Shown piece by piece: positions 1 through 64,000 of a stretch of 64,000 nt of DNA. The position numbers and the translations under genes are program-made. The DNA lies in contig CP021371.1 in the NCBI GenBank assembly GCA_002600635.1, forward strand, positions 2,855,001 through 2,919,000, read 5' to 3'. The notes under the pieces were generated by a model. The model saw only the letters and a program-made list of their open reading frames with translations. It did not search any database and was not told the DNA's origin. Each line of letters begins with the position of its first letter. Position 1 is the first letter of the stretch. This DNA is from Rhizobium sp. ACO-34A. GTDB taxonomy: Bacteria; Pseudomonadota; Alphaproteobacteria; Rhizobiales; Rhizobiaceae.

Positions 1-184
1 CCACGAGGCCTGCTTCGGTCAGGAGTTTCAGGTGGCGGGAGATTCGGGGCTGCGATTGGCCGAGAATATCGGTAAGATCGGTGACCGTCAGGTCGCCCGC
101 AGCAAGCAGGGCAAGCAGGCGAAGTCGCGTAGGTTCGCCCGCAGCTTTCAGCAGCTCGACTAGAACGTCTACACCGAACTTCAT
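1..184 (-). CDS. ArsR/SmtB-family transcriptional regulator, N-terminal part (cut by window edge)
   Basis: About 61 residues are visible, beginning MKFGVDVLVELLKAAGEPTR and containing an ArsR winged helix with recognition-helix residues LGQSQPRISRHLKLL. There is no metal-binding cysteine pair in the visible part. The ATG at 184 is preceded by a strong GGAGGG ribosome site. In rhizobia, ArsR proteins of this kind that act in methionine/S-adenosylhomocysteine metabolism usually carry a C-terminal SAM-methyltransferase domain and sit beside metF. Whether that holds here cannot be seen because the gene leaves the window. A perfect palindrome lies about 30 bases upstream and is a natural autoregulatory operator. 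Confidence 0.85.
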   Translation of the reverse strand, partial: MKFGVDVLVELLKAAGEPTRLRLLALLAAGDLTVTDLTDILGQSQPRISRHLKLLTEAGLV

Positions 185-210
185 GCGCCCTCCGCTCAAA
201 ACCAATCAAG

Positions 211-231
211 ATATAAAGATGTCTTTATGTC
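211..231. promoter_or_regulatory. Palindromic operator upstream of the ArsR-family gene
   Basis: ATAAAGA (213-219) and TCTTTAT (222-228) form a perfect 7-bp inverted repeat with a 2-bp spacer, in an AT-rich island within GC-rich DNA. The position, 29-44 bases before the regulator's start codon, suits autoregulation. An AT-rich palindrome of this sort is what one expects for SahR-type ArsR regulators of alphaproteobacteria; the assignment to SahR is inference. Confidence 0.55.
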
Positions 232-307
232 ATTCGCCAAGCATGCGCAAGAACTAATTACGTGACGAGCCTGATTGCCAAATGCCGGAAGGCACGGTGG
301 TCACATC

Positions 308-336
308 AAACAAAAACGGCCGCACGAGGCGGCCGT
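308..336 (-). terminator. Rho-independent terminator of the chemoreceptor gene
   Basis: An 8-bp GC-rich stem (316-323 with 329-336) and 5-base loop are followed on the minus strand by TTTTTG. It lies just past the chemoreceptor stop codon. Confidence 0.75.
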
Positions 337-359
337 CTGTCTTCGATTGCCGTATCGGC

Positions 360-2705
360 TCAGAACTCTTCCCACTCGTCCGACTTCATGGCCACGGCGG
401 CATTGCCATGCGAGACCGGCGCAGGCCGCGCCCTCATCGGCTCCCGTGCCGGGGCCGGCCGTGCCGAAGCAGGGCGGCTGACCGGCGCAGCGGTAGCGAC
501 GCGCTGAGCGGCCTGCCCCGTGCGGAAGCGGGACAGCAGTTCGGCAAGACGTGCACTCTCCTGCGCGAGGCTTGCACCGGCTGCATTCATCTCCTCCACC
601 ATCGCGGCATTCTGCTGCGTCGCCTGGTCCATATGGTTGACGGCCGTATTGACCTCGCCAAGCCCTACGGACTGCTCCTGCGCGGCGGTGGCGATGGCGT
701 CCATGTGGGTATTGATCGACTGCACGAGTTCGGCAATCGAGGAAAGCCCCTCGCCCGTATCGCTGACAAGCTTGACGCCTTCGCTGACCGCAACTTCGGA
801 ATTGGCGATCAGCGCCTTGATTTCCTTTGCCGCATTGGCGGAACGCTGGGCCAGTTCGCGAACTTCCTGCGCGACGACGGCAAAACCCTTTCCGGCTTCG
901 CCAGCGCGGGCAGCCTCGACGCCGGGGTTCAGCGCCAGGAGGTTGGTCTGGAACGCGATCTCGTCGATGACGCCGATGATCTGGCCGATCTGCCGCGAGG
1001 ACTGCTCGATCCGTTCCATTGCCGAAACCGCGTTAGCAACGACGTGACCGGAGCGGTCGGCGCGTTCGCGGGTATCGCGAACCAGATCGCGGGCCTCGCC
1101 TGTCCGCTTCGACGTGGCTGTGACGTTGGCGGTGATCTCCTCCAGCGCCGCAGCGGTTTCCTCCAGCGACGCAGCCTGCTGCTCCGTGCGCTTGGCGAGG
1201 TTATCCGATGCCTGGGAGATTTCTCCCGACCCGTTGGTGACGGAACCGGCAACCTGACCGACGCTCTGCAGCGCTTCGCGCAGCTGGCGGACCGACGTGT
1301 TGAAGTCGTGACGCAGGGCCTCGAACTGCGGCGAGAACTGCTCGTTGATCTCGCAAAGCATATCGCCGGAAGCCATCCGCTGCAGACCGGACGCCAGCGC
1401 GCCCGTAGCCCGGTTCAGACGATCGTTGGCATCCTCCTCGGCCTTCCTCTGCAATTCGACGCGTTCCGCTTCGCCCCGGCGACGGTTGTCTTCAGCCTCG
1501 GTTTCCAGTTGAGCATTTCGGATGGCGGCCTGCCGGAAGATCTCGACCGAACGCGCCATGCCGCCGATCTCGTCGGCTCGATTGGCACCGGCGATGGAAA
1601 TTCCGAGATTGCCGGACGCCAGTTCTCCCATGGAAGCGGTCAGCGCTGATACCGGCCGCACGACCCGAACCAGAACGACGACCATGCCGACAACGCCGAA
1701 GATGAGCGAAAGCAGGAAGAGCGAGACATAGAGAACCATGCTGGAGAACGCTCGCGATTCGGAAACCGCCGCTGCGTTGTTGATTTCCTCCATCGCCTCG
1801 GAGGCAACGCCTGCGATCGTTCCGAGCGCCGCGGTAACGCGCGGACGCCAGTCATCGATGGAAACAGGCGGCGCTTCGTTCGCGGACTTGGCAACGATAT
1901 CGGCACGCCAGTTGGCAAACTCCCCGGAGAAGTAACCATTCTGGGCCTGAGTAAACTTCTCCTTCAAGACGGCAGGTGTGTCGGAGTGGTCCACGAGAAC
2001 CTTCACCGCACCCCAGGCAAAGGCTATGCCGGCATCAAGCTTGGCAAGGCTTGCCTGCTCCTGGGGAGAAAGCGGCCGCTTTGCCGAAATCGGTGCGTTG
2101 AGCACGACGGTGGCGCTGCCGCCAAGGGCGCGCGTGGCCCAGGCATAGCTGCGGATCTGGATCAGCGCCACGAGCGAGCTGTCGAGCGAGCGAACCTCGC
2201 CCTCCGCGGCAACGGACGCAGCCTCAAGGGCGGAAAGAAGCTTGTCACCTTCGGACAGGATGACCTTGTCCAGTCCGGCCTCGCGCTGCTCAAGCGGCTT
2301 GGCGACGTTCTGGTCGATCCGCTGGCGCAGGGATTGCTGGGCCTTGTACTGCGCATCGAGTGCATTGAGCACCGAACGAAGCTCCGCCGAGTCGATGTTC
2401 GCCATGTGCCCGGCGGCTTCCGCCATCGCCACATCAACCTTTTCCCGAACGGCCACCACACTGCGCATGGAGCCGGCACCAGCTTCGGTCGAAAGGGTCA
2501 TCGCAGTGGCGGCATCACCGCGCTCACTGCGGAAATTGAGCAATGCGTTGAAAAGCGCCTTGTCCAGCGCCGTCAGGCCGGCAACATCCTGAAATGTCGC
2601 GTAGCGCTGGTAGGACCCGTAGGCCGACGAGCCAACCAGTACAGCCAAGGTCGCACTGACGGCAAGAAATACTCCGATGAGAATATTGCGAATCGAAAGC
2701 AACAT
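360..2705 (-). CDS. Methyl-accepting chemotaxis protein with C-terminal EWEEF tether
   Basis: 781-residue transmembrane chemoreceptor. From the N terminus: membrane segment (about 5-27), a long periplasmic sensor (about 30-320), second membrane segment (about 322-348), HAMP region(s), then the cytoplasmic signalling coiled coil (about 480-745). The hairpin tip is [17 protein letters not shown] followed by [18 protein letters not shown], which binds CheA and CheW. The protein ends DEWEEF, an aromatic-acidic pentapeptide like those that tether the adaptation enzymes CheR/CheB in rhizobial receptors. I chose the ATG at 2705 (MLLSIRN) because GAGGGG lies a few bases upstream; a start at 2741 would add 12 hydrophilic residues ahead of the membrane helix. 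The ligand cannot be told from sequence. The gene is solitary, with no che genes nearby. Confidence 0.93.
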
Positions 2706-2890
2706 CTGAAACCCCCTCAGTTCATGATGAGGAGTGAACATCAGTTTCGATTAAATACCGTTAAAATCTGGCAATCGATAAGTGTGCTAACGACCGATCC
2801 GCCTCCCGAAATTTGAGGTGGTGCACAGTTAAAAGCCCGTACAAAGGCACTTCTGGGACACCACCCTCACAATCTCCACGATCCAAAGCA
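2706..2890. promoter_or_regulatory. Upstream region of the chemoreceptor gene
   Basis: AT-rich stretch (about 2745-2790) just upstream of the chemoreceptor start, in the right place for its promoter. No convincing -35/-10 pair stands out, and no open frame or RNA gene is seen. Confidence 0.3.
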
Positions 2891-2923
2891 GAACGGCCTG
2901 CGGAGATCACCCGCAGGCCGTTC
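2891..2923 (-). terminator. Strong hairpin downstream of ettA
   Basis: A perfect 13-bp stem (2891-2903 with 2911-2923) with a 7-base loop, 26 bases past the ettA stop. The minus-strand tail (TGCTTTGG) is a poor U-run, so it may act as a terminator or a 3' end stabiliser. Confidence 0.6.
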
Positions 2924-2948
2924 GTTCAAGTATTCTTCGTTTATTCCC

Positions 2949-4598
<1,650 letters not shown>

Positions 4599-4799
4599 CG
4601 TTCGGTTGCTCCGCGGGTCGAATTGGGAAGTTGCCGCTATGTAGGCGAAAGCGGCAATGGGAGCAATGCGGGCGCGCCCGGTTTTTGTGATTTGCCGCGG
4701 TCACCGCAGACTAGCGCAAGGCATCGTGCTCGATACGAAACAGCCGGAATGCCGATTTGCCGTCACCAATGACTGTCATCCCCGGCCAGCCCCCGCCGC
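4599..4799. other. Intergenic region upstream of ettA
   Basis: About 200 bases between the ettA start and the decayed end of the membrane-protein pseudogene. It should hold the ettA promoter. No open frame, RNA gene or clear repeat is seen. Confidence 0.4.
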
Positions 4800-5783
4800 C
4801 TACAAGGGCTCGGAAGAGAGGGACCGTCGAGGCAATCGCTGAACAGAACCGGAGCACAGAGCGCGATCGGCAACCTTACGCCGAACATGGCAAGCAGACG
4901 CATGCCCTGTTCCTGCCTTCGACGGCACCAACAGCACGACGACGGCAGCCCCAAGCGGCACTGCCGTCAGAATAAATACAAACGGTGCGGAAAAGCTGTT
5001 GCATTGGGTCGCGAAAATCCCACCCGTTCCAACCAACAGGCTTCCGAGCGATGGCGTGGTCAGCGCACAGGAAAGCAGGAAGGCGAGCGTGAAGCTGCGC
5101 ATCTCCGCCCCCCGAATGCACCAGGCAAGAACGACTGCGGCCGCACCGACTGCAACAAGCGGCAGGCATTCGAGTCCAATCATCGGGGAGACGGAAATCG
5201 CCACGCCGGCAAGCACGCCGCCTGCAAGGCAGCCACGCAAGACGCCATAGATGAAGAGCAGGAGCAGAAGGATCTGCACGTTATGATGATCGATACGGCC
5301 AGACTCGAATTCCGATACCGCCGGTGCGGCAATAATGATGATCGCAACGAGTTGCTATAACGGCATCCTGCCGGAAGATTCAGAGACAAGGCGAAACAGG
5401 TTGGCGGTGAAAAGCAGACAGAAACCGACGAACATCACCGGCGGCCAGACCAGAAATGCGTATCTTGCGGCAGCGTCCCGCCCGGTGAACGGCTCGATCA
5501 CCCAGGTCAGCAGGATATAGGGCAGATCGACGAGGCGGGACCAAGGCGATACATAGGCTTCCGGCATTCTGATGACGTCAAGCGTCCGGTCGAACCATCT
5601 GCCGTCCGCCAGCAATTGCAGGACTTCAATGCGGCGCAAGGCATCGTCGACATCGATTCGCTCGAACCGGCCATCAAGACCACCAAGAAAAATCAGCAGG
5701 AATCCGAGGAAAACCAGACGGAGAAAAAACAAACCGCGCGTAAGTCCCGTACGATCACCATCGCCGACTTGCAAAACCATCAA
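4800..5783 (-). pseudogene. Decayed polytopic membrane protein gene: in-frame amber codon, frameshift, lost C-terminal half
   Basis: The 5' part (5783-5358) encodes a membrane protein with DDALRRIEVLQLLADG and SPWSRLVDLPYILL. These resemble the N terminus of a rhizobial integral membrane family of roughly 550-600 residues, possibly glycosyltransferase-like. A TAG at 5357-5355 interrupts it, but the same frame continues directly as QLVAIIIIAAPAVSEFESG, then GRIDHHNVQILLLLLFIYG and further hydrophobic helices to about 4930. The family-like sequence (GMRLLAMFGVRLPIALCAP, then DCLDGP) then continues in a different minus-strand frame, implying a second lesion near 4925. Similarity ends near 4810, so the remaining C-terminal part is missing. 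What is seen: one amber codon and one frame change. What is inferred: the family and loss of function. Sequencing error could explain one lesion but hardly all three. Confidence 0.75.
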
Positions 5784-5913
5784 AGCCCCCGTTCAATGGT
5801 CCCCGGGAGAGGACCACCGCGAAACCAGCCCTGCAGGATTTAACGCCGGATAAACCGGGACCACCTTGCAGGCCGCGTGCCATCGACTTTTCGGCAGAAA
5901 CAGGGGGAGGAAC

Positions 5914-6870
5914 ATGTTTACGGAAGCCAGGCGTTTTTCCAGTCCGACAGGCGCATTGATCGCCTATCACCACGAGACAGCACGCGGCAAGCCCTGCGGC
6001 ATACTGCTGATCTGCCACGGCCTGATCGAGCATTCGCGGCGCTATCATGCCTTCGCCCGAGCAATGGCGGAGGCCGGCTTCCATGTCTATGCCCACGATC
6101 ACCGTGGACATGGCGAGACCACCTGCATAGACGCGCCGCTCGGCCGGTTTGCCGGGCGCGGCGGCGTCCACAAGGTGGTCGCCGACGTTCGCGCCATGCG
6201 CGACATGGCGGTCGCCGAATACCCGAACCTTCCTGTCGTGCTCTTCGGACATTCCATGGGCGGGCTGATCGCGCTGAACACCGCCGCGATGCACCCCGAT
6301 GCCTTCCGGGCGGTGGCGATCTGGAATTCCAACTTCAATCTCGGACTCAGTGGCCGGTTTGCCCAGGGCGTGCTTTCCGCCGAACGTATACTGAAGGGTT
6401 CGGACGTTCCAAGCAGCATCCTGCCGAAGGCAACCTTCGATGCCTGGGGTCGCTCCATCAAGAACCGCCGGACGCAATTCGACTGGCTGTCGCGCGACGG
6501 AGCGGAAGTCGACAAATACGTAGGCGATCCTCTTTGCCGATTCGACGCCAGCGTCTCGATGTGGAGCGACGTTCTGGCGCTGACATTTCGCGGACGCTCT
6601 TCCGCTATGCTGAACCGCCTGCCCCGAGACCTGCCCTTCCATCTCGTTGGCGGCAGCCATGACCCCGCCACCCGTGGCGGCCGCGACATCCTCTGGCTGG
6701 AAGAGCACCTGCGCGACAGCGGCCTCACCAACATCAGCACCCGCATCTACGAAGACATGCGGCACGAAACACTGAACGAAATCGGCAGGGAACGCGCGGT
6801 CAGCGATTTCAGGATCTGGTGCGACCAGACGGTCAGCAATGCAGACCGCCCTCTCGAAACCCTGAACTAG
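5914..6870 (+). CDS. Alpha/beta hydrolase (monoacylglycerol lipase / lysophospholipase-like)
   Basis: 318-residue cytoplasmic serine hydrolase of the Hydrolase_4 (S33-like) type. Visible features: oxyanion-hole strand ILLICHGLIEHSRRY, the DHRGHGET motif after beta-4, nucleophile elbow GHSMGG with Ser114, and likely catalytic Asp in GGSHDPAT and His in DMRHETLNE near the C terminus. This order is typical of lysophospholipase L2/monoacylglycerol lipase relatives, so an acyl-ester substrate is likely; the exact one is unknown. The start at 5914 follows a GGGGGAGG ribosome site 3 bases before the ATG. An in-frame codon at 5866 would add 16 unlikely residues. It stands alone, transcribed away from the pseudogene. 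Confidence 0.88.
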   Translation: MFTEARRFSSPTGALIAYHHETARGKPCGILLICHGLIEHSRRYHAFARAMAEAGFHVYAHDHRGHGETTCIDAPLGRFAGRGGVHKVVADVRAMRDMAVAEYPNLPVVLFGHSMGGLIALNTAAMHPDAFRAVAIWNSNFNLGLSGRFAQGVLSAERILKGSDVPSSILPKATFDAWGRSIKNRRTQFDWLSRDGAEVDKYVGDPLCRFDASVSMWSDVLALTFRGRSSAMLNRLPRDLPFHLVGGSHDPATRGGRDILWLEEHLRDSGLTNISTRIYEDMRHETLNEIGRERAVSDFRIWCDQTVSNADRPLETLN

Positions 6871-7115
6871 CAGCGACCCACATTTCGGCGGACAGCGACG
6901 GCGCCACCACCCACAGGCTCCGACCTCTCCCACAGGCTTGTTCGATAGCAGTCATCAAGCCGTTTGAAGAAGGTGAGAGTGTCGCCCGCGCCGCCACACA
7001 AAAGGCGGCTTCGCACCATTCCTGCGGCAAACCGACGCCCGGCATTGTCGAAAGGGAATAACCCCATGAGAGAAATTCAAGTGTTTGCCGGAACACTCCC
7101 CGCTATAGAAAGACC

Positions 7116-8072
7116 ATGATGTCGTCGTCCGCTACATTGGCAGGTGCCGCCCCCGAAAACAGGATCATGCAGGGCCTCGGGCTGATGATTCTCGCCATGC
7201 TGGTCGCTCCCTGCATCGACATCTTTTCGAAGCTTGCAACAGCCAGCACGTCGCCGACCATGATCACCGCCGGGCGCTTCCTGTTCCAGGGGCTGTTCAT
7301 GCTGCCCATCGTGCTTGCCAACGGCACATGGCGTGATTTTTCCTGGCGGCTGAGCGGTTATCACGCCATTCGCGCCGCCGTCATCACCCTGTCGATGATC
7401 TGTTTCGTCGCGACGCTCGCCGTCATGCAGGTCGCCGATGCAGTCGCCATCTTCTTCGTCGAACCGATCATCCTGACCGTTCTCGCCAGCATATTCCTGA
7501 AGGAAACCATCGGCTGGCGTCGCTACACCGCCTGCGCCGTCGGTTTCCTCGGTGCTGTCATCGTCATCCGCCCGAGCTTCGAGGAAGTCGGATTCGTCGC
7601 GGTGCTGCCCATCGTCACCGCCTTCGGCATCGCCATCTTCGCGCTGATGACGCGAGCCTTGTCGCAGCGGGAGAACCCGTGGTCGATGCAGTTCCAGATG
7701 TCACTCTGGGGTCTGCCGATCTGCGCCGCGCTTCTCGCCTTCGGCGGAGTAACCGGCATCGAGTTCATGGCACCTTCCATGCCTGACGGGCAAACGCTGC
7801 TCTGGTTTGTCGGCATCGGCTTTTCGGCGGCACTTTCCGGCATTCTCGCGGTCTATGCCTATCGCGTCGCCCCCGCTTCCGTTCTCGCCCCGATGCAATA
7901 TCTGGAAATCGTCTCCGCGACCCTTCTCGGCTGGCTCGTGTTCGACGCGTTTCCCGATGCGATCAAATGGCTCGGCATCGCCATCATCATCGGCTCCGGC
8001 CTCTTCATCGTCTGGCGCGAGCGCCGCTTCTCCTCGAAGCCGGTATCCGACAGAAAACCCATTTCCCCATGA
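7116..8072 (+). CDS. EamA/DMT-family transporter
   Basis: 318-residue inner-membrane protein with about ten hydrophobic helices in two EamA repeats (about 20-150 and 165-300). Each repeat ends in a long helix such as RRYTACAVGFLGAVIVIRP and IKWLGIAIIIGSGLFIVW. DMT carriers usually export metabolites or amino acids; no substrate can be named. It lies 11 bases before the CoA-transferase gene and may be cotranscribed with it, which would link it to the acid handled by the next two enzymes. The start is ATG 7116 or 7119, with a weak upstream ribosome site. Confidence 0.87.
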   Translation: MMSSSATLAGAAPENRIMQGLGLMILAMLVAPCIDIFSKLATASTSPTMITAGRFLFQGLFMLPIVLANGTWRDFSWRLSGYHAIRAAVITLSMICFVATLAVMQVADAVAIFFVEPIILTVLASIFLKETIGWRRYTACAVGFLGAVIVIRPSFEEVGFVAVLPIVTAFGIAIFALMTRALSQRENPWSMQFQMSLWGLPICAALLAFGGVTGIEFMAPSMPDGQTLLWFVGIGFSAALSGILAVYAYRVAPASVLAPMQYLEIVSATLLGWLVFDAFPDAIKWLGIAIIIGSGLFIVWRERRFSSKPVSDRKPISP

Positions 8073-8083
8073 CAGGATCGACC

Positions 8084-9286
8084 ATGACTGACGCGCCTTC
8101 AAGGAAACCACCGCTTTCTGGCATCCGGGTGATCGAACTGGCCCGTGTGCTCGCCGGTCCCTGGGCCGGGCAGATGCTGGCGGACATGGGCGCAGACGTC
8201 ATCAAGGTCGAGAACCCCGAAGGCGGCGACGACACCCGCGCCTGGGGGCCGCCCTTCGTCGAGGGCGCGGACGGCGAAAACCTGTCAGCCGCCTACTATC
8301 ATTCGACCAACCGCAACAAGCGCTCCATCGGCGTCGATTTCCGCTCACCCGAGGGCCAGGAAATCGTCCGGCGGCTGGTCGCCACCGCCGATGTGGTGAT
8401 CGAGAACTTCAAGGTCGGCGGGCTGAAGAAATACGGCCTCGACTATGAGAGCCTCAAGGCGATCAATCCGAAGCTCGTCTATTGCTCCATCACCGGCTTC
8501 GGCCAGAACGGCCCCTATGCCGAATTCGCCGGCTACGATTACATCGTGCAGGGCATGTCCGGCTTCATGTCGATCACCGGCGAACCGGACGGCCAGCCGA
8601 TGAAAGCCGGCGTCGCCATCGCCGACATCTTCACCGGCATCTACGCCGTCACGGCGATCCAGTCGGCGCTGATCCACGCCATGAAGACCGGCGAAGGCCA
8701 GATGGTCGACATGGCGCTGCTCGACGTCATGTCCGCGGTGCTTGCCAACCAGAACATGAACTACCTGATTTCCGGAAAATCTCCGGTGCGCCTCGGCAAT
8801 GCCCACCCCAACATCAGCCCTTACGAAGTCGTTTCGACAGCGGATGGCCACCTGATCCTCGCCGTCGGCAATGACGGCCAGTTCAAGCGCCTATGCACCA
8901 TCCTCGGCATCGGAGAGGTCGCCGACGACGAGCGTTTCGCCACCAACAAGGCGCGCGTCGCCCACAAGGCGGAAGTGCGGCGCATCGTTTCGAGCGAAAC
9001 GGCGAAATGGGCAAAGCGCGACCTGCTGACGGCATGCGAAAGCAATGCCGTGCCAGCCGGCCCGATCAATTCCATTGCCGAAATGTTCGACGACCCGCAG
9101 GTCAAGGCGCGCGGCCTGAAGATCGACCTGACCGATGCCGATGGCAACACCATCCCAAGCGTTCGAACACCGATCGTGCTTTCCGAAACGCCGCTGCGTT
9201 ACGAGCGCCCCAGCCCAAGGGTTGGCGAGCATCGGGATGAAATCCTTGCCGAACTGGAAGAGATCGAGAGAAAGGCAGCCCAATGA
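8084..9286 (+). CDS. Class III CoA-transferase (CaiB/BaiF family)
   Basis: 400-residue enzyme that moves CoA between carboxylic acids by a glutamyl/aspartyl-CoA mechanism. The N terminus SGIRVIELARVLAGPWAGQM and motif ADMGADVIKVENPEGGDDTR are hallmarks. The catalytic aspartate is expected in GQMVDMALLDVM (about residue 214). The ATG at 8084 follows the EamA gene at once. The frame is open further upstream, but that part overlaps the EamA gene and encodes no family sequence. The stop overlaps the next start by four bases (ATGA), so the transferase and the thiamine-diphosphate enzyme are probably translationally coupled. The pairing recalls frc/oxc of oxalate metabolism, but the partner looks more like acetolactate synthase. 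The substrate is open. Confidence 0.9.
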   Translation: MTDAPSRKPPLSGIRVIELARVLAGPWAGQMLADMGADVIKVENPEGGDDTRAWGPPFVEGADGENLSAAYYHSTNRNKRSIGVDFRSPEGQEIVRRLVATADVVIENFKVGGLKKYGLDYESLKAINPKLVYCSITGFGQNGPYAEFAGYDYIVQGMSGFMSITGEPDGQPMKAGVAIADIFTGIYAVTAIQSALIHAMKTGEGQMVDMALLDVMSAVLANQNMNYLISGKSPVRLGNAHPNISPYEVVSTADGHLILAVGNDGQFKRLCTILGIGEVADDERFATNKARVAHKAEVRRIVSSETAKWAKRDLLTACESNAVPAGPINSIAEMFDDPQVKARGLKIDLTDADGNTIPSVRTPIVLSETPLRYERPSPRVGEHRDEILAELEEIERKAAQ

Positions 9287-10935
9287 AAAAGACCGGTGGT
9301 CAACTGATCGTCGATGCACTCAAGGCAAACGGCGTGAAGCGCGTTTCCTGCGTGCCGGGCGAAAGCTATCTCGCGGTGCTCGACGCGCTCTATGAAAGCG
9401 GCATCGAAACCATCGTGTGCCGACAGGAAGGTGGCGCGGCGATGATGGCCGACACCTGGGGCCGCCTAACCGGCGAACCCGGCATCTGCATGGTCACCCG
9501 CGGCCCGGGTGCCACCAATGCGTCCGCCGGCCTGCATGTCGCCAGGCAGGATTCCATCCCGATGATCCTGTTCATCGGCCAGGTCCAGCGCGACGCCCGC
9601 GAGCGCGAGGCCTTTCAGGAGGTCGAATACCGCCGCGCCTTTACCGAATTTGCCAAATGGGTCGGCGAGATCGACGACGCCCGGCGCATTCCCGAATTCG
9701 TCACCCGCGCCTTTGCCATCGCCACCTCCGGCCGCCCCGGCCCGGTCGTCTTGACGCTGCCCGAGGACATGCTAGTCGATGAGGTCGATGCACCCGATGC
9801 AAAGCCCTATATGCCGGTCGAGGCCCATCCCGGCCTAGCGCAGATCGAGGCTTTCGGCGCTTTGCTGGCAAAGGCGAAGCGCCCGATGCTGATCCTCGGC
9901 GGCACGCGCTGGGACGATGAATCCGTCGCGGGCATCCGCGCCTTCGCCGAACGCTTCAAGCTGCCTGTCGGTTGCTCCTTCCGCCGCCAGATGCTGTTCG
10001 ATCACCTGCATGAAAGCTATGCCGGCGATGTCGGAATCGGCATCAACCCGGCGCTCGCGAAGGAGATCAAGGAAAGCGACCTCGTTATCCTGCTCGGCGG
10101 ACGTTTCTCCGAAATGCCATCATCGAGCTATACCCTGCTCGGCATCCCCTACCCGTCCCAGACGCTGGTGCATGTGCATCCCGATCCATCCGAACTCGGC
10201 CGCGTCTACCGCGCCGATCTCGCGATCTGCGCAACGCCGAAAGATTTCGTCGCAGCGCTCGGCAAACTCTCTCCCGCCGCCGAGCCGGAATGGGCAACCC
10301 GCACCGCCGCCATGCATGCCGGTTACCTCGCATGGTCCACCCCGCCGAAGACGGGTCCGGGCAAGCTGCACATGGGTCCGATCATGGAATGGCTCGAGGC
10401 CAACACGCCGAAGGACGCGATCTTCACCAACGGCGCCGGCAACTACGCCACCTGGCTGCATCGTTTCCACCGGTTTCAGGCCTTCAACACACAGGCGGCA
10501 CCCGCCTCGGGATCGATGGGCTACGGCCTGCCCGCCGCTGTTGCCGCCAAGCAGCTCTTTCCGAAGCGCGAAGTCATCTGCTTTGCCGGCGATGGCTGCT
10601 TCATGATGCATGGACAGGAATTCGCGACCGCCATCCGCTATAACCTGCCGATCATCGTGCTTCTGGTGAACAACGGCATCTACGGCACGATCCGCATGCA
10701 TCAGGAACGGGAATATCCCGGCCGCGTCAGCGCCACCGATCTGACCAATCCTGATTTCGCCGCCCTCGCCCGCGCCTATGGCGGCTATGGCGAGACGGTC
10801 GAGGACACAGAACAGTTCGCCGCCGCCTTCGAACGCGCCCGCGCCTCCGGCAGGCCCGCGATCCTCGACATCAAGCTCGATCCGGAAGCGATCACCCCGA
10901 CGAGAACGCTGACCCAGATCCGCGAGAAAGCCTGA
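9283..10935 (+). CDS. Thiamine-diphosphate-dependent enzyme, acetolactate-synthase-like
   Basis: 550-residue enzyme with the three-domain PYR / central / PP fold. The activating glutamate is Glu49 in CRQEGGAAMMADTWGR. The cofactor motif is GDG (436-438) followed after the usual spacing by NN (463-464), for Mg-ThDP binding. The VTRGPGATNASAGLHVA stretch is typical of acetolactate synthase and related decarboxylases. No flavin-specific signature stands out. Coupling to a class III CoA-transferase suggests it decarboxylates or carboligates a 2-oxo acid or acyl-CoA. I would not call it IlvB (no small subunit nearby) or oxalyl-CoA decarboxylase without a phylogeny. Confidence 0.88.
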   Translation: MKKTGGQLIVDALKANGVKRVSCVPGESYLAVLDALYESGIETIVCRQEGGAAMMADTWGRLTGEPGICMVTRGPGATNASAGLHVARQDSIPMILFIGQVQRDAREREAFQEVEYRRAFTEFAKWVGEIDDARRIPEFVTRAFAIATSGRPGPVVLTLPEDMLVDEVDAPDAKPYMPVEAHPGLAQIEAFGALLAKAKRPMLILGGTRWDDESVAGIRAFAERFKLPVGCSFRRQMLFDHLHESYAGDVGIGINPALAKEIKESDLVILLGGRFSEMPSSSYTLLGIPYPSQTLVHVHPDPSELGRVYRADLAICATPKDFVAALGKLSPAAEPEWATRTAAMHAGYLAWSTPPKTGPGKLHMGPIMEWLEANTPKDAIFTNGAGNYATWLHRFHRFQAFNTQAAPASGSMGYGLPAAVAAKQLFPKREVICFAGDGCFMMHGQEFATAIRYNLPIIVLLVNNGIYGTIRMHQEREYPGRVSATDLTNPDFAALARAYGGYGETVEDTEQFAAAFERARASGRPAILDIKLDPEAITPTRTLTQIREKA

Positions 10936-11049
10936 CTTTCAGGCTTTCCGCGTCATTTCCGGGGCAACCTCGATGAAAGCACGCGTGGGCGGGGCAGATG
11001 CCTACGCCCGGAGAAATAGATGCAAAGCCCCGGAAACGGCGGCGTCCAG

Positions 11050-11352
11050 TCCTCAAGCACGGACTCCAGCAACCCGGCCGATAGCGCAGCAGGGCTCCTT
11101 CATCGGCATCGAGGACGCCAAACAGTTCTTCGGCGGCTTTGTCGACTTGCTGGAGCCGGGCGATTTTCAGGTCACGACAGCGTTCGGCGATGCGCAGCAC
11201 GCCGCGTCCTCCGGCACATTGCGGCACACCGTTCGCAAGACCGGCAAGGCCTTCGCCATCGACTGGGCTTTGATCTGCACCGTCAAAGACGGACACATCA
11301 CGCCTATCACTTCCATGAGGATAGCGAAGCGCTGGTTTATGCAATGCGCTGA
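11050..11352 (+). pseudogene. NTF2-like (SnoaL-type) protein remnant, truncated and frameshifted
   Basis: Frame +2 encodes [20 protein letters not shown] and KTGKAFAIDWALICTVKDGH, which match the second half of small NTF2-like proteins. At about 11300 the expected ending moves into frame +1, giving YHFHEDSEALVYAMR and a stop at 11350-11352. The first 40-50 residues of a normal NTF2-like domain are not recognisable in any frame. The gene is therefore broken at both ends. The remaining 10936-11440 sequence holds nothing else that I can see. Confidence 0.65.
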
Positions 11353-11440
11353 GGGCGGCGTCGGTTGTTTCGAGACGAGAGCCGCAGCGCGCAGAAAAAT
11401 TGCGATCCGAGGAGGCGTATCGCTTCGATGAAACTCCTCG

Positions 11441-12241
11441 TTACGCTGTCAGAAAGCGCAATGCTCTCTGAATCTCGAAGAAATCCTGCGACGTGAACAC
11501 GACCGTTCTGGAGCCATTGGTTTGAGCACCTGGGTACCACGAAGCCCGCCATGCGTCCGTCGGGTTCGAAAACTCGATGGCGATTTCGAAGGGGCCTTCC
11601 AATGGCGGAACAGATGCCGGCTGCATCGCGGACAATGCGGCGGCGACCCCTTCCCGGATGGCCGAACAGGCGCGGCTCGGCGCGATCGAGAGAGAGGCGC
11701 GTCCAAAGCCCTCGATTGTCGAGACCGTGCGCAAGCCCGGCGCCAGTTGACGTGCGTCCTCGCATATTTCGGCATCACCGGACAGGAAAACGGAAGGAAC
11801 GCCGTAGCGCGCGGCGCAGAGAGCGTTGAACGTGAACTCGGAAGCTACCTCGCCGTTCAAAAGAAGCCGCGATATGCGCAGGGTTGTCGTATGGGCCAGC
11901 GGATTGGCTTCCGACCCGGCCTTGGCGTGATAACCCGTATAGATGGCTGCGGCAAAGTCCGGGCCGAGGCCGAACATCATTCCGTCGGGGTGGCCAGACC
12001 ATCCCCGCATGATCCGCGCATAGTCCGGCAAACGATCCAGGATAAGGTTCCGGCCGCTGTCATGGGCATCCTTGATAACGACTTCGGTCGCGCCGGCTGC
12101 ACGGGCACCCTCGCAGGCGGCAACGACTTCGGCAGTCATCAGGCTTCGGAACTCTGCATAGTCGGCATGGGTTCGCTCCGCTTCGTCCCAATGGGCAATC
12201 CCGGCGGTCCCCTCGATGTCGGCAGACAGAAAGATCTTCAC
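11441..12241 (-). CDS. M55-family D-aminopeptidase (DppA-like)
   Basis: 266-residue zinc aminopeptidase. It begins VKIFLSADIEGTAG, placing Asp8 and Glu10 at the positions of the metal ligands of Bacillus subtilis DppA. His60 (DAHDSGRN), His105 (TGYHAK) and Glu135 (NGEVASEF) complete the expected set, with His117 as probable catalytic histidine. M55 enzymes remove N-terminal D-residues such as D-Ala from short peptides and form a decameric ring. The GTG at 12241 is chosen because AAGGAG lies 8-9 bases upstream and the start overlaps the stop of the P1 peptidase gene (GTGA). It is the last gene of a six-gene minus-strand operon and probably supplies D-amino acids to the class IV transaminase encoded first. 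Confidence 0.9.
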   Translation of the reverse strand: MKIFLSADIEGTAGIAHWDEAERTHADYAEFRSLMTAEVVAACEGARAAGATEVVIKDAHDSGRNLILDRLPDYARIMRGWSGHPDGMMFGLGPDFAAAIYTGYHAKAGSEANPLAHTTTLRISRLLLNGEVASEFTFNALCAARYGVPSVFLSGDAEICEDARQLAPGLRTVSTIEGFGRASLSIAPSRACSAIREGVAAALSAMQPASVPPLEGPFEIAIEFSNPTDAWRASWYPGAQTNGSRTVVFTSQDFFEIQRALRFLTA

Positions 12242-13275
12242 AATGCGTTCTCCTTGGCCCAGTCCGCCAGCGACGGATAATGCTTTCCTGTCCGGCCGGT
12301 CTCCCCGGGTGCGGCACACAGGGCATTCAGGACAGCCTCCTGCGTTGCTTCGACGGCAGCTCGGAACGGCAGATCGATCAGATTTTCGTCAATGCACGTC
12401 ATCGACTGAAAGGCTGGTGCATCGTGTGCGATCTGGTCCGCAGTGGTGAACCCTACAACGATGTCTCCGGAACCATGGCCCCAGAAGGCGCCAAGTCTTG
12501 CAAGTCCCGCTCCTGCGCGACGGGCGACACGTTGCAGCTGGCGATCGCCAAGGGGGAGATCCGTAGCCAGAACGACGATCACCGATCCCTTTTCCGAGCG
12601 GCTCACACTGCCCGGATCGGGACGACGCCCATCAGGCAGGACAAGATCTCCGGCCCTTCCGAAATTTGCCAGCACCAATGCACCAAGCGTGAAATCCCTG
12701 GCGGCAATATGCATGCGTCGCGAGGCACTGCCTATCCCGGCCTTGAAGCCAAAGGCCGTCATGCCCCGACCCGCTCCGACAGACCCTTGTTCAACGCGGC
12801 CGGAGGCGGCGTCGGCCAAGGCAGCAAACGCGTCCTCCGGCGACACCGCAAGCGCCTGAATATCGTTGATCGTACCGTCATTACATTCGCAAACCACGGG
12901 ATTGACCGTCGAAGTCTCGCGACCGATTGCGGGATTATCGGCAATGGCGCGGCGGATCAGGGCCTCGGTGCATGCAGCGACACCGAATGTGTTCGTAAGC
13001 AGGATCGGGGTTTCGATGGTTCCCAATTCCGCGATCTGCACAAGTCCCGCGGATTTGCCAAAGCCGTTGATCACCTCGACCGCAGCCCGAACCTTCTGGC
13101 GAAAGAGATCGCCTGCATGCGGGATGACGGCCGTTACCCCGGTCGCCAGCCCGCCATCCGAAAGTGTCCGATGCCCTACCCTCACACCGGGCACGTCCGT
13201 AATCGCGTTGTGTTCGCCCGGCGGGAGACTGTTCCTGCCTTCCGCCCACAAGCCCAGCTGGCGCGCTGTCGTCAT
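12238..13275 (-). CDS. P1-family aminopeptidase (DmpA / L-aminopeptidase D-esterase type)
   Basis: 345-residue N-terminal-nucleophile hydrolase. Family features are the N-terminal NAITDVPGVRVGH, the central VVCECNDGTIND and SVGAGRGMTAFGFKAGIG. A Gly230-Ser231 bond in SEKGSVIVVLATDLP is the expected autoproteolysis site that frees the catalytic serine. DmpA of Ochrobactrum hydrolyses peptides with N-terminal L-residues and D-Ala amides/esters; other relatives cut beta-peptides or nylon oligomers. A clear AAGGAAGG site precedes the ATG. Fourteen bases separate it from the ABC ATPase gene upstream, and it overlaps the M55 gene downstream. Two intracellular peptidases of complementary stereochemistry in one import operon point to D-containing peptides. 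Confidence 0.9.
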   Translation of the reverse strand: MTTARQLGLWAEGRNSLPPGEHNAITDVPGVRVGHRTLSDGGLATGVTAVIPHAGDLFRQKVRAAVEVINGFGKSAGLVQIAELGTIETPILLTNTFGVAACTEALIRRAIADNPAIGRETSTVNPVVCECNDGTINDIQALAVSPEDAFAALADAASGRVEQGSVGAGRGMTAFGFKAGIGSASRRMHIAARDFTLGALVLANFGRAGDLVLPDGRRPDPGSVSRSEKGSVIVVLATDLPLGDRQLQRVARRAGAGLARLGAFWGHGSGDIVVGFTTADQIAHDAPAFQSMTCIDENLIDLPFRAAVEATQEAVLNALCAAPGETGRTGKHYPSLADWAKENAL

Positions 13276-13289
13276 GTGACTTCCTTCCT

Positions 13290-14033
13290 TTATAGCCGCC
13301 CGGCCTTCTTCAGGCTGCGCAGGAAAGCCTGGGTACGCTCACCCTGCGGGTTTCCGAAAATTTCCGATGGCGGCCCCTGCTCATAGACCTTGCCGGACTG
13401 GAGAAAGCAGATCCGGTTGGCCACCTCGCGGGCAAAGCCCATCTCATGGGTGGCCAGAAGCATTGTCATGCCTCGTTCCGCAAGGTCGCGCACGATGTCC
13501 AGCACTTCCGACACCAGCTCCGGGTCGAGGGCGGATGTGATCTCGTCGAGAAGAAGGACCATCGGGTTCATCATCAGCGCCCTGACGATTGCGACCCGTT
13601 GTTGCTGTCCTCCCGATAAACGGTCCGGATAATCCCCTGACTTGTGCGCCAGGCCGATGCGGCTAAGAAAGGCCATCGCCTTTTCCTCGGCTTCGCGCCG
13701 CGGCATTCCCAGCACCTTCGTCGGAGCCAGTATGGTGTTCTCGAGTACCGTCATATGCGGAAACAGGTTGTACCCCTGAAATACGATCCCGATGTCGCGC
13801 CGCAGGCGATCGAGGTCGACGCCCGGTCCGGTGATCCGATCGCCATGGATGCGGATCTCGCCCGAAGAGATCTCCTCGAGGCGGTTCATGCAACGCAGGA
13901 GAGTGGATTTTCCACAGCCGGAAGGGCCGATCAGGCAGATCACCTCGTGCTCCTCGACACTGAGGGAGAGATCCGAGATGACCTCGAATGTCCCGTAGTG
14001 CTTGGTCACATGGTCGATTTCCAGAATTGCCAT
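13290..14033 (-). CDS. Polar-amino-acid ABC importer, ATP-binding protein
   Basis: 247-residue ATPase of the PAAT family (GlnQ/HisP type). Walker A is GPSGCGKST (about 36-44), followed by a Q-loop in IVFQGYNLFPHM. The signature is LSGGQQQR, Walker B is VLLLDEITSALDPE and the switch histidine is in ATHEMGFA. It energises uptake through the permease encoded 5 bases upstream. Its place in the operon suggests import of D-amino acids or small D-peptides, but sequence alone gives only the polar-amino-acid class. Confidence 0.93.
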   Translation of the reverse strand: MAILEIDHVTKHYGTFEVISDLSLSVEEHEVICLIGPSGCGKSTLLRCMNRLEEISSGEIRIHGDRITGPGVDLDRLRRDIGIVFQGYNLFPHMTVLENTILAPTKVLGMPRREAEEKAMAFLSRIGLAHKSGDYPDRLSGGQQQRVAIVRALMMNPMVLLLDEITSALDPELVSEVLDIVRDLAERGMTMLLATHEMGFAREVANRICFLQSGKVYEQGPPSEIFGNPQGERTQAFLRSLKKAGRL

Positions 14034-14038
14034 GAGTT

Positions 14039-15154
14039 TCAGCCCCCTGCCCGCATACGGCGGCGATCGCGGTCAATCAATCTGTCGACCAGTCGTGCCT
14101 GCGGGATTGTAATAACGATGAAGAGGATCGCGACGGTGGTGACCGCGGAGAGGTTGAAGTTGTTCGCTGCAATGATCTTCGACTGGTTGAACGCATCGAT
14201 CGTGCCGATGATCGCCACCAGCGCAGTGTCCTTCTGAAGGCTGATGCAATTGTTCATCAAAGGCGGAATGATGTTCCTGATCGCGAGGGGAACCACTACA
14301 TAGCGCATGGTCTTGGCGTGGCTGAGGCCCAGGGAGCGGGCGGCCGCGACCTGACTGTGATGTATGCCCTCGATACCCGCGCGATATACTTCCGACGTAT
14401 AGGCGCCATAGGTCAGGGTCAGGGCTATGATGGCGTAGGATGTCGAGGAAAGGTCCGAGAGTATCGGCAGATCCGTCAGCGGCAGGCCGAAGCCGATCAG
14501 ATAGATCGTGATGATTGCCGGCAGACCTCGGAACAGATCGCCATAGGCGATTGCCAGAAAGCGAAGCGGACGACCTGCCTCGCCAGGCAGTGTGCGGGCG
14601 ATGGCCACCAACAGGGACCAGATCAGGATCAGGACCGCCGAGACGGCGAATATGGTGACATTCGTGCCGAAGGCCCAGATCACTTTGCCGGCAGAACTCT
14701 GAATGAGTGCGAGATCGAAGAAAGTACGGCTAACGGCGGCGTCGTTGACCGCCATGAACCAGGCCATCGCTGTGACAATCAACAGAGCGCCTGTCCAGGA
14801 GAGTGCTCTCCACGATCCAAGAGAGGCTTCAGCACCCAATGCACGCGCAGCATGAAGGTCGGCGCTGCGCGAGGCCATGATGGACCGCGCGAAAGCCCGG
14901 CCTGCCGTCAGCAGCACCAGCGCTGAGGCAATCGCCACGACGACACCCGGGATCGCGGCAGTGATCCGGGATACGCCCTGCGTCACCGCGTAGCTGCCCA
15001 GATGCTGTGCCGAGACGGCGACAATGACGAAGGTAGCGGCGGCGGCAAGGAACGTTAGCCCGGAGCGGGTGCGATAGGTCCGTGCAGCGCTCCGGGCACG
15101 CTGTGTCGCGTGCCCGGCTTCGCTTTTCGTCTCGGAGACGAGAGTTTCGTTCAT
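14039..15154 (-). CDS. Polar-amino-acid ABC importer, permease
   Basis: 371-residue inner-membrane protein. The C-terminal two thirds is the HisM/GlnP-type domain with the EAA loop EGIHHSQVAAARSLGLSHA that contacts the ATPase. The N-terminal third adds two or three extra helices not found in the shortest members. I place the start at 15154 (MNETLVSE), four bases after the binding-protein stop; the codon at 15181 would overlap the preceding gene. No second permease gene is present, so the channel is likely a homodimer. Confidence 0.9.
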   Translation of the reverse strand: MNETLVSETKSEAGHATQRARSAARTYRTRSGLTFLAAAATFVIVAVSAQHLGSYAVTQGVSRITAAIPGVVVAIASALVLLTAGRAFARSIMASRSADLHAARALGAEASLGSWRALSWTGALLIVTAMAWFMAVNDAAVSRTFFDLALIQSSAGKVIWAFGTNVTIFAVSAVLILIWSLLVAIARTLPGEAGRPLRFLAIAYGDLFRGLPAIITIYLIGFGLPLTDLPILSDLSSTSYAIIALTLTYGAYTSEVYRAGIEGIHHSQVAAARSLGLSHAKTMRYVVVPLAIRNIIPPLMNNCISLQKDTALVAIIGTIDAFNQSKIIAANNFNLSAVTTVAILFIVITIPQARLVDRLIDRDRRRMRAGG

Positions 15155-15158
15155 CGGA

Positions 15159-16004
15159 TCAGTTTTTCCAGACCGGAACACCTTCAGGCGTAAGGCCGCC
15201 CCAGGCGGGAGCGAGATATTCGGTTTCGAGGGCCTTCAACGTTCCGTCGGCATCCATATCAGCGATGATCTTGTCGATGACAGGCTTTTCTACAGATCCC
15301 TTCGGATAGATACCTGCCGTATCCCGTCCGCTCGGATATTGGCCGACGACCTTGAGTTTTCCACCGGAATTGGAGACCTGGCCCAGCACGACGGAGAGGT
15401 CCGTCATGACGACATCGACGTTGCCGGCCGCAAGTGCGGTGAACATGGCGCCCGTATCGTCGAACACCGACAGCTTCGTCTCAGGCAAGGTGTCCTGAGC
15501 CCATTGCACCATGATCGTGCCGGCCTGGGTGCCGAGCTTTGCGGTCTTCACGCCTGCCTCATCGACAGCGGCATCACTGCGGGTCGCAAGACCGAAGGCT
15601 CCGTGAGCATAGGGGGTCGAGAAGTCGACGACCTTCTTGCGCGGTTCAGTGACCGAGATGAGCGCAAGCGCGATGTCGAAATCCTTGTTCTGTCCTGCAA
15701 CGATGGAATCGAAGGAAGCGTTTTTCAGCACGACCTTGTCGATGCCCAGACGGTAGGCAATATTCACCGCCATGCAGAATTCCCGGCCGCTGGTGATGCT
15801 CTCCGGCGTGTCACCGTTGAATTCGCCGACGGCGGGCAGATTGATGATGACGGTGAACTGGCCGGGAACTGCGGTCTCGGTCTTTTCCGTCCCCTGCTTG
15901 CCGAAAAGCTTGCAGTCGCCATAGCCCTCGCTTGCGAGAGCAGGTGCCCCGAATGCCGTCAGTGCCCCGAGCGCGATGCCCATGAATTTGAATTTGTGTT
16001 TCAT
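15159..16004 (-). CDS. Polar-amino-acid ABC importer, periplasmic binding protein (SBP_bac_3)
   Basis: 281-residue secreted protein. The signal peptide is FKFMGIALGALTAFGAPALA, with cleavage expected just after ALA-S. The body has the family-3 features FDIALALISVTEPRKKVVDF and TQAGTIMVQWAQD. A GAGGAAG ribosome site precedes the ATG. Position 2 in the operon, after the transaminase gene, is unusual for a binding protein and ties the enzyme tightly to uptake. The ligand is inferred to be a D-amino acid or related peptide. Confidence 0.9.
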   Translation of the reverse strand: MKHKFKFMGIALGALTAFGAPALASEGYGDCKLFGKQGTEKTETAVPGQFTVIINLPAVGEFNGDTPESITSGREFCMAVNIAYRLGIDKVVLKNASFDSIVAGQNKDFDIALALISVTEPRKKVVDFSTPYAHGAFGLATRSDAAVDEAGVKTAKLGTQAGTIMVQWAQDTLPETKLSVFDDTGAMFTALAAGNVDVVMTDLSVVLGQVSNSGGKLKVVGQYPSGRDTAGIYPKGSVEKPVIDKIIADMDADGTLKALETEYLAPAWGGLTPEGVPVWKN

Positions 16005-16047
16005 GCGTTCTTCCTCTGTTGGTTTTCTCGTTGTTGTTCTGTGAAGT

Positions 16048-16911
16048 TTAGTGGGATGTTGCTTTGGTCACTCCTGCTGCTTCGAGATAATAGGATTGCA
16101 ACAGGCGCGTCAGCGGCCCCGGTTTTCCGTCACCGATCACCACGTCTCCTATCCGTATGACCGGAGTGACCAGGCTGGATGCGGATGTCTGGAAGGCTTC
16201 GGCCGCGCTTTCGGCTTCGGCTTGCGTGAAACTGCGCTCTTCGAAAGTCAGTCCATGGCGATCGCACAACCTCAAAAGGGCTTGCCGTGTGCACCCCGGC
16301 AGGATTATCCGGGAATTGCCGCGCGTCAGGATCCGGTTGTCTTCGGTGACGATGTAGGCGGTGGAAGAGGCCCCCTCGGTGATGTGACCCTCCTGCGTCA
16401 GCCAGACATCGCCGAATCCCGCGGCGCGGGCATCTCGCTTTGCCAGCACCTGCCCGAGAAGCATGACCGTCTTGATGTCGCGACGTGCCCAGCGGGGATC
16501 CGGAACGAGAGCCACGGCGATCCCTTCTTCTTGCGCTTTCGTGCCGAGAAGCCGCTTTGCCTGAGTAAAGCCGACGAGTGTCGTTTGCAGTCCGTCGGGA
16601 TAGAGAAAGTCGCGATCAGCTTCGCCACGCGTGGCCTGAAGGTAGACGGTGCCTTCGGTCAGGCCGTTCTTCGTGATCAGGTCTTGCTGCAGAAGCTCGA
16701 TTTGCTCGAGAGAAGCCGGCATGGGGATTGCGAGTTCAGCCAGCGATCTTTTGAAACGCGCGAGATGCAGGTCGTTATCGATCAGCCTGCCGCCAATGAC
16801 CGCCGTCACTTCGTATACGCCATCCCCGAAAAGAAATCCGCGATCGAACAGGCTGATATGAGCCTGATCCTCCTGCACGAACTGACCTGCGCAATAAACA
16901 ATCCTGCTCAA
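16048..16911 (-). CDS. dat: Class IV aminotransferase, probable D-amino-acid transaminase
   Basis: 287-residue PLP enzyme of fold type IV. The pyridoxal lysine is Lys147 in RRDIKTVMLLGQ, with Tyr33 in GDGVYEV and the phosphate/N1 glutamate in HITEGASSTAYI. D-amino-acid transaminases move the amino group from D-Ala, D-Glu and others to 2-oxoglutarate. The substrate carboxylate site of the Bacillus enzyme (Arg98, His100) aligns with Arg100-Asp-Phe102 here, so the histidine is replaced. It is the first gene of the operon, with the divergent LysR gene 178 bases away. A branched-chain or aminodeoxychorismate activity is the alternative; the D-peptidase neighbours favour Dat. Confidence 0.82.
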   Translation of the reverse strand: MSRIVYCAGQFVQEDQAHISLFDRGFLFGDGVYEVTAVIGGRLIDNDLHLARFKRSLAELAIPMPASLEQIELLQQDLITKNGLTEGTVYLQATRGEADRDFLYPDGLQTTLVGFTQAKRLLGTKAQEEGIAVALVPDPRWARRDIKTVMLLGQVLAKRDARAAGFGDVWLTQEGHITEGASSTAYIVTEDNRILTRGNSRIILPGCTRQALLRLCDRHGLTFEERSFTQAEAESAAEAFQTSASSLVTPVIRIGDVVIGDGKPGPLTRLLQSYYLEAAGVTKATSH

Positions 16912-16999
16912 TTCCCGACTCCGGTCCTACAACTCTTTGGCTGGCGGCGACTTTGGAGCGCGATGGCAGGCTTGGCCAATTCGGTTTAAACAGAAAATC

Positions 17000-17014
17000 A
17001 TGCAAAAAATGCAT
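17000..17014. promoter_or_regulatory. LysR-type binding site between dat and the lysR gene
   Basis: ATGCA AAAAA TGCAT is a perfect 5-bp inverted repeat. It contains the T-N11-A pattern (17001-17013) bound by LysR regulators and lies in the 178-bp divergent promoter region, 76 bases before the LysR start. Confidence 0.6.
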
Positions 17015-17089
17015 AACGATGCTAAATCAAAAAGTTATGGAATGTTGCCGGCGTTGAAAACTGTGCTTCGCGGCCTGGAGTGATATGAA

Positions 17090-18055
17090 ATGGAATTGAA
17101 ATGGTTGGAGGATTTCGTGACGCTTGCGGATACTTCCAGTTTCTCGCGATCGGCGGAGTTGCGAAACGTCACACAGCCGGCATTCAGCCGGCGAATCAAG
17201 CAGTTGGAAGTCTGGCTCGGGACGCCGCTGATCAATCGCGGAACGATGCCGGCGGAGCTGACACCTGCTGGTCGCAATTTCCTGCCGCTGGCGCGCGACA
17301 CTATTCGGGCCCTCTACGCGGCGCAGGAAGCCTTGCGGCCAACTTCCGACGCAGGCATGGCACGGTTTGCCGCGCTTCACACGCTGACCGTGACGTTTGT
17401 GCCGGGATGGTTGCAACTCCTGGAACAGGAGATGCCCGATATCCGCATCAGTCTCATTCCCGATCGGGGTGGAATAGAGGCAAACCTTGCGACTCTGGTC
17501 GATGGCGAAGCGGATTTTTTCCTGACCTACGCGCATCCGCGCGTGCCGTTTCATCTGGATCGGGAACGCTTCGACTATCTGTCCGTGGGTAGTGACCGCC
17601 TCGTTCCCGTTGTTGCTCCCCGGGTCAGGCTGCAGCGCGACCGTTGGGCGCCGGGCGCGGGTCTCCTTGACCGCGCCGTGAACGAGAGGTTTCTCGTGCC
17701 CTATCTCAGCTATGGCTTCAGTTCGTTCTTTGGTGTTGCACTTGGTCGTCTCTTTGCAGAGCGTCCGCAATTTCTCCGACGGCAGGTTCACGAAAACGCG
17801 ATCAGCGCAGGCTTGAAGACAGTTGCGCTGACGGGAGCCGGTTTATGCTGGCTGCCGCAGAGTCTCATTCAGGCGGAGCTGGATGCAGGTCTTCTTGTCA
17901 ACGCATCATGTGCGACAGACTGGACGATGGATCTGGAGATACGCCTCTACCGTCATCTGGGGAGCCAGAGCAAACTCGTGAAGAACTTCTGGAGGAGCGC
18001 CGAAGCGCTCTTGAACACCCAGCTACCCTTGCCAGCAGGACCTAAAGGCATCTGA
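17090..18055 (+). CDS. LysR-family transcriptional regulator
   Basis: 321-residue regulator. The N-terminal winged helix starts MELKWLEDFVTLADTSSFSR and has the recognition helix NVTQPAFSRRIKQLE, followed by a linker helix and a periplasmic-binding-protein-like effector domain (about 90-300). The N terminus resembles the HypT/YjiE branch as well as amino-acid regulators. It is transcribed divergently from the dat operon across a 178-bp gap containing a T-N11-A palindrome, the usual arrangement for a LysR activator and its target. The effector is probably an amino acid handled by the operon. Confidence 0.9.
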   Translation: MELKWLEDFVTLADTSSFSRSAELRNVTQPAFSRRIKQLEVWLGTPLINRGTMPAELTPAGRNFLPLARDTIRALYAAQEALRPTSDAGMARFAALHTLTVTFVPGWLQLLEQEMPDIRISLIPDRGGIEANLATLVDGEADFFLTYAHPRVPFHLDRERFDYLSVGSDRLVPVVAPRVRLQRDRWAPGAGLLDRAVNERFLVPYLSYGFSSFFGVALGRLFAERPQFLRRQVHENAISAGLKTVALTGAGLCWLPQSLIQAELDAGLLVNASCATDWTMDLEIRLYRHLGSQSKLVKNFWRSAEALLNTQLPLPAGPKGI

Positions 18056-18196
18056 AGCGCCCCATTTGGGGGCAACACAGCCGTTTCCTGCGACATGAAC
18101 GATGTCGTACGGCGCGAAACAGAAACAATTGCGCCATCAGGCCAATTTGATCATACGGTCCGGTCGGAATGGGCACCGGCCCGTCATCCTATCGAT

Positions 18197-18231
18197 GGAA
18201 AAGCGTTGCCTTGCCGCGTGCAAGGCAACGC
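18197..18231 (-). terminator. Terminator of the hydroxycinnamate left operon
   Basis: A perfect 12-bp stem (18203-18214 with 18220-18231) and 5-base loop, followed on the minus strand by TTTTCC. It sits six bases beyond the CoA-ligase stop and between convergent genes, so it may also serve the LysR gene. Confidence 0.8.
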
Positions 18232-18237
18232 CTGGCA

Positions 18238-19737
18238 TCACAGCTCCGCTAGCGCCTCCCGGCGCAATACCTGTTTCATCACTTTCCCGGAACCGGTCCG
18301 GGGCAAGCTGGTAACGAAGCGGAATTCCTTCGGTACCTTGTAGCGGGCGATCAGCGACTGGCAGTGCCTTGCGAGTTCGTCATGGTCCGGCTGTCGATCC
18401 GGGGCCATGACCACATAGGCCCGGCCGACCTCTCCCCAGCGTTCGTCGGGAATGCCGATGACGGCCACCTCGCGGATGCCCGGGTGTTCCGCAAGTGCGG
18501 CCTCTATCTCGACCGGATAGACATTCTCGCCGCCCGAGATGAACATGTCCTTGCGGCGGTCGACGATCGAGATGAAGCCGTCCTCATCGCGGCGTCCGAC
18601 ATCGCCGGTACGGATCCAGCCATCCACCGTGAAGCTGCGTCCCCGCTCTTCCGGCCGGTTCCAGTAACCGGTGACGACGTTCAGGCCAAAGACAAGGATC
18701 TCCCCCGGAGAGCCATCGGGCACCTCGCGGTCGTCTTCGTCCACCAGCCGGATGGCCGTCAGCGGCCCGGCGAGGCCAACAGCGCCCGCCTTGCTGCGCA
18801 GGAGATCTCGCGACAGGGGCATGCCGAGCGTGGTTCCGGTTTCGGTCATGCCGTAGCCGTCGACCATGCGAACGCCGTGATCGAGCCACCAGCGGATATG
18901 GGCCGGCGGGTTCGGTGCGCCGCCGGTGAAGAGCGCCTTGAGCTTCGTCCAGTTTTCAGGAGCGAAGTTCGATGCATGGCGCAGGGCCTCCGCCATCTGG
19001 GGCACGCAGAAATAGTGCGTGATGCCGAAATCGGGATTGCCCAGTCGCTCGTTGGTCTGTTCGGGGTCGAAGCCCGGCGAAACGATGAAAGTGCCGCCGC
19101 GCAGCATCGGCGGCCAGATCTGCGTGACGATGCCGATGACATGAAACATCGGGCTGTCGCAAAGGAAGACACAACCAGTATCGACCTCGCCAAGGATGTT
19201 GAAGTTCACCGCGGTCGCCAGCAGAAACTGCGAGGTGAGCAGCGCACCTTTCGGCACGCCTGACGTGCCCGACGTGTAGAGAATGATGCAGGTGTCATGG
19301 CCGGAATGCGGCGTGCATCGCGGCCCCGGTTCGGCAACCGCGACAGTGGAAGCAAAATCGCGAAAACTCTTCGATCGGCAACCGGGCGGCAGCTCTGGAA
19401 TGTCCTCGTCGGTGTAGAGGATCGACGGGGTGCAGTCCTTCAGCAACAGGCCGAGTTCCTGCTGCGACAGTCGCCAGTTGAGCGGCACGAAGATCGCGCC
19501 CAGCCGCATCAGGGCCTGCTGCAGGATGACCTGATGCACGTTGTTGCGGGCAAGGATGGCCACCCGGTCGCCCTTCGCGATGCCTTCGGCGCGCAGCACC
19601 GCCACGGCGCGCTGAATGTCGGTATCGAGTTCCCTGTAGCTCCAGCTTCTGTTGCCGGTGAGGTCGACGCAGGCCGCCGCCTCCGGCCGGAGGCGCGCAT
19701 GAAGCGCCACCGGGTCAGGTGAAATGAAGTCCAGCAT
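18238..19737 (-). CDS. Acyl-CoA synthetase, probable hydroxycinnamate (feruloyl/p-coumaroyl) CoA ligase
   Basis: 499-residue adenylate-forming enzyme. The P-loop is YTSGTSGVPKG, with the A5 motif DGYGMTETGTTLG, A7 GWIRTGDVG, A8 VDRRKDMFISGGENVYP and C-terminal lysine PRTGSGKVMK. It forms an acyl-AMP and then the CoA thioester. The start at 19737 (MLDFISPDPVALHAR) has an excellent AGGAGG site. The frame is open to 19923, but those extra residues are arginine/serine-rich and unlike the family. It is the third gene of the operon after the aldehyde dehydrogenase and the hydratase-lyase, 34 bases from the latter, which sets the substrate as a hydroxycinnamic acid. The ligase family alone would not specify it. 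Confidence 0.88.
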   Translation of the reverse strand: MLDFISPDPVALHARLRPEAAACVDLTGNRSWSYRELDTDIQRAVAVLRAEGIAKGDRVAILARNNVHQVILQQALMRLGAIFVPLNWRLSQQELGLLLKDCTPSILYTDEDIPELPPGCRSKSFRDFASTVAVAEPGPRCTPHSGHDTCIILYTSGTSGVPKGALLTSQFLLATAVNFNILGEVDTGCVFLCDSPMFHVIGIVTQIWPPMLRGGTFIVSPGFDPEQTNERLGNPDFGITHYFCVPQMAEALRHASNFAPENWTKLKALFTGGAPNPPAHIRWWLDHGVRMVDGYGMTETGTTLGMPLSRDLLRSKAGAVGLAGPLTAIRLVDEDDREVPDGSPGEILVFGLNVVTGYWNRPEERGRSFTVDGWIRTGDVGRRDEDGFISIVDRRKDMFISGGENVYPVEIEAALAEHPGIREVAVIGIPDERWGEVGRAYVVMAPDRQPDHDELARHCQSLIARYKVPKEFRFVTSLPRTGSGKVMKQVLRREALAEL

Positions 19738-19771
19738 TCTTTCCTCCTCCCTTTCTCCTCCTCCCCGGAGA

Positions 19772-20602
19772 TCAGCGAACCTTGCGGTCCTTGTCATAGG
19801 CTCCGAGGCCCGGCTTGTAGGACTTTTCGTCGATGAACTGACGGATGCCTTCCTTGCGTCCGTTATTGTCGAAGGAGTTGGCAGCCTCCTGGGCGCGGAC
19901 GAGATAGTCCTCCGCCTCGTCATAAGTCATCACGCCGACGCGGCGGATGGCATCCTTGGTGGCCTTGAGCGCAACCGGGTTCTTCGCGCGCAGGATCTTC
20001 GCCACATCGGTGACCCGATCCTTGAGTTCGGCAAGCGGCAGGCTTTCGTTGACGAGGCCCCAGTCAGCAGCCGTCTTGCCGTCGATCGGCTCACCCAGCA
20101 AGGCATGATACATGGCCTTGCGGAAGGGCAGAAGTTCGACGGCGACCTTGGTCGCTCCACCGCCCGGCAGGATGCCCCAGTTGATTTCCGAAAGGCCGAA
20201 CTTCGCTTCATCCGCGGCGAACGCTAGATCGCAGGCAAACAGCGGGCCGTAGCCGCCGCCGAAGCACCAGCCGTTGACCATGGCGATGGTCGGCTTCTGG
20301 TACCAGCGGAGCCGGCGCCACCAGCCGTAGCTCTCGCGCTGCGATCTGCGGACCCCCTTGAGGCCTTCGCTTTCGGTTTCCCGGAAATATTCCTTGAGGT
20401 CCATGCCTGCAGTCCAGGCGGCGCCCTCCCCGGTCAGCACCAGCACGCCGACATCGGAACGGAACTCGAGCTCGTCGAGTACCTCCATCATGGCCCGGTT
20501 GAGCGTAGGGCTCATCGCATTGCGTTTATCAGGACGGTTGAAGCGTACCCATGCGATGCCGTCGATGACATCAAATGCGACAGTATCGGTATCGTTGGCC
20601 AT
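19772..20602 (-). CDS. p-Hydroxycinnamoyl-CoA hydratase/lyase (HCHL)
   Basis: 276-residue crotonase-fold enzyme that hydrates feruloyl-, caffeoyl- or p-coumaroyl-CoA and cleaves the product to the aromatic aldehyde and acetyl-CoA. It matches Pseudomonas HCHL over its length: KRNAMSPTLNR, AWTAGMDLKEYFRE, YQKPTIAMVNGWCFGGG, FGLSEINWGI and a C terminus DEKSYKPGLGAYDK. The catalytic acid is Glu139 in SEINWG; the phenol-binding tyrosine lies in EDYLVRA or the MDLKEYF segment. AAGGAGGG precedes the ATG. With aldehyde dehydrogenase and CoA ligase it forms the CoA-dependent non-beta-oxidative route. Confidence 0.93.
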   Translation of the reverse strand: MANDTDTVAFDVIDGIAWVRFNRPDKRNAMSPTLNRAMMEVLDELEFRSDVGVLVLTGEGAAWTAGMDLKEYFRETESEGLKGVRRSQRESYGWWRRLRWYQKPTIAMVNGWCFGGGYGPLFACDLAFAADEAKFGLSEINWGILPGGGATKVAVELLPFRKAMYHALLGEPIDGKTAADWGLVNESLPLAELKDRVTDVAKILRAKNPVALKATKDAIRRVGVMTYDEAEDYLVRAQEAANSFDNNGRKEGIRQFIDEKSYKPGLGAYDKDRKVR

Positions 20603-20691
20603 GTGGCCCTCCTTGGAAATGCATCGATTGAAGCGGGCCGGCGAAGCGTATCGCCGGCATCTGATCTTGGCGGCGGGCGCTGTCCCGCCGG

Positions 20692-22143
20692 TTAGAGCGG
20701 GAAGTGACCCGGCTGTGTTTCGACAGTAATCCAGCGCAATTCGGTGAATTCGGCGATGCCCGCCCTGCCGCCGAAGCGGCCGTATCCGGAGGCCCGGGTT
20801 CCGCCGAAAGGCATCTGGGCCTCGTCATGCACGGTCGGGCCATTCACATGGCAGATACCCGAGCGGATGCGCCGGGCAACCGACAACGCGCGAGACGTAT
20901 CGCGGCTGAACACGGCGGCTGAGAGACCGTATTCACTGTCATTGGCAAGACGCACTGCGTCATCCTCGTCCTTTGCCCGGAGGATGGCGACAACAGGGCC
21001 AAAGCTCTCCTCGGAGTAAAGGCGCATGTCGGCGGTCACCTTGTCGACCACCTGAGCGGGCAGAAGCACACCCTCGGCGGCACCTGCGCCCGTAACGCTG
21101 GCTCCCTTGGACACGGCATCGGCAATCAGCGCTTCGACTTTCGCAACCGTGCGGGCATCGACCACGGCGCCGAGCGGAGCCTTGCCCTCACGCGGATCGC
21201 CGGCCTTCAGCGCCTTGGCTCGCTCGGTGAATTTCGCCACGAATTCTTCCGCCACCTCGGGCACGACGATGATGCGCTCGGTCGACATGCAGATCTGGCC
21301 CTGGTTGAAGAAGGCGCCGAAGATCGCGGCCTTGACCGCCTCGTCGACATCCGCATCCTTCAGCACGAGAAGAGGTGCCTTGCCGCCGAGTTCGAGCAGG
21401 ACAGGCTTCAACTGCCGTGCGGCGCGTTCCGCGATGATACGTCCGACATTGGTGGAGCCGGTAAAGTTGATCCGGCGGATATCGGGGTGGTCGACCAGCG
21501 CACCGACGATTTCGGCTGCGTCTTCCGGTGCATTCGTCACGAGACTGACGACACCTGCCGGAAGCCCACCCTCCTCCAGCGCCTCGACGATCAGCGCGTG
21601 GGTGCGCGGGCAGATTTCCGATGCCTTGAAGACGACGCTGTTGCCGCAGGCAAGCGGCGTGGCCAGCGCGCGAACGCCGAGAATGACGGGCGCATTCCAC
21701 GGCGCGATGCCGAGCACCACGCCGGCCGGCTCACGGATCGCCATGGACAGGCAACCGGGCTTGTCGGACGGGATCACTTCGCCGGAAACCTGCGTCGTCA
21801 GGGCGGCCGCCTCGCGCAACATGGATGAAGCGAGCATGACGTTGAAACGCGCCCAGGCCACGGTCGCGCCGATTTCCGACGCCATGGCGGCCACAAAGGC
21901 GTCGCCCTTGGCCGCCAGCGCATCGGCCGCCTTGAGAAGAACGGCACGACGCGCATTCGGGCCAAGGGCCGCCCAGGCGGGAAACGCAGCCGCGGCCGCA
22001 TCGGCCGCCGCAATGGCATCCGCGACGGTGGCCGCAGCAGCCTCGCTCGCCACTTCACCCGTCACCGGGTTCAGACGACGGAAGGTTCGTCCGGTGGAGG
22101 CGGCATGTTCCGCCCCTGCGATACGCATGGAAACAAAAGTCAT
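20692..22143 (-). CDS. Aromatic aldehyde dehydrogenase (vanillin / 4-hydroxybenzaldehyde dehydrogenase type)
   Basis: 483-residue NAD(P)-dependent enzyme of the ALDH superfamily. The catalytic cysteine is Cys285 (FFNQGQICMSTERI), the general base Glu251 (LELGGKAPLLV) and the cofactor site INFTGSTNVG. The first 150 residues and GICHVNGPTVHDEAQMPFGG resemble salicylaldehyde and vanillin dehydrogenases. It is the first gene of the leftward operon, starting 54 bases from the duplicated MarR operator, with GGGAGGAG before the ATG. It should oxidise the aldehyde released by HCHL to vanillate or 4-hydroxybenzoate. No ring-cleavage or demethylase genes lie in this window. Confidence 0.92.
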   Translation of the reverse strand: MTFVSMRIAGAEHAASTGRTFRRLNPVTGEVASEAAAATVADAIAAADAAAAAFPAWAALGPNARRAVLLKAADALAAKGDAFVAAMASEIGATVAWARFNVMLASSMLREAAALTTQVSGEVIPSDKPGCLSMAIREPAGVVLGIAPWNAPVILGVRALATPLACGNSVVFKASEICPRTHALIVEALEEGGLPAGVVSLVTNAPEDAAEIVGALVDHPDIRRINFTGSTNVGRIIAERAARQLKPVLLELGGKAPLLVLKDADVDEAVKAAIFGAFFNQGQICMSTERIIVVPEVAEEFVAKFTERAKALKAGDPREGKAPLGAVVDARTVAKVEALIADAVSKGASVTGAGAAEGVLLPAQVVDKVTADMRLYSEESFGPVVAILRAKDEDDAVRLANDSEYGLSAAVFSRDTSRALSVARRIRSGICHVNGPTVHDEAQMPFGGTRASGYGRFGGRAGIAEFTELRWITVETQPGHFPL

Positions 22144-22197
22144 CTGGCTCCTCCCAGAGCGACCCGGCAGCGGTTATTATCTGCCGGCGGGTTAACC

Positions 22198-22236
22198 GCT
22201 ATGCGACATAGCGGATTGACTGCTATGTCGCATAGC
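22198..22236. promoter_or_regulatory. Duplicated MarR-type operator in the divergent hydroxycinnamate promoter
   Basis: Two 15-base palindromes, GCTATGCGACATAGC (22198-22212) and GCTATGTCGCATAGC (22222-22236), are exact reverse complements of each other. Each is itself a 6-bp inverted repeat with a 3-bp centre. Centre-to-centre distance is 24 bp, which places them close to the same DNA face. They lie between the aldehyde dehydrogenase operon and the marR operon, so binding could control both directions. Confidence 0.85.
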
Positions 22237-22244
22237 ATTATGGA
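22216..22244 (+). promoter_or_regulatory. Probable rightward promoter of the marR operon
   Basis: TTGACT (22216-22221) is a good -35 box; 17 bases later TATGGA (22239-22244) is a weak -10. The second operator palindrome fills the spacer exactly, which would give tight repression. Confidence 0.5.
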
Positions 22245-22261
22245 TATTGCAAGAGGACATC

Positions 22262-22756
22262 GTGAAGGACGACGACATGCCACTGGAAATGCCGAAGGTA
22301 GAAGACGATGCCGAGGCCTCGGTCAACCGGCTCGAGGATCTCGTTGGCTATCATCTTCGACGCGCCTCGGTCTTCGACCTGCAGGGAGCCGTCCCGGCAC
22401 TCGATCCGGCCAATACCCGGCCGGTTCCGATGAGCGTCCTGCTCAGCATCGTCGAGATGCCCGGCATCAGTTCGGCCGATATCTGTCGCGCACTCGGCAT
22501 GCAGCGGGCCAATATCGTCTCCATCCTGGCCGATCTGGAAGAACGCGGACTTTTCCTGCGTGAGGCGGACTCGTCCGACCAGCGGATCCAGCGGCTTTTC
22601 CCGACCCGCCGCGGCGAGGAGGAAGCCGCCCGATGGCTGGAGCTGATCGCCGAACATGAGCGCAGCATGCTTTGCCGCCTGAGCGCGGCCGAACAGAAGG
22701 AGCTTCGCCGGCTTCTGGCGAAGATCTGGCAGGAGGATGGGCCGAAGCAGGGCTAG
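22262..22756 (+). CDS. MarR-family regulator, probable hydroxycinnamate-responsive repressor
   Basis: 164-residue winged-helix regulator: N-terminal dimerisation helix (VNRLEDLVGYHLRRASVFDL), helix-turn-helix (GISSADICRALGMQRANIVS), wing (EADSSDQRIQRLFPT) and C-terminal helices. HcaR, CouR and FerR are MarR repressors of hydroxycinnamate genes released by the CoA thioester; this gene's place fits that role. The GTG at 22262 has AGAGGA at a proper distance. The TTG at 22247 lies upstream of that ribosome site, and ATG 22277 would trim five residues. Twin palindromes stand 26-64 bases before the start. Confidence 0.87.
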   Translation: MKDDDMPLEMPKVEDDAEASVNRLEDLVGYHLRRASVFDLQGAVPALDPANTRPVPMSVLLSIVEMPGISSADICRALGMQRANIVSILADLEERGLFLREADSSDQRIQRLFPTRRGEEEAARWLELIAEHERSMLCRLSAAEQKELRRLLAKIWQEDGPKQG

Positions 22757-22766
22757 GCCTGAAACC

Positions 22767-22786
22767 GCGGGGGGAGGCCCCGCTTT
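22767..22786 (+). other. Small hairpin between the marR and MFS genes
   Basis: GCGGGG (22767-22772) pairs with CCCCGC (22778-22783), followed by TTTC. It is too weak for a full terminator but could reduce read-through from the regulator into the transporter gene. Confidence 0.35.
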
Positions 22787-22799
22787 CTGGGAGGACTGA

Positions 22800-24008
22800 A
22801 TGCAAACCAATATCGACCACCGCTCCGGCGGGCGGCGAGCGCTTTCGCTTGCCTTTCTGGCGGCCGTCATCGAAGGTTTCGACCTTCAGGCAGCCGGTGT
22901 CGCCGTGCCCAAGCTCGCGCCGGCCTTCGGGCTGACCCCGCAGCAGATCGGGTTCTTCTTCTCGGCCGCAACGATCGGCCTGATCTTCGGCGCGCTTGCC
23001 GGCGGCCGTATCGCCGACGGATGGGGAAGGCGCACCGGGCTTGTGCTGTCGCTCGTGACCTTTGGCATTTTTTCGATCGCGACGGCTTTCGTCTCCACCT
23101 TCGAGCAGCTCGTCGTCATGCGCTTCCTGACCGGTGTGGGTCTTGGCGGCGCCTTGCCGAACCTCGTCAACATCGCGGCGGAATCCACCGATCCGACGCG
23201 TCGCGGCCGGGCCGTATCGATCATGTATGCTGGCGTGCCGCTCGGCGGCGCTGTCGCAAGCGGGGTGGCCATGCTCGGCCTGCATGGCGACGACTGGCAT
23301 TCGATCTTCGTCGTGGGCGGTATCATGCCCCTGCTTCTGGCGCCGTTCATCCACACCCTGCTTCCGCCGCTGCGGGTGGTGAAGAGCGAAGTGAAAACCG
23401 TCTCGGGCGCCGTTTCCCGCATTTTCGCGCCGCAGACACTGCTGACAACGACGGCGCTCTGGGTGTCCTTCTTCCTCGGGCTGCTGGTGGTCTACCTGCT
23501 CTTGAACTGGATGCCGCAGCTTCTCGTTGCCCGCGGTCTCGCCCGCAATGAAGCCTCGCTTGTCCAGATCCTGTTCAATCTCGGCGGCGTGGTCGGCAGT
23601 CTCATCGGCGGCCGCATGCTCGACCAGAAGAACCCGGTCATGCCGGTTGCCCTCGGCTTTGCCGCGGCGGCGGGCGCGCTTCTCATGCTCGGCCTGCTGC
23701 CGGCCAATCTCGGCCTGACACTTGTGGCCGGCGCGCTGGTGGGCGGAGCCATCCTCTGCGTACAAGCCATTCTCTATGGCGTGGCGCCGCAATGCTACCC
23801 GTTCGAGATCCGCGGCACCGGCGTCGGCGTCGCGGTTGCGGTCGGACGACTGGGCTCGATTGCCGGTCCGCTGCTGGCGGGCTTCCTCGTGGCCGGCGGC
23901 AGCACGCCATCCGACGTGATGTTTGCGCTGGTGCCGATCACCCTGCTGGCCGGCCTGACCACGATCCTGCTGCTGGTGCGCCGCGGGCGCAGCCTGCAGA
24001 TGGCCTGA
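22800..24008 (+). CDS. MFS transporter, aromatic acid:H+ symporter (AAHS) type
   Basis: 402-residue inner-membrane protein with about twelve helices. The AAHS entry motif FLAAVIEGFDLQAAGVAVP (helix 1, with the conserved Asp) and GGRIADGWGRR in loop 2-3 are characteristic of PcaK, MhpT and HcaK relatives. It follows marR by 43 bases, with GGGAGGA before the ATG, and precedes the amidohydrolase gene by 16 bases. In this locus it is the likely importer of ferulate, p-coumarate or similar acids. Confidence 0.92.
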   Translation: MQTNIDHRSGGRRALSLAFLAAVIEGFDLQAAGVAVPKLAPAFGLTPQQIGFFFSAATIGLIFGALAGGRIADGWGRRTGLVLSLVTFGIFSIATAFVSTFEQLVVMRFLTGVGLGGALPNLVNIAAESTDPTRRGRAVSIMYAGVPLGGAVASGVAMLGLHGDDWHSIFVVGGIMPLLLAPFIHTLLPPLRVVKSEVKTVSGAVSRIFAPQTLLTTTALWVSFFLGLLVVYLLLNWMPQLLVARGLARNEASLVQILFNLGGVVGSLIGGRMLDQKNPVMPVALGFAAAAGALLMLGLLPANLGLTLVAGALVGGAILCVQAILYGVAPQCYPFEIRGTGVGVAVAVGRLGSIAGPLLAGFLVAGGSTPSDVMFALVPITLLAGLTTILLLVRRGRSLQMA

Positions 24009-24024
24009 CGGAAAGGGCAGCCGC

Positions 24025-24924
24025 ATGCTTGATCTCTCGACGCTTCGGGCCATCGATTTTCACACCCATGCCGAGGAGCCCTGCGGCTGCCACGCCGATG
24101 ACGGCTATGACGATTTGCAGGCTGCCATGGCGCGTTATTTCCGCGCGCCATGGCAGCATCCGCCAACCATCGACGAAACGGCGGCGCATTACCGGGAGCA
24201 GAACATCGCTGCCGTCATCTTTCCCGTCGATGCCGAACGCGAGACCGGCTATCGGCGCTATGCCAACGAGGAGGTCGCGGAAGCGGCCTCCCGTCATACA
24301 GATATCCTGATCCCCTTCGCTTCGATCGATCCGGCGCGTGGACGCATGGGCGCGCGGGAGGCACGGCGTCTCGTCGCCGATTTCGGCATCCGGGGTTTCA
24401 AGTTTCACCCGACCATGCAGGGCTTCTATCCCAACGACCGGATGTGCTGGCCGCTCTATGAAGCGATTGCGGAAGCAGGTGTTCCGGCGCTTTTCCACAC
24501 CGGCCAGACCGGCGTCGGATCGGGCATGAAGGGCGGCAACGGAATGCGCCTGAAATATTCCAATCCGATGCATCTCGACGATGTCGCCGTCGATTTTCCC
24601 GACATGCCGATCGTCATGGCCCATCCATCCTTTCCCTGGCAGGAAGAAGCGCTCGCCGTCGCCGTGCACAAGCCCAATGTCTGGATCGATCTGTCGGGCT
24701 GGCGGCCCCGTTATTTCCCGCCGATCCTCATCCAGTACGCCAACACGCTGTTGAAGGACCGGGTCCTGTTCGGTTCCGACTGGCCGATGATCACGCCGGA
24801 AGGCTGGCTCGAGGAGTTTGCCGGCCTGCCGATCCGGGACGCGGTCCGCCCGAAGATCCTCAAGGAAAATGCCATGCGGCTGCTCGGCCTGTCGTCCGCC
24901 AAAGAAAGAAAAGAAATTCCATGA
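24025..24924 (+). CDS. Amidohydrolase_2-family metal-dependent hydrolase
   Basis: 299-residue TIM-barrel enzyme. The metal-binding pattern is complete: HxH (His13, His15 in DFHTHAEE), FKFHPTMQGF after strand 4, ALFHTGQTG at strand 5, MAHPSFPW at strand 6 and FGSDWPMI with the strand-8 aspartate. The family includes aromatic acid decarboxylases and C-C hydrolases. CouO of Rhodococcus jostii, an amidohydrolase needed for growth on p-hydroxycinnamates, is the most relevant relative by context. The stop overlaps the acyl-CoA dehydrogenase start by four bases. Its exact substrate is unknown and is not required by the HCHL route, which makes it notable. Confidence 0.85.
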   Translation: MLDLSTLRAIDFHTHAEEPCGCHADDGYDDLQAAMARYFRAPWQHPPTIDETAAHYREQNIAAVIFPVDAERETGYRRYANEEVAEAASRHTDILIPFASIDPARGRMGAREARRLVADFGIRGFKFHPTMQGFYPNDRMCWPLYEAIAEAGVPALFHTGQTGVGSGMKGGNGMRLKYSNPMHLDDVAVDFPDMPIVMAHPSFPWQEEALAVAVHKPNVWIDLSGWRPRYFPPILIQYANTLLKDRVLFGSDWPMITPEGWLEEFAGLPIRDAVRPKILKENAMRLLGLSSAKERKEIP

Positions 24925-26567
24925 TCCCCTTCGAAGCTCCGGTCGAGAATATCCTCTTTTCACTGCAACATGTCGCGCGCGCCGGCAGAATTCCCGCCTG
25001 GGACGACGACCTTGTGCAGGAAGTCATCCGGCAGTTCGCACGATTGGCGGAGGGCGTCGTTGCGCCCGCCGATAACGCCGCGGACCGTGAGGGCTGCCGG
25101 CTCGAGGATGGCCGGGTGCATATGCCCGCGGGATTGGTCGCTGCCTATGCAAGCTTCGCCGAGCAGGGCTGGCCGGGTCTTTCGATACCGGAGGAGGCCG
25201 GCGGCCAGGGAATGCCGGCGCCGGTACTCGGGGCCGTGACGGAAATTTTCGCCGGTGCCAGCCATGCGCTGCAGATGATTGCCGGCCTCGTTCCCGGTGC
25301 CTCGCGAACGCTCGTCGATTATGGCACACCCGATCAGCAGGAACGGTGGTTGCCGCGTCTCGCCTCGGGCGAATGGCTGGCCACCATGGCGCTCACAGAA
25401 CCCGGCGCCGGTTCCGATCTCTCCGGCATTAGGACCCGCGGAGAACAAGGGCCTGAAGGCTGGCGCGTCTCCGGCGAGAAGATCTTCATTTCCGGCGGCG
25501 ACCAGGATCTGACGCCGCGGATCCTGCATCTCGTGCTCGCACGCACGCAAGGCGCGGTCGGCAGCACCCGCGGGCTCAGCCTGTTTCTCGTTCCCTCCCA
25601 TGACGATGCCGGCAGGAAGCTGCCGGTAACGGTGACACGGATCGAGGAGAAGATGGGGCTTCATGGTTCGCCGACCTGCCAGATGCTGTTCGATGGCGCA
25701 CCGGCCGAGCTTCTTGGCAACGAGGGCGAAGGGTTGAAGGCCATGTTCACGATGATGAACCATGCCCGCCTCGACGTCGCCCTGCAGGGCGTTGCCCATG
25801 CCGCCCGCGCGACGCGGATTGCAACCGAATATGCTCGAGGCCGGCGGCAGGGGAGAATCGCAGGCGAGATAGGGCCGGCAATGCTCGCGAGCCATCCGGA
25901 TGTGCAGCGGATGCTCGATGAGGTCGAGGCCATCGCCATTGCCGGACGCGCGCTTTGCCATGTCGCTCTGGTCGAACTGGAGTTGCGGGAGGTGCCCGAA
26001 CTCGTCGATTTTCTCACGCCCGTCTGCAAGTTCGCCTGCACCGAGGGTGGCGTGGTCGCGGCCAATCTCGCGATCCAGGTTCTGGGCGGGTATGGCTATC
26101 TGCGGGAATACCGGGTCGAGCAGATCCTGCGTGATGCCCGCATCGCCGCGATCTACGAGGGTGCGAACGGTATCCATGCGCTTACGCTGGCGACGCGGTT
26201 GCTGCGTCACGACGGAGGGAGCGCCGCAAACGCCTTTGCGCAGTTTGTCCGTTCTTCCGGCGCGGATGATGAGCTTTCCGTATGGCAGGAAGCGCGCGGG
26301 CACATGCTCGCCGCCACGGATCCCACGCCGGCGGCCGATGCCTTCATGCGGCTGACGGTGGAGACGGCATACGCGACCATCTGGCGCCGCCTTGCTGCCG
26401 TCGCCGATCATGCCCCGTCCCCTGCCCGCCTCCGCGCTCTTGCGGCACGTCATGCGATGTTCGCTCTGTCATCTCTGCGGCACAGGGCCGAAATCGTCGC
26501 AATAACCTTGAGGGTGAACACGCCGTCCCCGAAAACCGACCATCCGCGAGAGCCTGCCTGTCTGTAG
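24921..26567 (+). CDS. Acyl-CoA dehydrogenase (long C-terminal extension)
   Basis: 548-residue FAD enzyme, longer than the usual 380, of the FadE12/DmdC-like branch. Flavin and substrate motifs: ALTEPGAGSDLSGIRTRG, EKIFISGGDQD, EKMGLHGSPTCQM and VLGGYGYLREYRVEQILRD. The catalytic base is Glu413 in IYEGANGIHALTL. In Acinetobacter the hydroxycinnamate cluster also carries an acyl-CoA dehydrogenase (HcaD), proposed to desaturate phenylpropanoyl-CoA to the cinnamoyl-CoA level. That role would let dihydroferulate or phloretate enter the pathway here. It is coupled to the amidohydrolase gene by an ATGA overlap and ends the rightward operon. Confidence 0.9.
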   Translation: MIPFEAPVENILFSLQHVARAGRIPAWDDDLVQEVIRQFARLAEGVVAPADNAADREGCRLEDGRVHMPAGLVAAYASFAEQGWPGLSIPEEAGGQGMPAPVLGAVTEIFAGASHALQMIAGLVPGASRTLVDYGTPDQQERWLPRLASGEWLATMALTEPGAGSDLSGIRTRGEQGPEGWRVSGEKIFISGGDQDLTPRILHLVLARTQGAVGSTRGLSLFLVPSHDDAGRKLPVTVTRIEEKMGLHGSPTCQMLFDGAPAELLGNEGEGLKAMFTMMNHARLDVALQGVAHAARATRIATEYARGRRQGRIAGEIGPAMLASHPDVQRMLDEVEAIAIAGRALCHVALVELELREVPELVDFLTPVCKFACTEGGVVAANLAIQVLGGYGYLREYRVEQILRDARIAAIYEGANGIHALTLATRLLRHDGGSAANAFAQFVRSSGADDELSVWQEARGHMLAATDPTPAADAFMRLTVETAYATIWRRLAAVADHAPSPARLRALAARHAMFALSSLRHRAEIVAITLRVNTPSPKTDHPREPACL

Positions 26568-26706
26568 AATAAAAGGTGGACCTAAGCGGAAGTCCCGAAT
26601 TGGCGCGGAACTGAGCCGGCGTCTCACCCGCATGGGCTGGCTTTCGCTGGACTGCTGCTGGTTATCTGTTCAAGGCAGGCGCGATGTTTCCGTCGGTCGT
26701 CACCCA

Positions 26707-26735
26707 TTGACACGAGCATTTTTCATCACAATAGG
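26707..26735 (+). promoter_or_regulatory. Possible promoter of the small conserved gene
   Basis: TTGACA (26707-26712) is a consensus -35 box followed after 17 bases by AATAGG, or CACAAT if shifted. It lies about 55 bases before the GTG start. The rest of the 26568-26787 gap shows nothing else. Confidence 0.4.
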
Positions 26736-26787
26736 GTCAAGCCGAAGAGGGTGGCGATCGCCAGCCGAGAGACAACAGGAGTGCAAG

Positions 26788-27021
26788 GTGAGCGAACCGA
26801 CCGTAGCAGATGCAACGAACCGAATTTATGAATCGCTTCAGGCTGACAATGCCGACATCGACGCACATATCGCAACGCTCAAGGCGGCGTTGGCGCGAGC
26901 AGGTTTGAAAGAGGCAGTATTCGATCCGGCGAAGCTCGTGCAGAACAATCGTTCCGGCCGGAAACTCATGCAGGCCTACTTTCGGCAGCGCGGAGTGACG
27001 GTAAAGTTTTCGGCTGAGTAA
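26788..27021 (+). CDS. Small conserved rhizobial protein of unknown function
   Basis: 77 residues, largely helical, with DADIDAHIATLKAALARAG-like alternation of charged and hydrophobic residues (there ADNADIDAHIATLKAALA). It has a basic C-terminal part, NNRSGRKLMQAYFRQRG. No domain is recognised. The GTG at 26788 follows ACAGGAG with good spacing; the frame is open to 26632, but that part looks random. The C-terminal RxxxQAYFRQRGV pattern is reminiscent of small nucleic-acid-binding proteins, which is only an impression. Confidence 0.65.
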   Translation: MSEPTVADATNRIYESLQADNADIDAHIATLKAALARAGLKEAVFDPAKLVQNNRSGRKLMQAYFRQRGVTVKFSAE

Positions 27022-27419
27022 GGGTTCCGATCATCTCGGGCAGGCCGTATTCACGGCGCTGCCGAGATATCGAGATGAGCACTACAGGCTCCGCTCATGG
27101 CCGTATGGCCGCGCAAGCCCGAAAGCCCGTGCTGCTCACTGGCATCCGCGATATGGACCACGGCACGGAGTGGGCCTCATTCCGGAGGCACCACGATCCG
27201 GTTCACTCGATGAACCGACGCGGCAGCCGCCAAGGCAACGCAGCCACGAAGCGCTCTTTCGATTTCTCAAAGCGAGTGCGAATATGCCGCTGTGTCCATC
27301 GCTCGCGCGATGTAGCCCGCGAGGACGTGTCCGGTTACATCGGGGTGTTCTGCAATCCGCAACGTGGGCCCGTTGGGAACGGGCTGCTTTCGCAGGTCGA
27401 ATTCGTAAACAGCAATAAA
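27022..27419. other. Non-coding or decayed stretch before the SDR remnant
   Basis: About 400 bases. A plus-strand frame is open from 27075 but its first 110 residues resemble no family and have poor composition. It may be degraded sequence of the dehydrogenase gene whose 3' end follows. No RNA gene or repeat is seen. Confidence 0.4.
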
Positions 27420-27605
27420 TCCAAAGCGGGACTAGCCCTGACCATGACCTTCGCCGACGTCGCAAAGATCGTATTCGAAGCCGCAACGGACGGAAAACCG
27501 CAACTGCGCTACTTCGTCGGCGACACCCGGAACGGTTGGCTGAAGGCCCGCAACGAACTCGGGGAGAGCGGGTACATCTCCTTCATGCGGAAAAAATTCG
27601 CCTGA
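27420..27605 (+). pseudogene. C-terminal remnant of a short-chain dehydrogenase/reductase
   Basis: The last 60 residues read MTFADVAKIVFEAATDG, KPQLRYFVGDTRNGWLKARN and GYISFMRKKFA. This matches the C-terminal cap of classical SDR proteins (the segment that usually reads VAKVIYEAATDG...LRYVAGEDA). No TGxxxGIG or YxxxK motif is found upstream in any frame. It is a truncated gene ending at a strong terminator. Confidence 0.6.
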
Positions 27606-27619
27606 CCTGCAGAAACGAA

Positions 27620-27654
27620 AAAGGCCGGCGCATCAGCAGGATGCGCCGGCCTTT
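27620..27654. terminator. Bidirectional terminator between the SDR remnant and ridA-like gene
   Basis: A perfect 15-bp stem (27620-27634 with 27640-27654) with a 5-base loop. It has A/T runs on both flanks, giving U-tracts in both directions, and lies between convergent genes. Confidence 0.85.
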
Positions 27655-27673
27655 CGAATCAAACTCTCAAGGC

Positions 27674-28015
27674 TCAGAGAGCAGCGACGACGACGAACTC
27701 GACCTTGTAGTCCGGGGTCGCGAGGGCGGCCTGGCTGGTGGCGCGGGCCGGCGGGTTCTTCGGGTCGATCCATGCTTCCCATACGGCGTTCATTTCGCCG
27801 AAAGTCGACATGTCCGACAGGTAGATGATCGTCTGCAGGATCTTGGACTTGTCCGAGCCGGCAGCGGCAAGCAGGCGCTCGACTTCAGCGAGAGCCGACT
27901 TCGACTGTTCGGTCACGGATACGCCATCGCCAACCTGGCCAGCCAGATAAACGGTGTTGCCGTGAACGACTGCGCCGCTCATGCGGGCGCCCGGCTCGAT
28001 ACGCTTGATGGTCAT
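27674..28015 (-). CDS. RidA/YjgF-family protein
   Basis: 113-residue single-domain protein of the Rid superfamily, which hydrolyses reactive enamine/imine intermediates from PLP enzymes. The substrate-binding arginine is present in NPPARATSQAALA, and VYLAGQVGDG and QTIIYLSDMSTFGEMN are family-like. The C terminus KVEFVVVAAL packs in the trimer. Its divergence from archetypal RidA (Rid2-7-like spacing is possible) leaves the exact subgroup open. ACAGGAG precedes the ATG. The next gene upstream, 60 bases away on the same strand, encodes the TIGR01244 protein. Confidence 0.9.
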   Translation of the reverse strand: MTIKRIEPGARMSGAVVHGNTVYLAGQVGDGVSVTEQSKSALAEVERLLAAAGSDKSKILQTIIYLSDMSTFGEMNAVWEAWIDPKNPPARATSQAALATPDYKVEFVVVAAL

Positions 28016-28075
28016 GGGAAATACTCCTGTTGCTGTAAAAGGAAATCGACCGGCCTGAACGGCCGGAAAATCAGC

Positions 28076-28423
28076 TCAGCCGCGAAGCTGCAGCGTCTTC
28101 TGATAGGTGTTGGTGGAACGCGCACCGGAACGGCAATAGCCGAGCATCGGACGGTCGAAATCGTCGAGCGCGTCCATCATGCCGCTGATGGCTTCCTCGG
28201 TCACGCCCATGGGGCCGACCGGCACATGCTTGATCTTGATACCGAGTTCCTCGGCCCGTGCAGCGATGTCGGCAAAGTCCGGCTGGCCCGGCTCTTCACC
28301 ATCGGGCCGATGGCAAACGATCGACTTGAAACCCTGCGCCTTGATCTCGTCGAGATCGTCGACCGTGATCTGGCCGGAGACGGAATACTCTTCGTTGATC
28401 TGCCTGATATCCATCGTCATCAT
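28076..28423 (-). CDS. TIGR01244-family phosphatase-like / sulfurtransferase-like protein
   Basis: Up to 115 residues. The fold is that of dual-specificity phosphatases, with the loop CRSGARS (Cys-x5-Arg) near the C terminus and YSVSGQITVDDLDEIKAQGF at the N terminus. This domain is found alone or fused to the beta-lactamase-like persulfide dioxygenase Blh and is annotated as a sulfur transferase. Three ATGs lie within ten bases (28423, 28420, 28414). GAGGAG is only one base from the first, so 28420 or 28414 (MDIRQINEEY) is the more likely start. No persulfide dioxygenase gene is adjacent. Confidence 0.85.
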   Translation of the reverse strand: MMTMDIRQINEEYSVSGQITVDDLDEIKAQGFKSIVCHRPDGEEPGQPDFADIAARAEELGIKIKHVPVGPMGVTEEAISGMMDALDDFDRPMLGYCRSGARSTNTYQKTLQLRG

Positions 28424-28497
28424 GCTCCTCGAATGAATGTGGCAAACACTTAAGGTGCCATGCCGGAAGCGTCAATCAAAGTTGTGCCTGAGCCGGT

Positions 28498-29328
28498 TCA
28501 AACAAACGAGAAAGTCAGGGCGTATTCGCGGCCCTCGCCCGGGGCAAGTTCGACGAGTTCCCCGCGTTTCGCAAGTTCGGCACGCGGCTCCCAGCGATGG
28601 GAAACCGGTTCGATCCCCAGCACATAGGCGGGAGCGGTCTGATTGCGCCAGATCTGCAGGAAAGGCAGGCCATCGGTGCGGAAACGGACCCGAAGCGTCT
28701 TGCCGCCAATTGCCGCGATTGGGCCGAGCCGGACTTCCGCCCAGTCTGCATCGCCGGCAGGCACGCAGAACACGCCTCCATCCCCCTCGCCGAATGCCCA
28801 GGGAAAACCACCGTTCTCCAGCATGGCGCCTTCCAGCCTCACACCATCATCGAAAAGCCGGGCGCCGATATTCATGTGATACATCAGCATGGCCGGAAAC
28901 GGTTGCGCGCCTGTATTCGTAACCCGGTCGGAAAGCTGTACCTCGCCGCTCGCCCCGTCGATCCGCCAGTGACGCTCCAGCCGGGCGCTGCCACCGTCGG
29001 CAAGCCTTGCATCGACAATCGCGCGGGCCTCCGCGTCCCCTCCTTCGAGGAAGGACGAAACGACCTCCGCCGGATGGGACGAAAACGAGCCATGCAAGGG
29101 AAAGCGAACGCCATCCAGACCGGGAACGGGCTCCGGATGGCGGATATGGTCGGGACCGCAGGTGAAGAGAAAGCCTTCGAGCGAATGATCGATACGCGGA
29201 TCGCCGTCATCGGGAATGGCCCGGCCGGGGGCAAGATTGACCCCATCGACCACGCATGCGCCGATGTCGAACACCGATCCCTCGTCAAGCGAAAGCTTCG
29301 GTCCCTTGCCACCACTGAATTCGATCAC
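28498..29328 (-). CDS. Aldose 1-epimerase-like protein (DUF4432 type)
   Basis: 276-residue beta-sandwich protein of the galactose-mutarotase superfamily. Family-like points are FPLHGSFSSHPAEV, the YHMNIG histidine, and a C-terminal PFLQIWRNQTAPAYVLGIEP followed by GELVELAPGE. DUF4432 proteins include lyxose isomerase-unrelated epimerase folds of unproven activity, so a sugar or sugar-acid ligand is likely but unspecified. The start overlaps the stop of the MarR gene upstream (ATGA), so the two form a coupled pair. Confidence 0.85.
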   Translation of the reverse strand: MIEFSGGKGPKLSLDEGSVFDIGACVVDGVNLAPGRAIPDDGDPRIDHSLEGFLFTCGPDHIRHPEPVPGLDGVRFPLHGSFSSHPAEVVSSFLEGGDAEARAIVDARLADGGSARLERHWRIDGASGEVQLSDRVTNTGAQPFPAMLMYHMNIGARLFDDGVRLEGAMLENGGFPWAFGEGDGGVFCVPAGDADWAEVRLGPIAAIGGKTLRVRFRTDGLPFLQIWRNQTAPAYVLGIEPVSHRWEPRAELAKRGELVELAPGEGREYALTFSFV

Positions 29329-29807
29329 TGCCCGCCATCCTCGTCAGCCGGCGATGGCATGCGCAAATGTCCCGTCGCCATCGCATCCTCGATGCCGGAC
29401 AATCCGTCATCGAGTGCCTTGAGGTACGGCAAATCCACTGCCCCTTCAAGCCAGTGCTGATAGTCGGCCGCACAGCGTTTCAGTTCGGTATAGGCCGCCT
29501 GACCGCTGTCGGTCAGCGTCAGGATTTCAAAACGCCGGTCCACCGTGTCGCGCTGCCGGCCAAGCCAGCGGCGATCCTCCAGCGCCTTCACGGCGCGGCT
29601 GACCTTGGTCTTCGTCAGGCCGGCATGCCCGGAAATCGCCTTTGCGGTTCCGTGCAGCCCCTCGCCCAGCGACCAGAGCACCTGCCACTCCGTCCAGGAA
29701 ACTTCCCCACCGACATCGCACTGGCGCATGAAATGGCCGCTCAGCCTTTCCGCCGCACGATTTAACCGGTAAGGCAGAAAGCTCTCGATATTGAAATGAT
29801 TTCGCAT
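29325..29807 (-). CDS. MarR-family transcriptional regulator
   Basis: 160 residues. The N-terminal helix is SFLPYRLNRAAERLSGHFMR, the helix-turn-helix AISGHAGLTKTKVSRAVKAL and the wing RQRDTVDRRFEILTLTDSG with the conserved Asp-Arg. The start at 29807 (MRNHFNIESF) is preceded by GGGGGG; 13 further codons upstream are open but unsupported. It is translationally coupled to the DUF4432 epimerase gene, which it probably controls. No clear palindrome stands in the 168-base gap to the L,D-transpeptidase gene. Confidence 0.9.
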   Translation of the reverse strand: MRNHFNIESFLPYRLNRAAERLSGHFMRQCDVGGEVSWTEWQVLWSLGEGLHGTAKAISGHAGLTKTKVSRAVKALEDRRWLGRQRDTVDRRFEILTLTDSGQAAYTELKRCAADYQHWLEGAVDLPYLKALDDGLSGIEDAMATGHLRMPSPADEDGGQ

Positions 29808-29975
29808 CGTCCCCCCGCGACGAGATAAAAACAGCCGGCTGTCCAATCCTCACTCCCGACAAAACCGACTCTCCTCAAAAATGGATTTTAAGCCATTCTT
29901 CACCATGAATTCACCTTTTCCACATTAGTGTCAAATTTATCGCGTTTTTCCCATTGGAAACAAGGAAATCGAATC

Positions 29976-31322
29976 GTGAGCGATATGAAGAAAGCCGGCC
30001 TGTTACTTGCGTCTGTAGCGTTGATCCCGGCCCTCCTGTCCGCGCCCGCCCACGCGCGCGACCCTTACGGCTATCGCCCGAGCTCGACCATCCTCGTCAC
30101 GCCGGAAGGCGACATCCTCGGCTACACGCCAGAGCAGAACGAAGTCGTGATCAGCCGCGACCGCATGGGCCGCCGCGTCCTCTTCGATCACTACGGCAAC
30201 CTGATCGCCACGGAAGTGCCGGCGGAAAGCTATTTTCCGCGCGGCGCGCAGCAGCGCGATTACCCGGAAACCGCTTACGACAATTACCCGCCGCAGCCGC
30301 GCGGATGGAACGATGATCAGGTGGTCACCGGCGCGATTCCCGGCCCTGACACCATTGACCGCCAGCCGCTTGATGAGCCGGCCCAGGATATGCCCTCTGG
30401 CGGCCCGGACATGGCGCCGCCGACCGAGCAGGCAACGCCCCGCACGGTGACACCGGAGATCCCGGTAAAGAGCAACCTCTCTCAGCTTGAGATAACCGCT
30501 CTCCAGACTTTCCTCGACCGCGAGGGCATTTCGCCCGGCGTCATCGACGGCAAGATGGGCCAGAACGTCAACAAGGCGCTGGTGGCCTATCAGCAGATGA
30601 CCGGCGAGACGCTCGACCCGAACAATGCCGATGACATTCTCGAGCGCCTGCGGCTGTCAGGCGGACTGGCGATCGTTTCCTACACGATCACGCCCGGCGA
30701 CGCCGCTGGCCCCTATGTCGCCTCGATTCCCGAAGACTATAGCCACAAGGCCCAGCTACCGGCGCTGTCCTTCACCTCCACCACCGAAATGCTGGCGGAA
30801 AAGTTCCACATGGACGAGGCCTACCTCAAGGCGCTCAACCCCGGCGTCGACTTCACCATTCCGGGCACGATCATCAAGGTCGTCGACCCCGGCAAGGTGA
30901 AGCAGGGTCAGGTGGCAAAGATCGTCGCCGACAAGGGCCTGAAGCAGGTCTTCGCCTATGGCGAGGACGGCTCGCTGATTGCCGCCTATCCGGCAAGCAT
31001 CGGCTCAGCCGACACGCCCTCGCCCTCCGGCACCGTGACGGTGGAACGCATCGCCTTCAACCCCGGCTACACCTACAACCCGAAGATCAACTTCCAGCAG
31101 GGTGCGAATGACAAGGTTCTCGCAATTCCACCCGGCCCGAACGGGCCTGTCGGCACCGTATGGATGGCGTTGTCCCGCCCGACCTACGGCATTCACGGCA
31201 CGCCGGAGCCATCGAAAATCGGCCGCACCCAGAGCCACGGCTGCATCCGCCTCACCAACTGGGACGCAACCGAGCTCGCCAAGATGACCAAACCGGGCGT
31301 CACGGTCGAATTCATCGACTAA
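29976..31322 (+). CDS. L,D-transpeptidase (YkuD/ErfK type) with N-terminal peptidoglycan-binding domain
   Basis: 448-residue periplasmic enzyme. Signal peptide: KKAGLLLASVALIPALLSAP, then AHA cleavage near residue 26. A proline-rich low-complexity linker (about 90-160) is followed by a peptidoglycan-binding-like helix bundle (LEITALQTFLDREG, VIDGKMGQNVNKALVAYQQM). The C-terminal YkuD catalytic domain has HGTPEPSKIGR and SHGCIRLTNWD with the nucleophilic cysteine. It would form 3-3 cross-links or attach outer-membrane proteins to peptidoglycan, both prominent in Rhizobiales. GTG 29976 is favoured because AAGGA lies nine bases upstream; ATG 29985 (MKKAGLL) is the alternative. Confidence 0.92.
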   Translation: MSDMKKAGLLLASVALIPALLSAPAHARDPYGYRPSSTILVTPEGDILGYTPEQNEVVISRDRMGRRVLFDHYGNLIATEVPAESYFPRGAQQRDYPETAYDNYPPQPRGWNDDQVVTGAIPGPDTIDRQPLDEPAQDMPSGGPDMAPPTEQATPRTVTPEIPVKSNLSQLEITALQTFLDREGISPGVIDGKMGQNVNKALVAYQQMTGETLDPNNADDILERLRLSGGLAIVSYTITPGDAAGPYVASIPEDYSHKAQLPALSFTSTTEMLAEKFHMDEAYLKALNPGVDFTIPGTIIKVVDPGKVKQGQVAKIVADKGLKQVFAYGEDGSLIAAYPASIGSADTPSPSGTVTVERIAFNPGYTYNPKINFQQGANDKVLAIPPGPNGPVGTVWMALSRPTYGIHGTPEPSKIGRTQSHGCIRLTNWDATELAKMTKPGVTVEFID

Positions 31323-31366
31323 AGCGGTCGGCCCAGCCCACCCCGGGTAGAAAAAATCGACATGCA

Positions 31367-31402
31367 AAAAGAGCCGCAGGATATCAATCCGGCGGCTCTT
31401 TT
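31367..31402. terminator. Bidirectional terminator between the L,D-transpeptidase and parA-like genes
   Basis: An 11-bp stem (31367-31377 with 31392-31402), AAAAGAGCCGC / GCGGCTCTTTT, with a 14-base loop. A and T runs on the two sides give U-tracts in both directions between convergent genes. Confidence 0.85.
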
Positions 31403-31435
31403 CATTGTCGCTGCTTGGGAGGAGCGAGGTATTTT

Positions 31436-32155
31436 TTAGGCTGCGCTACGAACGACCTTGAACAGCCGGCGCGGCTGCTGTGTACGGACGATGCGGACCG
31501 GCAGCAACTGCATCACCTCACCGGCGAAGGCGCGGGCATTTTCGCGGGCCTTGTCGAGATTGCTGATTTTCGTTGGGTCCATGCTGTAGAGGGTGCCGCC
31601 ACAGTCGAAGATTTCGCGATAGGCGGTGCGTTCGGTGATCGGCGTGTTGATGACGTTGACGCCACGGGCGGCCAGCAGCCCCTTGATGGTCAGAAGAGCG
31701 CGGGTGGTCACCATGGAGGTAACCCGGGTCAGAACGACGGAGTGGTCGATCTTCAGCTTGCCGGTCTCTTCCATCAGCTTGATGAGATCGAGGATCTGCG
31801 CGCCTCCGCGCGCATCCATCGCACAGCCCTGAACCGGGATCATTACATGATCGGACAGTCCGAGCGCCGTCGTCACGATGGCATCGCGCGCACCGGCAAG
31901 ATCGATGATCGTATAATCCGCCGTGCGAGCCAGTTCACGGATATGCCCCTGCAGGGAGGCAACCGTTACTTCGGAAATGACCTCGATATTATGCTGCGGA
32001 CCTGATAGCTCGTGCCACTGCGTGATCCAGCGCTGCGGATCGGCGTCCAGGATGCCGACACGATATCCCTGCTGGGCAAGCTCGGTGGCGAGAAGAAGGG
32101 CTGCGGTGGTCTTGCCGGCTCCGCCCTTGGCATTGGCAAACGAGATGACTGGCAT
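31436..32155 (-). CDS. Solitary ParA-family (MinD/VirC1-like) ATPase
   Basis: 239-residue P-loop ATPase. The deviant Walker A is FANAKGGAGKTTAALLL with the signature lysine, switch I contains DADPQRWITQW, and switch II is IIDLAGARDAIVTTAL. There is no N-terminal DNA-binding helix-turn-helix. Length and sequence resemble the orphan ParA proteins of Agrobacterium, including the T-DNA factor VirC1. No parB, parS or transfer genes are nearby, so plasmid partition is unlikely. A role in positioning some cellular cargo is inferred. AGGGA precedes the ATG. Confidence 0.88.
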   Translation of the reverse strand: MPVISFANAKGGAGKTTAALLLATELAQQGYRVGILDADPQRWITQWHELSGPQHNIEVISEVTVASLQGHIRELARTADYTIIDLAGARDAIVTTALGLSDHVMIPVQGCAMDARGGAQILDLIKLMEETGKLKIDHSVVLTRVTSMVTTRALLTIKGLLAARGVNVINTPITERTAYREIFDCGGTLYSMDPTKISNLDKARENARAFAGEVMQLLPVRIVRTQQPRRLFKVVRSAA

Positions 32156-32466
32156 GCTGGATCCCTGAAGCTGTGAACCGAGCCAATCATCAGCTCCTGC
32201 AGTCGCCTCCCGTTCATGGAGGCAGTATGCAAATTATTCGCCATCATGGTTAAGAAACGGCAAATGAAGCCGCGAGCGCCCTCCCCAAAAATGGGAGGAC
32301 GTTCGTGAAACATGATGAAAAACAACAGGTATTTCAGCGTCGCACTTGACCGCGCGATGGCAGGCATGCCCCGACATCTTCCGGCCGCTCTCTGTCTTTC
32401 TGAGCGAGAAATATGAGGCTCCGTCCAGCCCATCCGCGCCCCGCAAAAGCCCACATACCAAAATGA
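32156..32466. other. Intergenic region upstream of the parA-like gene
   Basis: About 310 bases containing the parA promoter and a small CCTCCC/GGGAGG hairpin (32280-32298). There are no open frames with coding character and no RNA gene is recognised. Confidence 0.4.
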
Positions 32467-32500
32467 TAATGGCCCGACTTTCTTCAAAGTCAGGCCATTA
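32467..32500 (-). terminator. Terminator of the alcohol dehydrogenase operon
   Basis: A 15-bp stem with one mismatch (32467-32481 with 32486-32500) and a CTTC loop. It is 22 bases beyond the alcohol dehydrogenase stop, with TCATTTTGG following on the minus strand. Confidence 0.75.
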
Positions 32501-32522
32501 TTCAAGTTGTATATTGCAACTC

Positions 32523-33668
32523 TCAGAAGCAGTCTTCGTAGAGCGCCTTGGTGTTTTCCAGCGTCATCTTGACCGGGTTGCCGCCTGCGCTCGGATCCTC
32601 GATCGCCATGGCCGACATCTCGTCGATCCGGCTCTTGTCGAGGCCGAATGCGCCAAGCGTATCCGGAACGCCGAGTTCGGTGCGCAGCTTGAGCACCCAG
32701 TTGTAGAAGCCGTCGAAGCCGCCTTCGATGCCGAGATAGGCGGCGGCGATGGCGATCTTGTCCTCGATGGCGGCGCGGTTGTAGCGCAGTACCGCCGGCA
32801 TCACCACGGCGTTGGTCATGCCGTGATGGGTGTTGTAGATCGCGCCGATCGGGTGCGAGATCGCGTGGATCGCGCCGAGACCCTTCTGGAAGGAAACGGC
32901 ACCCATGGCGGCCGCCGACATCATGTGGGTGCGAGCCTCGATATCCGTACCGTCGTGGAAGGCACGCGGCAGATATTCCTTGACGAGGCGCATGCCCTCG
33001 AGCGCGATACCCTGGCTCATCGGGTGGTAGAACGGCGAGGAATAGGCTTCCAGGCAGTGGGCAAGCGCATCCATGCCCGTGCCGGCCGTGATCGACTTCG
33101 GCATGCCGACGGTCAGCTCGGGGTCGCAGATGACGACGCCCGGCAGGAACTTCGGATGGTAGATGATCTTCTTCACATGGGTCTTCGAATTGGTGATGAC
33201 CGATGCGCGGCCAACTTCCGAGCCGGTGCCGGCTGTCGTCGGCACCGCAACGATCGGCGCGATGCCTTCGATGCTGGCGCGGGTCCACCAGTCGCCGATA
33301 TCCTCGAAGTCCCAGACGGGCCGCGTCTGGCCGACCATGAAGGCAACGCACTTGGCCAGATCGAGACCGGAACCGCCGCCAAAGGCGACGACGCCGTCAT
33401 GACCGCCATCGCGGAAGGCCTTGATACCGGCTTCGAGGTTGATCTCGTTCGGGTTAGGATCGACGTCGGCGAAGATTGCCCGGCCGAGGCCGCCCTCGGC
33501 CAGAATGTCGAGCGCGCCCTGCGTGATCGCCATGGAGGCAAGGCCCCGGTCGGTGATCAGGAGCGGCTTCTTCATGCCGAGCGACTTGCAGGCGTCGGCG
33601 AGTTCCTTGATCCGGCCGCTGCCCATCTTGATGGCGGTGGGATAGCTCCAGTTTGCGACAATGCTCAT
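32523..33668 (-). CDS. Iron-containing alcohol dehydrogenase
   Basis: 381-residue group III NAD(P)-dependent dehydrogenase. Nucleotide site GGGSGLDLAKCVA; metal ligands by comparison with FucO are Asp200 and His204 (GTGMDALAHCLEAY), His268 (GAIHAISHP) and His282 (NTHHGMTNA). It oxidises a primary alcohol to an aldehyde. The ATG at 33668 overlaps the aldehyde dehydrogenase stop (ATGA), so the two enzymes are made together and probably act in series. Downstream of a glutamine-synthetase-like ligase, the alcohol may be a gamma-glutamylated amino alcohol. The start is supported by MSIVANWSYPTAIKMGSG being the usual N terminus; the further upstream frame overlaps the aldehyde dehydrogenase gene. 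Confidence 0.92.
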   Translation of the reverse strand: MSIVANWSYPTAIKMGSGRIKELADACKSLGMKKPLLITDRGLASMAITQGALDILAEGGLGRAIFADVDPNPNEINLEAGIKAFRDGGHDGVVAFGGGSGLDLAKCVAFMVGQTRPVWDFEDIGDWWTRASIEGIAPIVAVPTTAGTGSEVGRASVITNSKTHVKKIIYHPKFLPGVVICDPELTVGMPKSITAGTGMDALAHCLEAYSSPFYHPMSQGIALEGMRLVKEYLPRAFHDGTDIEARTHMMSAAAMGAVSFQKGLGAIHAISHPIGAIYNTHHGMTNAVVMPAVLRYNRAAIEDKIAIAAAYLGIEGGFDGFYNWVLKLRTELGVPDTLGAFGLDKSRIDEMSAMAIEDPSAGGNPVKMTLENTKALYEDCF

Positions 33669-35050
33669 TTCGTGACTTTCTTGAGGTGGTAGGATTTCGG
33701 ACGGGTAAGATTGTGGAAGCCGAGAACCGAGAGCGAGCCGCCGCGGCCGGTTTCCTTGACGCCCGTCCAGCACAGGGCCGGATCGAGATAGTCGGCACGG
33801 TTCATGAAGACGGTGCCGGTTTCGATTTCGCGACCGAGACGCCCTGCCCGTTCGGGATCCTGCGTCCAGAGCGAGGCGGTGAGGCCGTACTGGCTGTCGT
33901 TCATCAGTGCCAGCGCCTCCTCGTCGTTCTTGACCTTCATGATGCCGACGGCCGGGCCGAAGGTTTCATCACGCATGAACGACATGGAATGATCGACGTC
34001 GACCAGAACCTGCGGCATCAGGTAGGCGTGGCCGTCATCCTGGGGGAAGAGCTTCGGATCGACGAGCGCCTTGGCGCCCTTGGCAACCGCTGCGGCGATC
34101 TGTTCGCGCACATGGGCGGCGAAGCGACGATGCGCCATGGGGCCGAGCGTCGTTTCCGGATCCAGCGGATTGCCGAGCTTGTAGTTCGAAACCCAGGCGA
34201 CCGACTTTTCCACGAACGCGTCGTACAGGCTCTCATGCACGTAGATGCGCTCGATGCCGCAGCAGCACTGCCCGGAATTGTAGGTGGCGCCATCCATCAG
34301 CGTATCGACGGCGGCGTCGAGATCGGCGTCCTCCATCACATAGCCCGGATCCTTGCCGCCAAGCTCGAGGCCGAGGCCCGCGAAGGTGGAGGCCGCAGCG
34401 CGCTCGATGGAGCGACCGCCTTCGACCGAACCGGTGAAGTTGATGAAGTTGAAGCTGCCGGTCGCGATCAGCGCCGACGTGGTGGCGTGGTCGAGGAAGA
34501 CGTTGACGAAGACATCATCCGGGACGCCGGCCTCGACGAAGGCCTTCACAAGCCGCTCGCCGACGAGAAGCGTCTGCGTCGCATGCTTGATGACGACCGT
34601 GTTGCCGGCCATCAGCGCCGGAGCGACCGTGTTGATCGCCGTCATATAGGGATAATTCCACGGCGCGATAACGAAAACGACGCCATGCGGCTCGCGTTCG
34701 ATGCGGCGCTCGAAGCTGCCACTGTTTTCGATCACGATCGGAGCAAGCGCATCGGCGGCAATGGAGGCCACATAGTTCGAACGCTCGTTGAAGCCCTTGT
34801 ATTCGCCACCGTAGCGAACCGGGCGGCCCATCATCCGGGCCAGTTCCGGCACGACTTCATCGGACATCTCGTTGAGGCGGGCGACGCCCTTGAGGACGAG
34901 CTGAACGCGCTCTTCCAGCGGGCGGCGGGCCCAGGCCTTCTGGGCTTTGCGAGCCCGGGCCACGGCGGCGTTTGCCGCCTCCAGCGACATGGCCTCGCGC
35001 TCGGCGAACACCGAGCCGTCGACCGGCGAAATGCATTGAATCATTGTCAT
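33665..35050 (-). CDS. Aldehyde dehydrogenase
   Basis: 461-residue NAD(P)-dependent enzyme of the succinate-semialdehyde/gamma-aminobutyraldehyde branch. The catalytic cysteine lies in NSGQCCCGIERIYV, the base glutamate in LELGGKDPGYV, and the cofactor loop is NFTGSVEGG. Of several closely spaced start codons, ATG 35050 (MTMIQCISP) is seven bases from AAGGAG and fits best. It overlaps the alcohol dehydrogenase gene downstream and is separated by about 280 bases from the ligase gene upstream. It probably turns the dehydrogenase product into a carboxylate. Confidence 0.92.
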   Translation of the reverse strand: MTMIQCISPVDGSVFAEREAMSLEAANAAVARARKAQKAWARRPLEERVQLVLKGVARLNEMSDEVVPELARMMGRPVRYGGEYKGFNERSNYVASIAADALAPIVIENSGSFERRIEREPHGVVFVIAPWNYPYMTAINTVAPALMAGNTVVIKHATQTLLVGERLVKAFVEAGVPDDVFVNVFLDHATTSALIATGSFNFINFTGSVEGGRSIERAAASTFAGLGLELGGKDPGYVMEDADLDAAVDTLMDGATYNSGQCCCGIERIYVHESLYDAFVEKSVAWVSNYKLGNPLDPETTLGPMAHRRFAAHVREQIAAAVAKGAKALVDPKLFPQDDGHAYLMPQVLVDVDHSMSFMRDETFGPAVGIMKVKNDEEALALMNDSQYGLTASLWTQDPERAGRLGREIETGTVFMNRADYLDPALCWTGVKETGRGGSLSVLGFHNLTRPKSYHLKKVTK

Positions 35051-35139
35051 TCCATTGCTCCTTGAAAGCCCTTCAGGCCAGTAGCCCGACACTCGACGTC
35101 ATGCCATTGGCCAGGATGGCGCAGCCGCTCAACGCTGAT

Positions 35140-35172
35140 CGATCCCGCCCGCCGGAAGGCGGTACGGGATCG
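35140..35172 (-). other. Hairpin between the ligase and aldehyde dehydrogenase genes
   Basis: CGATCCCG (35140-35147) pairs with CGGGATCG (35165-35172), with an inner CGCC/GGCG stem. There is no U-run, so it is more likely an mRNA processing or stabilising structure than a terminator. The rest of the 35051-35331 gap shows nothing else. Confidence 0.4.
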
Positions 35173-35331
35173 CGTGTCGGGCTATGCCTGTTCCCCTGTT
35201 CCTCATCGATTCACAGGGGTATGTCTTGCAGTCTATTGCGCTTTGGCCGACACAGAAATCTTCCCAAAGTAATATGTCGGCCGATTGTCGATGATTTCAG
35301 GCGAACATTTTCGCCGGATGAAGAACGGGCG

Positions 35332-36702
35332 TCAGGCCCGTTCGAAACCGCGAGCGACCTCCCAGTCGGTGACCCGGCGATCGTATTCCTCCTGCTCCCA
35401 TTCGGCAGCGCGGACATAATGATCGATCACGTCACTACCGAACGCATCCCGCAACATGGCGGAGCCGGAAAGCGCCTCGGTCGCGGCGCGCAGGGTACGC
35501 GGGATCTCGCGAACGCCCTGTGCGCCGTAAGCATCGCCGGTGAAGGCCGGTTCCAGCTCCATCTTCTTCTCGATCCCGTCGATACCGGCTGCAAGCAGGG
35601 CCGCCATGGCGAGATAGGGATTGAGGTCGGAGCCGCCGACGCGGCATTCCACGCGAATCGCCTTGGTCTCCTCGCCGCACATGCGATAGCCGGCGGTGCG
35701 ATTGTCCTTGGACCAGATCGCCTTGGTCGGCGCGAAAGTACCGGCCATGAAGCGCTTATAGGAATTGATGTATGGCGCGAGGAAATAGGTGATCTCGCTG
35801 GCATGCGAGAGAAGGCCCGCCATGTAGTGTTTCATCGTCGACGACATGCCGTGCTCGCCGTTCTCGTCAAAGAACAGCGGCGTCTTGCCATCCGAGGTCC
35901 ACAGCGACTGGTGAATGTGCGACGACGAACCCGCTGCGTTGTAGTGCCACTTGGCGAGGAAGGTGATTGCCTTGCCGCGCGACCAGGCGATTTCCTTGCA
36001 GGCATTCTTGATGATCGCGTGGCGGTCGGCCATGGTCAGAGCATCCGCATAACGGACGTTGATTTCCTCCTGCCCGGCCGACGCCTCGCCCTTGGAATTT
36101 TCGACCGGGATGCCCGCGGCCTGCAGGCCCTTGCGGATCGCCCGCATCACATCCTCTTCCTTGGTCGTCTGGAAGATGTGGTAGTCTTCGTTGTAGCCGG
36201 AGGCGAGCTGCAGGTCGCGATAACCCGACACGCGCGCATCGTCGTAAGTCTGGTCGAACAGGAAGAATTCGAGCTCGCTGGCCATGTAGGCCTTCATGCC
36301 CATCGCCTCCAGGCGGGCGACCTGCTTCTTCAGGATCGCCCGGGGAGAATGGGGCACTTCGTCATGGGTGTGATGATCCAGCACGTCGCACAGCACGAGC
36401 GCCGTGCCCTCGAGCCACGGAACGCGACGAAGCGTCGAGAGGTCGGGCTTCATGGTGTAGTCGCCATAGCCCTTTTCCCAGCTCGTGGACTTGTAGCCGG
36501 ATACGGTCTCCATCTCCATGTCGGTCGCAAGGAGATAATTGCAGCTGTGGGTTTCCTTGTAGGCGCTTTCGATAAAATATTCCGCCTGGAAGCGCTTGCC
36601 CATCAGGCGGCCCTGCATGTCCACCTGGCACGCAAGCACCGTGTCGATGCGGCCGTCGGCGACGTCCTTCTTCAAATCGTCGAATGTGTAAGTCATACTC
36701 AT
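35332..36702 (-). CDS. Glutamine synthetase-family gamma-glutamyl ligase
   Basis: 456-residue GS-fold enzyme. ATP/metal motifs: MASELEFFLFDQ (about 140-152), ENSKGEASAGQEEINVRYAD read in two parts (glutamate side), FLAKWHYNAAGSSSHIHQSL with the catalytic histidines, and RVECRVGGSDLNPYLAMAA. The adenylylation-site tyrosine motif of GlnA is not seen. Such GlnA-like proteins gamma-glutamylate amines: PuuA with putrescine, IpuC with alaninol or isopropylamine, GlnA4 with ethanolamine. The neighbouring alcohol and aldehyde dehydrogenases fit an amino-alcohol substrate better than putrescine, for which an amine oxidase (PuuB) would be expected. The start MSMTYTFDDLKKDV at 36702 is preceded only by a weak purine run. 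Confidence 0.9.
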   Translation of the reverse strand: MSMTYTFDDLKKDVADGRIDTVLACQVDMQGRLMGKRFQAEYFIESAYKETHSCNYLLATDMEMETVSGYKSTSWEKGYGDYTMKPDLSTLRRVPWLEGTALVLCDVLDHHTHDEVPHSPRAILKKQVARLEAMGMKAYMASELEFFLFDQTYDDARVSGYRDLQLASGYNEDYHIFQTTKEEDVMRAIRKGLQAAGIPVENSKGEASAGQEEINVRYADALTMADRHAIIKNACKEIAWSRGKAITFLAKWHYNAAGSSSHIHQSLWTSDGKTPLFFDENGEHGMSSTMKHYMAGLLSHASEITYFLAPYINSYKRFMAGTFAPTKAIWSKDNRTAGYRMCGEETKAIRVECRVGGSDLNPYLAMAALLAAGIDGIEKKMELEPAFTGDAYGAQGVREIPRTLRAATEALSGSAMLRDAFGSDVIDHYVRAAEWEQEEYDRRVTDWEVARGFERA

Positions 36703-36766
36703 GAGTGAAACCCGCTTTTATCTTTGTTTCAGGCTCGCCGGCCCGTTCTCCTCTTGGGGTGGTCTC

Positions 36767-36788
36767 CCCCGGCCCTTTCGGGCCGGGG
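36767..36788 (-). other. GC-rich hairpin between the permease and ligase genes
   Basis: CCCCGGCCC (36767-36775) and GGGCCGGGG (36780-36788) form a 9-bp stem capped by GAAA in the minus-strand RNA. No U-run follows, so an RNA-stabilising or attenuating role within the operon is more likely than termination. Confidence 0.5.
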
Positions 36789-36798
36789 AAATTGTCTG

Positions 36799-38382
36799 TC
36801 AGGCCTCGCCCACGGCCTTTTCGGCAGCGGCGATCTCGGCCTGACGCTTGGCGACTTCGTCACCGATCGGCGGCCCCTTGAAGCGGCGCTGCTCGAAGAC
36901 GAACCAGACGATGCCGGTCACGACCAGGAAGCCGACCGTAATGTAGAGTGCCCAGTCGTTCGGAGGCTGGATACCGAGCACGAAGATCAGGATCATCGCC
37001 AGCACGGACAGGATCGCGAACAGCTTGAACACGGCCTCACCGAGATTCCAAGGACCCATCTTCTCCCACTTCGAGGTTCCCCAGGCAAAGAGGCCGAGAG
37101 CGATCGGGATGGTGAAGGAGAAGAACAGGAAGATGACCGTGCACGATACGACGATGGTGTAAACCGGCGTCTCACCGATCGAAACCAGCGACGAACCCCA
37201 TACGAACAGCACCGCCAGGATCGATCCGGTCCAGATCGCGGCAACCGGCGTACGGTAGGTCGGGCTGACCTTCGAGAGAGGCTTGGAGGCCGGCAGGCCG
37301 CCGTCACGCGAGAATGCGAAGATCATGCGCGACACGGAGGTAACAGTCGCAAGGCCGCACAGCCACTGGCAAATGAAGATCGCGATATAGAGGATGTCGC
37401 GGATAACCGGATTGACCTGTTCGTTCAGCGCCCAGAAGAACACGTTCCAACCCTGAGCGGCAGCGGCCGTCATGCCATCGACCGTGGTTCCGTCCGTGTT
37501 CGTCACGCTTGCCGGGATCATCAGCACGAACGAGCAAAGCATGATGTAACCGAACAGCGCCGACCAAAGGACCGAGCTGATCATGCCCTTCGGAACGGAG
37601 TGCGCCGCCTTGACGGTTTCTTCCGATGTGTGGGCGGAAGCGTCATAGCCGGTGATCGTGTAGATCGGCAGCAGCAGGCCGAGCAGGAACACCCAGGTGC
37701 CCGAGGTTTCCGGCCAGACATTGCCGCCCGCCTCGCCGGAATAGTTGGCGAAGGTGAAGAGACGGCCGACGTCGAAGCTGTCAGCCGCGGCAAGGCACAC
37801 GACGGAAAGAGCGATCGCGGTCACGAAGATCAGGTAGCCGGAAAAGTCCGTGAGCTTGGCTGTCAGGCCGATGCCCATGTGGTTCACCAACGCCTGCAGA
37901 CCCGTGATGATCGAGAGAAACAGGATACGGGTCAGCGTGGTGTCCTCGAGGCCGAAATACGGCGTCCCCAGCGAACCCATGAAGAAGTAATAGGTGCCGA
38001 CGTTGATGGCGCCGAGAACCGTGACGAGGCCCAAGAGGTTGAACCATGCCGTCACCCAGCCGGTGAACCTGTTTCCGAGGATCGAACCCCAGTGATAAAG
38101 ACCGCCAGCCGTCGGATAGGCCGAGCTGATCTGTGCCATGGCCACCGCAAAGACTAAGGATACGAAGCAGCCGAGCGGCCAACCGATACCGATTGCCGCC
38201 CCACCGGCGCCGGCAGTTGCCTGGGCGAGCGAGTTGATACCGCCCGACAGGATGCAGATGATCGAAAAGGAGATTGCAAAGTTCGAGAACGAACTCATGC
38301 GACGCTCTAGCTCCTGGGCGTAACCCATGGAGTGCAATACATGCATGTCATGCTTCTTGTCCTGGTCGGTATAATTCGACAT
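36799..38382 (-). CDS. APC-family amino acid/amine permease
   Basis: 527-residue inner-membrane protein with about twelve helices. The first is SNFAISFSIICILSGGINSL, and the signature TITGYDASAHTSEETVKAAH lies in the middle, typical of the amino acid/choline transporter (ACT, GABA-permease-like) branch. RMIFAFSRDGGLPASKPLSK is the usual helix 8-9 loop. The start at 38382 (MSNYTDQDKKHDMHVLHSMG) follows GGGGGAC. It is encoded immediately upstream of the gamma-glutamyl ligase, so it probably imports that enzyme's amine substrate. Confidence 0.92.
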   Translation of the reverse strand: MSNYTDQDKKHDMHVLHSMGYAQELERRMSSFSNFAISFSIICILSGGINSLAQATAGAGGAAIGIGWPLGCFVSLVFAVAMAQISSAYPTAGGLYHWGSILGNRFTGWVTAWFNLLGLVTVLGAINVGTYYFFMGSLGTPYFGLEDTTLTRILFLSIITGLQALVNHMGIGLTAKLTDFSGYLIFVTAIALSVVCLAAADSFDVGRLFTFANYSGEAGGNVWPETSGTWVFLLGLLLPIYTITGYDASAHTSEETVKAAHSVPKGMISSVLWSALFGYIMLCSFVLMIPASVTNTDGTTVDGMTAAAAQGWNVFFWALNEQVNPVIRDILYIAIFICQWLCGLATVTSVSRMIFAFSRDGGLPASKPLSKVSPTYRTPVAAIWTGSILAVLFVWGSSLVSIGETPVYTIVVSCTVIFLFFSFTIPIALGLFAWGTSKWEKMGPWNLGEAVFKLFAILSVLAMILIFVLGIQPPNDWALYITVGFLVVTGIVWFVFEQRRFKGPPIGDEVAKRQAEIAAAEKAVGEA

Positions 38383-38493
38383 GACGTCCCCCAATGAACC
38401 GATCGCCCGCGGGATTGCGGGCAATTCCGTTGGTCTTGCCATCGATTTCCGCGATGGCTGGTTTGCAGATCACCTGCTCCCCGGGGTCATTTC

Positions 38494-39267
38494 TTATTGC
38501 TGGCAAACGCCGATTGCCGCGCGTATCAGTCCTGCCAGATAGTCGGCCACAACCCCTTGGCCGACTGCGTCTGCGATAAGGTCGTTTCGAACTTCAATCA
38601 TCACGTTGAGATGCCCTTGCGGTAGCCCATGCAGCCTGAGGGTATGGGTCACGCCATCCTCGGGGCCGTAGGGTACGTTTCTTTCGACGCGAAAAGGACC
38701 GCCTTCGGCAGCGTCGAGCATGGCGTCTGCCAGCCGGCGGTCGGTGTCGTGGAGAATGCCGATCTCGACCGCGCGCGGCTTGCCGAGATAGACCGGTGTG
38801 AAACTGTGCACCGTTACCAGTACCGTTTGCTGTCCTCGCTCCGTCCGCTCGGCAATCGTCGCAGCAACCTTGTCGTGAAAGGGCACGTAAAGGGCGGCGG
38901 TGCGTGCATAGCGCTCGGCGGGGGACAGGTCCCGGTTGCCGGGAATTTCGTAGATTTCACTTACCTCCGGCATTGCGCCGGGAGCTTCCGGAGGCCGGTT
39001 GCAATCATAGACCAGCCGGGAAAACCGCTGATGAATGAGCGTCGCATCGAGTTTGACCGAAAGCGCTTCCGCAACGGCAAGCGCACCCGGATCCCAGGCG
39101 ATGTGGCTCGAAAGTGCCTCTGCATCCAGTCCGAGATCGCCGACGCTCGCGGGCAGCCTTCTGGAAGCGTGTTCACAGATGAGAAGTACAGCACCGACAC
39201 CCTGTGGGTTGTCGACGCCTGCAGCCTCGCCTTCTGCTGCCGTCAGAATGTCCGACCTCAAAAGCAT
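38494..39267 (-). CDS. N-formylglutamate amidohydrolase-family protein
   Basis: 257-residue metal hydrolase of the FGase/HutG2 family. Signature stretches are LLICEHASRRLPASVGDLGL, HIAWDPGALAVAEAL, FSRLVYDCNRPP and VTVHSFTPVYLGKPR, with the histidines and glutamates that bind zinc. HutG-type enzymes hydrolyse N-formylglutamate, but there are no hut genes here. In an operon starting with this gene and ending with alcohol and aldehyde dehydrogenases, it may remove the gamma-glutamyl group at the end of the route. No PuuD-type glutamine amidotransferase is present to do so. That role is inference. Confidence 0.85.
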   Translation of the reverse strand: MLLRSDILTAAEGEAAGVDNPQGVGAVLLICEHASRRLPASVGDLGLDAEALSSHIAWDPGALAVAEALSVKLDATLIHQRFSRLVYDCNRPPEAPGAMPEVSEIYEIPGNRDLSPAERYARTAALYVPFHDKVAATIAERTERGQQTVLVTVHSFTPVYLGKPRAVEIGILHDTDRRLADAMLDAAEGGPFRVERNVPYGPEDGVTHTLRLHGLPQGHLNVMIEVRNDLIADAVGQGVVADYLAGLIRAAIGVCQQ

Positions 39268-39301
39268 GCGTGTTCCCCCGGACCTTCATGGTCCTCATTA
39301 T

Positions 39302-39361
39302 TGAGAAGAGAATTCTTCACGATCACGAGACTGTCAATCCACTCCTGAAAATTTCTCTTCA
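39302..39361. promoter_or_regulatory. Candidate RpiR operator pair in the divergent promoter region
   Basis: Two related AT-rich half-palindromic sites, GAATTCTTCACGA (39310-39322) and AATTTCTCTTCACGA (39350-39364), are spaced about 42 bases apart. The second is bounded by TGAA and TTCA. They lie between the divergent amidohydrolase and RpiR genes. RpiR/MurR proteins often bind TGAA-n-TTCA type sites. Confidence 0.35.
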
Positions 39362-39449
39362 CGACCCCGATTGACACACAGGTTCGAGGCAGGGATAAAT
39401 TTGTCATGAGGCTGACAAAAGATTGGCCCAGGGGAAAAAAGGACGATCA

Positions 39450-40322
39450 TTGCCGAACGCTTCGAAAAGAGTCGCGGACGTCATACAGGCGCGTTTGGAA
39501 AACCTGACGCGTGCGGAACGGCAGTTGGCTGACAGCCTGCTGGACAACTATCCCGTTTCCGGTCTGGGCAGCATCACGACAGTTGCGGAAAATGCCGGCG
39601 TTTCGACGCCAACCGTTGCGCGAATGGTGCAGAAGCTCGGCTATCGAGGCTACGGCGAATTCCAATCCCACCTGCACCAGGAACTCGAAGCGACACTTTC
39701 GAACCCGATCGCCAAGCACGACCGCTGGGCCTCCAATGCGCCCGGAACGCATGTTCTCAACCGCTTCGCCGAGGCGGTGATGAACAATATGCGCCAGAGC
39801 CTTGGCGAGCTCGACACGGCGTCGTTCGACGAAGTTGCCGGCCTTCTGGCCGACCAGCGGCGAAGCCTCTATTTCGTCGGCGGACGTATCACCGGCGCGC
39901 TGGCCGAGTATTTCTTCACCCACATGCAGGTCATCAGGCCGAAGACGACCCTGATGTCCTCGAATACTAGCGCCTGGCCGCAGCATGTGCTCAACATGAG
40001 CCCCGGCGATGTTCTCGTGATCTTCGATATCCGACGCTACGAGGCGGACATGGCCACGCTGGCGCAGGTTGCCAAGACGAGCGGCGTGGAGATCGTGCTG
40101 TTCACAGACGAGTGGAGTTCGCCGGTCTCGAAACATGCCCGGCACTGTTTCAAGCTGGCGGTGGAAGCCCCCTCCGCCTGGGACTCGTCAGTCGTCACAT
40201 TATTTGTCGTGGAAGCTTTGATAGAGGCAGTCCAGAATTCGTCATGGGCCGAGACCCGTGCACGCATGAATACACTGGAAGGGCTGTTCGAACAGGCTCG
40301 CCTGTTCCGGAAACCACGCTAA
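39450..40322 (+). CDS. RpiR/MurR-family transcriptional regulator
   Basis: 290 residues. The N-terminal HTH_6 domain (about 5-75) contains LTRAERQLADSLLDNYPVSG and AGVSTPTVARMVQKLGYRGY. The C-terminal SIS domain (about 120-265) has RRSLYFVGGRITGALAEYF and SPGDVLVIFDIRRYE, the usual phosphosugar or metabolite site. The probable start is TTG 39450, since AAGGA lies six bases before it and no ATG or GTG fits. It sits between the divergent gamma-glutamylation operon and the ABC importer operon on its own strand and could control either or both. Confidence 0.88.
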   Translation: MPNASKRVADVIQARLENLTRAERQLADSLLDNYPVSGLGSITTVAENAGVSTPTVARMVQKLGYRGYGEFQSHLHQELEATLSNPIAKHDRWASNAPGTHVLNRFAEAVMNNMRQSLGELDTASFDEVAGLLADQRRSLYFVGGRITGALAEYFFTHMQVIRPKTTLMSSNTSAWPQHVLNMSPGDVLVIFDIRRYEADMATLAQVAKTSGVEIVLFTDEWSSPVSKHARHCFKLAVEAPSAWDSSVVTLFVVEALIEAVQNSSWAETRARMNTLEGLFEQARLFRKPR

Positions 40323-40466
40323 TTAGACCCGTAATGAAAGGGAGGAGGTCAGACGGAACAAGAATTCCGGGAGCCGGCTAACGGCTCCACTGGAAATGTC
40401 ACATTATTATCATGCAAGCCGAATATCTGTCCCGCATCGCTGTATAACCAACCAAGGAGAACTTCA

Positions 40467-41573
40467 GTGATTACGAATTTCCGTCGCATGCTGTCGCTGA
40501 CGACCGCCGTTGTCGTCGCGTCGTCCGCTGTCGCTTATGCTGAACCGAGCGCAGAACTGATCGAAGCTGCCAAGAAGGAAGGCATGCTCACCACGATCGC
40601 CCTGCCCCACGACTGGTGCGGTTACGGCGCCGTAATCGACGGCTTCAAGAAGAAGTATCCGGAAATTTCGGTCAACGAACTGAACCCGGACGCTGGCTCG
40701 GCTGACGAAGTCGAAGCCATCAAGGCCAACAAGGACAACAAGGGCCCACAGGCTCCTGACGTCATCGACGTCGGTCTGGCTTTCGGCCCGCAGGCAAAGG
40801 CTGAAGGCCTGCTGCAGCCTTACAAGGTTTCCACCTGGGACGAAATCCCTGATACCATCAAGGACGCTGAAGGCTACTGGTATGGCGACTATTACGGCGT
40901 CATGTCCTTCATCGTGAACAAGGACATCGTCAAGGAAACCCCGAAGGACTGGGCTGACCTGCTGAAGGCAGACTATGCTGGCCAGTTCGCTCTCGCCGGT
41001 GACCCGCGCGCTTCCAACCAGGCCATTCTCGGCGTTCTCGCCGCCGGTCTCGCTTCCGGCGCCAAGGCTGGCAAGGAAGCCGGCGAAGCCGGTCTGAAGT
41101 ACTTCGGCGAAGTCAACAAGGCGGGCAACTTCGTTCCGGTCATCGGCAAATCCGGCACGCTTGCCCAGGGTTCGACCCCGATCGTCGTCGCCTGGGACTA
41201 CAACGCCCTGTCCTGGAAGGACACGCTCGCTGGCAACCCGCCGGTAGAAGTCGTCGTTCCGGAAAGCGGCGTTCTCGCTGGCGTCTACGTTCAGGGTATC
41301 TCGGCCTACGCTCCGCATCCGAACGCTGCCAAGCTGTGGATGGAATACCTGTACTCCGACGAAGGCCAGACCGCATGGCTCGCTGGTTACTGCCACCCGG
41401 CCCGCTTCAACGCCATGTCGAAGGCTGGCAAGATCCCGCAGGCCCTGCTCGACAAGCTGCCGCCGGCTGCTTCCTATGAAAAGGCCTACTTCCCGACCCT
41501 CGAGGAAGTCGATGCCAACAAGGCTGCGGTCACCGCTGGCTGGGACAGCGTCGTCGGCGCCAACGTACAGTAA
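40467..41573 (+). CDS. ABC importer, periplasmic binding protein (Fe3+/polyamine-like SBP)
   Basis: 368-residue secreted protein. Signal peptide LSLTTAVVVASSAVAYA with cleavage before EPSAEL. The body (GMLTTIALPHDWCGYGAVID, SFIVNKDIVKETPKDWADLL, LAGYCHPARFNAMSKAGKIP) belongs to the family-1/6 binding proteins that serve Fe3+, thiamine, phosphonate and polyamine importers. The GTG start has AAGGAG eight bases upstream. Codon use is strongly biased (many GCT, AAG and GAA), unlike neighbouring genes, which suggests very high expression. A stem-loop after the gene probably lets it be made in excess over the permeases. The ligand is unknown. Confidence 0.9.
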   Translation: MITNFRRMLSLTTAVVVASSAVAYAEPSAELIEAAKKEGMLTTIALPHDWCGYGAVIDGFKKKYPEISVNELNPDAGSADEVEAIKANKDNKGPQAPDVIDVGLAFGPQAKAEGLLQPYKVSTWDEIPDTIKDAEGYWYGDYYGVMSFIVNKDIVKETPKDWADLLKADYAGQFALAGDPRASNQAILGVLAAGLASGAKAGKEAGEAGLKYFGEVNKAGNFVPVIGKSGTLAQGSTPIVVAWDYNALSWKDTLAGNPPVEVVVPESGVLAGVYVQGISAYAPHPNAAKLWMEYLYSDEGQTAWLAGYCHPARFNAMSKAGKIPQALLDKLPPAASYEKAYFPTLEEVDANKAAVTAGWDSVVGANVQ

Positions 41574-41591
41574 TTTTACACACTGAAATGC

Positions 41592-41617
41592 CCGCCCCGG
41601 TCTTGAGGCCGGGGCGG
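41592..41617 (+). terminator. Partial terminator after the binding-protein gene
   Basis: A 9-bp GC-rich stem (41592-41600 with 41609-41617) followed by ATTTTGCCTTTT, between the binding-protein and permease genes. This is the classic position for graded expression within an ABC operon. Confidence 0.75.
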
Positions 41618-41693
41618 ATTTTGCCTTTTATGGAAATACTTGAAAGCATTAAAAACAAAAGCCGGGCATGACGCGCGGCAGGGGACACAATCG

Positions 41694-42584
41694 ATGGCAA
41701 ACGAAAGTCCGGTCGTCGGCAAGCAAGCCGGCATCGCAGATCGGCTCCCGCTGCAATGGCTGGGTGTTGCACCTTTTCTGATATTCGCGACGCTGTTCCT
41801 GCTCCTGCCGACGATGAAGATCGTCATCGGTGCATTCCAGACGCCGGATGGCGGGTTCACCCTCCAGAATATCGCAGACCTCTTTACGCCGTCGATCCTG
41901 TCGGCCTACTGGATTTCCATCAAGATAAGCTTTGCCTCTGCTCTTCTCGGCTGCCTGATCGGCTTTGCGATAGCCGCAGCCGTCGTCCTCGGCGGACTGC
42001 CGTCCGGCATCCGTGCGCCGCTCCTCACCTTCTCGGGCGTGGCCTCCAACTTCGCCGGTGTTCCGCTCGCCTTCGCCTTTCTGGCAACACTCGGTCCGGT
42101 CGGCTTCGTGACCGTCTTCCTGCGCACGCAGATCGGCATCGACCTGCGCTCGCTCGGCTTCAACATCCTGTCCTTCTGGGGCCTGACCATCACCTACCTG
42201 TTCTTCCAGATCCCGCTGATGATCCTCATCATCACGCCGGCGATCGACGGATTGAAGCGGGAGTGGAAGGAAGCCGCCTCGATCCTCGGCGCCACGAATG
42301 TCCAATATTGGCGCTTGGTCGCCTTCCCGATTCTCCTGCCCTCGTTGCTCGGCACCATGGCGCTGCTGTTCGCCAATGCCTTCGGCGCCGTGGCAACCGC
42401 AATCGCGCTGACGGGCTCGTCGCTGAACATCGTACCGATCCTGCTCTTCGCCCAGATTCGCGGCGATGTTCTCGGCAACCCCAATCTGGGCTATGCTCTG
42501 GCATTCGGAATGATCTTTGTCACCGGCATCGCCAACGCCCTCTACATCTGGCTGCGCGCCCGCAGCGAAAGGTGGCTGAAATGA
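41694..42584 (+). CDS. ABC importer, permease subunit 1
   Basis: 296-residue inner-membrane protein of the PotB/FbpB-like type with about six helices. The EAA loop is KREWKEAASILGATNVQYWR. The ATG at 41694 (MANESPVVGKQAG) follows AGGGGA; the frame is open 18 codons further up, but that part overlaps the terminator's downstream region and is unsupported. The stop overlaps the second permease start (ATGA). Confidence 0.9.
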   Translation: MANESPVVGKQAGIADRLPLQWLGVAPFLIFATLFLLLPTMKIVIGAFQTPDGGFTLQNIADLFTPSILSAYWISIKISFASALLGCLIGFAIAAAVVLGGLPSGIRAPLLTFSGVASNFAGVPLAFAFLATLGPVGFVTVFLRTQIGIDLRSLGFNILSFWGLTITYLFFQIPLMILIITPAIDGLKREWKEAASILGATNVQYWRLVAFPILLPSLLGTMALLFANAFGAVATAIALTGSSLNIVPILLFAQIRGDVLGNPNLGYALAFGMIFVTGIANALYIWLRARSERWLK

Positions 42585-43363
42585 AGAAGATCTGGGCTTG
42601 GGGGGCCTTGCTGTTCGGCCTCCTCTATTTCGCTCTGCCGCTGATCGGCATGACGAACTTCTCGCTGAAGATGCGCCGTGGCGAATATTCGTTCGACGCC
42701 TATGCCAAGGTGCTGGCAGACACCCGTTTCCAGGAAACCTTCACCTACTCGGTGACCATGGCACTGGTGACGATCGTCTTCGGCATCCTGCTGGTCGTAC
42801 CGACCGCATACTGGGTGCGCCTGCGCATGCCGACGCTGCGTCCCTTCATCGAGTTCATCACGCTGCTGCCGCTGGTCATTCCGGCCATCGTCATCGTGTT
42901 CGGCTACATCCGGCTCTACAACACCTCGAGCTGGCTGCCGCTGACCGGCTCGATCATGGGTACCAACATTCTCCTGATGTTCGGCTATGCGACGCTGTCG
43001 CTGCCTTACATGTATCGCGCCGTGGATACCGGCCTGCAGTCGATCGACGTCCGCACGTTGACGGAAGCAGCCCAGAGTCTGGGTGCGAGCTGGGGCCGCA
43101 TCCTGTTCCGCATCATCCTGCCGAACGTGCTGATCTCTGTTCTGTCGGGTGCCTTCCTGACATTCGCCATCGTCATTGGCGAATTCACCATGGCCGCCCT
43201 GCTCAACCGTCCGGCCTTCGGTCCCTACATGCAGCTGCTCGGCGCCAATCGCGCCTACGAGCCGGCGGCCCTCGCCGTGATCGCCTTCGGCATCACCTGG
43301 GGATGCCTCGGCCTGATCCAGCTCGTGTCACGCTTCCAAAAGACAACCCAACGTCCAGCCTGA
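42581..43363 (+). CDS. ABC importer, permease subunit 2
   Basis: 260-residue inner-membrane protein of the PotC-like type, about six helices, with EAA loop TLTEAAQSLGASWGRILFR. It pairs with subunit 1, to which it is coupled by a four-base overlap, and is followed after ten bases by the ATPase gene. The start MKKIWAWGALLFG leads directly into the first helix, as expected. Confidence 0.9.
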   Translation: MKKIWAWGALLFGLLYFALPLIGMTNFSLKMRRGEYSFDAYAKVLADTRFQETFTYSVTMALVTIVFGILLVVPTAYWVRLRMPTLRPFIEFITLLPLVIPAIVIVFGYIRLYNTSSWLPLTGSIMGTNILLMFGYATLSLPYMYRAVDTGLQSIDVRTLTEAAQSLGASWGRILFRIILPNVLISVLSGAFLTFAIVIGEFTMAALLNRPAFGPYMQLLGANRAYEPAALAVIAFGITWGCLGLIQLVSRFQKTTQRPA

Positions 43364-43373
43364 GAACACCGCC

Positions 43374-44432
43374 ATGTCATTTCTGACCCTGACCAATATC
43401 CAGAAATCCTTCGGGCCGGTGCAAGTCGTTCACGACTTCAACATGGCTATCGAGAAGGGCGAATTCATCTCCTTCCTCGGCCCCTCGGGCTGTGGCAAGA
43501 CCACCATCCTGCGCATGGTCGCGGGCTTCGAGACGCCGACCGGCGGCTCGATCGTCATCAACGGCCGGGACCAGTCGAGCCTGAAGCCGAACCAGCGCAA
43601 TATCGGCATGGTGTTCCAGGCCTACGCACTTTTCCCCAACATGAACGTTTTCGAAAACGTTGCCTTCGGCCTGAAGATCGCCGGCGTTGGGAAGGCGGAG
43701 ATCGAGAAGCGCGTCAAGGAAATGCTCGACCTCATTCATCTCGGCCATCTCGGCGAACGCTATCCCTACCAGATGTCCGGCGGCCAGCAGCAGCGCGTGG
43801 CGCTGGCCCGCGCACTGGCGCCGAAGCCGCAGGTTCTGCTGCTGGACGAGCCGCTCTCGGCGCTCGACGCCAAGATCCGCGTTTCGCTGCGCGAGGAAAT
43901 TCGCCAGATCCAGCAGAAGCTCGGCATCACCACCATCTTCGTGACCCACGACCAGGAAGAGGCTCTCTCTATCTCTGACCGCGTGGTGGTCATGAATGCC
44001 GGCCGGGCCGACCAGATCGGCACGCCCTTCGAGATCTACAACAAGCCGGCGACCCGCTTCGTCGCTTCTTTCGTTGGTACCCTCAACCTCATCGAAGCAA
44101 CGGTGGTCGACCCGACGACGGGCAGCGTCCGCATCGGCGATACCGAAGTGAAGCTCAGGGATACCGTTGCCGCAGCCGCGGGCGGCAAGGTGCAGCTCGC
44201 CATGCGTCCGGAAGCAGGATCGCTGGCCGAAGGCCGCAAGAGCGACACCACCCTTCACGGTCAGGTCGTGTCGAGCCACTTCCTCGGCTCGGTCATCCGC
44301 ACCCGCATGAATGTCGGCGGCAATACCATCTCCTTCGACATGTTCAACGATCCGGGCGTCAGCCCGCCGGTTGTCGGCGACACCGTGGCGCTGAAGATCG
44401 ATTCCGGCGACCTGCTGGTCCTGCAGGACTGA
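43374..44432 (+). CDS. ABC importer, ATP-binding subunit (PotA/UgpC-like)
   Basis: 352-residue ATPase. Walker A GPSGCGKTT, Q-loop MVFQAYALFPNM, signature MSGGQQQR, Walker B VLLLDEPLSALDAK, switch FVTHDQEEALS. The C-terminal 110 residues form a TOBE-type regulatory domain (RPEAGSLAEGRKSD onward). It energises uptake by the two permeases encoded just upstream. The DhaL-like gene follows after 145 bases. Confidence 0.93.
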   Translation: MSFLTLTNIQKSFGPVQVVHDFNMAIEKGEFISFLGPSGCGKTTILRMVAGFETPTGGSIVINGRDQSSLKPNQRNIGMVFQAYALFPNMNVFENVAFGLKIAGVGKAEIEKRVKEMLDLIHLGHLGERYPYQMSGGQQQRVALARALAPKPQVLLLDEPLSALDAKIRVSLREEIRQIQQKLGITTIFVTHDQEEALSISDRVVVMNAGRADQIGTPFEIYNKPATRFVASFVGTLNLIEATVVDPTTGSVRIGDTEVKLRDTVAAAAGGKVQLAMRPEAGSLAEGRKSDTTLHGQVVSSHFLGSVIRTRMNVGGNTISFDMFNDPGVSPPVVGDTVALKIDSGDLLVLQD

Positions 44433-44577
44433 AGGTCGCAGCTGCTGCACTGCAATAACGGCTTGAACCGGGCCTGAAAATTTTCTCTACTTGTCCTGAC
44501 CGTCACAGGGGTACGGAAAGGGCAAGCATGAGAAACCGGTGCAAACGACAGCAGATCATCATGAGGGAGGCGCTGGC

Positions 44578-45207
44578 ATGACGGCTCCCGCAATCACCAC
44601 TGTCTCCCTGCTCGAGGCCTTTTCCGAGATTGCCGCGGCGATGACGGAAAACCGCAGCATGCTTTCCCGCGTCGACCGCATCGATGGCGACGGGGACCAT
44701 GGCGAGACCATGGCCCGCGTCTTCTGCGGCGTGGAAACTCATCTCGCCAAGCTGGAACCGTCTGCTTCCACGCCTTCCGAGCTTTTCGATATCGTTGCCG
44801 AAAGCCTGATGACCTTCGACGCCGCGTCGGCTCGCCTCTACGCCAGCGCCTTTCGCCGTGCAGGCACCACCACGATGCGCAAGAAGGCACTGACGGCCAC
44901 CGATTTCGCCAAGGCGTTCAAGGAAATGGCAGCTGGCATTGCAGCCCACGGCAAGGCCGGAACGGAAACCAAGAACATCGCCGACATCTGGCAGGTCGCC
45001 GCCGCCGCCTATGCGGAGGCTGCCGCAAATAACAACGATCCCGCCGTCTGTCTGGCAGCAGCCCTTGAGGCTGCCGAGGACGGCGTGGAAACGGATGCCG
45101 TCATACACGGCGCGGATGCCACTTTCATCAACGGCCGGCGCCCGCCAGATGCCGGTGCGCTCTCCGCCCTGCTGATGATCCGGGCGCTGCGCGACAGCTT
45201 TCGCTGA
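44578..45207 (+). CDS. DhaL-like protein (DAK2 domain), without DhaK partner
   Basis: 209-residue helical-barrel protein of the DAK2 family. The nucleotide/Mg site SRVDRIDGDGDHGETM places Asp33, Asp38 and Asp40 at the spacing of Asp30/35/37 in E. coli DhaL. ASAFRRAGTTTMRKKAL corresponds to the loop that covers the phosphates. DhaL normally carries ADP and works with DhaK, which binds dihydroxyacetone, and the phosphotransfer protein DhaM; none is encoded here. GGGAGG precedes the ATG. Its place after an ABC importer suggests it phosphorylates, or helps phosphorylate, the imported triose or polyol-like compound. This is inference. Confidence 0.82.
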   Translation: MTAPAITTVSLLEAFSEIAAAMTENRSMLSRVDRIDGDGDHGETMARVFCGVETHLAKLEPSASTPSELFDIVAESLMTFDAASARLYASAFRRAGTTTMRKKALTATDFAKAFKEMAAGIAAHGKAGTETKNIADIWQVAAAAYAEAAANNNDPAVCLAAALEAAEDGVETDAVIHGADATFINGRRPPDAGALSALLMIRALRDSFR

Positions 45208-45213
45208 TCCCGC

Positions 45214-46017
45214 TCAGGCCGTCGTCGGCAGCGTCTCGAGATAGAGCGACAGAAGCTGGATCTGCGAGGATATGCCGAGCTTGCGATAGACATTGCGCCG
45301 ATGCACCTTCACCGTGCCGGTCGCTATGTTGAGCCGGAGTCCAATGGACTCGGACGAATGCCCTTGCAGCACGAGCTCGATGATCGCGGCCTCCCGTGCT
45401 GTCAGGTTGAGATCCCGCCAGATGCGCTGCGGGCCGGAATCGTCAACATGGCCGCGCTTTCGGCTCGCCCGCGCCGCGTCGAAACGCTTGCCGGTTTCCG
45501 CCCAGAAATGCCGTACGATAGCCGCGACCAGAGGTTCAGCCTGCTTCAAAAGGGCGAATTCGCTTGCCGAGAACACTCCCGACGCCTCCTTGCGCATCAG
45601 GGAAAGCACGATCGTCACATCGCCCGGAAGCGTGACGAAGAAGCCGATCTCTTCGGCAAGGCCCGTCTGCCCGTAATAGGTCCGGTAGTATTCGCTGGAA
45701 AAGAACCGGTCGGGTGCCAGCTCCCGCATGCGAAAAACTCCGGCACCGGCCGCAGTCGCATTCCAGTAGAACGGATCGAGCAGATAGGCACCGTCCTGAT
45801 AAAGGCTGACGAAGAGTTCGTGCTCCTTCTCGTTGAAGGTGGCGTAGAGATCGATCGGCCGCTGTTCCCCGCGATAGGCAAAGACCACGACATGGTCGAA
45901 GCGCGTGAGGCTCGCCATCAGCTGGCGGAAGCGCTCCCCCACCTCGACATCGGCAAGCGCCTCCACGCCGACCAGCGAGGCGGCAGCCTGAAACAGGTTT
46001 CCATGGTCGATCGGCAT
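45214..46017 (-). CDS. LuxR-family regulator with C-terminal HTH
   Basis: 267 residues. The N-terminal 180 residues form a sensor-like domain without the conserved Trp/Tyr/Asp set of acyl-homoserine-lactone receptors, so it is unlikely to be a quorum sensor. The C terminus is a typical LuxR HTH: LTAREAAIIELVLQGHSSES, IATGTVKVHRRNVYRKLG. The ATG at 46017 (MPIDHGNLFQAAASLVG) has AAGGA ten bases upstream; the frame continues upstream without a ribosome site. It is divergent from the PotABCD-type operon with palindromes between, so it probably regulates that operon. Confidence 0.87.
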   Translation of the reverse strand: MPIDHGNLFQAAASLVGVEALADVEVGERFRQLMASLTRFDHVVVFAYRGEQRPIDLYATFNEKEHELFVSLYQDGAYLLDPFYWNATAAGAGVFRMRELAPDRFFSSEYYRTYYGQTGLAEEIGFFVTLPGDVTIVLSLMRKEASGVFSASEFALLKQAEPLVAAIVRHFWAETGKRFDAARASRKRGHVDDSGPQRIWRDLNLTAREAAIIELVLQGHSSESIGLRLNIATGTVKVHRRNVYRKLGISSQIQLLSLYLETLPTTA

Positions 46018-46063
46018 CGCGTCGAGATCCTTTCCATGTCCGCGGACTCTCCTCCGAAGCGCG

Positions 46064-46123
46064 GCAGAGGTATATCTTCCACGACACAATTTACGGCAAA
46101 ATACCTCTCTCGGGGTATATACC
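46064..46123. promoter_or_regulatory. Repeated GGTAT/ATACC palindromes between luxR-type and ABC genes
   Basis: GGTATATACC (46114-46123) is a perfect 10-bp palindrome. ATACC (46101-46105) pairs with the GGTAT at 46114, and another GAGGTATAT stands near 46067. They lie 95-150 bases before the ABC ATPase start in the 200-base divergent gap. Confidence 0.45.
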
Positions 46124-46217
46124 GCGAAATGAACGCAGGACTACTCTTCCACCTAGCGACGGTGGCAAGGCAACGAAGAGTGCCGACATAAAAAACCTCT
46201 AGCCGCGGGGAACAGAC

Positions 46218-47312
46218 GTGACGCAAACGTCAGTCAACGACATCGAATTCCGGTCCGTCACCAAGAACTATGGTGCCGTCACCGCAGTGAAGAACATTGA
46301 ACTCGCAGTGCCGAAGGGTGCGTTTCTGGCGCTCCTCGGGCCATCGGGCTGCGGCAAGACCACTTGCCTCAGGATGATCGGCGGCTTCGAGCAGCCGAGC
46401 GAAGGCGAGGTGATGATCGCCGACACTCCGATGCGCGGCGTTCCGGCCTATCGCCGCCCGGTGAACATGGTGTTCCAGCACTATGCGCTCTTCCCGCATT
46501 TCGACGTTGAGAACAACGTCGCCTATGGCCTGAGGCAGCTACGCCCTCGCCTGCCCTCGGCTGAAATCGTGAAAAGGGTCGCTTCGGCGCTCGAAATGGT
46601 CCGGCTCGGCGGCTTCGGCAAGCGGCGTATCCATGAACTCTCCGGCGGCCAGCAGCAGCGCGTGGCGCTTGCCCGGGCGCTGGTGAACCGTCCCTCGGTC
46701 CTCCTGCTCGACGAGCCTCTGGCCGCGCTCGACAAGAACCTGCGCACCGCAATGCAGATCGAACTGCAGACGATCCAGCGCGAACTCGGCATCACCTTCG
46801 TGCTCGTAACCCATGACCAGGAGGAGGCACTTTCGATGAGCGACCTCGTCTGCGTCATGAATGCCGGCCGGATCGTCCAGCTCGCCCCGCCGCAGGAGGT
46901 CTACGACAACCCCGCCGACCTCTTCGTCGCCGGCTTTGTCGGCAAGACCAACAAGCTGGAAGGCGAAATCGAGGCCCGCGGCACCGATCGCTGCATGATC
47001 CGCCTCGGTAATGGCGTGGCGATCACCGCACCGGTCAAGCGGGAGCTTTCGGCAGGCAAGGCGATCCTGTCCGTGCGCCCCGAGGCAATCACGCTTTCGA
47101 CCGCCGCAGGCGGGGTAACCGACGCGCTGCGCGGCCAGGTGACAAACAGGATCTTCCTGGGCTCCAGCGTTGAATATTGCGTGGCCGTGCCCGGCATCGG
47201 CGATGTCCTCGTCACCACGGAACGCCAGCCGGCCGAAACCGGCCTGCACGATCCCGGCACCGAGGTCGCACTCGGTTTCGACCCGCAGGCCGTTCACATT
47301 TTTTCAGCATGA
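46218..47312 (+). CDS. ABC importer, ATP-binding subunit (PotA-like)
   Basis: 364-residue ATPase for a polyamine/betaine-type importer. Walker A GPSGCGKTT, Q-loop MVFQHYALFPHF, signature LSGGQQQR, Walker B VLLLDEPLAALDK, switch VTHDQEEALS, then a C-terminal TOBE domain (about 280-360). The GTG start follows GGGGAACA. It is the first gene of a five-gene operon: ATPase, binding protein, two permeases, SDR. In this carnitine-catabolic neighbourhood a quaternary amine such as carnitine or gamma-butyrobetaine is a more likely cargo than spermidine. Confidence 0.92.
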   Translation: MTQTSVNDIEFRSVTKNYGAVTAVKNIELAVPKGAFLALLGPSGCGKTTCLRMIGGFEQPSEGEVMIADTPMRGVPAYRRPVNMVFQHYALFPHFDVENNVAYGLRQLRPRLPSAEIVKRVASALEMVRLGGFGKRRIHELSGGQQQRVALARALVNRPSVLLLDEPLAALDKNLRTAMQIELQTIQRELGITFVLVTHDQEEALSMSDLVCVMNAGRIVQLAPPQEVYDNPADLFVAGFVGKTNKLEGEIEARGTDRCMIRLGNGVAITAPVKRELSAGKAILSVRPEAITLSTAAGGVTDALRGQVTNRIFLGSSVEYCVAVPGIGDVLVTTERQPAETGLHDPGTEVALGFDPQAVHIFSA

Positions 47313-47358
47313 CGCGCATTACAAGAAAACATCACGAAAAAACAAAGGGAACAGCAAC

Positions 47359-48519
47359 ATGAGCAGGAAAGAAAAGGATAATTCGCTGATCACGCCCGAA
47401 CGCTTCATGGACGAGTTCATGCGTTTGAAGCGTGGTTCCGTGAGCCGCCGTCACTTCCTCGGCATAACCGGTCTTGGCCTTGCGGCAACCGTCATGGGTG
47501 GCGCGATGCGCCCCTTCGGTTCCATGGCGATGGCCGAGGATCTCGGCAAGCAGATGTCGATCGCCACATGGCCGAACTACCACGATCCGGCAACCTTCGA
47601 AGCCTTCACCGCCGCGACCGGCGTTGCCGTCGAGGTCAACGTCTTCGGCTCCAACGAGGAAATGCTGGCCAAGCTCCAGGCCGGTGCTTCCGGCTGGGAC
47701 CTGTTCGTGCCGACCAACTACACGATCTCGACATATGTCCAGCTCGGCCTGATCGACGAACTCGACCTGACCAAGGTGCCGAACTTCAGCGCCGCGACCG
47801 AGAACCCGCGTTTCACCTCCGAAGGCAAGGTCGACGGCAAGACCTTTGCCCTGCCGAAGAATTGGGGAACCACCGGTTTTGCGGTCAATACCGACAAGAT
47901 CAAGAAGCCGATGGCAAGCTGGAAGGACTTCTTCGAAGTCGCCATGACCGAGGCCGACGGCCGCGCCATGGTTCACGACTACCAGCTCACCACCATCGGC
48001 AACGCGCTGGTGTCGCTCGGTTACTCCTTCAACTCGATCAAGCCGGAAGAACTCGCCAAGGCCGAGGAACTGCTGCTCAAGGTGAAGCCGCATCTCTTCG
48101 CCATCAACAGCGACTACCAGCCGGCCATGCGCGCCGGTGATGCATGGCTGACCATGTGCTGGACCAATGACGGCGCTCAGCTCAACCGCGACGTTCCCGA
48201 TATCGCCTATATCCTCGGCAAGGACGGCGGCGAGATCTGGACCGACTATTACGCGATCCCGAAGGATGCCCCGAACAAGGCAGCCGGATATGCGCTCCTG
48301 AACTTCCTGATGGACCCGGCCGTCGCGGTGAAGGAACACATCGCCAACGGCGCTCCGGCAACCGACAGCCGCGTCATCGACCTGCTGCCAAAGGAAATCA
48401 CCTCGAACAAGATCGTCTATCCGGACGAAGCTGCGCTCACACCGCTCGAATTCGGCGCAGCCGTGACGCTGACCGATCCCGGCCGCGCCGAGCTGATGGC
48501 ACGGTTCAAATCGGCCTGA
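47359..48519 (+). CDS. ABC importer, periplasmic binding protein (PotD-like, Tat signal)
   Basis: 386-residue binding protein of the spermidine/putrescine class. It has an N-terminal twin-arginine signal, SRRHFLGITGLGLAATV, indicating export in folded form. The mature part has IATWPNYHDPATFEAFTAAT, WGTTGFAVNTDKI and MCWTNDGAQLNRD. Related carnitine, choline and polyamine binding proteins use aromatic boxes; several Trp/Tyr residues are available but the ligand cannot be fixed. The ATG at 47359 is 46 bases after the ATPase gene. It is separated from the first permease gene by a RIME-type repeat. Confidence 0.9.
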   Translation: MSRKEKDNSLITPERFMDEFMRLKRGSVSRRHFLGITGLGLAATVMGGAMRPFGSMAMAEDLGKQMSIATWPNYHDPATFEAFTAATGVAVEVNVFGSNEEMLAKLQAGASGWDLFVPTNYTISTYVQLGLIDELDLTKVPNFSAATENPRFTSEGKVDGKTFALPKNWGTTGFAVNTDKIKKPMASWKDFFEVAMTEADGRAMVHDYQLTTIGNALVSLGYSFNSIKPEELAKAEELLLKVKPHLFAINSDYQPAMRAGDAWLTMCWTNDGAQLNRDVPDIAYILGKDGGEIWTDYYAIPKDAPNKAAGYALLNFLMDPAVAVKEHIANGAPATDSRVIDLLPKEITSNKIVYPDEAALTPLEFGAAVTLTDPGRAELMARFKSA

Positions 48520-48599
48520 GCATGAACCCGGGCGGCTCGTCGCCGCCCGCGTCCCATCCCCCGCCGGTACAAGGCGGACCACGGCGGGGGATTTTCCGT

Positions 48600-48715
48600 T
48601 AGAGCAATTCCAGCAAAAGTGGGAACCGGTTTTGCGTCCGGAATTGCGTGAAACCAAAGAGATAGAGCATTGAAGGCGATTCCGTTGTCGCCTGAAATGA
48701 TCTGGAACTCCTTCA
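48600..48715. repeat. RIME-type Rhizobium intergenic mosaic element
   Basis: The stretch begins AGAGCAATTCCAGCAAAAGT and contains the inverted pairs CAATTCC/GGAATTG and GCAAAA/TTTTGC, then the AAAGAGATAGAGC core. A second palindrome, AGGCGA/TCGCCT, follows near 48675. Order and wording match the two-palindrome RIME1 elements dispersed in Sinorhizobium, Rhizobium and Agrobacterium. It lies inside an operon, so its RNA hairpins may modulate the ratio of binding protein to permeases. Confidence 0.85.
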
Positions 48716-48731
48716 GGATCGATTTCGACCC

Positions 48732-49595
48732 ATGGCCAGTCTCGACACAAGGAAAAAGCTTGTGACTGCGGCGCTGATCGCGCCGGCGGCCCTATGGCTG
48801 TTCTTCTTCCTGGTGCTGCCTTTCATCGCCATGGTGGGCTTCTCCTTCGGCGAACGCGGCGCGGCTGGCGGCTACCAGCCCGGCTTCACGCTGGAGCACT
48901 ACGCCAATCTCGGCGCCCGCTCGATGGCCTACGTCAACACGCTGACACTGGCGCCGATCGGCTCCCTGCTCTGCCTGCTGATCGCCTATCCGGCTGCCTA
49001 TTACCTCGCGGTCAAATCGAACCCCAACCACCGGCTCCTGCTGGTCTCGCTCGTCATCATTCCCTTCTGGACGAGCCTGCTCGTGCGCACCTATGCCTGG
49101 ATGTATATTCTCGGCTCCCGCGGCATTCCGAACCTGCTCGACATGATCGGCATCGAGAATGTCCGCATGCTCAACACGCCCGGCGCGGTGCTGCTCGGCA
49201 TCGTCTACGGCTATCTGCCGCTGATGATCATGCCGATCTATGTCAGCCTCGAAAAGCTCGACAGGCGTCTGCTGGAAGCTTCCGCCGATCTTGGCGCCAG
49301 GCCGATCTCGACATTTTTCAGCGTCACCCTGCCCCTTTCCCTGCCCGGCGTCATGACCGGCGTGGCGCTCGTCACCATCCTGCTGCTCGGCGAATATCTG
49401 ATCCCGCAGCTTCTCGGTGGCGGCAAGGTCTTCTTCCTCGGCAACGCGCTGGTCGATCTCTTCCTGCAATCGCGCAACTGGCCGTTCGGCTCGGCGATTG
49501 CAGTCACCCTCGTGCTCATCGTCGTCATCGTCCTGATGATCGCCATGCGGATCGCCTGGCGGGTCTCGGGCACAAGGCAAGTGGATCTCGTCTGA
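48732..49595 (+). CDS. ABC importer, permease (PotB-like)
   Basis: 287-residue inner-membrane protein with six helices. The EAA loop is DRRLLEASADLGARPISTFF, and LVIIPFWTSLLVRTYAWMYI is typical of PotB. TGATG at 49593-49597 joins its stop to the next start by one base. It forms the channel with the PotC-like partner. Confidence 0.92.
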   Translation: MASLDTRKKLVTAALIAPAALWLFFFLVLPFIAMVGFSFGERGAAGGYQPGFTLEHYANLGARSMAYVNTLTLAPIGSLLCLLIAYPAAYYLAVKSNPNHRLLLVSLVIIPFWTSLLVRTYAWMYILGSRGIPNLLDMIGIENVRMLNTPGAVLLGIVYGYLPLMIMPIYVSLEKLDRRLLEASADLGARPISTFFSVTLPLSLPGVMTGVALVTILLLGEYLIPQLLGGGKVFFLGNALVDLFLQSRNWPFGSAIAVTLVLIVVIVLMIAMRIAWRVSGTRQVDLV

Positions 49596-50419
49596 TGCGC
49601 GCCTTCATCACCAGCGTCTACCTGTTCCTTTACGCGCCGATCGCCCTCGTCGTCCTGTTTTCATTCAATGCCGGTCGCAACGCGTCCGAGTTCATCGGCT
49701 TCTCGACCCAGTGGTACGGCAAGGCGCTCGGCAACAGCTTCCTGATGAATGCGTTGTGGAACAGCCTCGTCATCGGCCTGACCAGCGCCCTGCTCGCCGC
49801 CCTCTTCGGCACCATGGCGGCCCTTGCGATGGAGCGCATGTCGCCACGCATGCGGGCGATCTTCGATGGCCTGTTTTCCGCAGCCATCGTCGTTCCGGGC
49901 GTCGTCATCGGCATTGCGACGCTGGTTGCGCTGGTCGAGGTGTTCAATTTCGTCAATCCGGTTCTGACAGCGATCTGGCCGGGAGAAGCCGCACCGAAAC
50001 TGGGGCTCGGTTACGGCTCCGTGATCGCGGCCCACGGCCTGTTCAGCATGGCGCTCGTGACCATGATCGTGAAGGCGCGTATCGCCAGCCTCGGCCGGGA
50101 TATCGTGGAAGCCTCAAGCGACCTCTACGCCACGCCGTTCACCACCTTCCGCTCCATCGTCCTGCCGCAGATCCTGCCATCCATCGTGGCCGGCTTCCTG
50201 CTTGCCTTCACCTTCTCCTTCGACGATTTCATCATAGCCTTCTTCGTCGCGGGCTCGAAGACCACGCTGCCGATGTATGTCTTCGCCTCGATCCGCCGCG
50301 GCATCACGCCGGAGATCAACGCCGTAGCGTCCATGGTGCTCGCCGCCTCTCTGCTGATGATCGTCGGCGCACGCAGCCTGATGCGCGAGCGCAAGCCTGC
50401 GTCTTCGGAAACGGAGTAA
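49595..50419 (+). CDS. ABC importer, permease (PotC-like)
   Basis: 274-residue inner-membrane protein, six helices. Its EAA loop GRDIVEASSDLYATPFTTFR precedes TFSFDDFIIAFFVAG, a motif common in PotC. The start MRAFITSVYLFLY enters the first helix at once. The SDR gene follows after five bases, implying cotranscription. Confidence 0.92.
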   Translation: MRAFITSVYLFLYAPIALVVLFSFNAGRNASEFIGFSTQWYGKALGNSFLMNALWNSLVIGLTSALLAALFGTMAALAMERMSPRMRAIFDGLFSAAIVVPGVVIGIATLVALVEVFNFVNPVLTAIWPGEAAPKLGLGYGSVIAAHGLFSMALVTMIVKARIASLGRDIVEASSDLYATPFTTFRSIVLPQILPSIVAGFLLAFTFSFDDFIIAFFVAGSKTTLPMYVFASIRRGITPEINAVASMVLAASLLMIVGARSLMRERKPASSETE

Positions 50420-50424
50420 ATCCC

Positions 50425-51186
50425 ATGATCCTCAAGGACCGCGTCGCCATCGTCACCGGCGCCGGCTCGGGCATCGGTCGCGCTTCCGCCGCAATCATCG
50501 CCCGCGAGGGCGCTCATGTCGTCGTCGCCGACCGGAACGCCGACGCCGCGCAATTCACCGTAGCGGATATCGAGGCAGCGGGAGGCTCGGCCGAGGCGCT
50601 CGTTATAGACGTCACCGACGATGCCGCCCTCAGCGATGGATTTGCCGGCGCGCTTGCCCGTCATGGCAGGATCGACATCCTGCACAACCATGCAGGGGCT
50701 CAGGTCGAGGGCGATCTGGAAACAGTCTCCGTCGAAGGCTTCGACCGTTCCTGGGACCTGAACGTGCGCGCCCATTTCATGGCGGCTCGCCTCGTCATGC
50801 CGGCGATGAAGGCTGCCGGTCGCGGATCCATCGTCAACACCTCGTCATCCTCGGGCATTCTCTACGACCGCGAGATGATCGCCTACACGACCTCGAAACA
50901 CGCAGTCATCGCCATGACGAAACAGATGGCCGGTGACTATGCGAAGTTCGGCATCCGGGTAAACGCCCTTTGCCCGGGCTGGGTCGATACACCCTTCAAC
51001 GATCCCTTCATCCGCCAGATGGGCGGACGGGAAGAGCTTGAAGCCTATATCCGGCGAAAGGTGCCGCTCGGTCGCTTCGGCAGCACCGACGAGATCGCCG
51101 AAGCCGTTCTCTTCCTCGTCTCCGACCGCTCATCCTACATGACCGGCCAGGTCCTCGTGATCGACGGCGGCGAAACGGTATCCTGA
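50425..51186 (+). CDS. Short-chain dehydrogenase/reductase
   Basis: 253-residue classical SDR. Cofactor site TGAGSGIG (11-18), with Asp36 in VVADRNAD favouring NAD. The catalytic residues are a serine near 141, Tyr154 and Lys158 (AYTTSKHAV). NHAG replaces the usual NNAG (88-91). It closes the PotABCD-type operon and converges with the GlxA-type regulator gene. A role in oxidising a hydroxylated quaternary amine or its breakdown product is plausible but unproven; carnitine dehydrogenase itself is encoded separately. Confidence 0.9.
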   Translation: MILKDRVAIVTGAGSGIGRASAAIIAREGAHVVVADRNADAAQFTVADIEAAGGSAEALVIDVTDDAALSDGFAGALARHGRIDILHNHAGAQVEGDLETVSVEGFDRSWDLNVRAHFMAARLVMPAMKAAGRGSIVNTSSSSGILYDREMIAYTTSKHAVIAMTKQMAGDYAKFGIRVNALCPGWVDTPFNDPFIRQMGGREELEAYIRRKVPLGRFGSTDEIAEAVLFLVSDRSSYMTGQVLVIDGGETVS

Positions 51187-51196
51187 ACGGCGAAAA

Positions 51197-52180
51197 CTAC
51201 GCGACCATGCCGCTGCCCGGCCGCAAGCGTCGGCGGGTGTCGGAAGCGCTTTCCCGGAAATGCGCCCGGTAGCTGCGGGCAAAGGCCGAAGCCGAATTGA
51301 AACCGGTCAGCGCCGCGATATCGGCAAAGGCGAGCCGCGTCTCGATCACCTTGCGCCGCGCCGCATTGAGCCGAAGCGCCAGATAATGCACATGCGGCGG
51401 CGCGCCGATCGTCTCCCGAAACAGGGATTGCAGGTATCGGTCGCTGACCCCGACGCGTCGGGCAAGCCGCGCCAGCGTCAGCGGCTGCTCGATATGCTCC
51501 TCCATCAATCGCATGGCATGACTGACCCTCGGATCGGCCAGCCGCACGCTGCCGGTCGAGGGCATGGTTGCCGCATCGCCCGGCGTCCCGCCCTGCTCGT
51601 AGATGAACTGCCGCGACACCTCCAGCGCCATGGAATAGCCGTGACGGCGACGGATCAACTCCAGCATCAGGTCAAGCGTCGGCAGCGAACCGCCGGTCGT
51701 AATCCGTTTTCCGTCGATCACATAGCGCTCCCGAACGGTGCGCACCTGAGGATAGGAGGAGGAAAACTCCTCGTAATCCTCCCAGTGCGAGGTTGCCGAG
51801 AAACCATCGAGAAGTGCCGTCTCGGCCAGCAGCCATGTGCCTGATTCGATGCCGGCGACGACGCTCCGATGGCGGGCGGTCTTGGCCAGCAGTGTTTTCA
51901 GCGCAGACGTCGCATAACGCCGCCAGTTGTGGCTCGACAGAACGAAAAGCGGGGTCGTCTCGTTCTCCGGCCGGAAGACCTCGTCGACCGGCACGGGAAT
52001 GCGGCTCTTCGTCTCGATGGCCAGCCCGTCCGGACTCATGATGCGCCAGCGGTAAAGGTCAAGACCGCTGACCCGATTGGCGACGCGCAGCGGTTCGATC
52101 ACCGAAGCGACGAGGATGAGGTTGGTGTCCGGCACGATGAGAATGTCGAGCGCGGTCGTCTGGATCGGGTCTTCCGCCAT
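51197..52180 (-). CDS. cdhR: GlxA-family AraC regulator, probable carnitine regulator CdhR
   Basis: 327 residues. The N-terminal DJ-1/PfpI-like domain (about 10-190) lacks obvious enzyme function: LDILIVPDTNLILVASVIEP and ESGTWLLAETALLDG. The C-terminal AraC double HTH (about 215-315) includes LTLARLARRVGVSDRYLQSL and IAALTGFNSASAFARSYRAH. Pseudomonas CdhR has this architecture and activates carnitine catabolism. Here the gene is divergent from the beta-keto acid cleavage and carnitine dehydrogenase genes, across 123 bases with an 11-bp inverted repeat. GbdR, the related glycine betaine regulator, is the main alternative. Confidence 0.82.
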   Translation of the reverse strand: MAEDPIQTTALDILIVPDTNLILVASVIEPLRVANRVSGLDLYRWRIMSPDGLAIETKSRIPVPVDEVFRPENETTPLFVLSSHNWRRYATSALKTLLAKTARHRSVVAGIESGTWLLAETALLDGFSATSHWEDYEEFSSSYPQVRTVRERYVIDGKRITTGGSLPTLDLMLELIRRRHGYSMALEVSRQFIYEQGGTPGDAATMPSTGSVRLADPRVSHAMRLMEEHIEQPLTLARLARRVGVSDRYLQSLFRETIGAPPHVHYLALRLNAARRKVIETRLAFADIAALTGFNSASAFARSYRAHFRESASDTRRRLRPGSGMVA

Positions 52181-52203
52181 ACAATCGTCTTTTAAAAGAG
52201 CAT

Positions 52204-52237
52204 CGGATCAATTCCGATACTGTATAGAATTGATCCG
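52204..52237. promoter_or_regulatory. Inverted repeat operator in the cdhR / cleavage-enzyme promoter region
   Basis: CGGATCAATTC (52204-52214) and GAATTGATCCG (52227-52237) are perfect 11-bp reverse complements with a 12-bp AT-rich spacer. It lies 24 bases from the cdhR start and 67 from the cleavage-enzyme start, ideal for a divergent regulator. Confidence 0.7.
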
Positions 52238-52303
52238 TTCATGCAAAGCACGTCCATCAAAACTGGCACGTAATAGCTCCAACAAAAGAGGGAGAACCTG
52301 ACC

Positions 52304-53218
52304 GTGCCACTAGCCATGAATCGCGACGTCTTCATCACCTGTGCCGTCACCGGCGCCGGCGACACCACTTCCAGGTCGAAGCACGTACCGATTACCCCCC
52401 GGCAGATCGCCGAAAGCGCCATCGATGCGGCAAAGGCGGGCGCTGCCGTCGTCCACTGCCACGTCCGCGAGCCGGAAACGGGTGCAGCAAGCCGCCGCAA
52501 CGAACTCTACAGGGAAGTTACCGACCGCATCCGCGCAGCCGATGTCGACGTCGTCCTCAACCTCACCGCCGGCATGGGCGGCGACCTGATTTTCGGTGAT
52601 GTCGAAAGCCCTCTTCCCCTGAACCCGAAGGGCACCGACATGGCCGGTGCTACCGAGCGCGTCTCCCATGTCGCCGAGTGCCTGCCGGAAATCTGCACGC
52701 TCGATTGCGGCACGATGAACTTCAACCTCGGCGACTACGTGATGACCAACACGCCGTCCATGCTGCGCGCCATGGCGAAGCAGATGACGGACCTCGGCGT
52801 TCGCCCCGAGATCGAGGCCTTCGACACCGGTCACCTCTGGTTCGCCAAGCAGCTTGCCGAGGAAGGCCTGATCGAGGATCCGGTCCTGATCCAGCTTTGC
52901 ATGGGCATTCCGTGGGGCGCGCCCGATGACCTCAACACCTTCATGGCGATGGTCAACAACGTGCCGTCGCACTGGACCTTCTCCGCCTTCTCCATTGGCC
53001 GCAATGCCATGGCCTACCCAGCAGCCGCCGTGCTCGCCGGCGGCAATGTCCGTGTCGGCCTTGAGGACAATCTTTATGTCGGCAAGGGCCAGCTCGCCAC
53101 CAACGCCCAGCTCGTCGAAAAGGCTGTTCAAGTCATCGAAGGCATGGGCGCTCGCGTCATCGGCCCGGCCGAGGTGCGCGAAAAGCTGAAGCTTGTGAAG
53201 CGCGCCCCGCGCAGCTGA
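52304..53218 (+). CDS. cdhC: Beta-keto acid cleavage enzyme (BKACE), probable dehydrocarnitine cleavage enzyme
   Basis: 304-residue TIM-barrel zinc enzyme (formerly DUF849). The metal site is VVHCHVREPETG with His51 and His53. VLNLTAGMGGDL, LDCGTMNF and GLEDNLYVGKGQLATNAQLV are family hallmarks. BKACE enzymes condense a beta-keto acid with acetyl-CoA, giving acetoacetate and a new CoA ester; the carnitine member yields betainyl-CoA from dehydrocarnitine. Carnitine dehydrogenase is encoded 38 bases downstream, which fixes the substrate well. GTG 52304 has GGGAGA at proper distance; ATG 52316 (MNRDVFITCAV) is the alternative. Confidence 0.9.
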   Translation: MPLAMNRDVFITCAVTGAGDTTSRSKHVPITPRQIAESAIDAAKAGAAVVHCHVREPETGAASRRNELYREVTDRIRAADVDVVLNLTAGMGGDLIFGDVESPLPLNPKGTDMAGATERVSHVAECLPEICTLDCGTMNFNLGDYVMTNTPSMLRAMAKQMTDLGVRPEIEAFDTGHLWFAKQLAEEGLIEDPVLIQLCMGIPWGAPDDLNTFMAMVNNVPSHWTFSAFSIGRNAMAYPAAAVLAGGNVRVGLEDNLYVGKGQLATNAQLVEKAVQVIEGMGARVIGPAEVREKLKLVKRAPRS

Positions 53219-53256
53219 TCCGGAACAGGCGATCGAGAGATACAGGGAATTTTTGC

Positions 53257-54747
53257 ATGACCAAGATCAATAAGGCCGCCTGCGTCGGCGGCGGCGTCAT
53301 CGGCGGAGCATGGGCAGCCCGCTTCCTGCTCGCGGGCATCGACGTCTCGATGTACGACCCGCATCCGGAAGCGACCCGCATCGTCGGCGAAGTGCTGGCC
53401 AATGCCGAGCGTGCCTATGGCATGCTGACCATGGCCCCGCTGCCGCCGCGTGGCACGCTTTCCTTCGCATCAAGCATTGAGGAAGCCGTGCAAGGCGCTG
53501 ACTGGATTCAGGAAAGCGTGCCCGAGCGGCTGGACCTGAAGCGCGGTGTCCTGACCCAGATCGACGCGGCTGCAAACCCGTCCGCCCTGATCGGCTCGTC
53601 CACCTCCGGCCTGATGCCGACCGATCTCCAGCGCGATATGAAGCATCCGGAACGCTTCTTCGTCGCCCATCCCTACAACCCCGTCTACCTGCTGCCGCTC
53701 GTCGAACTCGTCGGCGGCCAGAAGACGTCGAAGGAAACCATCGCCAGAGCCAAGGAACTCGCCGCCACAATCGGCATGGAAGGCGTGGTCATCGCCAAGG
53801 AAATCGAGGCCTTCGTCGGCGACCGCCTGCTGGAAGCCCTGTGGCGCGAAGCGCTCTGGCTGATCAAGGACGACATCTGCGATACCGAAACCCTCGACAA
53901 TGTGATCCGCTATTCGTTCGGCATGCGCTGGGCGCAGATGGGTCTGTTCGAGACCTATCGCATCGCCGGTGGCGAAGCCGGCATGCGCCACTTCCTCGCC
54001 CAGTTCGGCCCCTGTCTCCAATGGCCCTGGACCAAGTTCACCGACGTCGTCGATCTCGACGACGCGCTGGTCGACAAGATCGGCAGCCAGTCGGATGCGC
54101 AATCCGGCGCCCATGGCATCCGCGAACTCGAACGCATCCGCGACGAAAACCTCGTCGGCATCATGCAGGCATTGAAAGGTGGAAACGGCGGCAAGGGCTG
54201 GGGCGCCGGCAAGCTGCTGGCCGATTTCGAAAGCCGCCTCTGGGCCAATGCCGGCAAGCTCTCGGTCGATACCAGCTCCGCAAAGCCGCTCCGCCTTCTC
54301 GACGTCAAGGTCAACCCGTCCTGGGCTGACTACAACGGCCACATGACCGAATTCCGCTACCTGCAGGTCTTCGGTGACACCTCCGACGCCCTCCTCCGCC
54401 TGATCGGCGTGGACGACGCCTATGTGAAGGACGGCCATAGCTATTACACGGTCGAGACCCACATTCGCCATCTCGGCGAAGCCAAGGTCAACGAGGCGCT
54501 CTACTCCACCTGCCAGGTTCTCTCTGTGGACGAGAAGCGCATCCACGTCTTCCACACGATCCACCGCACTGCGGACGACGAGGCAATCGCAACCGCCGAG
54601 CAGATGCTGCTGCATGTCGATGCCAAGGCCGGCAAGGCGGCGCCTGCTCCGGAAAGCGTGCTTTCGAAGGTGAAGGCAATCGCCGAGGTCCATGCCGCCC
54701 TCCCGAAGCCGGAAGCGGCGGGACGGCATGTGGGACAGAAGAAATGA
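53257..54747 (+). CDS. lcdH: L-carnitine dehydrogenase fused to betainyl-CoA thioesterase
   Basis: 496 residues. Residues 1-320 are a 3-hydroxyacyl-CoA-dehydrogenase-type enzyme: Rossmann site GGGVIGGAWAARF, catalytic His138 and Glu150 in FVAHPYNPVYLLPLVELV. This part oxidises L-carnitine to 3-dehydrocarnitine. Residues about 345-470 form a hotdog thioesterase with NPSWADYNGHMTEFRYLQVF, expected to hydrolyse betainyl-CoA to glycine betaine and CoA. Sinorhizobium has the same fusion; in Pseudomonas the two parts are separate genes. The order (cleavage enzyme, then the fusion) gives the whole carnitine-to-betaine path in two genes. Confidence 0.93.
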   Translation: MTKINKAACVGGGVIGGAWAARFLLAGIDVSMYDPHPEATRIVGEVLANAERAYGMLTMAPLPPRGTLSFASSIEEAVQGADWIQESVPERLDLKRGVLTQIDAAANPSALIGSSTSGLMPTDLQRDMKHPERFFVAHPYNPVYLLPLVELVGGQKTSKETIARAKELAATIGMEGVVIAKEIEAFVGDRLLEALWREALWLIKDDICDTETLDNVIRYSFGMRWAQMGLFETYRIAGGEAGMRHFLAQFGPCLQWPWTKFTDVVDLDDALVDKIGSQSDAQSGAHGIRELERIRDENLVGIMQALKGGNGGKGWGAGKLLADFESRLWANAGKLSVDTSSAKPLRLLDVKVNPSWADYNGHMTEFRYLQVFGDTSDALLRLIGVDDAYVKDGHSYYTVETHIRHLGEAKVNEALYSTCQVLSVDEKRIHVFHTIHRTADDEAIATAEQMLLHVDAKAGKAAPAPESVLSKVKAIAEVHAALPKPEAAGRHVGQKK

Positions 54748-54760
54748 AGCCGGATGGCGC

Positions 54761-54820
54761 TACCCCCCTCTGCCCTGCCGGGCATCTCCCCCTCAAGGGG
54801 GGAGATCGGCAAGGGGTAGT
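54761..54820. repeat. Rhizobial palindromic repeat, copy A
   Basis: Pyrimidine-rich half followed by ATCTCCCCCTCAAGGGGGGAGAT (self-complementary, read in two parts ATCTCCCCC and GGGGGGAGAT). It is nearly identical, in inverted orientation, to the copy at 54926-54969. Such sequences are scattered in intergenic DNA of rhizobia. Confidence 0.75.
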
Positions 54821-54925
54821 GTCCCTACTTCCTATCTTACGCCTCTTCGGGGCGTGACGGGACCTTTGAGAACAGAATAGGACCATCACTGGGCGAGCGA
54901 TAAAAGCGGGACAGCACCGCCATCG

Positions 54926-54969
54926 ATCTCCCCCCTTGAGGGGGAGATGGCCGGCAGGCCAGAGGGGGT
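54926..54969. repeat. Rhizobial palindromic repeat, copy B (inverted)
   Basis: The reverse complement of copy A with a few differences. Together the two copies bracket about 105 bases and could fold into one large cruciform or RNA hairpin upstream of the acyl-CoA dehydrogenase gene. The 105 bases between them show no open frame. Confidence 0.75.
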
Positions 54970-55011
54970 GACAACACGGCACGGTGTTAGCGAACGATTG
55001 GGGGAAAACGC

Positions 55012-56172
55012 ATGAATTTCGGGCTGACCGAAGAACAGGAAATGATCGTCAAGACGGTGCGGGATTTCGTCGAGACGGAAATCTATCCGCATGAGGACGA
55101 GGTAGAGCGGACCGGCACAGTGCCGCCGGAACTCGGGCAGGAAATTGCCCGCAAGTGCAAGGAAATCGGCTTCTTCGGCTGCAATTTTCCGGAAGAGGTC
55201 GGCGGCGCCGGTCTCGACCACACGACGTTCACGCTGGTCGAACGCGAGCTCGGCCGCGGCTCGATGGCGCTGACGGTGTTCTTCGGCCGGCCCTCCGGCA
55301 TCCTGATGGCCTGCAACGACGAGCAGAAGGAAAGATATCTGCTTCCCGCCGTGCGCGGCGACAAGTTCGATGCGCTCGCCATGACCGAACCGGATGCCGG
55401 ATCCGACGTCCGTGGCATGAAGTGTTTCGCGCGGCCTGACGGCGACGACTGGATCGTCAACGGCACCAAGCATTTCATCAGCCACGCCAATATCGCCGAT
55501 TTCGTCATCGTCTTCATTGCCACCGGCGAGGAGCAGACGCCGCGCGGCCCGAAGAAGCTCATCACCTGTTTCCTCGTCGACCGGGGAACGCCCGGCTTCG
55601 AGATTCGCGACGGCTACTCCTCGGTCTCCCATCGCGGCTACAAGAACTGCATCCTGACCTTTGACGAATGCCGCCTGCCGAAGAGCCAGATCCTCGGCGA
55701 ACTGCACAAGGGCTTCGACATCGCCAACGACTGGCTTTACGCGACCCGCCTGACGGTCGCTGCAACCTCCGTCGGCCGGGCACGGCGCGCCTTCGACTAC
55801 GCGCTTTCCTACGCCGCCGAGCGCAAGCAGTTCGGCAAGCCGATCGGAGCCAATCAGGGCGTATCCTTCAAGCTCGCCGACATGATTACCGAAATCGACG
55901 CCGCCGACCTTCTCACCCTCTCCGCCGCATGGCGGCTCGATCAGGGATTGCCTTCCAACCGCGAAATTGCCTCGGCCAAGGTCTTCGCCACGGAAATGCT
56001 TGCCCGCGTCACCGACGAGGCAATCCAGATCTATGGCGGCATGGGCCTGATGGACGACCTGCCGCTCGCCCGCTTCTGGCGCGACGCCCGCGTCGAACGC
56101 ATCTGGGACGGCACCTCGGAAATCCAGCGGCACATCATCAGCCGCGAACTGCTTCGACCGCTGGGGGCATGA
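55012..56172 (+). CDS. Acyl-CoA dehydrogenase, probable gamma-butyrobetainyl-CoA / crotonobetainyl-CoA dehydrogenase
   Basis: 386-residue FAD flavoprotein of normal family length. ALAMTEPDAGSDVRGMKC, VSHRGYKNCILTFDECRLP, QIYGGMGLMDDLPLARFWRD and the C-terminal IWDGTSEIQRHIISREL are present. The position of the usual catalytic glutamate (IYEGTxxIQ) is an aspartate here (IWDGT), a shorter base that changes geometry. Context points to desaturation of gamma-butyrobetainyl-CoA, the CaiA-type step in reverse of the enteric pathway. It lies between two repeat clusters, with 28 and 40 bases between CDS and repeats, and is followed by the CoA synthetase gene. Confidence 0.87.
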   Translation: MNFGLTEEQEMIVKTVRDFVETEIYPHEDEVERTGTVPPELGQEIARKCKEIGFFGCNFPEEVGGAGLDHTTFTLVERELGRGSMALTVFFGRPSGILMACNDEQKERYLLPAVRGDKFDALAMTEPDAGSDVRGMKCFARPDGDDWIVNGTKHFISHANIADFVIVFIATGEEQTPRGPKKLITCFLVDRGTPGFEIRDGYSSVSHRGYKNCILTFDECRLPKSQILGELHKGFDIANDWLYATRLTVAATSVGRARRAFDYALSYAAERKQFGKPIGANQGVSFKLADMITEIDAADLLTLSAAWRLDQGLPSNREIASAKVFATEMLARVTDEAIQIYGGMGLMDDLPLARFWRDARVERIWDGTSEIQRHIISRELLRPLGA

Positions 56173-56194
56173 GGATGGAAGACGTATACCTTCA

Positions 56195-56317
56195 CCCCTC
56201 ATCCGCCTGCCGGCACCTTCTCCCCGCGAGCGGGGAGAAGGAGGATCGATCGCCAGCGGTGCCGCAAGCCCCTTCTCCCCGCTCGCGGGGAGAAGGTCCC
56301 GGTAGGGGGATGAGGGG
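56195..56317. repeat. Rhizobial inverted repeat with nested palindromes
   Basis: CCCCTCATCC (56195-56204) and GGATGAGGGG (56308-56317) are the ends. Inside are two copies of the palindrome CTTCTCCCCGC/GCGGGGAGAAG (about 56217-56241 and 56271-56296). This is the other common rhizobial intergenic repeat. It fills the gap between the dehydrogenase and synthetase genes. Confidence 0.8.
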
Positions 56318-56338
56318 CATAGACCAAGGTGGCAAGGC

Positions 56339-58396
56339 ATGACCATCCGTCCCCTCGACCGCCTGATCCGCCCGAAATCGATCGCCGTCTACGGCGGCAA
56401 GGAGGCACGCAGGGTCATCGAGCAATGCGACAAGATGGGTTTCGCCGGCGAGATCTGGCCGGTTCATCCGAAGCTCGACGAGATCTTCGGCCGCAAATGC
56501 TATCGCAGCACCGCCGAACTACCCTCGCCCCCCGATGCATCCTTCGTCGGCGTCAACCGGGCGCTGACCATCGACATCATCCGCGAATTGTCCGCCATCG
56601 GCGCAGGTGGTGCGGTCTGTTATGCCTCCGGTTTTCGTGAGGCAATGAGCGAACTGTCTGATGGCGGCGATCTGCAGGAAGCGCTCGTGACCGCCGCCGG
56701 CGACATGCCGATCATCGGCCCCAACTGCTATGGCCTGATCAACATGCTGGACGGCGCGCTTCTCTGGCCGGACCAGCACGGCATGGTCCGGGCAACGAAG
56801 GGCGTCGCCATCCTTACGCAGTCGTCCAACATCGCCTGCAACATCTCCATGCAGACCCGCGGACTGCCGCTCGCCTACCTGATGACAGCCGGCAACCAGG
56901 CGCAGACCGGCCTTTCCGGCCTGGCCTGCGCCGTACTCGAAGACCCGCGCGTGACGGCCGTCGGCCTCCATATCGAAGGTTTCGACGACATCCGCACCCT
57001 TGAGCGGCTTGCGCTCCGTGCCCGCGAACTGAAGAAGCCTGTCATCGCACTGAAGGTCGGAAAGTCGGAAGCGGCGCAGAAGGCCACCGTCTCGCACACG
57101 GCATCGCTTGCCGGCAACGACGCTGTCTCGAGCGCGGTTCTGGAGCGTCTCGGCATCGGCCGGGTTCATAGCCTGCCGGCCATGCTGGAAACGCTGAAAC
57201 TGCTGCATCTTTACGGGCCGCTCGCAGATACAGACATTTCCTCCATGAGCTGTTCAGGCGGCGAGGCATCGCTGATGTCGGATGCCGCAGTCGGCCGGAA
57301 CATCCACTACCGCGACCTGAAGCCCGAACAGCTGGGTCCCCTGCGTGAGAGCCTGGGCGAGATGGTGACGCTCGCCAATCCGCTCGACTACCACACCTTC
57401 GTCTGGGGCAATCTGGAACGCCAGACGGCTGCCTTCACCGCAATGATGTCCGGCGGATACACGATGAACCTCGTGGTGCTGGATTTCCCGCGCGGGGACC
57501 GTTGCGATTCCTGCGACTGGATGACGACCGTCGATGCCATCGTCGCGGCAGCCCGCACGACAGGCGCGCGCGCCGGCGTCGTCGCCAGCCTCGGCGAGAA
57601 CATGCCGGAGGACATCGCACTCGGCCTGATGGAAGAAAACGTGGTGCCGTTCTCCGGTATCGACGAGGCGCTGACCGCCGTGGAAATTGCCGGAGCGATC
57701 GGCGCAGCCTGGGCAAAGCCGACGCCCGCCCCGTTGATCGACGCGGCCACATCCGTGGGCGAACTGGCGCTGCTCTTCGAGGATACGGCCAAGGCGGAGC
57801 TTGCGGTTTTCGGCGTTCCGGTTCCCAAAGGCAAGGTTGTCGCGACACCGGAAGAGGCAGCAAAGGGAGCGGAGGAAATCGGCTTCCCGGTCGTCCTCAA
57901 GGGCCTCGGCATTGCTCACAAGACCGAAGCCGGCGCGGTCCTCCTCAATCTTTCCGACGCTGAATCGGTACGTGAAGCAGCGGCGCTAATGGCCGGTGTC
58001 GCCACAGGTCTTCTGGTCGAGAAAATGGCGCCGAAACCGGTCGCCGAGATCATCATCGGCGCGATGCGCGATCCGGTGGCCGGCCCTGTGCTGACGATCG
58101 GCGCCGGCGGAATTCTCGTTGAACTGCTGGAGGATAGTGCCATGCTGACACTGCCGACGACACCGGAAACCATCCGCGAGACGATCGGACGTCTCAAGGT
58201 TTCGAAACTTCTGGACGGTTATCGCGGCGGACCGGCAGGCGATAAGGATGCCTTGGTACAAACGGTCGCAGCCGTGGCACATTATGTCGCAGCCAATGCG
58301 TCCAAAGTCGAAGAAGTCGACATTAATCCCGTATTGGTGTTGCCTGCAGGTGCGGGCGTCGTTGCCGTGGATGCCCTGATCCGGAAGAGGAGTTGA
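56339..58396 (+). CDS. NDP-forming acyl-CoA synthetase (acetate-CoA ligase family), probable betaine-CoA ligase
   Basis: 685 residues combining both subunits of the ADP-forming acyl-CoA synthetase superfamily. The N-terminal CoA-binding domain starts PLDRLIRPKSIAVYGGKEAR. The ligase domain holds the phosphohistidine His253 in TVSHTASLAGND. The C-terminal ATP-grasp domain (about 470-685) includes GFPVVLKGLGIAHKTEAGAV and VEEVDINPVLVLP. It activates a carboxylate with ATP through phosphoenzyme and acyl-phosphate. Between an acyl-CoA dehydrogenase and a CaiD-like hydratase, the substrate is probably gamma-butyrobetaine, crotonobetaine or carnitine. Enteric bacteria use CaiC (AMP-forming) and CaiB (transferase) for this; an NDP-forming enzyme is a different solution. 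Confidence 0.87.
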   Translation: MTIRPLDRLIRPKSIAVYGGKEARRVIEQCDKMGFAGEIWPVHPKLDEIFGRKCYRSTAELPSPPDASFVGVNRALTIDIIRELSAIGAGGAVCYASGFREAMSELSDGGDLQEALVTAAGDMPIIGPNCYGLINMLDGALLWPDQHGMVRATKGVAILTQSSNIACNISMQTRGLPLAYLMTAGNQAQTGLSGLACAVLEDPRVTAVGLHIEGFDDIRTLERLALRARELKKPVIALKVGKSEAAQKATVSHTASLAGNDAVSSAVLERLGIGRVHSLPAMLETLKLLHLYGPLADTDISSMSCSGGEASLMSDAAVGRNIHYRDLKPEQLGPLRESLGEMVTLANPLDYHTFVWGNLERQTAAFTAMMSGGYTMNLVVLDFPRGDRCDSCDWMTTVDAIVAAARTTGARAGVVASLGENMPEDIALGLMEENVVPFSGIDEALTAVEIAGAIGAAWAKPTPAPLIDAATSVGELALLFEDTAKAELAVFGVPVPKGKVVATPEEAAKGAEEIGFPVVLKGLGIAHKTEAGAVLLNLSDAESVREAAALMAGVATGLLVEKMAPKPVAEIIIGAMRDPVAGPVLTIGAGGILVELLEDSAMLTLPTTPETIRETIGRLKVSKLLDGYRGGPAGDKDALVQTVAAVAHYVAANASKVEEVDINPVLVLPAGAGVVAVDALIRKRS

Positions 58397-58400
58397 TTGC

Positions 58401-59183
58401 ATGACCGACCCCATCCGCACCAGACGCGAAGGCGGCATCCTCGAAGTCACCATCGACCGCCCGAAGGCGAACGCCATAGACCTGAAAACCAGCCGCATCA
58501 TGGGCGAGGTTTTCCGTGATTTCCGCGACGACCCTGAACTGCGCGTCGCCATCGTGACCGCCTCCGGAGAGAAGTTCTTCTGCGCTGGCTGGGATCTGAA
58601 GGCCGCTGCAGACGGCGATGCTGTCGACGGCGATTATGGCATCGGCGGCTTCGGCGGCATGCAGGAACTGCGCGACCTCAACAAGCCGATCATTGCCGCC
58701 ATCAACGGGATCTGTTGCGGCGGTGGTTTCGAGATCGCCCTGTCGACCGATCTCATTCTCGCGGCAGAACACGCGACCTTCGCCCTGCCCGAGATCCGCT
58801 CCGGCACCGTGGCGGATGCCGCCTCGATCAAGCTGCCGAAGCGCATCCCCTATCACATCGCCATGGACATGCTGCTGACGGGCCGCTGGCTCGATGTGCA
58901 GGAGGGCCATCGCTGGGGCTTCGTCAACGAAATCCTTCCCGCCGACAAGCTGATGGAGCGAGCCTGGGAACTCGCCCGTCTGCTCGAGAGCGGTCCGCCG
59001 CTGGTTTACGCGGCCATCAAGGAAATCGTCCGCGACGCCGAAGGCAAGGATTTTCCCGCCGCGATGAACAAGATCACCAAGCGGCAATATCGCACGGTCG
59101 ACGTGCTCTATTCGAGCGAGGATCAGCTCGAAGGCGCCCGCGCCTTCGCGGAAAAGCGCGATCCCGTGTGGAAAGGCAGATAA
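58401..59183 (+). CDS. caiD: Crotonobetainyl-CoA hydratase / carnitinyl-CoA dehydratase (CaiD-like)
   Basis: 260-residue crotonase-fold enzyme, close to E. coli CaiD in length and sequence: LDVTI-type start EVTIDRPKANAID, FFCAGWDLKAA, GGGFEIALSTDLI, FALPEIRSG and the C terminus AFAEKRDPVWKGR. Glu111 and Glu131 stand at exactly the CaiD positions. It interconverts crotonobetainyl-CoA and L-carnitinyl-CoA. It follows the synthetase gene by four bases. In an aerobic rhizobium the direction is presumably hydration, feeding carnitine to LcdH. Confidence 0.93.
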   Translation: MTDPIRTRREGGILEVTIDRPKANAIDLKTSRIMGEVFRDFRDDPELRVAIVTASGEKFFCAGWDLKAAADGDAVDGDYGIGGFGGMQELRDLNKPIIAAINGICCGGGFEIALSTDLILAAEHATFALPEIRSGTVADAASIKLPKRIPYHIAMDMLLTGRWLDVQEGHRWGFVNEILPADKLMERAWELARLLESGPPLVYAAIKEIVRDAEGKDFPAAMNKITKRQYRTVDVLYSSEDQLEGARAFAEKRDPVWKGR

Positions 59184-59304
59184 AAGAGATCGAGGGAGGC
59201 CTTCGGAGACCCGGCCTGATGCCACGGCATCGAAACGGTCCCCGCATCACGGAACAAAAACAACATGCCGGATGCGCCCAACCAACCAGAGAAGGAACAG
59301 GCTA

Positions 59305-60894
59305 ATGAACGATTATACGAAATACCTCGCAGGTCGTGTCACATCCGCCGGCATGAACCGTCGTGAATTCATGGGGCGAGCCATGGCCGCGGGCTTGACG
59401 CTTACAGCCGCAAGCAGCCTTTTCGCAGCCAACGCCGAAGCCCAGGAGCCCAAGAAGGGCGGCCACCTGAAGCTCGGCCTTGAAGGCGGTTCGGCCACGG
59501 ACAGCAAGGATCCGGCAAAATTCCTGTCGCAGTTCATGTTCTGCGTCGGCCGTTGCTGGGGCGACATGCTGGTCGAAAGCGATCCGCTGACCGGCGCCGC
59601 CGTTCCGGCCCTTGCCGAAAGCTGGGAGCCTTCCGCCGACGCCGCCACCTGGACCTTCAAGATCCGCAAGGGCGTGCAGTTCCACAATGGCAAGGAACTG
59701 ACGGTTGACGACGTCATCGCCACCCTCAAGCGCCACACCGACGAAAAGTCGGAATCCGGCGCGCTCGGCGTGATGAAGTCCATCAAGGAAATCAAGAAGG
59801 ACGGCGACGACCTCGTCCTCGTGCTGACCGAGGGCAATGCGGACATGCCGCTGCTCCTCACCGACTATCACCTCGTCATCCAGCCGAACGGCGGCAATGA
59901 CGATCCGCTGGCCTCTATCGGCACCGGTCCCTACAAGCTGACCAGCTTTGAAGCCGGCGTTCGCGCAACCCTCGAAAAGAACCCGAACGACTGGCGTTCC
60001 GACCGCGGCTACGTCGATTCGATCGAGATCATCGGCATGAACGACGCCACCGCCCGCATCGCGGCGCTGTCCTCCGGTCAGGTTCACTACATCAACCGCG
60101 TCGACCCGAAGACCGTGGCGCTTCTGAAGCGCGCACCGAATGTCGAGATCCTCAGCACCTCCGGTCGCGGCCACTACGTCTTCATCATGCATTGCAACAC
60201 CGCGCCGTTCGACAACAACGACCTGCGGCTTGCGCTCAAATACGCCATGGACCGCGAAACCATGGTGGAAAAGATCCTCGGCGGTTACGGCAAGGTCGGT
60301 AACGACTTCCCGATCAACAACACCTATGCCCTCTTCCCCGAAGGCATCGAGCAGCGCGCCTACGATCCCGACAAGGCAGCCTTCCACTTCAAGAAGTCTG
60401 GCCATTCCGGCTCGGTGCTGCTGCGCACCTCGGAAGTCGCCTTCCCTGGTGCCGTCGATGCGGCCGTTCTCTATCAGGAAAGCGCCAAGAAGGCCGGCAT
60501 CGACATCGAAGTGAAGCGCGAACCGGGCGACGGCTACTGGTCGAACGTCTGGAACGTCCAGCCCTTCTCCACCTCCTACTGGGGCGGCCGACCGACCCAG
60601 GACCAGATGTATTCCACCGCCTATCTTTCGACGGCGGACTGGAACGACACCCGCTTCCTGCGTCCGGACTTCGACAAGCTCCTGCTGCAGGCCCGCTCGG
60701 AACTCGACGAGACCAAGCGCAAGGAAATGTATCGTGAGATGGCGATGATGGTCCGCGACGAAGGCGGCCTGATCCTGCCGATGTTCAACGACTTCGTGAA
60801 CGCCTCCAGCACCAAGCTGAAGGGCTACGTCCACGACATCGGCAACGACATGTCGAACGGCTACGTCGCAACCCGCGTCTGGCTTGAAAGTTGA
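59305..60894 (+). CDS. ABC importer, periplasmic binding protein family 5 (DppA/OppA-like, Tat signal)
   Basis: 529-residue binding protein. The twin-arginine signal is MNRREFMGRAMAAGLTLTAA with cleavage after NAEAQ. Family-5 features: AESWEPSADAATWTFKIRKG, GVQFHNGKELTVDDV, IGTGPYKLTSFEAG and RLALKYAMDRETMVEKIL. AAGGAACA precedes the ATG at 59305. Peptide-type binding proteins also carry nickel, glutathione and other compounds. Here it probably serves a betaine or acyl-betaine because it follows caiD by 121 bases on the same strand. Confidence 0.92.
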   Translation: MNDYTKYLAGRVTSAGMNRREFMGRAMAAGLTLTAASSLFAANAEAQEPKKGGHLKLGLEGGSATDSKDPAKFLSQFMFCVGRCWGDMLVESDPLTGAAVPALAESWEPSADAATWTFKIRKGVQFHNGKELTVDDVIATLKRHTDEKSESGALGVMKSIKEIKKDGDDLVLVLTEGNADMPLLLTDYHLVIQPNGGNDDPLASIGTGPYKLTSFEAGVRATLEKNPNDWRSDRGYVDSIEIIGMNDATARIAALSSGQVHYINRVDPKTVALLKRAPNVEILSTSGRGHYVFIMHCNTAPFDNNDLRLALKYAMDRETMVEKILGGYGKVGNDFPINNTYALFPEGIEQRAYDPDKAAFHFKKSGHSGSVLLRTSEVAFPGAVDAAVLYQESAKKAGIDIEVKREPGDGYWSNVWNVQPFSTSYWGGRPTQDQMYSTAYLSTADWNDTRFLRPDFDKLLLQARSELDETKRKEMYREMAMMVRDEGGLILPMFNDFVNASSTKLKGYVHDIGNDMSNGYVATRVWLES

Positions 60895-61002
60895 CGAAAA
60901 TGAGGCAGGGCCGCATGATGCGTCCCTGACATTTCACAGGGATCCGCGTCCGGGCACGGTCGCGGGTCCCGCTCGATTTTCAATAAAGCCTTATCGGAGC
61001 CC

Positions 61003-62007
61003 ATGACCCAGTTGCCTGACGCCGGTTCGCCGTCACTCAGATTCCGCGAACGATATCCGCTGGTTGCGCTGATCTTGCAGCGCTTCCTCCTCAGTCTCGG
61101 CCTGCTGATCGCCGTATCCATGTTGATCTATGGCGGTGTGGAAGCCCTGCCGGGTGACTTCGCGACGACCTATCTCGGCCAGTCCGCCACGCCGCAGGCC
61201 GTTGCCAACATCCGTTCGGAACTTGGCCTCGACCGGCCCATAGTCACCCGCTATTTCGAGTGGCTGGGCAACGCTTTGCATGGCGATTTCGGCACCTCCT
61301 GGGCAAGCCGCAATTCCGTGACGGAGCAGATCGGCAAGCGCCTCGGCAACTCGCTGGCTCTTGCGGGACTGGCAGCGATCATATCCGTGCCGCTGGCCGT
61401 CGGGCTCGGCATGCTGGCGGTGCATTTCCGCAACCGGCTGCCCGACCGCATCATCAACATCGTCTCGCTGGCGGCCATCTCGCTTCCCGAGTTCTTCATC
61501 GGCTACCTGCTGATCCTCTTCTTTGCCATCAACTTCGGCATCGCGACCTTTCCGGCAACCGTGCATGACGGCATGACCATATCCGAACGCCTGCAGGCCA
61601 TGGCGCTGCCCACGGCAACGCTGGTCCTCGTCGTTCTCGCCCACATGATGCGCATGACCCGCGCCGCGATCCTGTCGGTCATGTCGTCGGCCTATATGGA
61701 AACGGCGGAACTGAAGGGCCTCTCCGCCTTCCGCGCCATCGTAAAGCACGCCGCACCCAACGCGCTCGCCCCCATCGTCAACGTCGTAGCCCTCAACCTC
61801 GCCTATCTCGTGGTCGGCGTCGTCGTGGTCGAGGTGGTCTTCGTCTATCCCGGCATGGGCCAGTACATGGTCGACGCGGTGACCGTCCGCGACATGCCCG
61901 TCGTACAGGCCTGCGGCCTCATCTTCGCCGCCGTCTACATCTTCCTGAACATGCTGGCCGATATCATCGCGATCATCGCCAATCCGAGACTGAGGCATCC
62001 GCGATGA
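61003..62007 (+). CDS. ABC importer, permease (DppB-like)
   Basis: 334-residue inner-membrane protein with six helices. An EAA-type loop, YMETAELKGLSAFRAIVKHA, and FVYPGMGQYMVDAVTVRDMP near the end are typical of DppB/OppB. The stop overlaps the DppC-like start by four bases (ATGA at 62004). Confidence 0.92.
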   Translation: MTQLPDAGSPSLRFRERYPLVALILQRFLLSLGLLIAVSMLIYGGVEALPGDFATTYLGQSATPQAVANIRSELGLDRPIVTRYFEWLGNALHGDFGTSWASRNSVTEQIGKRLGNSLALAGLAAIISVPLAVGLGMLAVHFRNRLPDRIINIVSLAAISLPEFFIGYLLILFFAINFGIATFPATVHDGMTISERLQAMALPTATLVLVVLAHMMRMTRAAILSVMSSAYMETAELKGLSAFRAIVKHAAPNALAPIVNVVALNLAYLVVGVVVVEVVFVYPGMGQYMVDAVTVRDMPVVQACGLIFAAVYIFLNMLADIIAIIANPRLRHPR

Positions 62008-62831
62008 GGCTGAGAGATATCCCTGTTAGCGCCTGGGTCGGCATCCTCGGTATCCTCCTGGCCTTTATCTGTGCGGTCTTCGCACCCTTCATCGCTCCCT
62101 TCGGCGAACGCGAGATCGTCGGCGGCGTCTGGGAACCGATGGGCGGCGCTTATCCGCTCGGCACCGACAATCTCGGCCGCGACCTCCTTTCGCGCATGAT
62201 CTTCGGCGCCCGCACGACCCTGTTCGTGGCGCTTGCCGCCACCGTGTTGTCTTTCTCGCTCGGCATTTTCCTGAGCTTTACGGCAGCAGTGTCGCGCGGC
62301 CTGATCGACCAGACACTGTCACGCTTCAACGACCTGATGATGTCGATCCCCACGCTGATCTTCGCACTGGTCGTTCTCGCCGTGCTGCCGCAGAACCTGT
62401 TCGTCCTGATCCTCGTCATGGCGATCCTCGACAGTACCCGCGTCTATCGCCTCGGCCGCGCCGTGGCGCTCGATGTCGCGGTCATGGAATTCGTGGAGGC
62501 GGCAAGGCTTCGCGGCGAAGGCAAGCTCTGGATCATCTTCCGGGAAATCCTGCCCAACACGCTTTCGCCGCTTCTGGCCGAATTCGGCCTGCGCTTCGCC
62601 TTCTCCATCCTGTTCCTTTCCACCCTCTCCTTCCTCGGCCTCGGCATCCAGCCGCCGGCCGCCGACTGGGGCGGCATGGTGAAGGACAACAAGGACGGCA
62701 TCATTTTCGGCATTTCCGCAGCCCTCGTTCCGGGCTCGGCCATCGCCGCCCTTGCCGTCTGCGTCAACCTGGTGGTCGACTGGCTGCTGAAACGAACCTC
62801 CAGCCTGAAGGGAGGCCGCGGCGATGCCTGA
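62004..62831 (+). CDS. ABC importer, permease (DppC-like)
   Basis: 275-residue inner-membrane protein. The N terminus PFGEREIVGG then GTDNLGRDLLSRMIFGARTT is the DppC signature. The EAA loop is VMEFVEAARLRGEGKLWIIF and SFLGLGIQPPAADWGGMV follows. It overlaps the ATPase gene start by eight bases. Confidence 0.92.
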   Translation: MRLRDIPVSAWVGILGILLAFICAVFAPFIAPFGEREIVGGVWEPMGGAYPLGTDNLGRDLLSRMIFGARTTLFVALAATVLSFSLGIFLSFTAAVSRGLIDQTLSRFNDLMMSIPTLIFALVVLAVLPQNLFVLILVMAILDSTRVYRLGRAVALDVAVMEFVEAARLRGEGKLWIIFREILPNTLSPLLAEFGLRFAFSILFLSTLSFLGLGIQPPAADWGGMVKDNKDGIIFGISAALVPGSAIAALAVCVNLVVDWLLKRTSSLKGGRGDA

Positions 62832-64000
62832 ACTTCTTTCCGTCCGCAATCTCAAGATCGAAGCCACCAGCTATCCGCCGGGCGAGCCGCCGAAGAATGT
62901 CACCATCGTCGAAGGCGTCTCCTTCGATCTGCAGAAGGGCAAGGTTCTCGGCCTGATCGGCGAATCCGGCGCCGGCAAGTCCACCATCGGCCTGTCAGCA
63001 CTGGCCTATGGCCGAGGCGGCGTGCGCATCACCGGCGGCGAAGTGCTGCTGGACGGCAACAATATCCTGGCGCTCGACAAGAGTGGCATCCGCAAGGTGC
63101 GCGGCGCCCGCGTCTGTTATGTGGCGCAATCCGCCGCAGCCGCCTTCAACCCGGCCCACAAGCTGGGTGATCAGGTGATCGAGGCGACACTCACCCACAG
63201 GCTGATGACCGTCGAGGAAGCCCGCGCCCGCGCCGTATACCTCTTCGGCGTGCTCGGACTGCCCGACCCGGCGCACTTCGGCGACCGTTATCCGCATCAG
63301 GTATCCGGCGGCCAGCTGCAGCGCGCCATGACGGCGATGGCGCTCTGCCCGAACCCCGAACTGATCGTCTTCGACGAGCCGACGACGGCCCTCGACGTCA
63401 CCACCCAGATCGACGTGCTGGCAGCGATCAAGCACGCCATCGAGGAAACCCACACCGCAGCACTCTACATCACCCATGACCTCGCGGTCGTCGCTCAGAT
63501 CTCCGACGACATCATGGTGCTGCGCCACGGCAAGACCATCGAATATGGCACCGCGCAGCAGATTATCGAGGAGCCACGGCAGGACTACACCCGCGCTCTG
63601 GTGAATGTCCGTCAGGCGAAGAAGGACGAAGCCGCGGAACAGTCGAGCGCGCTGCTCAAGGTCGAGAACATCACAGCCGGTTATCCGAACGGCTTCCGGG
63701 TTCTGCACGATGTCTCGCTGCATTTGCCGAAGGGCCAGACGCTGGCCGTCGTCGGCGAAAGCGGCTCGGGCAAGTCGACGCTCGCCCGCGTCATTACCGG
63801 CCTCCTGCCCCCTCTTCAGGGCAGCATCAGCTTCGACGGACGCCAGTTGCCGCCGGCGCTTGCCGGCCGCTCGCGCGATGACCTGCGCCGCATCCAGCTC
63901 ATCTACCAGATGGCCGATACGGCGATGAACCCGCGCCAGACCGTGCGCGACATCATCGGCCGTCCACTGACCTTCTATTACGGCCTCCACGGCGCGGCGA
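62824..64000 (+). CDS. ABC importer, fused double ATP-binding protein (DppD-DppF-like), cut by window edge
   Basis: 392 codons are visible with no stop before the right edge. The first ATPase domain has Walker [10 protein letters not shown] (about 47-55), signature VSGGQLQR, Walker [13 protein letters not shown] and switch [11 protein letters not shown] linker leads at about residue 278 to a second ATPase domain (Walker [10 protein letters not shown], near residue 312), so DppD and DppF are fused in one chain. Full-length relatives are near 550-600 residues. The ATG overlaps the preceding gene by eight bases, which shows translational coupling. Confidence 0.9.

Follow-up and report, generated by a model that had tools for sequence, protein, structure and literature searches.

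A probable LysR-controlled module for the catabolism of small D-amino-acid-containing peptides in Rhizobium sp. ACO-34A and its relatives

Introduction

In cell-wall debris, antibiotics and aged protein, peptides contain D-residues that resist ordinary peptidases, and to our knowledge the recovery of D-peptides by soil and rhizosphere bacteria is poorly mapped. Contig CP021371.1 of Rhizobium sp. ACO-34A, a soil relative of the root-nodule bacteria, harbours a locus in which genes for two peptidases, an ABC importer, a transaminase and a LysR-type regulator lie together. Which compounds are handled by this gene set, and how is it related to the D-peptide operons already described? The analysis covered the window (the whole stretch of 64,000 nucleotides, positions 2,855,001 to 2,919,000 of the contig) and a set of 80 P1-peptidase loci comprising 1,152,216 bases. 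Genes were tallied by tblastn on all 80 loci, with identity floors of 45% for M55, 50% for the D-transaminase (DAT) and 40% for the S12 D-aminopeptidase (DAP), so that weaker copies, such as the 31-32% identical M55 of L059, L064 and L075, are uncounted. Residue counts refer only to reading frames picked by a simple gene caller (P1 in 67, M55 in 40 and DAT in 45 of the 80 loci).

Organisation of the gene cluster

The open reading frame check of the window revealed six frames on the minus strand and one LysR frame on the plus strand. Frames and Pfam families are found where the initial annotation had placed a six-gene operon with a divergent LysR gene, and relatives keep the gene order, so the arrangement did not arise by chance. 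The class IV (PLP) transaminase of D-amino-acid type (16048..16911, minus strand; Aminotran_4) starts with TTG in the window and with ATG in close relatives. On the same strand lie a periplasmic family-3 solute-binding protein (SBP) of PAAT type (15159..16004; SBP_bac_3), a single PAAT-type ABC permease with a long N-terminal extension (14039..15154; BPD_transp_1), whose frame runs to 15181 with the ATG near 15154 as the likely start, and the ABC ATPase of the PAAT importer (13290..14033; ABC_tran). They are followed by the P1 peptidase and the M55 D-aminopeptidase; the latter begins with a GTG that shares bases with the P1 stop (...ATTGTGA...), and not at the ORF-finder start 12319. The LysR gene occupies 17090..18055 on the plus strand (HTH_1/LysR_substrate). 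A consensus scan for promoters and terminators gave a promoter count no higher than in shuffles.

The peptidases

The P1/S58 (DmpA-type) N-terminal-nucleophile aminopeptidase (12238..13275, minus strand) reaches 364.7 bits with Peptidase_S58. Its Gly230-Ser231 autoprocessing site, as originally claimed, aligns with the solved relatives 2drh and DmpA (1b65), and the Gly-Ser pair is present in 68/68 rows (the window and the 67 loci where the gene caller picked the frame). The M55 (DppA-type) enzyme (11441..12241, minus strand) scores 283.4 bits with Peptidase_M55, for which the Pfam cut-off is 25. The prediction of ligands at DppA positions was borne out: the residues aligned to D8, E10, H60, H104, H115 and E133 of DppA, which comprise five metal ligands and the catalytic His, do not vary in any of the 44 rows (made up of the window, two further own-genome copies of the same gene and 41 frames from 40 of the 80 loci). 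The DppA equivalog NF058634 was not reached (145.2 bits, cut-off 430), so the gene is regarded as an M55 member and is not filed as DppA.

No export signal was visible by eye in P1 or M55, and cytoplasmic action is therefore expected. The two enzymes may cleave with complementary stereochemistry, as suggested in the earlier reading of their families; nevertheless, membership of a family with known D-substrates is no proof of D-specific activity.

The transaminase

Against the D-amino-acid subfamily NF005209/PRK06680 the transaminase scores 347.1 bits, above the curated cut-off of 320, vs 139.9 bits for the best branched-chain model; among solved structures, D-alanine aminotransferases are closest to it. 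The stricter D-amino-acid transaminase equivalog TIGR01121 was not reached (223.6 bits, cut-off 277), for which reason the enzyme is filed under the subfamily. Arg100, Lys147 and Glu179 are kept in 47/47 rows (the window plus 46 frames from 45 loci, one being a second copy in L052) and in 30/30 family homologues; the carboxylate-binding Arg corresponds to R98 of the Bacillus enzyme. A branched-chain identity, named beforehand as the result that would speak against the initial annotation, is ruled out by the model scores together with the conserved Arg, and at sequence level the enzyme is of D-type.

The partner His100 is replaced by Phe in all 47 rows and also in 15 of the 30 family homologues, which makes R-x-F a frequent variant; it was therefore discarded as a cluster-specific mark. 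Two of the homologue loci bearing Phe are linked to other peptidases, L118 to M19 and L121 to S12.

The importer and its binding protein

The importer of the window corresponds to the PAAT amino-acid ABC set (family-3 SBP, PAAT permease and ATPase), and a 93% identical copy of the permease in R. daejeonense is annotated as 'amino acid ABC transporter permease'. The SBP has two invariant Cys (31 and 77) and a pocket of amino-acid type, with Arg122 in 49/51 and Asp202 in 38/51 (Glu in 6 more). Its nearest folds are binders of single amino acids or opine-like compounds. Owing to these pocket residues, the ligand of the SBP is the weakest link in the proposal, and peptide import by this family-3 protein is put forward only as something that may occur.

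Variation among P1 loci

Two importers are exchanged among the 80 loci: 22 carry the PAAT amino-acid-type importer (type A), 28 have instead an amidohydrolase and a Dpp-type (family-5) peptide importer (type B), none has both and 30 have neither. On a quick P1 tree, the A/B labels change at least three times. As for the other parts, the D-transaminase is present in 49 loci, LysR in 50, M55 in 42 and the S12 D-aminopeptidase in 10, and in 15 of the 80 every other scored part is missing. M55 and the family-5 importer occur together in 23/28 type B loci. The usual core is P1, D-transaminase and LysR, while the importer and the second peptidase vary. Consequently, the proposal that the six genes form one dedicated unit stands as regards a D-peptide/D-amino-acid unit and falls as regards a fixed set, since importer and second peptidase swap among relatives; the six-gene order recurs in relatives, the exact set being one arrangement among several.

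In Shinella (L030), an S12 gene annotated as D-aminopeptidase precedes the transaminase and P1 genes; it reaches 698 bits with the DAP equivalog (cut-off 443) and 499 bits with the solved O. anthropi enzyme, and the nine further S12 loci were counted by similarity to it. The amidohydrolase of type B (Amidohydro_3) was considered as a D-aminoacylase, which is unsupported, no NCBIfam model being over its cut-off; among solved structures, uncharacterised metal hydrolases resemble it best.

More divergent P1 genes (44-49% identity) are found in nine family genomes. Four such loci (L165, L166, L167 and L169; 46-49%) hold P1, D-transaminase, LysR and another S12 peptidase in 4/4, a figure biased by their selection, as they were picked for having, close to P1, either an S12 match or a sequence weakly matching the operator; the Dpp importer is present in 3/4 and an M19 dipeptidase is in view in 3/4. 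Three other fetched stretches comprise a type B locus without transaminase (L170), one in which nothing beyond P1, transaminase and LysR is in view (L171) and one without P1 and transaminase (L168).

The LysR regulator and its putative operator

The cluster LysR belongs to a cluster-specific subfamily, being the best match in 10/10 genomes (all chosen for holding the P1 cluster), where no second-best match exceeds 36% identity. In the gap that separates lysR from the transaminase gene, 60 bases before the start of the latter, lies a putative operator of 44 bases (16972..17015, minus strand), TATGC-N7-GCAT-N17-GAATTGGCCAA, which consists of a T-N11-A inverted repeat and a second element. With a consensus derived from the very loci counted, a match of at least 15/20 positions precedes the importer operon in 50/50 type A and B loci: all 22 type A loci have it (at least 16 positions in 21 of them), as do all 28 type B loci before the amidohydrolase (at least 16 in 26). 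It also precedes the transaminase in 17/20 of the type B cases and is present in 8/8 loci with neither importer that have the transaminase. Elsewhere in the 80 loci, with either strand scanned, 14 sites reach 15 and two reach 17, the last two lying in DAP-P1 gaps, and the reversed pattern used as control gave 6 at 15 and none higher. A second sequence of the window (54241-54284, 16/20) was taken as background. Sites with three mismatches are, among the matches listed, largely background, and the reversed control also matches (1 vs 2 in the own genome). Judged from sequence, one LysR subfamily and one putative operator tie the variant loci together.

Distribution in genomes

Among 180 genomes of the family, M55 was found in 20 and P1 in 38 (E up to 1e-60), and P1 adjoins M55 in 12 of the 20 M55-bearing genomes. 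As a class-wide rule this linkage was ruled out, P1 adjoining a clear M55 in 2/10 sample genomes. A general S12 DAP-P1 linkage in the family was also rejected: 20/180 genomes have a DAP over the cut-off and, when the 20 DAP places were compared by eye with the P1 places, none was within 10 kb of a P1 on the same contig. The DAP of the window's own genome is on another contig (C3). Copies of the cluster are carried by plasmids, among them S. meliloti pSymA and a plasmid of R. daejeonense; in S. meliloti 1021, pSymA holds the Dpp version without M55, which makes the cluster testable in a model symbiont. Papers naming its genes were not found with the candidate SMa numbers tried.

Proposed function and alternative explanations

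The gene set, the catalytic residues, the linkage, the LysR subfamily, the operator-like sequence and the exchange of importers and peptidases are observed, and the locus is probably a LysR-controlled, modular catabolic module for small D-amino-acid-containing peptides (or peptide-like amides). The binding of LysR to the operator, the substrate, the inducer and the direction of flux are what we infer. With its inducer bound, for which a D-amino acid or D-peptide is the probable candidate, LysR would act at the 44-base operator and switch the operon on, and the substrate would enter by the ABC importer (family-3/PAAT in the genome of the window, Dpp/family-5 in others). P1 and M55 would then remove N-terminal residues in the cytoplasm, with M55 (the S12 D-aminopeptidase in relatives) handling D-residues. 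Finally, the D-amino-acid transaminase would transfer the amino group from the freed D-amino acid to a 2-oxo acid, nitrogen and carbon passing to central metabolism. Peptidoglycan may be a source of the peptides.

The importer admits another reading, and a real possibility, with odds somewhat below even, is that what enters through the PAAT version is a free D-amino acid or an amino-acid derivative (amide, opine-like or N-substituted); P1, M55 and the transaminase would then release and transaminate the amino acid, peptides being carried only in the Dpp versions. The amino-acid-like pocket and the nearest folds of the SBP suggest that the PAAT version may carry such a compound and not a peptide. 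Nevertheless, import of free amino acids would leave two operon peptidases pointless, and the same LysR subfamily and operator stand before the Dpp importer in type B (28/80 loci; LysR in 26, operator in 28); if one inducer switches on PAAT and Dpp importers alike, their ligands should be of one kind. A wider proposal, tentative and rather doubtful, is that of an old alphaproteobacterial D-peptide regulon in which LysR with its 44-base operator and the P1/D-transaminase core are joined to swappable importers (PAAT, Dpp) and D-peptidases (M55, S12 DAP, another S12, M19), with, as the boldest element, the PAAT importer of the window carrying D-peptides. If true, this class of substrate would be unusual among PAAT-type family-3 importers.

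It is unlikely that the cluster serves general use of L-peptides, beta-peptides or carnosine-like compounds, with P1 as an L-/beta-aminopeptidase and misleading 'D' names for M55 and the transaminase. L- and beta-aminopeptidase activity is known in the P1 family, DmpA-type enzymes being active on such substrates too, and work on carnosine synthesis has been reported; yet several unrelated D-substrate families recur with P1, i.e. M55, the PRK13128 S12 D-aminopeptidase, the D-amino-acid transaminase and M19, a family with L-D dipeptidases among its bacterial members. Recycling of the cell's own wall peptides during peptidoglycan turnover, in place of feeding on outside D-peptides, is the least probable of these readings. 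D-residues and peptide importers fit with recycling, and AmpG is described as absent from Rhizobiales in PMC9790009; however, that source also gives YejBEF-YepA as the muropeptide route in Agrobacterium, with YepA widespread in Rhizobiales. Moreover, the cluster is accessory, as seen from the M55 and P1 counts in the family genomes (20 and 38 of 180) and the plasmid copies, and an inducible LysR design suits scavenging. With catabolism of small D-peptides as the favoured explanation, the shared regulator and operator provide a genome-searchable signature of D-peptide use.

Comparison with known systems

No title listed in the literature searches had a P1 or S12 peptidase whose gene shares an operon with those for M55, a transaminase, an importer and a LysR regulator. 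The closest known systems cover parts of the set. The Bacillus subtilis dppABCDE operon joins DppA to a dipeptide ABC importer, and as in the window an M55 D-aminopeptidase is encoded with an ABC importer, the six DppA positions being kept. DppA is described in PMC2651629 as D-stereospecific and self-compartmentalizing. Unlike dppABCDE, the window has M55 as one of two peptidases, a D-amino-acid transaminase, a LysR gene and a PAAT importer, and in relatives M55 may be absent or replaced by S12. E. coli ddpXABCDF likewise encodes a D-dipeptide peptidase and an ABC importer in a single operon, and is induced upon nitrogen depletion according to PMC8743547; it differs from the window in its peptidase, in NtrC/RpoN control instead of LysR and in being without transaminase and P1. 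For the binding protein, the family-3 SocA of Agrobacterium (deoxyfructosyl-glutamine/glucopine binding protein) is among the closest known systems. Ochrobactrum anthropi DmpA (P1) and DAP (S12), known as single enzymes, represent the same two peptidase families as these loci. The dpp/ddp type combines a D-peptidase with a family-5 SBP importer; as the importer of the window is of family 3, the cluster is said to work like dpp or ddp and not to be one. The exact gene set is a variant of known D-peptide operons such as Bacillus dpp and E. coli ddp.

Gene organisation and closest relatives

The gene order proposed in the initial annotation was confirmed from the open reading frames and their Pfam domains: on the minus strand, a transaminase is followed by a family-3 solute-binding protein (SBP), a single PAAT permease, an ATPase, a P1 (DmpA-type) peptidase and an M55 peptidase, and the LysR gene is divergent, as reported. 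The host genome comprises 6.28 Mb in five contigs. The M55 gene begins with a GTG codon that overlaps the P1 stop, and the transaminase gene begins with TTG instead of the ATG of close relatives. By P1 identity, the nearest named loci are from Rhizobium daejeonense (97%) and Ciceribacter sichuanensis (94%), and the same seven genes are found on a plasmid of a second R. daejeonense strain, annotated as D-amino-acid transaminase, ABC binding protein, amino acid ABC permease, ATPase, P1, M55 and LysR.

The interval 18238-20602, next to LysR, encodes an acyl-CoA synthetase together with a p-hydroxycinnamoyl-CoA hydratase/lyase that scores 459.9 bits (cut-off 276), a pair probably involved in hydroxycinnamate (ferulate/coumarate) degradation and unrelated to the operon. 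Downstream of M55, on the opposite strand, lies a thiamine-pyrophosphate enzyme of the PRK08199 subfamily (9283-10935; 918 bits, cut-off 539).

Modular partners of the P1 peptidase

The P1 neighbourhoods (ARRANGEMENTS) are the best 80 of 359 loci from one scan of genome contigs; partner genes were scored by tblastn with identity floors, and domains were assigned on representative loci. Importer A (family-3 SBP, PAAT permease and ATPase) is present in 22 of these 80 loci and importer B (Amidohydro_3, family-5 SBP and DppB) in 28; the two never occur together (0/80), and 30 loci have neither. A quick P1 tree, in which many forks are open, requires at least three switches between labels A and B. 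The D-transaminase was detected in 49 loci, LysR in 50, M55 in 42 and an S12 D-aminopeptidase (DAP) in 10, and 15 loci are without importer, transaminase, M55, LysR or DAP at the floors used. The S12 gene that was scored, from locus L030, belongs to the PRK13128 D-aminopeptidases (698 bits, cut-off 443) and scores 499 bits with the O. anthropi enzyme 1ei5.

For importer type B, a fully annotated case is plasmid pShin-01 of Shinella sp. HZN7, with the order D-aminopeptidase, D-amino-acid transaminase, P1, M55, LysR (reverse), amidohydrolase, ABC binding protein, two permeases and two ATPases. By tblastn, pSymA of S. meliloti 1021 carries transaminase, P1, LysR (reverse), amidohydrolase and Dpp importer; M55 was not found in this cluster.

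In some type A loci an amidase (PF01425) replaces M55 immediately 3' of P1, as in L060 (7942-9360), whose sequence cluster is also present in L056 and L072. The Sinirhodobacter locus L043 has a further M55 and an amine oxidase beyond LysR (1-2257), and thus contains two M55 genes.

Conserved residues of the encoded proteins

The transaminase reaches 347 bits with the D-amino-acid transaminase subfamily model (cut-off 320) and 140 bits with the best branched-chain model, and thus appears to belong with the former, not with the branched-chain enzymes that the initial annotation had named as the alternative. With the stricter D-amino-acid transaminase equivalog it scores 224 bits, below the cut-off of 277. 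Its best-ranked solved structures are D-alanine aminotransferases. Arg100, Lys147 and Glu179 are conserved in 47/47 rows (the window plus 46 ORFs out of 45 of the 80 loci). Two positions after Arg100 there is Phe in all 47 rows; 30 family homologues are evenly split at this position between Phe and His (15 each), and the other enzyme of the window's genome above the same cut-off (C1:2239254) has His.

The Gly230-Ser231 autoprocessing site predicted for P1 is retained as G-S in 68/68 rows, and the best structural alignments are with DmpA (1b65) and the Pyrococcus P1 protein 2drh. M55 retains all six DppA positions in 44/44 rows, the window's own gene accounting for three of them, but its score is far under the DppA equivalog cut-off. 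In the SBP (15159-16004), Cys31 and Cys77 are invariant in 51/51 aligned rows and likely form a disulfide in this family.

LysR and its putative operator

Alignment of the lysR/transaminase gaps (22 rows, including the window) and the lysR/amidohydrolase gaps (26 rows) revealed one common motif, TATGC-N7-GCAT-N17-GAATTGGCCAA, located at 16972..17015 (minus strand) in the window. Its first half is an inverted repeat of the T-N11-A form, which is the form of LysR sites. Scored over 20 positions, the motif reaches at least 15 in 22/22 type A loci (21 before the transaminase, one before the SBP); it precedes the amidohydrolase in 28/28 type B loci (15 of them at 20/20) and the transaminase in 17/20 type B cases, and it is found in the eight loci with neither importer that have a transaminase. 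These scores are descriptive only, because the consensus was derived from the same loci. Elsewhere in 1,152,216 bases (both strands), 14 sequences score 15 and two score 17; the two higher ones lie between DAP and P1 in L017 and L019. A reversed-pattern control gives six matches at 15 and nothing above, which places scores of 15 near background. The constant position and spacing of the motif are a stronger argument than its scores.

The next-best sequence in the 64-kb window lies at 54241-54284 (score 16). Allowing up to three mismatches in the 42-base pattern, the operator has none and 54241-54284 has three in the window's genome, where the reversed control yields one match. In 180 family genomes, all sites with 0-1 mismatch among the matches listed are at this cluster (G000, G319, G325, G345, G395, G404 and G417); with up to three mismatches some site occurs in 115/180, a level at which background dominates. 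Ten genomes were picked because they have a P1 cluster; in each of them the cluster's own LysR matches that of the window best, the next best being at most 36% identical. G289 has a second P1 cluster, next to M55 on contig C4, where no such LysR match was found.

Distant loci and prevalence

Seven further stretches were fetched. Four of them (L165, L166, L167 and L169, from genomes G400, G310, G320 and G289) have a P1 46-49% identical to the window's and, judged by sequence, represent a distant sister cluster. In 4/4, P1 and D-transaminase adjoin both an S12 peptidase (PF00144) and a LysR of 40-44% identity, a count biased by the choice of these loci for nearby weak operator or S12 matches. 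Three of the four have a Dpp importer, three have an M19 dipeptidase in the stretch, and operator-related sites scoring 16-17/20 are present in three of the four. The S12 peptidases of the two scanned loci give 59.9 and 58.6 bits with PRK13128, far under the cut-off of 443. Of the remaining stretches, L168 contains M19, Dpp importer and S12, with neither P1 nor transaminase in view; L170 is of type B without transaminase; and L171 shows solely P1 (61%), transaminase and LysR. Just upstream of the L170 P1, on the same strand, there is a saccharopine-dehydrogenase-like gene (11283-12416).

M55 was found in 20/180 genomes of the family sample and P1, at E values up to 1e-60 and with 44-100% identity, in 38/180, the two being adjacent in 12 of the 20 M55-bearing genomes. 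In the class sample, M55 is present in 11/240 genomes, 10 over the cut-off, with P1 beside it in two of these 10. Besides, 130 plasmid records carry P1 relatives, 64 from Sinorhizobium. The cluster is thus an accessory trait that is in part carried on plasmids. The plasmid counts at E values up to 1e-60 further include P1 relatives on 20 plasmids from Klebsiella and 10 from Pantoea.

Proposed function and comparison with known systems

The operon most likely serves the uptake and breakdown of D-residue-containing peptides. Under the control of LysR, the importer would bring such a peptide into the cell, P1 and a D-aminopeptidase would cleave its N-terminal residues, and the transaminase would then transaminate the D-amino acid. 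Peptidoglycan fragments are one possible source of substrate. Muropeptide recycling in Agrobacterium proceeds through YejBEF-YepA, and YepA is widespread in Rhizobiales (PMC9790009). The accessory distribution of the present cluster suits the scavenging of outside material.

The presence of a Dpp-type importer would not by itself mean that D-peptides are used, since none of the Pseudomonas DppA1-5 proteins bound dipeptides with D-amino acids (PMC12728205). No title about this gene set appeared among the matches listed from open-licence full-text literature, with subscription papers mostly outside it, which is weak evidence of novelty. Bacillus dpp is a comparison system for D-peptide use, and the operon would work in a similar way. 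The same likeness holds for E. coli ddp (PMC8743547). However, the operon differs from both in its peptidases, its transaminase and its control and, in the window's genome, also in the type of importer.
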